In this document: positions 1 through 12,304 of the stretch, one piece after another | How the letters are laid out: each line of letters begins with the position of its first letter | How positions within the stretch are numbered: the stretch's first letter is position 1 | Assembly: GCF_013343215.1 (NCBI RefSeq) | Contig: NZ_CP039150.1 | Span: 1 to 12,304 of the forward strand | Source of the DNA: Acinetobacter sp. 10FS3-1 | GTDB taxonomy: Bacteria; Pseudomonadota; Gammaproteobacteria; Pseudomonadales; Moraxellaceae | Direction of reading: 5' to 3' | DNA: 12,304 bases | Position numbers and translations under genes: made by a program | The notes under the pieces: model-generated | Database searches by the model: none | What the model saw: only the letters and a program-made list of their open reading frames with translations | What the model was told of the DNA's origin: nothing

Positions 1-40
1 AAATGCTTGAAATTTCCCTATAGGCATCAATATCTTAGTT

Positions 41-79
41 AAAGCCGTTCCAGGGTTCAGCGCACTGGAGCGGCTTTTT
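41..79 (+). terminator. Intrinsic terminator, probably bidirectional
   Basis: A 13-bp stem (41-53 with 65-77, one G-T wobble) encloses a loop of about 11 nt and is followed by a run of five T at 75-79. If the window is circular, this is the first strong terminator downstream of the SulP gene ending at 12245. The A-run at 41-43 means it may also stop minus-strand transcription leaving the gene at 150-686. Confidence 0.8.
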
Positions 80-80
80 A

Positions 81-153
81 TTGATTCTTCACGTTCCACG
101 CCTATTCTTTGATCATTGTTCCACAACTTTGATTAGCTTCAGTGAAGAATCAA
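81..153. repeat. Perfect 12-bp inverted repeat around the 3' end of the replication-associated gene
   Basis: TTGATTCTTCAC (81-92) is matched exactly by its reverse complement GTGAAGAATCAA (142-153), with 49 bp between. The right arm contains the stop codon of the minus-strand gene at 150-686. The intervening DNA holds the direct repeat GTTCCAC (93-99 and 118-124) followed by related CTTTGAT words. It may be a 3' stabilising structure or a protein site; no function can be assigned. Confidence 0.5.
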
Positions 154-686
154 TTGTCAAAAACAGCCTTCGCCAAACGACCGAATAAACCTCGTTTTTT
201 AGGTTGTCGCTCGATATGCGTAGGCACTGGACTGTGCTCATTTTCTGTTTGCTCCGGAGTAGTCAATCCGTCATGTTTAGCTTCTGCTGTGTCTAGTTCT
301 GGATCTGTTTTGGTCATACCTGGTTGCACCGATTCTTGATCGGTAAACGTAGTCATATTGGCTTGGGGAGCTTCTAATAAGCGCTGCATTGTTTCAATCT
401 GGTTTTGATAGAAAGATTCCCGGTCTTTTGCATCATCAAGCTGATTTTTCAGTATGTCTATCTGTTGTCTAAGCAGTAAAATTTCTGCCGAACTTGGACT
501 GTCTATTTTTACAGGTTCTTTTATATTCTGTTTTTTGGCAGGCTCTCCAAATACACGGATAGCTTCTGAAAAATCAATTTTATTGTCAGAGTTTTTACTT
601 AAAATACCTTTATTTATATGGTTATAAATCGTTTGTCTGTTTATGCCATAAAGCTTGGATAATTCTAAAACTGAAAGGCTTTTCAT
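150..686 (-). CDS. Plasmid replication-associated DNA-binding protein (HTH, coiled coil)
   Basis: The 178-residue protein opens with a MerR/excisionase-like helix-turn-helix (about residues 4-30, containing LSKLYGINRQTIYNHINKG). A likely coiled coil follows (about 66-105, rich in L, Q, D and E), then a low-complexity acidic stretch and a basic tail (PKKRGLFGRLAK). Its position just downstream of repB on the same strand, with a 78-bp gap, fits the 'plasmid replication DNA-binding protein' (RepA-like) often found beside repB in Acinetobacter plasmids. Its exact role is not established; copy control, partition or autoregulation are possible. No strong Shine-Dalgarno precedes the ATG at 686. The palindrome at 721-747 lies 35 bp upstream and is the obvious candidate operator. 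The family call is fairly sure; the function is inferred. Confidence 0.8.
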   Translation of the reverse strand: MKSLSVLELSKLYGINRQTIYNHINKGILSKNSDNKIDFSEAIRVFGEPAKKQNIKEPVKIDSPSSAEILLLRQQIDILKNQLDDAKDRESFYQNQIETMQRLLEAPQANMTTFTDQESVQPGMTKTDPELDTAEAKHDGLTTPEQTENEHSPVPTHIERQPKKRGLFGRLAKAVFDN

Positions 687-720
687 GATGTAAAACGATG
701 CCTAATCTTGTAAAAATGTC

Positions 721-747
721 TTGTCTATTAGACAGTCTAATAGACAA
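721..747. promoter_or_regulatory. Perfect 27-bp palindrome, candidate operator
   Basis: Two 13-bp arms, TTGTCTATTAGAC and GTCTAATAGACAA, are perfect reverse complements around one central A. Each arm contains its own smaller palindrome (GTCTA-T-TAGAC and GTCTA-A-TAGAC), so four identical GTCTA half-sites stand in alternating orientation. It lies between the end of repB and the start of the helix-turn-helix gene. This suits cooperative binding of two dimers, probably of that protein. There is no T-run on the minus side, so a terminator is less likely. Confidence 0.65.
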
Positions 748-764
748 ATCGGCAAGCCTATATT

Positions 765-1694
765 CTAGGCAGCCTTAAAACCTACTTTTTGGAGGTAAGG
801 GTATAGTTCCTTAAATTTCTCTGGGGTTTGGAGCATTTCAGCAATACGTACAGCGAACTGCTGATAGCTTTCTGTGCCCTGGGAGTATTTACTCATTTCA
901 GGAAGTTGTGAAAGTTTGTTGGCAAACAAGTGTCGTTGAGCATCTGTCATGGTTGAGAAAATATTTACCGTTTTTGGATCTCGCTTGTTTTCTACTGATT
1001 GATTGCCCGTTTTCTTCTGTTTGAAGGTGAATGAAAAACCTGAAATAGAACGGCCTTTTTTATGCTGCTCATATTTAACTGTAATGTCAGAAAACTCGTT
1101 AATTTGATCAATAGCAATATCTAAAACACGTCTTTTAAAAGCTTCCATACGAGCGTATTCATTAACTCCTATACCTATTTGACTACGGAATTTATTTAAC
1201 TCATACATAGGTGTTTTGCCTACAGACTTCCATTGCATTAACAATTCATAAAGTCGTACAGCATAAACACTTTTGAAATCCGAAGTTTTTTTAAGATGGT
1301 AGCTAGTAAAATATTGTTCAAAGCCATCTATTTTTGTGACGTGTTCAATTACGACACGAGTTAGAGTCACCAATATCCGACCTTCACCCTTTCGATAATT
1401 AGCATCTTGAATCCAGCGACTTTTTGTTAAAGTCCCGTCTTCATTAGTAATAGTAAACTGTCTTTTAAATAAAGAATCTTCAGCCTCAGTTAAGGCTAAA
1501 TATGCTGCGTCGGATGAAACATTAAAGGCTTTAGCATATCTAAGAGCATTTAGTTCTAATGGCTCATCGGTTGATAATCCTTGCCCCGTTTCACGAGCAT
1601 CGACAATAGCGAGCTGCAATAGACGAGTTTCACTTAAAGTAAGTGTTTGTAAGGCCTGAACGAGTTTATTTGATTTTACGACTAAGTCGGTCAT
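765..1694 (-). CDS. repB: Replication initiator protein RepB (Rep_3 superfamily)
   Basis: The 309-residue protein belongs to the Rep_3 (PF01051) initiators, which bind iterons as monomers to open the origin and repress their own gene as dimers. Family features are the N-terminal 'VVKSNKLVQA' start with 'LTLSETRLLQLAI' (about 4-30), the first winged-helix region with 'YFTSYHLKKTSDFKSVYAVRLYELL' spread over about 128-152, and the second winged helix with 'FRSQIGIGVNEYARMEAFKRRVLDIAIDQIN' spread over about 168-198. The length is usual for Acinetobacter RepB proteins. Its start faces four iterons 67-154 bp away, which identifies them as its binding sites. The start codon ATG at 1694 has only a weak ribosome-binding site, as is common when Rep is kept low. 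The replicon group cannot be assigned without alignment. Confidence 0.95.
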   Translation of the reverse strand: MTDLVVKSNKLVQALQTLTLSETRLLQLAIVDARETGQGLSTDEPLELNALRYAKAFNVSSDAAYLALTEAEDSLFKRQFTITNEDGTLTKSRWIQDANYRKGEGRILVTLTRVVIEHVTKIDGFEQYFTSYHLKKTSDFKSVYAVRLYELLMQWKSVGKTPMYELNKFRSQIGIGVNEYARMEAFKRRVLDIAIDQINEFSDITVKYEQHKKGRSISGFSFTFKQKKTGNQSVENKRDPKTVNIFSTMTDAQRHLFANKLSQLPEMSKYSQGTESYQQFAVRIAEMLQTPEKFKELYPYLQKVGFKAA

Positions 1695-1732
1695 GTCATT
1701 CTATTTAGCAACAGTTTTATTGTGTTGCTATA

Positions 1733-1755
1733 ACAACATAATAAATATATGTTGT
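1733..1755. promoter_or_regulatory. Inverted repeat in the repB promoter region
   Basis: ACAACATA (1733-1740) and TATGTTGT (1748-1755) form a perfect 8-bp inverted repeat with a 7-bp AT centre, between the iterons and the repB start. The nearby GTTGCTATAAC (about 1724-1734) repeats part of the iteron core. In Rep_3 plasmids a partial inverted iteron over the rep promoter is the usual site where Rep dimers repress transcription. This role is inferred from position. Confidence 0.5.
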
Positions 1756-1760
1756 CAAAT

Positions 1761-1848
1761 ACCGAGGAAACGTTGCTATATAACCGAGGAAACGTTGCTA
1801 TATAACCGAGGAAACGTTGCTATATAACCGAGGAAACGTTGCTATATA
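1761..1848. repeat. oriV: Origin of replication: four perfect 22-bp iterons
   Basis: Four head-to-tail copies of a 22-bp unit start at 1761, 1783, 1805 and 1827. Each begins ACCGAGGAAACG and ends TTGCTATATA, and all four are identical. The 22-bp period equals about two helical turns, so all copies face the same side of the DNA, as expected for RepB binding. AT-rich DNA lies on both sides, giving a likely melting region. No consensus DnaA box was seen next to the iterons. Confidence 0.93.
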
Positions 1849-2380
1849 GATCATGAAGGCATTGCTGCTTAAGGCTTTCAGCATGTCTAAAAACATTTAA
1901 AAGCTTTAAAATAATTAAAAGCCCAGGGAAGGAAAAATTGCCCTTGGTTTTCGCTACGCTCAAACTCTATTGAACTTCGCTTTCGCTCAGTTCGTAGGGG
2001 CAATTTTTTAGTTAATTCTTTCTTGAATTCGAAAAACCAAAAGCAAGAATGGATTCGCTACGCTCATAGAGCTTTTTCACTCGCTTTCGCTCGATCTAAA
2101 ATCTGATTTTTACATGTGATTTACGCTTTATTAGGCTCTACAGCCTAAAAAGCTGTTTTTCAGAAAGTCGAAGCGCGAATTTTAGTGGTTCGCTCGTAGA
2201 CACTCGCTCTATAGATACCTTTTAGGTATTTAATTTGAGTTTTAAGGATATTTCTTAGTTTATAAATTAAGGATTTGTATTAGGTAAAGCGTAAAAGGGC
2301 CTATTTCGCATTTTTAGCCCTGATTACATTTTTTATTAGGGATGGGTAGGATTAAGCCAAAAACAGGCTGTAATCGCATT
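1849..2380. other. Gene-free origin-adjacent stretch with short CGCT repeats and hairpins
   Basis: No gene is visible. TTCGCTACGCTCA occurs at 1950-1962 and 2054-2066, and CGCTTTCGCTC at 1978-1988 and 2082-2092, so the same pair of words appears twice about 104 bp apart. Less exact TCGCTC-type words continue to about 2210. AAAAATTGCCC (1933-1943) is complementary to GGGCAATTTTT (1998-2008). Small perfect hairpins lie at 2131-2148 (TTAGGCT stem) and 2215-2229 (ATACCT stem). Replication or single-strand-origin structure is possible but not shown. Confidence 0.5.
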
Positions 2381-3136
2381 TTATGGCTTTCCACGGTGCT
2401 TTTGGATGAGTACTTTGTGAAACTCTTGCCCATTGATTTTATAGGTTGGCAAATCTTCAACCATACGCTGGAATAATTTTGTTTCTTCCTTGAGGTCTTC
2501 GGTGTTGTTTTTGATCTCTTTATAGAGTGTGGTTTCTTTAATGGCTCTTTCCCAAATAATGCTCTGTAGGAGGGCATCTCTGAGCAGGGGAATATCACTG
2601 TGCTGGATCTGAAGATCAAGGTCTTTATAAAGTGATTGAACTACACCTCCTATCGCGTATTTGAGTTGGTTTTCTGCATTGCGTTTTTTCTGGGCTTCCG
2701 TCAGTTCCTTGTGACTTTTCTGCAAAATTTCACGTTTGTGTTCATTCTCCAGCCGGATTCGATTGTCTAGGGCGGCTTTTTCAATTTTCTGATAAGACTC
2801 TAGGGCGCGATCCAGGCGGAAAAAATTATCCTGATCCATTGCTTGATTGAGTAAGGTCAGAATTTCAATTTCGTTGGCCAAGAGGGGCTGCTGGTTTTTG
2901 TCCTTCAGTTTGATCTGTTCAATGAGTGCCTGTCTTGTTAGAAACTGGTTCTTCTCCCGGTCGACTGTTTTGAGCAGACTGAGTTGTTTGTCATTGAATC
3001 TGTCATTGGATTGCTGGAGTAGGGTTAAAGCCTGTTGCTGTTTTTTCTTGAGGAAGGGAAGTTTTTCCAGGAACTGCTGCAATGTCATGAGGTCATTTGA
3101 AGTGAGTATTTTCGCAGGTCTTCCACGAGCCGTCAT
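2381..3136 (-). CDS. Probable mobilization accessory protein (coiled coil, MobC-like by position)
   Basis: The protein starts TARGRPAKILTSNDL, with a GRPAK AT-hook-like basic patch. It then consists almost entirely of long charged helices rich in Q, K, E and L (about residues 20-170), typical of coiled coils. I chose ATG 3136 (251 residues) because GGAG stands six bases upstream of it. The alternative ATG at 3151 (256 residues) has no ribosome-binding site. The gene is divergent from the relaxase gene across the oriT candidate, which is the usual arrangement of relaxosome accessory genes in mobilizable Acinetobacter plasmids. No catalytic motif is visible. A DNA-binding helper for the relaxase is an inference from position; the protein family itself is not firmly recognised. 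Confidence 0.7.
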   Translation of the reverse strand: MTARGRPAKILTSNDLMTLQQFLEKLPFLKKKQQQALTLLQQSNDRFNDKQLSLLKTVDREKNQFLTRQALIEQIKLKDKNQQPLLANEIEILTLLNQAMDQDNFFRLDRALESYQKIEKAALDNRIRLENEHKREILQKSHKELTEAQKKRNAENQLKYAIGGVVQSLYKDLDLQIQHSDIPLLRDALLQSIIWERAIKETTLYKEIKNNTEDLKEETKLFQRMVEDLPTYKINGQEFHKVLIQKHRGKP

Positions 3137-3200
3137 CGCATTCTCCAGCATAAAATGGGTGAGGTTTTTCTGTTTTCAGTTTAGCATAGGCTGGCACGGG

Positions 3201-3240
3201 AAGAATTAAATAAAATGTGGGAACATTTTATTTAATTCTT
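3201..3240. repeat. Perfect 18-bp inverted repeat, 4-nt loop
   Basis: The left arm 3201-3218 (AAGAATTAAATAAAATGT) pairs exactly with 3223-3240 around GGGA. It lies 65 bp upstream of the accessory gene and is the left hairpin of the oriT candidate. Its AT-rich stem ends in TTAATTCTT without a proper U-run, so it does not look like an ordinary terminator. Confidence 0.8.
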
Positions 3241-3252
3241 AAGCTCGTTTCC

Positions 3253-3335
3253 GTGTTTTTAATTCGATATAATTACTACGCAATTATATCGAATTAAAAA
3301 CACTTCTCCTCGTGCTCCGCAGGCTCTGCGAGGCT
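3253..3335 (+). other. oriT: Candidate origin of transfer (oriT) with 22-bp hairpin
   Basis: Arms 3253-3274 and 3282-3303 are perfect 22-bp reverse complements around the 7-nt loop ACTACGC. Just 3' of it lies CTCGTGCTCCGCAGG (3309-3323), in which GTGCTCC differs by one base from the GTGCGCC core of RSF1010-type MOBQ nic regions. A further small hairpin (CGCAG-GCT-CTGCG) follows at 3318-3330. In RSF1010 an inverted repeat also stands directly 5' of nic on the cleaved strand. Location between divergent mobilization genes supports oriT; the exact nick site is a guess. Confidence 0.55.
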
Positions 3336-3357
3336 CCGTGAATTTGAAGGTGGGATT

Positions 3358-4641
3358 ATGTTCTATTGCAACCTGGAACACACAAGCAAAAAGGCCGTGA
3401 AAACCCGATCGGGGAAAGTAAAAAATGCTGCCACGGCCAAGAACCGGTTTCACTACATTACCCGGACTTCGCATTTTAAAAATTATAAAGAAAGTGCCTC
3501 AGAACAGATCGAATTTGTGAGATCCGGCAATATGCCAAATTTTGCTGAAGGAAAGCCGGCTGAGTTTTGGGGCGCTGCAGATATTTATGAACGTAGTAAT
3601 GGCCGTACCTGTTCCAGTCTGGTGGTGGCCTTGCCGAAAGAGTTGAACCAGGCACAGCGGATTGAATTGGCCGAGGCATTCATTGCTGAGTTTGCAGACC
3701 GCTATCGCTATCCCTTTACCTGTGCCATTCATAATCATGTTGGATCGTTGGGTGGGCAAGAGCAACCGCATTTGCATTTTATGTATAGTGAACGGCATGT
3801 TGATGGCATCGACCGGACCGCAGAACAGTTTTTTAAGCGTTATAACCCAAAGGATCCACAGAAAGGTGGGGCGCAGAAGCTGACAGCTGATGTGTTAGGC
3901 ATGGGAAAGGCGCAGTTACAGCTGTATCGGCAGAAAACTGAAGAGCTGATTAATGACAGTCTCATGCGTTATGCTCCGACCAAGATGGTGGAAATCAAGG
4001 GAATTCAGGTGGAAGTTCCTAGTTTGGTCAGCTGTTTATCCAACAAGGAATACAACAAGAAGCATGGCACACAGCTGAAGGATGTTCCTGTGATGAATAA
4101 GGCGGTCCGTTTTGCGCGTGAGAAAGAGCCGGAATTAGTGGCCGAACGGGAAAGAATGACTGCTGAAATTAACCGGTTACGTGCTGAAAATCATTATGAG
4201 TTGTATCGTTCATTTTACGAGGCTGAATTAAAAAATCGTCAAGAGATTGAAGAGTTGAGCACGCAAGCTGAAACACCACGGACACGGCAGCATTGGTATG
4301 CTCAAGAAAAATTATTGTTTTTACAACAGAAAATGCTGCAAGCCTTATTGCAAGATCGTCAAATGACTGAACCTTTTAGGGTGATTCAGCATGATTTACA
4401 GACTTATATCGATCTTTTGAATATCGAATCCTTCGACCGACTTGAAAAATTTGAATACTTAACTGATTTGGGCCAACAGTTAAAGAATTCAGTTATCCAG
4501 ATAGCCTCTATTGAGGAAGAATTGGCATTCATGCAGCGGCAAGTCATCGAACGTGTGCCTTTGCAAATGAGAGAAAAGGCAGTAACCCCTGACAAGATAA
4601 GAAATCATGATCAGGATAATGATTTTAGTCCTGGCTTTTAA
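3358..4641 (+). CDS. mobA: MobA/MobL family relaxase (MOBQ)
   Basis: The 427-residue protein would nick one strand at oriT and stay covalently attached during conjugative mobilization. The N-terminal 200 residues resemble RSF1010 MobA. A likely catalytic tyrosine sits at Tyr33 (NRFHYITR), then NMPNFAE and WGAADIYERSNGR (71-83), ALPKEL (91-96), the histidine motif HNH near 125-127 with QPHLHFMYSER (136-146), and FFKRYNPKDPQKGGAQK (158-174). These are the MOBQ motifs in the expected order. The C-terminal half is helical and charged, with no primase domain, unlike RSF1010 MobA-RepB. A good ribosome-binding site (AAGGTGGG, 3347-3354) precedes ATG 3358. G+C appears higher than in the flanking DNA. 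No type IV secretion genes are present, so the plasmid would be mobilizable rather than self-transmissible. Confidence 0.92.
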   Translation: MFYCNLEHTSKKAVKTRSGKVKNAATAKNRFHYITRTSHFKNYKESASEQIEFVRSGNMPNFAEGKPAEFWGAADIYERSNGRTCSSLVVALPKELNQAQRIELAEAFIAEFADRYRYPFTCAIHNHVGSLGGQEQPHLHFMYSERHVDGIDRTAEQFFKRYNPKDPQKGGAQKLTADVLGMGKAQLQLYRQKTEELINDSLMRYAPTKMVEIKGIQVEVPSLVSCLSNKEYNKKHGTQLKDVPVMNKAVRFAREKEPELVAERERMTAEINRLRAENHYELYRSFYEAELKNRQEIEELSTQAETPRTRQHWYAQEKLLFLQQKMLQALLQDRQMTEPFRVIQHDLQTYIDLLNIESFDRLEKFEYLTDLGQQLKNSVIQIASIEEELAFMQRQVIERVPLQMREKAVTPDKIRNHDQDNDFSPGF

Positions 4642-4858
4642 GCAGATTATTTAGGGCACGCCACTGCATGAGCAATACTGCTTCTTCATCTTTAATTGTG
4701 GTTTCTCCGGACTGAATCCGGTCAAAGCGTTCCCAGGATCTTTTTTCATGAGCCTTTTTTTCTTCAGGACTCATGCCGAAGGTCGTAATCGATTGAGCTG
4801 TTGCCCAATCCTTGCGATCCATTTTTTTGAGATGCTCACTTGTACTGAATTTTTTCAT
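4625..4858 (-). CDS. Small hypothetical protein downstream of mobA
   Basis: This 77-residue charged, soluble protein (MKKFSTSEHLKKMDRKDW start, WERFDRIQSGETTIKDEEA middle) has no membrane segment or recognised domain. Its 3' end overlaps the 3' end of mobA by 17 bp, tail to tail, which suggests the two have travelled together. Translation could start at ATG 4858; the ribosome-binding site (AGAAG, about 10 bases upstream) is weak. It could be an accessory mobilization or copy-control protein, but nothing in the sequence proves this. Confidence 0.6.
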   Translation of the reverse strand: MKKFSTSEHLKKMDRKDWATAQSITTFGMSPEEKKAHEKRSWERFDRIQSGETTIKDEEAVLLMQWRALNNLLKSQD

Positions 4859-4985
4859 GGAAATACTTCTGAGAGGGACTTAACCGAATTATTTGATCTT
4901 TAATTCCTTAATGTGACAGAAGCTGATATTGCAACTGCCAAGCTGAATGCAGAATTTTCCCTTATATTGTAAAAGATAATTCGAC

Positions 4986-5169
4986 TTTTAGATTTTTTTA
5001 GAAACTAAAAAACAAGATATTAATTATAAATCAACAATTTATACGATTAGTAATGAATTTTAGGTTTTTAAGAAAAAACAATATAATTATTGTAAATCAA
5101 CGCTTTAGGTGATTAGTAATGAATTTTAGATTCTATTTTTTTAAGCGTCTAGCCTAAAATTCATTACTA
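4986..5169. repeat. Degenerate 66-bp tandem repeat plus inverted copy in AT-rich DNA
   Basis: The stretch 4859-5307 contains no gene. TAAATCAAC-N9-GATTAGTAATGAATTTTAG occurs at 5027-5063 and again at 5093-5129, exactly 66 bp later; outside the variable 9-mer the match is perfect. Upstream A-rich DNA (from about 4986 and about 5058) is also loosely repeated. CTAAAATTCATTACTA (5154-5169) is an exact inverted copy of 5114-5129, giving a 16-bp stem with a 24-bp loop. Protein-binding iterons, a relic of another origin, or a remnant of recombination are all possible. Confidence 0.7.
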
Positions 5170-5263
5170 TCCCATTTTATTTATTTAGATCAATTACTTA
5201 GATTATTTTTTTAAGCCTAGTCTTGTGAGCTAAAAGAATCTAATTAGGGCCTACTTATAGGGG

Positions 5264-5291
5264 CTTTCGTATAAGGTGTATTATGTTAATT
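5264..5291 (+). other. pdif1: XerC/XerD recombination site, centre GGTGTA
   Basis: XerC-type arm CTTTCGTATAA (5264-5274), 6-bp centre GGTGTA (5275-5280) and XerD-type arm TTATGTTAATT (5281-5291). The orientation is C to D on the plus strand. It separates the replication/mobilization backbone from the first cargo module and has the same centre as pdif4 and pdif6. Confidence 0.9.
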
Positions 5292-5307
5292 TTAGGGAAG
5301 TTCAATA

Positions 5308-5709
5308 ATGCAAAAATATAAATCAAAAATAGATTGGTGGCTGATTATAGTTTTGACAGGAAGTTCTTTACTGCTTTTAACCTTGGTCTATAGTAATTTT
5401 GATAGCCAAAATTTACATGCAAATATAATTTTTTCCGTCCTTTTAAGTTCTTTAGCTCTAGTGGTTTGGTTACCCATTCCAACCACATACTATGTTGTAG
5501 ACAGTGAGATATTAAAGATACACAGCATATTCTTAAAGTGGGAAATTCCATTGAGTAGTATTGAAAAGATCGAGGAAACATCAGACTCTTTATCAGCTCC
5601 AGCTTTATCTTTAGATAGAATAAAAATTGAATATAAAAAAGATGGTATCCATAAATCAATCATGGTTTCGCCAAGGAATAAAACTGAATTTATAAAACAA
5701 GTATCTTGA
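5308..5709 (+). CDS. Membrane-anchored bacterial PH-domain protein (bPH_4 / DUF1200, YyaB-like)
   Basis: This 133-residue protein has two hydrophobic helices (about 10-29 and 38-57), then a C-terminal bacterial pleckstrin-homology fold. The fold is identified by YYVVDSEILKIHSIFLKWEIPL (within 61-82) and the hallmark LSAPALSLDRIKIEY (95-109), followed by IMVSPRNKTEF (118-128). This pattern is characteristic of PF06713. The family's function is unknown; the topology suggests the PH-like domain lies at the membrane face. ATG 5308 has a good ribosome-binding site, AGGGAAG (5294-5300), which begins three bases after pdif1. The gene therefore has almost no module DNA upstream, and its promoter must overlap the pdif site or come from the neighbouring module. 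It is the only gene of its module. Confidence 0.85.
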   Translation: MQKYKSKIDWWLIIVLTGSSLLLLTLVYSNFDSQNLHANIIFSVLLSSLALVVWLPIPTTYYVVDSEILKIHSIFLKWEIPLSSIEKIEETSDSLSAPALSLDRIKIEYKKDGIHKSIMVSPRNKTEFIKQVS

Positions 5710-5744
5710 TTTATCATCTACTTAATATAATAGAGATTATATGT

Positions 5745-5771
5745 AGCGAGGACTGTGGAACCTCGCTTTTT
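5745..5771 (+). terminator. Intrinsic terminator of the PH-domain gene
   Basis: AGCGAGG (5745-5751) pairs with CCTCGCT (5761-5767) around a 9-nt loop, followed by TTTT. It ends three bases before pdif2, so the module closes neatly. Confidence 0.85.
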
Positions 5772-5773
5772 CG

Positions 5774-5801
5774 ACTTCGCATAAGAGATTTTATGTTAAA
5801 T
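5774..5801 (+). other. pdif2: XerC/XerD recombination site, centre GAGATT
   Basis: XerC-type arm ACTTCGCATAA (5774-5784, one base off the usual TCGTATAA), centre GAGATT (5785-5790) and perfect XerD-type arm TTATGTTAAAT (5791-5801). Same orientation as pdif1 and pdif3. Its centre matches none of the other five sites. Confidence 0.85.
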
Positions 5802-5848
5802 AATGGCTTTCATATGAGCTGATATTTCTAAACATAAACGCAATTTTA

Positions 5849-5983
5849 TTAAGGTTGTTTAGATACCATGGAATCTAAATATCTCAATTGCTCATCCCTC
5901 TTTACTTTATTTTCATGTTTAATCACCGCTACTAGTAAAACTATGGTCATAGCTCCCGCTAGGTAGATGATCTTTTTTCTCAT
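5849..5983 (-). CDS. Small single-pass membrane protein, 44 residues
   Basis: ATG 5983 opens a 44-codon frame: MRKKIIYLAGAM, a hydrophobic segment TIVLLVAVI (about 13-21), then a charged tail ending SKQP and TAA. The positively charged start followed by one transmembrane segment predicts an anchored protein with the tail outside the cytoplasm, or an uncleaved signal anchor. No lipobox cysteine is present. A good ribosome-binding site (AAGGA) lies five to six bases upstream and supports real translation. It is the only protein gene I can support in the pdif2-pdif3 module. Toxin-like small peptides and stress membrane peptides share this architecture, but I do not recognise the family. Confidence 0.6.
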   Translation of the reverse strand: MRKKIIYLAGAMTIVLLVAVIKHENKVKRDEQLRYLDSMVSKQP

Positions 5984-6096
5984 GATTTCCTTATAGTGAA
6001 GTTATTTTTTCCTATTTTATATAACATGATACAAGTCATATAAACAATCAAGTTATGAGATGTATACATCGCAATCTGATAGGTAATTTAAGGAAT

Positions 6097-6127
6097 AAAA
6101 AAACCCCGGCATCCTGCCGAGGTTTTT
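6097..6127 (-). terminator. Strong minus-strand intrinsic terminator
   Basis: The 13-bp arms 6099-6111 and 6115-6127 close a 3-nt loop. The one imperfect pair is U-G on a minus-strand transcript but C-A on a plus-strand one, and the minus side ends in seven T. This makes it a minus-strand terminator. It lies upstream of the 44-residue gene, so it ends some other transcript that starts to the right. Confidence 0.8.
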
Positions 6128-6520
6128 CGTATTGGTTTGCTCGGTATAACTCCTGTCGTACCTTACTGTCCTTGTGCGTATCTGTATTCTTATTATTGTG
6201 TGGAACTTCCTGTTCCTGATGACTTCATCATAGTAAAAATGGGTTGAGGTGAATATCCGCAAAGTCCCTAAATTACTGTGCGCCAGGGCGTACAAAATAG
6301 CCTAAATTTTATCCACAAAAATTGGGGATAATTTCGGATGCAAGAGTCTTGTTACTTGGGCAAAATGCGGAAATTGAGTATTTTTTTAACCAATTTTAGT
6401 GGCTAAATATTACAAAGTTGCTTAAAAACTCACCTACTTATTACAGAAGCTAATTTTTGTGCATTTTGTGCTCAAGGTTGGGTTTTTAAGTTGTTGATAA
6501 ATAATACTATTTTAAAATGT
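6128..6520 (-). other. Non-coding stretch, candidate small-RNA region feeding the 6097-6127 terminator
   Basis: I see no convincing gene here. The 80-residue minus frame (6053-6295) runs through the terminator and has no ribosome-binding site. On the minus strand, GTACGCC-CT-GGCGCAC (6276-6291, one mismatch), ATGATGAAGTCATC and GGAACAGGAAGTTCC form short hairpins in a row, and then the strong terminator follows. This arrangement fits a structured RNA of about 150-200 nt. A consensus-like DnaA box TTATCCACA lies at 6309-6317. A relic of chromosomal DNA picked up by the module is the alternative. Confidence 0.35.
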
Positions 6521-6548
6521 GTTTCGTATAAGCTCTATTATGTTAAAT
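6521..6548 (+). other. pdif3: XerC/XerD recombination site, centre GCTCTA
   Basis: XerC-type arm GTTTCGTATAA (6521-6531), centre GCTCTA (6532-6537) and XerD-type arm TTATGTTAAAT (6538-6548). It points towards pdif4, which is inverted, so the regulator/exporter pair sits between opposed sites as in typical pdif modules. Confidence 0.92.
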
Positions 6549-6573
6549 AGGTAGGGAATCAGGCTCAATCATT

Positions 6574-7461
6574 TTATTTTAAGATGAGTTTTGAGTACTT
6601 AATTATATGGTCTGTAACACTTTCTAAATGGTAAGGTTGATGAATCCAATGATGCCAGTAGAGTTGAACTTTATTTTCTAATTCTGGACATAAATCAATC
6701 ATTTCATCTTGATCATAGAGGCTATTTAATTGGAATTCTGGAACCATTCCGTAACCTATTCCAAGTCGTATAGCGGTCAAAAAAGATTCTGAAGAGGGTA
6801 TTAAGTGAAAAGGGTAACTACCCTTTGTTAGACCGAATTGCTTTACTAAAATATCAAAATGAAGATGGTCTTTTTCATTAAATATTACAGCAGGTGCTAA
6901 GCATAGGGCTTGTCTATTTATGCCACTAGCAAACCATTTTTTTATGAATGCTTTTGTTGCGATCATTCTATATTTCATCACACCTAGATATTGAGAATTA
7001 CATCCTTTCATAGGTTTAGGTTCAATTGAGATACACGCATTAACAATTCCTTTTTCTAGTAAGGAATATGTATGAGCCTGATCATCAACGATTAGATTCA
7101 GCAATATTTTATTTTTTATAAGTACATCTTTGAGGGTTGGAAGTAACCAGGTTGCTAGGCTATCGGCATTAGATGCAATAACCACTTTAAAAAATTCAGC
7201 TTGTGACTTATTCATCAAATCATGTAAAAAATTCTGTTCCAATCTTTGACTTTTCTTTAAATATTCAAATACTTGCTGACCTGATGTGGTTAATTTACAA
7301 GGCTTACTACGTATTATTAATAACTGTCCTAATTCTTTTTCTAAAGCTTGCAATCTTAAGGTTACAGCAGATGGAGTCAGGCAGAGCATTTTTCCTGCCT
7401 GATCGAAACTACCAGTCTCAACTACCGCTAAAAAGGCTTCGCATTGTTTTTTTTCTAACAT
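6574..7461 (-). CDS. LysR-family regulator, ArgP/LysG type
   Basis: The 295-residue protein has the usual LTTR length. An N-terminal winged helix-turn-helix spans about 17-45 (SFDQAGKMLCLTPSAVTLRLQALEKELG region). The effector domain resembles E. coli ArgP: SNADSLATWLLPTL (97-110), ISIEPKP, and near the C-terminus IDLCPELENKVQLYWHHW. ArgP/LysG senses lysine or arginine and activates the divergently transcribed amino acid exporter gene, and here the divergent neighbour is such an exporter. The LTTR box at 7486-7506 lies between them. ATG 7461 lacks a clear Shine-Dalgarno sequence. The C-terminus ends 26 bp from pdif3. The effector (Lys, Arg or another cationic amino acid) cannot be told from the sequence. 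Confidence 0.9.
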   Translation of the reverse strand: MLEKKQCEAFLAVVETGSFDQAGKMLCLTPSAVTLRLQALEKELGQLLIIRSKPCKLTTSGQQVFEYLKKSQRLEQNFLHDLMNKSQAEFFKVVIASNADSLATWLLPTLKDVLIKNKILLNLIVDDQAHTYSLLEKGIVNACISIEPKPMKGCNSQYLGVMKYRMIATKAFIKKWFASGINRQALCLAPAVIFNEKDHLHFDILVKQFGLTKGSYPFHLIPSSESFLTAIRLGIGYGMVPEFQLNSLYDQDEMIDLCPELENKVQLYWHHWIHQPYHLESVTDHIIKYSKLILK

Positions 7462-7485
7462 AAGAATTATTTAGCCAACCCAAAA

Positions 7486-7506
7486 TATTCTTAATTTTAA
7501 TGAATA
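7486..7506. promoter_or_regulatory. LTTR box (T-N11-A) between regulator and exporter genes
   Basis: TATTC (7486-7490) and GAATA (7502-7506) form a perfect inverted repeat separated by 11 bp, the classical ATTC-N11-GAAT LysR-type operator. It sits in the 97-bp divergent intergenic region, 25 bp from the regulator start. That position fits the primary recognition site for autorepression and activation of the exporter gene. Confidence 0.7.
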
Positions 7507-7558
7507 AAAAAAACAAATACACATAATTCAAATAAATAGATACTTCAGATAAGTCAAT

Positions 7559-8155
7559 ATGGTTACATTTTTAACAGGATTGGGGGTTGGGTTTTCTCTC
7601 ATATTAGCCATTGGTGCTCAAAATGCTTTTGTTCTGAGACAAGGACTTAAGCGTGAATATGTTTTTAGTGTTTGTCTTATATGCGCCTTATCTGACTCTA
7701 TTCTTATTTATTTAGGAACTACAGGATTCTCAAAGATCGTTGAAGAATTTCCTTTAATTACTATTTTTGCTCAATATTTTGGAGCTGTATTTTTATTCAT
7801 TTATGGTTTGAGAAGCTTCTATTCAGCTTTTAGAAAACATACGCGTCTTGATCCGAGTAATATTGAAAAAGCTAATATTTATCATGTGCTAGGTACTTGT
7901 TTAGCATTTACCTGGCTCAACCCTCATGTTTACTTAGATACCGTTGTACTAATGGGTTCTATTTCCACGAACTTTGAAAGCGAGCTGCATATATTTACTA
8001 TGGGAGCAATCCTATCTTCTTGGATATTCTTCTTTTCTTTAGGACATGGAGCAAAATTTCTATTACCGCTATTCCAAAGTTCTATTTCATGGAAAATTTT
8101 AGATTTCCTCATAGGCATAATTATGTGGGTTATAGCTGTAAATCTCTTGTTCTAA
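7559..8155 (+). CDS. LysE/ArgO-family basic amino acid exporter
   Basis: This 198-residue inner-membrane protein belongs to the LysE/RhtB superfamily. The family signature GAQNAF (19-24) follows the first hydrophobic helix, and WLNPHVYLDT (119-128) is the diagnostic ArgO/LysE motif. About six hydrophobic segments are visible (near 5-25, 36-56, 66-86, 110-131, 143-163 and 178-198). The family exports lysine, arginine or toxic analogues with proton counter-flow. Pairing with an ArgP/LysG regulator supports cationic amino acids as substrate. ATG 7559 has only a weak ribosome-binding site. No terminator is seen before pdif4; readthrough would reach the terminator at 8225-8253, which belongs to the next module. 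Confidence 0.9.
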   Translation: MVTFLTGLGVGFSLILAIGAQNAFVLRQGLKREYVFSVCLICALSDSILIYLGTTGFSKIVEEFPLITIFAQYFGAVFLFIYGLRSFYSAFRKHTRLDPSNIEKANIYHVLGTCLAFTWLNPHVYLDTVVLMGSISTNFESELHIFTMGAILSSWIFFFSLGHGAKFLLPLFQSSISWKILDFLIGIIMWVIAVNLLF

Positions 8156-8195
8156 AAAGATGTGTCAGCAATCTACCTACTTTAAGTTTCTCTAA

Positions 8196-8223
8196 AATTA
8201 ACATAATACACCTTATATGAAAC
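8196..8223 (-). other. pdif4: XerC/XerD recombination site, centre GGTGTA on minus strand
   Basis: On the plus strand this reads XerD-type arm AATTAACATAA (8196-8206), centre TACACC (8207-8212) and XerC-type arm TTATATGAAAC (8213-8223). It is inverted relative to pdif1-3 and pdif5. The 29 bases 8189-8217 are identical to 12274-12302 of pdif6, so the two are a directly repeated, matching pair 4,085 bp apart. Confidence 0.92.
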
Positions 8224-8224
8224 T

Positions 8225-8253
8225 AAAAATGGGAGCTTTAAGCTCCCATTTTT
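8225..8253. terminator. Bidirectional terminator between pdif4 and hicB
   Basis: Fourteen-base arms (8225-8238 and 8240-8253) form a nearly continuous palindrome, AAAAATGGGAGCTT and its complement, with T-runs on both strands. On the minus strand it ends the hicAB transcript 45 bp after hicB. On the plus strand it can stop readthrough from the exporter gene. Confidence 0.85.
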
Positions 8254-8297
8254 GCTGAGTTTTTCAATTTTTAGGTAGTAGCCTAGGCTTCAATAAA

Positions 8298-8630
8298 TTA
8301 CGCACCTAAACGCATTAACTTTTCTTGAATCGCATCACTGACAAAGGCATTTAGAGAATTACTTGATGCTAAAACCGCCTTACGGTGTAATTCAGGGCTA
8401 ATACGGACATTAAAAGTGCCTTTGAATGGTTGATCAGGAGATTTTCCTAGTTCAGCACATGATTCTAAATAGCCGTCTACAGATTCCTGAAAAGCTTTCT
8501 CAAGGGCTTTTAAAGTTTCCGCTTCATAGGTAATAAGATCACGAATAAAAGCAAGTTTTCCAAATAACTCACCTGTTTCAAGATCAGGCTCAATTGTTCC
8601 GAGATAACCTTTGTATTTTAAATAGCTCAT
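8298..8630 (-). CDS. hicB: HicB-family antitoxin
   Basis: The 110-residue protein has the HicB layout: an N-terminal partial RNase H-like fold (YLKYKGYLGTIEPD, then the region around GKLAFIRDLITYEAETL) and a C-terminal ribbon-helix-helix DNA-binding segment FNVRISPELHRKAVL followed by SLNAFVSDAIQEKL (about 73-106). HicB neutralises HicA and represses the operon. Its ATG overlaps the end of hicA by four bases (8627-8630), indicating coupled translation. The toxin-first gene order is normal for hicAB. Together with hicA it fills the short pdif4-pdif5 module, where it could stabilise the plasmid by post-segregational killing. Confidence 0.93.
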   Translation of the reverse strand: MSYLKYKGYLGTIEPDLETGELFGKLAFIRDLITYEAETLKALEKAFQESVDGYLESCAELGKSPDQPFKGTFNVRISPELHRKAVLASSNSLNAFVSDAIQEKLMRLGA

Positions 8631-8875
8631 AAAAATCCCTCCTGCTTGAGTGCCTGTTTTACAGCTTTCAATGCCCCACCTTTGATTTCATTTTCAGGGT
8701 GTGGTCTATGCAGTAAAATCATATGTTCAGTTTTTTCATTAAAAAACCGAACACGAGAGCCTGCCATTTCAAATTTTTCATAGCCGAGCTGGCTCAGTAA
8801 AACGACTAAATCTTTATATGGAAACGTATTTTTTGAATTTCCAAATTTTTCCAATAACTTTTCCGTTTTACCCAT
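8627..8875 (-). CDS. hicA: HicA-family mRNA interferase toxin
   Basis: The 82-residue protein has the small dsRBD-like HicA fold: GYEKFEMAGSRVRFFN (31-46), then ILLHRPHPENEIKGGALKAV (53-72) and KQAL. HicA proteins cleave mRNA and are inhibited by HicB. The GSHH version of the active site is replaced here by GSRVRF, a variant seen in a HicA subfamily that keeps the HRPHP motif. Whether His56 or His59 takes over catalysis is not known from the sequence. It is the first gene of the operon; a good promoter lies 27-56 bp upstream. Confidence 0.92.
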   Translation of the reverse strand: MGKTEKLLEKFGNSKNTFPYKDLVVLLSQLGYEKFEMAGSRVRFFNEKTEHMILLHRPHPENEIKGGALKAVKQALKQEGFL

Positions 8876-8901
8876 ATTTTTGCCCTACTCAGTTACGACT
8901 A

Positions 8902-8949
8902 AGTATAGTCCCTTGAAATTAAAAAATGCAACTGAATTTAGTTGCATTT
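8902..8949 (-). promoter_or_regulatory. hicAB promoter with inverted-repeat operator
   Basis: On the minus strand, -35 TTGCAT (8926-8931), an 18-bp spacer and -10 TATACT (8902-8907) precede hicA. A perfect 10-bp inverted repeat (8924-8933 with 8940-8949, AAATGCAACT arms, 6-bp centre) covers the -35 box, and a second imperfect one (ACTCAG/CTAAGT, 8888-8905) overlaps the -10. Both are plausible HicB operators. The outer repeat overlaps pdif5 by four bases, so the promoter only just fits inside its module. Confidence 0.65.
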
Positions 8950-8973
8950 CATATAATCGCCATTATGTTAAAT
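8946..8973 (+). other. pdif5: XerC/XerD recombination site, centre TCGCCA
   Basis: XerC-type arm ATTTCATATAA (8946-8956), centre TCGCCA (8957-8962) and XerD-type arm TTATGTTAAAT (8963-8973). It faces pdif4 across hicAB, giving the opposed-site arrangement common for toxin-antitoxin pdif modules. Confidence 0.9.
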
Positions 8974-8979
8974 AGAATA

Positions 8980-9008
8980 AAAAGGGACCTCAGATTTGGG
9001 TCCCTTTT
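8980..9008 (-). terminator. Terminator of the crcB-ppa operon
   Basis: Ten-base arms AAAAGGGACC (8980-8989) and GGTCCCTTTT (8999-9008) close a 9-nt loop, with T-runs on both sides. It starts seven bases after the ppa stop codon on the minus strand and lies directly next to pdif5. Confidence 0.88.
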
Positions 9009-9015
9009 ATCTAAA

Positions 9016-9540
9016 TTATTTGTATGCTTGGATAGATTTTAGAATCTCCTGTCTGGCTTCTTCTACATTGCCCCAACCATTAAATTTCATCCATTTACCT
9101 TTTTCCAAGTCTTTATAATGTTCAAAGAAATGTTTCATTTGATCTAATTGAAGCTGAGGGAGGTCGCTCAGATCTTCAACATTGTTATATAGAGGTGTGA
9201 GCTTAGAATGAGGTACAGCAATGATCTTTGCATCAATACCGGCTTCATCTTCCATATACATGACTCCGACAGGTCTGCTGCGAATTACTGATCCTACAGC
9301 AACCGCATGGGGAGCTATTACAAATACATCTAAGGGATCACCATCCTCGCTTAATGTTTGAGGAATATAACCGTAATTGTACGGATATGACATTGCTGTA
9401 CTTAGAAAGCGATCAACCAATAAAGCATCATATTCTTTATTCACTTCATACTTGATGGGTTTAGCATTTGCCGGGATTTCGATGATGCTATTAAAGTCAT
9501 CTGGTGGATTAGTACCTGCTTTAACATTTTTAAAAGTCAT
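9016..9540 (-). CDS. ppa: Inorganic pyrophosphatase (family I, soluble)
   Basis: The 174-residue enzyme hydrolyses pyrophosphate to two phosphates in the cytoplasm with Mg2+. It matches E. coli Ppa (about 176 residues) closely: IEIPANAKPIKYEV (20-33), VDRFLSTAMSYPYNYGYIPQT (42-62), the signature DGDPLDV (66-72) carrying three metal-binding aspartates, DEAGIDAK (98-105) and HFFEHYKDLEKGKW. The catalytic set looks intact. It follows crcB by 26 bp, with its own ribosome-binding site (AGAAGG at 9548-9553). Both are downstream of a fluoride riboswitch. Family I pyrophosphatases are classic targets of fluoride inhibition, so an extra inducible copy would restore activity under fluoride stress. Whether this copy is itself less sensitive cannot be read from the sequence. 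Confidence 0.96.
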   Translation of the reverse strand: MTFKNVKAGTNPPDDFNSIIEIPANAKPIKYEVNKEYDALLVDRFLSTAMSYPYNYGYIPQTLSEDGDPLDVFVIAPHAVAVGSVIRSRPVGVMYMEDEAGIDAKIIAVPHSKLTPLYNNVEDLSDLPQLQLDQMKHFFEHYKDLEKGKWMKFNGWGNVEEARQEILKSIQAYK

Positions 9541-9566
9541 TGTTTTACCTTCTAATATTTAGATTA

Positions 9567-9947
9567 TTAATGATTAGTGAAAAATTGATAGGAAAGTATT
9601 CCTAGTACTGTAAAGATTAATGAACCTATTACATGGATGGCTATTGTTGAGATAGCATATTCAAACTTTGAAGCTTGTAGCAACGCAACAATTTCAACTG
9701 AAAATGTTGAAAAGGTCGTTAAAGCACCGCAGAAGCCTGTCACAACGAATAACTTATAATTAGGGCTTATTGAGCTATTTGAAAAAAATGATACAGCTAA
9801 TCCAATAATAAAAGCACCGATTAAGTTAACAATCACTGTCCCGAAAGGAATATTTTCAAATACGCTATTAAATCTTAGACTTATGCCCCAACGAAGCCAG
9901 GCACCGATTACAGAACCGAGAGCAATTGATAAAAGAGAAAGATACAT
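9567..9947 (-). CDS. crcB: Fluoride channel/exporter CrcB (Fluc)
   Basis: The 126-residue, four-helix membrane protein is of normal Fluc length. Markers are GSVIGAWLRWG (11-21), the conserved Asn in VNLIGAF (40-46), and GFCGALTTFSTFSVE (71-85), which holds the central-sodium and phenylalanine-box residues. Fluc proteins work as antiparallel dimers that let cytoplasmic fluoride leak out; a single symmetric-type gene is enough here. AGGAG (9953-9957) precedes ATG 9947 at good distance. The 5' leader of about 180 nt holds a fluoride aptamer and a terminator, so expression should rise when fluoride enters the cell. It is co-transcribed with ppa. Confidence 0.95.
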   Translation of the reverse strand: MYLSLLSIALGSVIGAWLRWGISLRFNSVFENIPFGTVIVNLIGAFIIGLAVSFFSNSSISPNYKLFVVTGFCGALTTFSTFSVEIVALLQASKFEYAISTIAIHVIGSLIFTVLGILSYQFFTNH

Positions 9948-10028
9948 GTCTGCTCCTAGTTATGAGCAGCAAAAGATATATAAATAAAGAACTTTATGAC
10001 GGGAAAACATAGCGTAGCTCCATTTTGT

Positions 10029-10059
10029 AAAAGCAGAGCACGCGACTACGTACCCTGCT
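10029..10059 (-). terminator. Riboswitch-controlled terminator upstream of crcB
   Basis: Reading the minus strand, AGCAGGGTACG and CGTGCTCTGCT (10049-10059 with 10032-10042) form an 11-bp stem with two G-U pairs and a 6-nt loop, followed by TTTTAC. It lies nine bases beyond the fluoride aptamer and 82 bp before crcB. This is the position of an expression platform: terminate without fluoride, read through when the aptamer is fluoride-bound. Confidence 0.75.
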
Positions 10060-10068
10060 TGAGGGAAA

Positions 10069-10122
10069 CGTAGGTATCATCAGCCAGAATTGGCGGTTTG
10101 TGTAAGGAGGATAGCCATCTCC
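10069..10122 (-). ncRNA. Fluoride riboswitch (crcB motif)
   Basis: The minus strand starts with GGAGATGG (10122 down to 10115), continues with a stem containing ATCCTCC, then the conserved AAACCGCC, and closes with GGCTGATGATACCTACG. These are the invariant blocks of the crcB RNA motif in the correct order and spacing: the 5' GGAGATGG strand, the pseudoknot-forming ACCGCC segment and the GCTGATGA-CCTAC 3' strand. The aptamer binds fluoride through Mg2+ ions. It controls the crcB-ppa operon, the expected gene set, which makes the assignment secure without a covariance search. Confidence 0.95.
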
Positions 10123-10132
10123 TTTGAGTACT

Positions 10133-10161
10133 ATTATTTAAAAATTGATTAGCTAATTCAA
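10133..10161 (-). promoter_or_regulatory. Promoter for the fluoride riboswitch operon
   Basis: On the minus strand, -35 TTGAAT (10156-10161), a 17-bp spacer and -10 AATAAT (10133-10138) stand just upstream of the aptamer. Transcription would start about 7 bases on, near 10126, leaving just a few bases before GGAGATGG. The match to consensus is moderate; position is the better argument. Confidence 0.55.
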
Positions 10162-10279
10162 CAACCTTCTATTATTAAAATACGTAAGTTTGATACTTTT
10201 TTATCTTTAGTTTAGTAAAACTTGAAACTTTTCATTTTTTCTATAATCTTTTTGGAAAGGGTGTCCAGCTAAGCTGAGG

Positions 10280-10328
10280 CAGGTGTTTGTTGTAGTCGGG
10301 CCGCTACAATATTGATAAAGAGCACCTG
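10280..10328 (+). promoter_or_regulatory. Nested hairpin leader before the small unknown gene
   Basis: CAGGTG (10280-10285) pairs with CACCTG (10323-10328), directly before ATG 10330. Nested within it TTGTAG (10290-10295) pairs with CTACAA (10304-10309). The outer arm lies beside the start codon, so the structure could mask translation initiation. A palindrome CAGCT-A-AGCTG (10266-10276) precedes it. No known riboswitch class is recognised. Confidence 0.35.
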
Positions 10329-10329
10329 T

Positions 10330-10539
10330 ATGTTTAATTTCAAGATTTTTAATAAAGTCTCTACGGAAGTATTGACGATCAAAAATGACCTTCAGCTTAA
10401 TGCTGAGCTGCAATTAATTAATAAATATAAAACGGCTATTTCTGAAGATTATAAACAGGCTATTGTTTTGATCTTTAAAGAACGTGGCTATACACGTTTG
10501 GAAATAGGTCAATTACTTGGGGAGCTAAAAGCTTCATAA
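10330..10539 (+). CDS. Small hypothetical protein, 69 residues
   Basis: The preferred start is ATG 10330 with a weak AAAGAG upstream; a TTG start at 10312 would add six residues. The protein is mostly helical and charged (LQLNAELQLINKYKTA, then EDYKQAIVLIFKERGY). It ends in TRLEIGQLLGELKAS, a segment with the spacing of a short helix-turn-helix but too short to call. It lies between the divergent fluoride operon and the SulP gene, on the same strand as the latter. Its own hairpin follows at 10554-10580, so it is probably transcribed alone. I do not recognise the family; a regulator of a neighbour is possible but unproven. Confidence 0.5.
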   Translation: MFNFKIFNKVSTEVLTIKNDLQLNAELQLINKYKTAISEDYKQAIVLIFKERGYTRLEIGQLLGELKAS

Positions 10540-10553
10540 AATACCGATTAAAC

Positions 10554-10580
10554 AAAGCTTGGATATAACATCCAGGCTTT
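10554..10580. terminator. Hairpin after the small unknown gene
   Basis: Eleven-base arms AAAGCTTGGAT (10554-10564) and ATCCAGGCTTT (10570-10580), one wobble pair, close a 5-nt loop. The T-run on the plus strand is short (TTT then AT), so termination of the small gene would be moderate. Confidence 0.55.
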
Positions 10581-10699
10581 ATAAAAAAGTACCTAGCTGT
10601 TACCCTTGTCCTGATTTTTTTTTACTCTAAAAAGTTCCTTCATCTTATGACACTTACGCCACCTTAAGTTTATTTACCGTCTTAAATCTGTAAATAACT

Positions 10700-10757
10700 C
10701 ATCACTGTCTAGTGATGTGGTGTAGTCGCTTGTGTGTTGTATATATCACATCACTAG
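10700..10757. promoter_or_regulatory. Compound inverted repeat upstream of the SulP gene, candidate operator
   Basis: CTAGTGATGTG (10709-10719) and CACATCACTAG (10747-10757) are perfect 11-bp reverse complements separated by 27 bp. The left arm also pairs with CATCACT at 10700-10706 (spacer GTCT), giving three copies of one recognition word. The spacer contains TATATAT, a possible -10 region. The arrangement 28 bp before the SulP start suggests a regulator site, or a switchable hairpin in the leader. Confidence 0.5.
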
Positions 10758-10784
10758 CCTATCTGAAAAATTAAAAAACAGGCT

Positions 10785-12245
10785 ATGTTTATGTTATCTA
10801 ATGTCCGAGAACAGTGGTTCTCTAACATCCGTGGGGATGTACTTGCCGGATTAGTCGTCGGTCTTGCACTCATCCCTGAAGCCATCGCATTTTCAATTAT
10901 TGCAGGTGTAGATCCTAAAGTCGGTCTATATGCATCCTTTTGTATTGCCGTCGTGATTTCTTTCGTAGGTGGTCGTCCTGCCATGATTTCAGCTGCCACC
11001 GGGGCTATGGCACTGCTTATGATCACATTGGTCAAAGAGCATGGGCTTGAATATCTGCTGGCAGCAACAATTTTGACAGGCGTGATTCAAATATTGGCAG
11101 GCTATTTAAAGCTTGCCAAGTTAATGCGGTTCGTATCTAAATCTGTGGTTATTGGATTCGTAAATGCGTTAGCGATCTTAATTTTTATGGCTCAGTTGCC
11201 TGAACTGATTAATGTGACTTGGCATGTATATGCTCTAGTTGCTTTAGGTTTGGCGATTATTTATCTCTTCCCTCTGGTTCCCAAATTAGGAAAATTACTC
11301 CCTTCTCCACTAGTCTGCATCATTGCAATCACATTATTGGCAATCGCTTTAGGAATTGATGTACGGACCGTGGGCGATATGGGGTCTTTACCTGACACAC
11401 TTCCAATGTTCTTGATTCCAAATATTCCTTTGAATATTGAAACATTGATGATTATTTTGCCTTATTCAGTCGCACTGGCGGCTGTAGGTTTACTTGAATC
11501 GATGATGACAGCAACTATCGTGGATGAAATGACAGATACGCCAAGTGATAAATATCAGGAATGTAAGGGACAAGGGATTGCGAATATTGCTTCTGGCTTT
11601 ATGGGTGGCATGGCCGGTTGTGCCATGATTGGCCAATCTATGATTAACGTAAAATCAGGCGGCCTTACACGCTTATCAACATTCTCTGCGGGTATTTTTC
11701 TTCTTATTCTGGTTGTATTTATTAGCGACTGGCTCAAAGTGATTCCAATGGCTGCATTGGTAGCGGTAATGATCATGGTCTCTATTAGTACTTTTGAATG
11801 GAGTTCTGTCACTCAGTTAAAAGATAATCCTAAGAGTAGTAATATCGTCATGATTGCGACAGTGATTGTAGTTGTTGCTACGCATAACTTGGCTCTAGGT
11901 GTATTAACGGGCGTATTGCTTTCAGCCTTGTTCTTGGCGAATAAACTTGAAAATGATATCCAGGTGACAGCTTCTTTTGAGGGAACGGCCCGTTTGTATG
12001 ATTTGAGAGGTCAGATCTTCTTTAGTTCTTCTGAAAAATTCATGCAAGGTTTTGACTTTAAAGAGGATGTAAAGGATGTGATTATTGATTTGACCCATTC
12101 TCACATTTGGGACGTAACATCAGTCGCCATGCTTGATTCTGTTGTAAATAAATTTCAAAAGAATGGTGTGAATGTCACTGTGCGTGGCTTAAATGAAGCT
12201 AGCTCTATCATGATTGATAAGTATGGAACACATGCCAGAATCTAA
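10785..12245 (+). CDS. SulP/SLC26-family inorganic anion transporter
   Basis: The 486-residue inner-membrane protein opens with the SulP signature (DVLAGLVVGLALIPEAIAF at 18-36, then GVDPKVGLYASF and ISAATGAMALLM). Multiple hydrophobic helices fill about residues 18-390. The C-terminal 90 residues form a STAS domain (LYDLRGQIFFSSSEKF and DLTHSHIWDVTSVAMLDSVV). Members carry sulfate, bicarbonate or other anions, so the substrate cannot be assigned from sequence alone. It is shorter than typical 550-residue members but has both domains. ATG 10785 is the first start; ATG 10791 is a possible alternative, and neither has a strong ribosome-binding site. It shares the pdif5-pdif6 module with the fluoride operon. 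Whether it contributes to anion stress or is unrelated cargo is open. Confidence 0.93.
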   Translation: MFMLSNVREQWFSNIRGDVLAGLVVGLALIPEAIAFSIIAGVDPKVGLYASFCIAVVISFVGGRPAMISAATGAMALLMITLVKEHGLEYLLAATILTGVIQILAGYLKLAKLMRFVSKSVVIGFVNALAILIFMAQLPELINVTWHVYALVALGLAIIYLFPLVPKLGKLLPSPLVCIIAITLLAIALGIDVRTVGDMGSLPDTLPMFLIPNIPLNIETLMIILPYSVALAAVGLLESMMTATIVDEMTDTPSDKYQECKGQGIANIASGFMGGMAGCAMIGQSMINVKSGGLTRLSTFSAGIFLLILVVFISDWLKVIPMAALVAVMIMVSISTFEWSSVTQLKDNPKSSNIVMIATVIVVVATHNLALGVLTGVLLSALFLANKLENDIQVTASFEGTARLYDLRGQIFFSSSEKFMQGFDFKEDVKDVIIDLTHSHIWDVTSVAMLDSVVNKFQKNGVNVTVRGLNEASSIMIDKYGTHARI

Positions 12246-12251
12246 GTGAAG

Positions 12252-12277
12252 GAGACTCTACATTTATGTAGAATCTC
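12252..12277. terminator. Hairpin after the SulP gene
   Basis: GAGACTCTACAT (12252-12263) and ATGTAGAATCTC (12266-12277) pair over 12 bases with one mismatch around TT, starting seven bases after the stop codon. It lacks a T-run and runs straight into pdif6. It may help end transcription together with the terminator at 41-79 across the presumed circle junction. Confidence 0.55.
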
Positions 12278-12280
12278 TAA

Positions 12281-12304
12281 AATTAACATAATACACCTTA
12301 TACG
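12281..12304 (-). other. pdif6: XerC/XerD recombination site cut by the window end
   Basis: The plus strand reads XerD-type arm AATTAACATAA (12281-12291), centre TACACC (12292-12297) and TTATACG (12298-12304), the first seven bases of a XerC-type arm. The window begins AAAT, and joining end to start gives TTATACGAAAT, a full XerC arm. The site therefore continues to position 4 on a circular molecule. Orientation and centre match pdif4. Confidence 0.88.

What the first reader, a model, noticed from the sequence alone, without database searches (positions are those of the whole stretch)
8980..10161. Mobile fluoride-defence unit: riboswitch, fluoride channel and extra pyrophosphatase in one operon
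Seen: a fluoride aptamer, terminator, crcB and ppa in series on one strand, closed by a terminator next to pdif5. Known: Fluc exports fluoride, family I pyrophosphatase is strongly inhibited by fluoride, and the crcB motif switches genes on with fluoride. Inferred: the plasmid supplies both efflux and target-enzyme replacement under one sensor. As cargo of a Xer-mobile module this would be a transmissible fluoride-resistance cassette, which I do not know to be described for Acinetobacter pdif plasmids.
Basis: partly seen in the sequence, partly recalled or inferred. Interest (0 to 1): 0.8.

Follow-up and report, generated by a model that had tools for sequence, protein, structure and literature searches.

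The report
Mobile fluoride-defence genes with fluoride sensor
A small Acinetobacter plasmid carries, inside a swappable DNA block, a fluoride-sensing RNA that appears to switch on a fluoride exporter and a spare copy of a fluoride-sensitive enzyme, probably by letting ribosomes start on a tiny leader peptide first.

Summary
RF01734 matches 10131-10064(-) at 46.0 bits (gathering score 34), followed by crcB, ppa, a strong terminator and a pdif site. The window is one whole 12,304-bp contig. The operon sits in a 3.36-kb dif module (pdif 8946-8973 to pdif 12281-12308, circular) with an nhaA-I (Li+-I class) RNA, a 69-aa ORF and sulP. Four other plasmids carry that block at 97.7-98.4% identity, ending at the pdif sites, in largely unrelated backbones.

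Not supported: a terminator between aptamer and crcB. In 72 related leaders three hairpins are conserved; the middle one excludes the other two. The last hides a Shine-Dalgarno, of crcB itself in short leaders or of a 14-30-codon leader ORF ending near crcB in long ones, as here. I read it as a translational ON switch coupled through a leader peptide. No experiment tests this; equilibrium folding supports it only partly.

Riboswitch-crcB-pyrophosphatase operons on mobile DNA are known in kind (E. cloacae GI3; P. syringae pFKN). My searches found no report of a fluoride dif module.

The parts
8946..8973 (+). pdif site (XerC/XerD orientation), left end of the dif module
   Evidence: 28-bp match, 1 mismatch; identity to four other plasmids begins within 2 bases of its first base
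8980..9008 (-). intrinsic terminator closing the operon
   Evidence: hairpin AAAAGGGACC/GGTCCCTTTT, -18.2 kcal/mol, z -3.9
9016..9540 (-). ppa, family I inorganic pyrophosphatase, 174 aa
   Evidence: PF00719 194.9 bits; NF002317 270.2 bits; 61% identical to the other copy in the genome
9567..9947 (-). crcB, Fluc fluoride channel, 126 aa
   Evidence: PF02537 97.6 bits; NF010792 158.6 bits
9953..9957 (-). Shine-Dalgarno of crcB, partly in hairpin H4 (CTGCTC..GAGCAG)
   Evidence: sequence; P(unpaired) 0.39 in the window, not lower than its shuffles; mean 0.07 over 59 leaders including this one
9960..10010 (-). leader ORF, 16 codons (MFSRHKVLYLYIFCCS), stop 12 nt before crcB
   Evidence: 59 of 60 distinct long leaders have such an ORF
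10012..10043 (-). hairpin H3, arms 10043-10036 and 10020-10012, holding most of the leader-ORF Shine-Dalgarno GGAG 10021-10018
   Evidence: 86.3% of cells paired in 72 leaders, 26-61% when slid
10032..10059 (-). hairpin H2 (antisequestor), arms 10059-10049 and 10042-10032; excludes H1 and H3
   Evidence: 87.2% of cells paired, 23-65% when slid; 33 cells changed on both sides against 13.0 in shuffles
10046..10073 (-). hairpin H1, arms 10073-10068/10051-10046 and 10065-10062/10056-10053; takes up the aptamer's 3' tail
   Evidence: 93.9% of cells paired, 29-57% when slid
10064..10131 (-). fluoride riboswitch aptamer
   Evidence: RF01734 46.0 bits
10133..10161 (-). candidate promoter TTGAAT-17-AATAAT
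   Evidence: consensus match only, not above chance in number
10259..10309 (+). nhaA-I RNA (Li+-I riboswitch class), divergent neighbour in the same dif module
   Evidence: RF03057 49.6 bits, gathering score 37
10330..10539 (+). orf69, conserved 69-aa protein of unknown function
   Evidence: 189 homologues found, no Pfam or NCBIfam match
10785..12245 (+). sulP-family anion transporter
   Evidence: PF00916 and STAS; TIGR00815 below its cut-off
12281..12304 (-). pdif site (XerD/XerC), right end of the module; its last 4 bases are window 1-4 of the circle
   Evidence: 1 mismatch on the circularised contig; contig length 12,304

Best explanation
The plasmid carries a fluoride-defence operon as part of a Xer dif module. 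Fluoride binding to the aptamer holds its 3' tail (CCUAC), so hairpin H1 cannot form fully. The freed strand forms H2, which takes the strand that otherwise pairs with the Shine-Dalgarno sequence in H3. Ribosomes then start on a 16-codon leader ORF that ends 12 nt before crcB. Its translation opens the crcB start region, and CrcB and the downstream pyrophosphatase are made. CrcB lets fluoride out; the extra pyrophosphatase adds dose of a fluoride-sensitive enzyme. Without fluoride, H1 and H3 form and translation is shut. SHOWN by sequence and comparison: aptamer, gene order, module ends, the same module in different backbones, conservation of H1-H3, the leader ORF in 59 of 60 long leaders. INFERRED: fluoride binding, the sign of the switch, coupling through the leader ORF, and the dose role of ppa.
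For: Aptamer 46.0 bits. H1/H2/H3 paired in 93.9/87.2/86.3% of cells against at most 57/65/61% when slid; cells changed on both sides exceed all 500 shuffles for each. In the 13 distinct short leaders the start codon after H3 is that of crcB, and in 11 of them the aligned H3 columns hold a GGAG or GGAA. 59 of 60 distinct long leaders have an ORF starting after H3 with its stop -16 to +16 nt of crcB, three of them starting with GTG at the same place; for 14 classes of ORF length and stop position the chance of such a stop is 0.09-0.29 each. P. syringae pFKN, with a 50%-identical CrcB, shows in its predicted fold H1, H3 and a hairpin over the crcB Shine-Dalgarno, and a TTG leader ORF ending at +7 of crcB. 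With aptamer stems imposed and the RNA starting at the aptamer, the window's best fold is H1+H3 (-34.7) and becomes H2 when the tail is blocked; the Shine-Dalgarno opens from 0.05 to 0.36. The module is the same pdif to pdif in four other plasmids. [quoted passage not shown]
Against: In equilibrium folding of the 72 leaders (four settings), blocking the tail opens the Shine-Dalgarno by more than 0.1 in only 26-31, closes it in 2-5, and changes little in the rest; the control block opened none. Without imposed stems the window shows no opening (0.02-0.04), and in several settings, one with stems imposed, its free fold is already H2. The two measures the tool calls least prone to relatedness are unremarkable for H1 (pairs changed on both sides 100/500, further types 177/500), modest for H2 (26/500, 51/500) and better for H3 (1/500, 28/500). 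One H2 pair fails in 34 and one H3 pair in 37 of 72 sequences. RNAalifold predicts H1 but not H2 or H3. Swapping arms between sequences weakens H2 and H3 only slightly and H1 not at all. The leader ORF shows little coding signature: synonymous share 0.24 against 0.22 expected in the largest class, 0.37 against 0.27 in the next; other frames are open in 17 and 23 of 59; shuffles are stop-free 43% of the time. In the window the crcB Shine-Dalgarno is no more paired than in its shuffles: 80 of 100 are at least as paired. In G057 and G069 no Shine-Dalgarno lies at the H3 columns. 40 of 72 leaders have at least 5 U in 8 nt after H2, so a terminator there is not excluded by sequence alone.
Confidence: 0.68

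Rival explanations
2. The switch acts on translation, and the leader ORF is a by-product of the spacing, not an actor.
For: Little coding signature; the open frame alone is not rare. In 13 distinct short leaders the start after H3 is crcB itself.
Against: Start codon, Shine-Dalgarno and a stop near crcB are kept in 59 of 60 long leaders despite differing lengths. In 52 of 59 long leaders the crcB Shine-Dalgarno is predicted mostly paired (unpaired below 0.3) and would need opening.
Confidence: 0.2
3. The operon is decayed or irrelevant cargo that has drifted along with sulP.
For: The genome already has another crcB and ppa. Only 5 of 72,556 plasmid records hold at least 80% of the operon region.
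Against: Both reading frames and the aptamer are intact. CrcB is 100% identical in four plasmids. CP072554 differs by 14% in CrcB and 9% in Ppa yet keeps aptamer, crcB and ppa.
Confidence: 0.07

Closest known systems
Fluoride-resistance operon of Enterobacter cloacae FRM genomic island GI3 (PMC5533749; passages seen)
   Same: Fluoride riboswitch, crcB and a pyrophosphatase in one fluoride-induced operon on mobile DNA; spare target enzymes plus export.
   Different: Carries ppaC (described in the related Pantoea element as a DHHA2-domain enzyme, PMC5971314 passages) plus uspA, eno and gpmA; transposases on either side, not pdif; a genomic island.
crcB-DUF190-ppa-ung operon of Pseudomonas syringae plasmid pFKN, NC_002759
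   Same: Plasmid-borne RF01734 (50.9 bits), crcB, family I ppa; leader predicted to form H1 and H3, a leader ORF, and a hairpin over the crcB Shine-Dalgarno.
   Different: DUF190 between crcB and ppa, uracil-DNA glycosylase after it; IS66-type elements nearby, pdif not looked for; CrcB 50% and Ppa 62% identical.
Acinetobacter dif modules sulP dif and kup dif (PMC6449649; passages seen)
   Same: pdif-bounded cassette; kup dif has a 210-bp ORF of unknown function, the length of orf69 here; sulP cargo.
   Different: The main text has no mention of crcB, pyrophosphatase or riboswitch. Here the fluoride operon is added inside the sulP module.
B12 riboswitch with leader ORF of ppe2 in Mycobacterium tuberculosis (PMC11260477; abstract and section list seen)
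   Same: A riboswitch controls an upstream ORF whose translation is needed for the downstream gene.
   Different: B12, OFF switch, different genes; shown by experiment there, inferred here.

Membership tests
Fluoride riboswitch (RF01734) | Covariance-model score above the gathering score | tested here: met
   46.0 against 34 bits
Fluoride riboswitch (RF01734) | Next to fluoride-defence genes | tested here: met
   crcB starts 116 nt after the aptamer, then ppa
Fluoride riboswitch (RF01734) | Binds fluoride and raises expression | not testable with these tools
   needs in-line probing or a reporter
Intrinsic-terminator expression platform | G+C hairpin plus U tract between aptamer and gene that excludes the ligand-bound aptamer | tested here: not met
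   none listed; H1, the helix that excludes the aptamer tail, is followed by 5 or more U in 8 nt in 7 of 72 leaders
Translational (Shine-Dalgarno-hiding) platform | Conserved helix over the Shine-Dalgarno and a competing helix | tested here: met
   H3 and H2; not predicted by RNAalifold
Translational (Shine-Dalgarno-hiding) platform | Shine-Dalgarno opens when the aptamer tail is held | tested here: inconclusive
   31 of 72 open with aptamer stems imposed, 3 to 5 close, control 0; 26 or 27 open without imposed stems
Fluc/CrcB fluoride channel | CrcB family match above cut-off | tested here: met
   PF02537, TIGR00494 and NF010792
Fluc/CrcB fluoride channel | Fluoride transport | not testable with these tools
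   flux assay or tolerance test needed
Family I inorganic pyrophosphatase | Family match above cut-off | tested here: met
   PF00719, NF002317
Family I inorganic pyrophosphatase | Activity and fluoride inhibition | not testable with these tools
   enzyme assay needed
dif module | Bounded by two pdif sites in opposite orientation | tested here: met
   C/D 8946, D/C 12281
dif module | Same block in different plasmid backbones, ending at pdif | tested here: met
   97.7-98.4% over 3.36 kb in 4 records; the remainder matches only in pieces of at most 383 bp
dif module | Excision or transfer by XerC/XerD | not testable with these tools
   not observed

The most novel reading that the evidence does not exclude
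In Acinetobacter, and on at least one Pseudomonas plasmid, the fluoride riboswitch often does not act on the channel gene itself. It frees the start of a leader peptide, and translation of that peptide opens a second lock over crcB: a two-step translational relay new for this riboswitch class. Here it travels in a Xer module back to back with a Li+-I class riboswitch that would control a new small protein family, making a mobile block with two ion-sensing RNAs.
Probability: 0.42. Interest if true: 0.65.

Novelty: new variant of a known kind. Interest (0 to 1): 0.5.

Why it matters
It adds fluoride defence to the cargo that Acinetobacter plasmids swap by Xer sites, and would give fluoride-regulated export to a host whose other crcB lies beside no RF01734 match. 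The conserved leader in 72 relatives gives a directly testable model of a riboswitch working through a leader peptide. The same module also holds a Li+-I class RNA ahead of an unstudied protein, so one cassette can be used to study two ion sensors.

Tried and rejected
A terminator between aptamer and crcB: looked for, not supported. H2 as that terminator: rejected mainly because its sign would be wrong, though its U-rich tail is noted.

Stand-alone fluoride dif module: in the plasmids looked at the operon has no intact pdif between it and sulP. One 280-kb contig (G106) has a perfect pdif just after ppa and a 4-mismatch site before the riboswitch, both in the same orientation; not resolved. In CP072554 a half site (ATTTCGCATAA) lies between sulP and ppa.

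Peptide-level selection on the leader ORF: tested; none in the largest class, a small synonymous excess in the next. Enrichment of the operon in genomes without chromosomal riboswitch-crcB: not tested statistically.

orf69 function: no Pfam or NCBIfam match; the one PHROG hit (E 0.16, unknown function) was ignored; AlphaFold model of four helices (pLDDT 83.6); Foldseek in PDB gave nothing below E 4.

Rows dropped: 94 RF01734 matches were examined; 79 had a CrcB match downstream, 6 a pyrophosphatase only, 9 neither. Of 74 distinct leaders with CrcB, G036 (CrcB 42%, start uncertain) and G029:C20 (its leader ORF fell outside my stop limits) were left out, giving 72. The stop limits were set after seeing the data. 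The nhaA-I hit L064 lacked my search motif and was not examined. My first ppa count used some loci in the wrong orientation; one search repeated it in the right one, with the same totals.
Full report
WHAT IS THERE. The window equals one whole contig (G000:C8, 12,304 bp). Its plasmid matches are almost all Acinetobacter (1,053 of 1,089 records), and I take the genus searched to be Acinetobacter. It encodes RepM (NF038290, 427 bits), a MobA/MobL protein and four 22-bp repeats at 1761-1848 that look like iterons. A pdif site is completed only when the ends are joined, so it is most likely a complete circular plasmid. Six pdif sites with at most 3 mismatches were found; 200 shuffles gave 0.015 per window at 4 mismatches and none lower.

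THE FINDING. On the minus strand: RF01734 at 10131-10064 (46.0 bits, gathering score 34), crcB 9947-9567, ppa 9540-9016, a strong terminator hairpin at 9008-8980 and pdif at 8946-8973. The consensus promoter match at 10161-10133 is placed as expected, but such matches are not above chance. The rest of the genome has one more crcB (31% identical) and one more ppa (61% identical), and no other RF01734 match.

THE MOBILE UNIT. No intact pdif separates the fluoride operon from the divergent nhaA-I RNA, orf69 and sulP, so the module is 8946 to 12308 (circular). The block is 97.7-98.4% identical over its full 3.36 kb in CP085285, MK323041, CP077373 (two copies) and CP118966, starting and ending within a few bases of the pdif sites; the rest of those plasmids matches only in short pieces, the longest 383 bp at 76.5%, and their RepM proteins are 28-48% identical to this one. 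CP019145 has the same module without the fluoride genes. CP072554 has the fluoride genes on the other side of sulP, with a half pdif at the join. CP127888 has nhaA-I RNA-orf69 with kup. In the plasmid collection 13 of 72,556 records match the operon region and 5 hold at least 80% of it.

HOW COMMON. RF01734 occurs in 79 of 175 genomes of the genus, over the cut-off in 74. Of 94 matches examined, 79 have CrcB downstream and 17 a pyrophosphatase of this family: 11 with both, 6 with the pyrophosphatase only, 9 with neither; at least 1.5 kb downstream was at hand for 92 of 94. Three contigs (G048:C4, G054:C5, G055:C6) have the lengths of CP118966, CP077373 and CP072554 and are probably the same plasmids, so these counts overlap with the plasmid counts. 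DUF190 was confirmed in the three variants checked. In plasmids, tblastn found CrcB relatives in 1,166 records, Escherichia and Klebsiella making up 986, and Ppa relatives in 120. P. syringae pFKN carries RF01734-crcB-DUF190-ppa-ung.

THE SWITCH. I compared 72 distinct leaders (how they were chosen is in Tried and rejected). Three helices are conserved, and H2 shares a strand with each of the others: H1 pairs the aptamer's 3' tail with a downstream strand, H2 uses that downstream strand, H3 uses the other arm of H2 and hides a Shine-Dalgarno. Cells paired: H1 93.9% (slid controls 29-57%), H2 87.2% (23-65%), H3 86.3% (26-61%). Cells changed on both sides: H1 8 against 2.0 in shuffles, H2 33 against 13.0, H3 10 against 2.7. 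The tool warns that related sequences can exceed shuffles without structure. Its two sturdier measures, pairs with a change on both sides and further pair types, are reached by 100 and 177 of 500 shuffles for H1, 26 and 51 for H2, 1 and 28 for H3. One H2 pair fails in 34 of 72 and one H3 pair in 37 of 72. Exchanging arms between sequences changes mean duplex energy by 1.3 (H2), 1.2 (H3) and 0.0 kcal/mol (H1). RNAalifold on the same alignment predicts the two aptamer stems and H1 only.

THE LEADER ORF. Leaders fall in two kinds. In the 13 distinct short ones (126-139 nt) the start after H3 is crcB; in 2 of these (G057, G069) the aligned H3 columns hold no Shine-Dalgarno. Of 60 distinct long ones, 59 have an ORF of 14-30 codons whose start follows H3 and whose stop lies -16 to +16 nt of the crcB start; three start with GTG at the same place. 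For one sequence of each of 14 classes of length and stop position, a shuffled interior meets that stop window in 9-29% of cases; the classes are related, so I do not treat the product as a probability. The peptide shows little selection on its sequence. The crcB Shine-Dalgarno is predicted mostly paired (unpaired below 0.3) in 52 of 59 long leaders, mean 0.07 against 0.17 in shuffles, but not in the window (0.39; 80 of 100 shuffles are at least as paired). pFKN shows the same layout with different letters: H3 CCTGTCCT/AGGACAGG, a TTG start, and a stop at +7 of crcB.

FOLDING TESTS. For the window the fold H1+H3 scores -35.0 and the H2 fold -37.1 kcal/mol on 124 nt; growing pieces of it show H1 at 88-94 nt and H2 from 100 nt on, while a 191-nt fold prefers H1 and H3. 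With the aptamer stems imposed and the RNA starting at the aptamer, the best fold is H1+H3 and blocking the tail gives H2; Shine-Dalgarno opening rises from 0.05 to 0.36. With stems imposed but seven more 5' bases, the free fold is H2 and opening rises from 0.06 to 0.23. Across 72 leaders with stems imposed, blocking the tail opens the Shine-Dalgarno by more than 0.1 in 31 and closes it in 3 or 5; a control block opens none. It is closed (below 0.3) without a block in 69, or 64 with the longer 5' end. Without imposed stems 26 or 27 open, 2 close, and the window does not open. Thermodynamics therefore fits the model in part. The kinetic argument, that H1 forms first, is inference.

TERMINATOR READING. 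No terminator was listed between aptamer and crcB. At least 5 U in 8 nt follow H1 in 7, H2 in 40 (better of two positions) and H3 in 5 of 72 leaders. H2 with its U-rich tail would terminate when fluoride is bound, the wrong direction for crcB. I give the transcriptional reading 0.15.

WHAT THE GENES WOULD DO. CrcB exports fluoride; pyrophosphatase is fluoride-sensitive and among the genes most often tied to fluoride riboswitches (passages of PMC11139923). In E. cloacae FRM the six-gene operon with crcB and ppaC was induced by fluoride, and knockout and complementation tied it to high resistance (passages of PMC5533749). The dose role of the plasmid ppa is inferred.

PRINT. Searches: pdif + Acinetobacter + fluoride, 1 paper, a phage review by its title, not read; crcB, Acinetobacter and dif module, no paper with all three (ranked by number of terms); fluoride + Acinetobacter + riboswitch + crcB, 9 papers, of one of which I saw passages; fluoride riboswitch + leader peptide, none. 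The main texts of PMC6449649 and PMC13141974 do not contain crcB or pyrophosphatase. PMC10455571 mentions crcB on a plasmid contig of Acinetobacter sp. K1 (passages). PMC9495176 lists fluoride riboswitches in A. baumannii (passages). The original fluoride riboswitch paper is not held, so the Bacillus mechanism and the structural role of the aptamer tail are recalled. Only this library was searched.

VERDICT. The operon and its module are real and belong to known kinds. The translational, leader-ORF form of the switch and the compound module with a second ion riboswitch are the new elements; the first rests on comparison, not experiment.

Noticed in passing
window 10259-10309(+) and 10330-10539(+): An nhaA-I (Li+-I class) RNA sits directly ahead of orf69. 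It occurs in 29 of 175 genomes of the genus, and 29 of the 29 loci examined have an orf69 homologue right after it (nhaA was not searched for). A helix CAGGUGUU/AGCACCUG just before the start codon pairs in 95.8% of cells, at most 46% when slid, in 24 sequences, but only one of its pairs changes on both sides.
   Followed up: partly
L036, L041, L054 (and pdif about 147 nt before the nhaA-I motif in many loci): nhaA-I RNA-orf69 also occurs as a tiny module of about 0.4 kb between two pdif sites, and ahead of kup or sulP elsewhere. The C-terminus of orf69 varies, near where that pdif lies.
   Followed up: partly
L088, L093, L070, L072, L076, L073: Fluoride riboswitches ahead of ppa without a CrcB match; DUF190 confirmed between them in the two of these checked, L088 and L070.
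   Followed up: partly
window 6574-7461(-) and 7559-8155(+): Divergent LysR regulator and LysE-type exporter (closest to lysine/arginine exporters, below NCBIfam cut-offs) between two pdif sites: a possible amino-acid export module.
   Followed up: no
window 8298-8630(-) and 8627-8875(-): Overlapping small genes that plasmid records with similar DNA annotate as HicB/HicA toxin-antitoxin, between pdif 8196 and 8946; no NCBIfam match.
   Followed up: no
L083 (CP077373): The plasmid record contains backbone and module twice in tandem, like a plasmid dimer.
   Followed up: no
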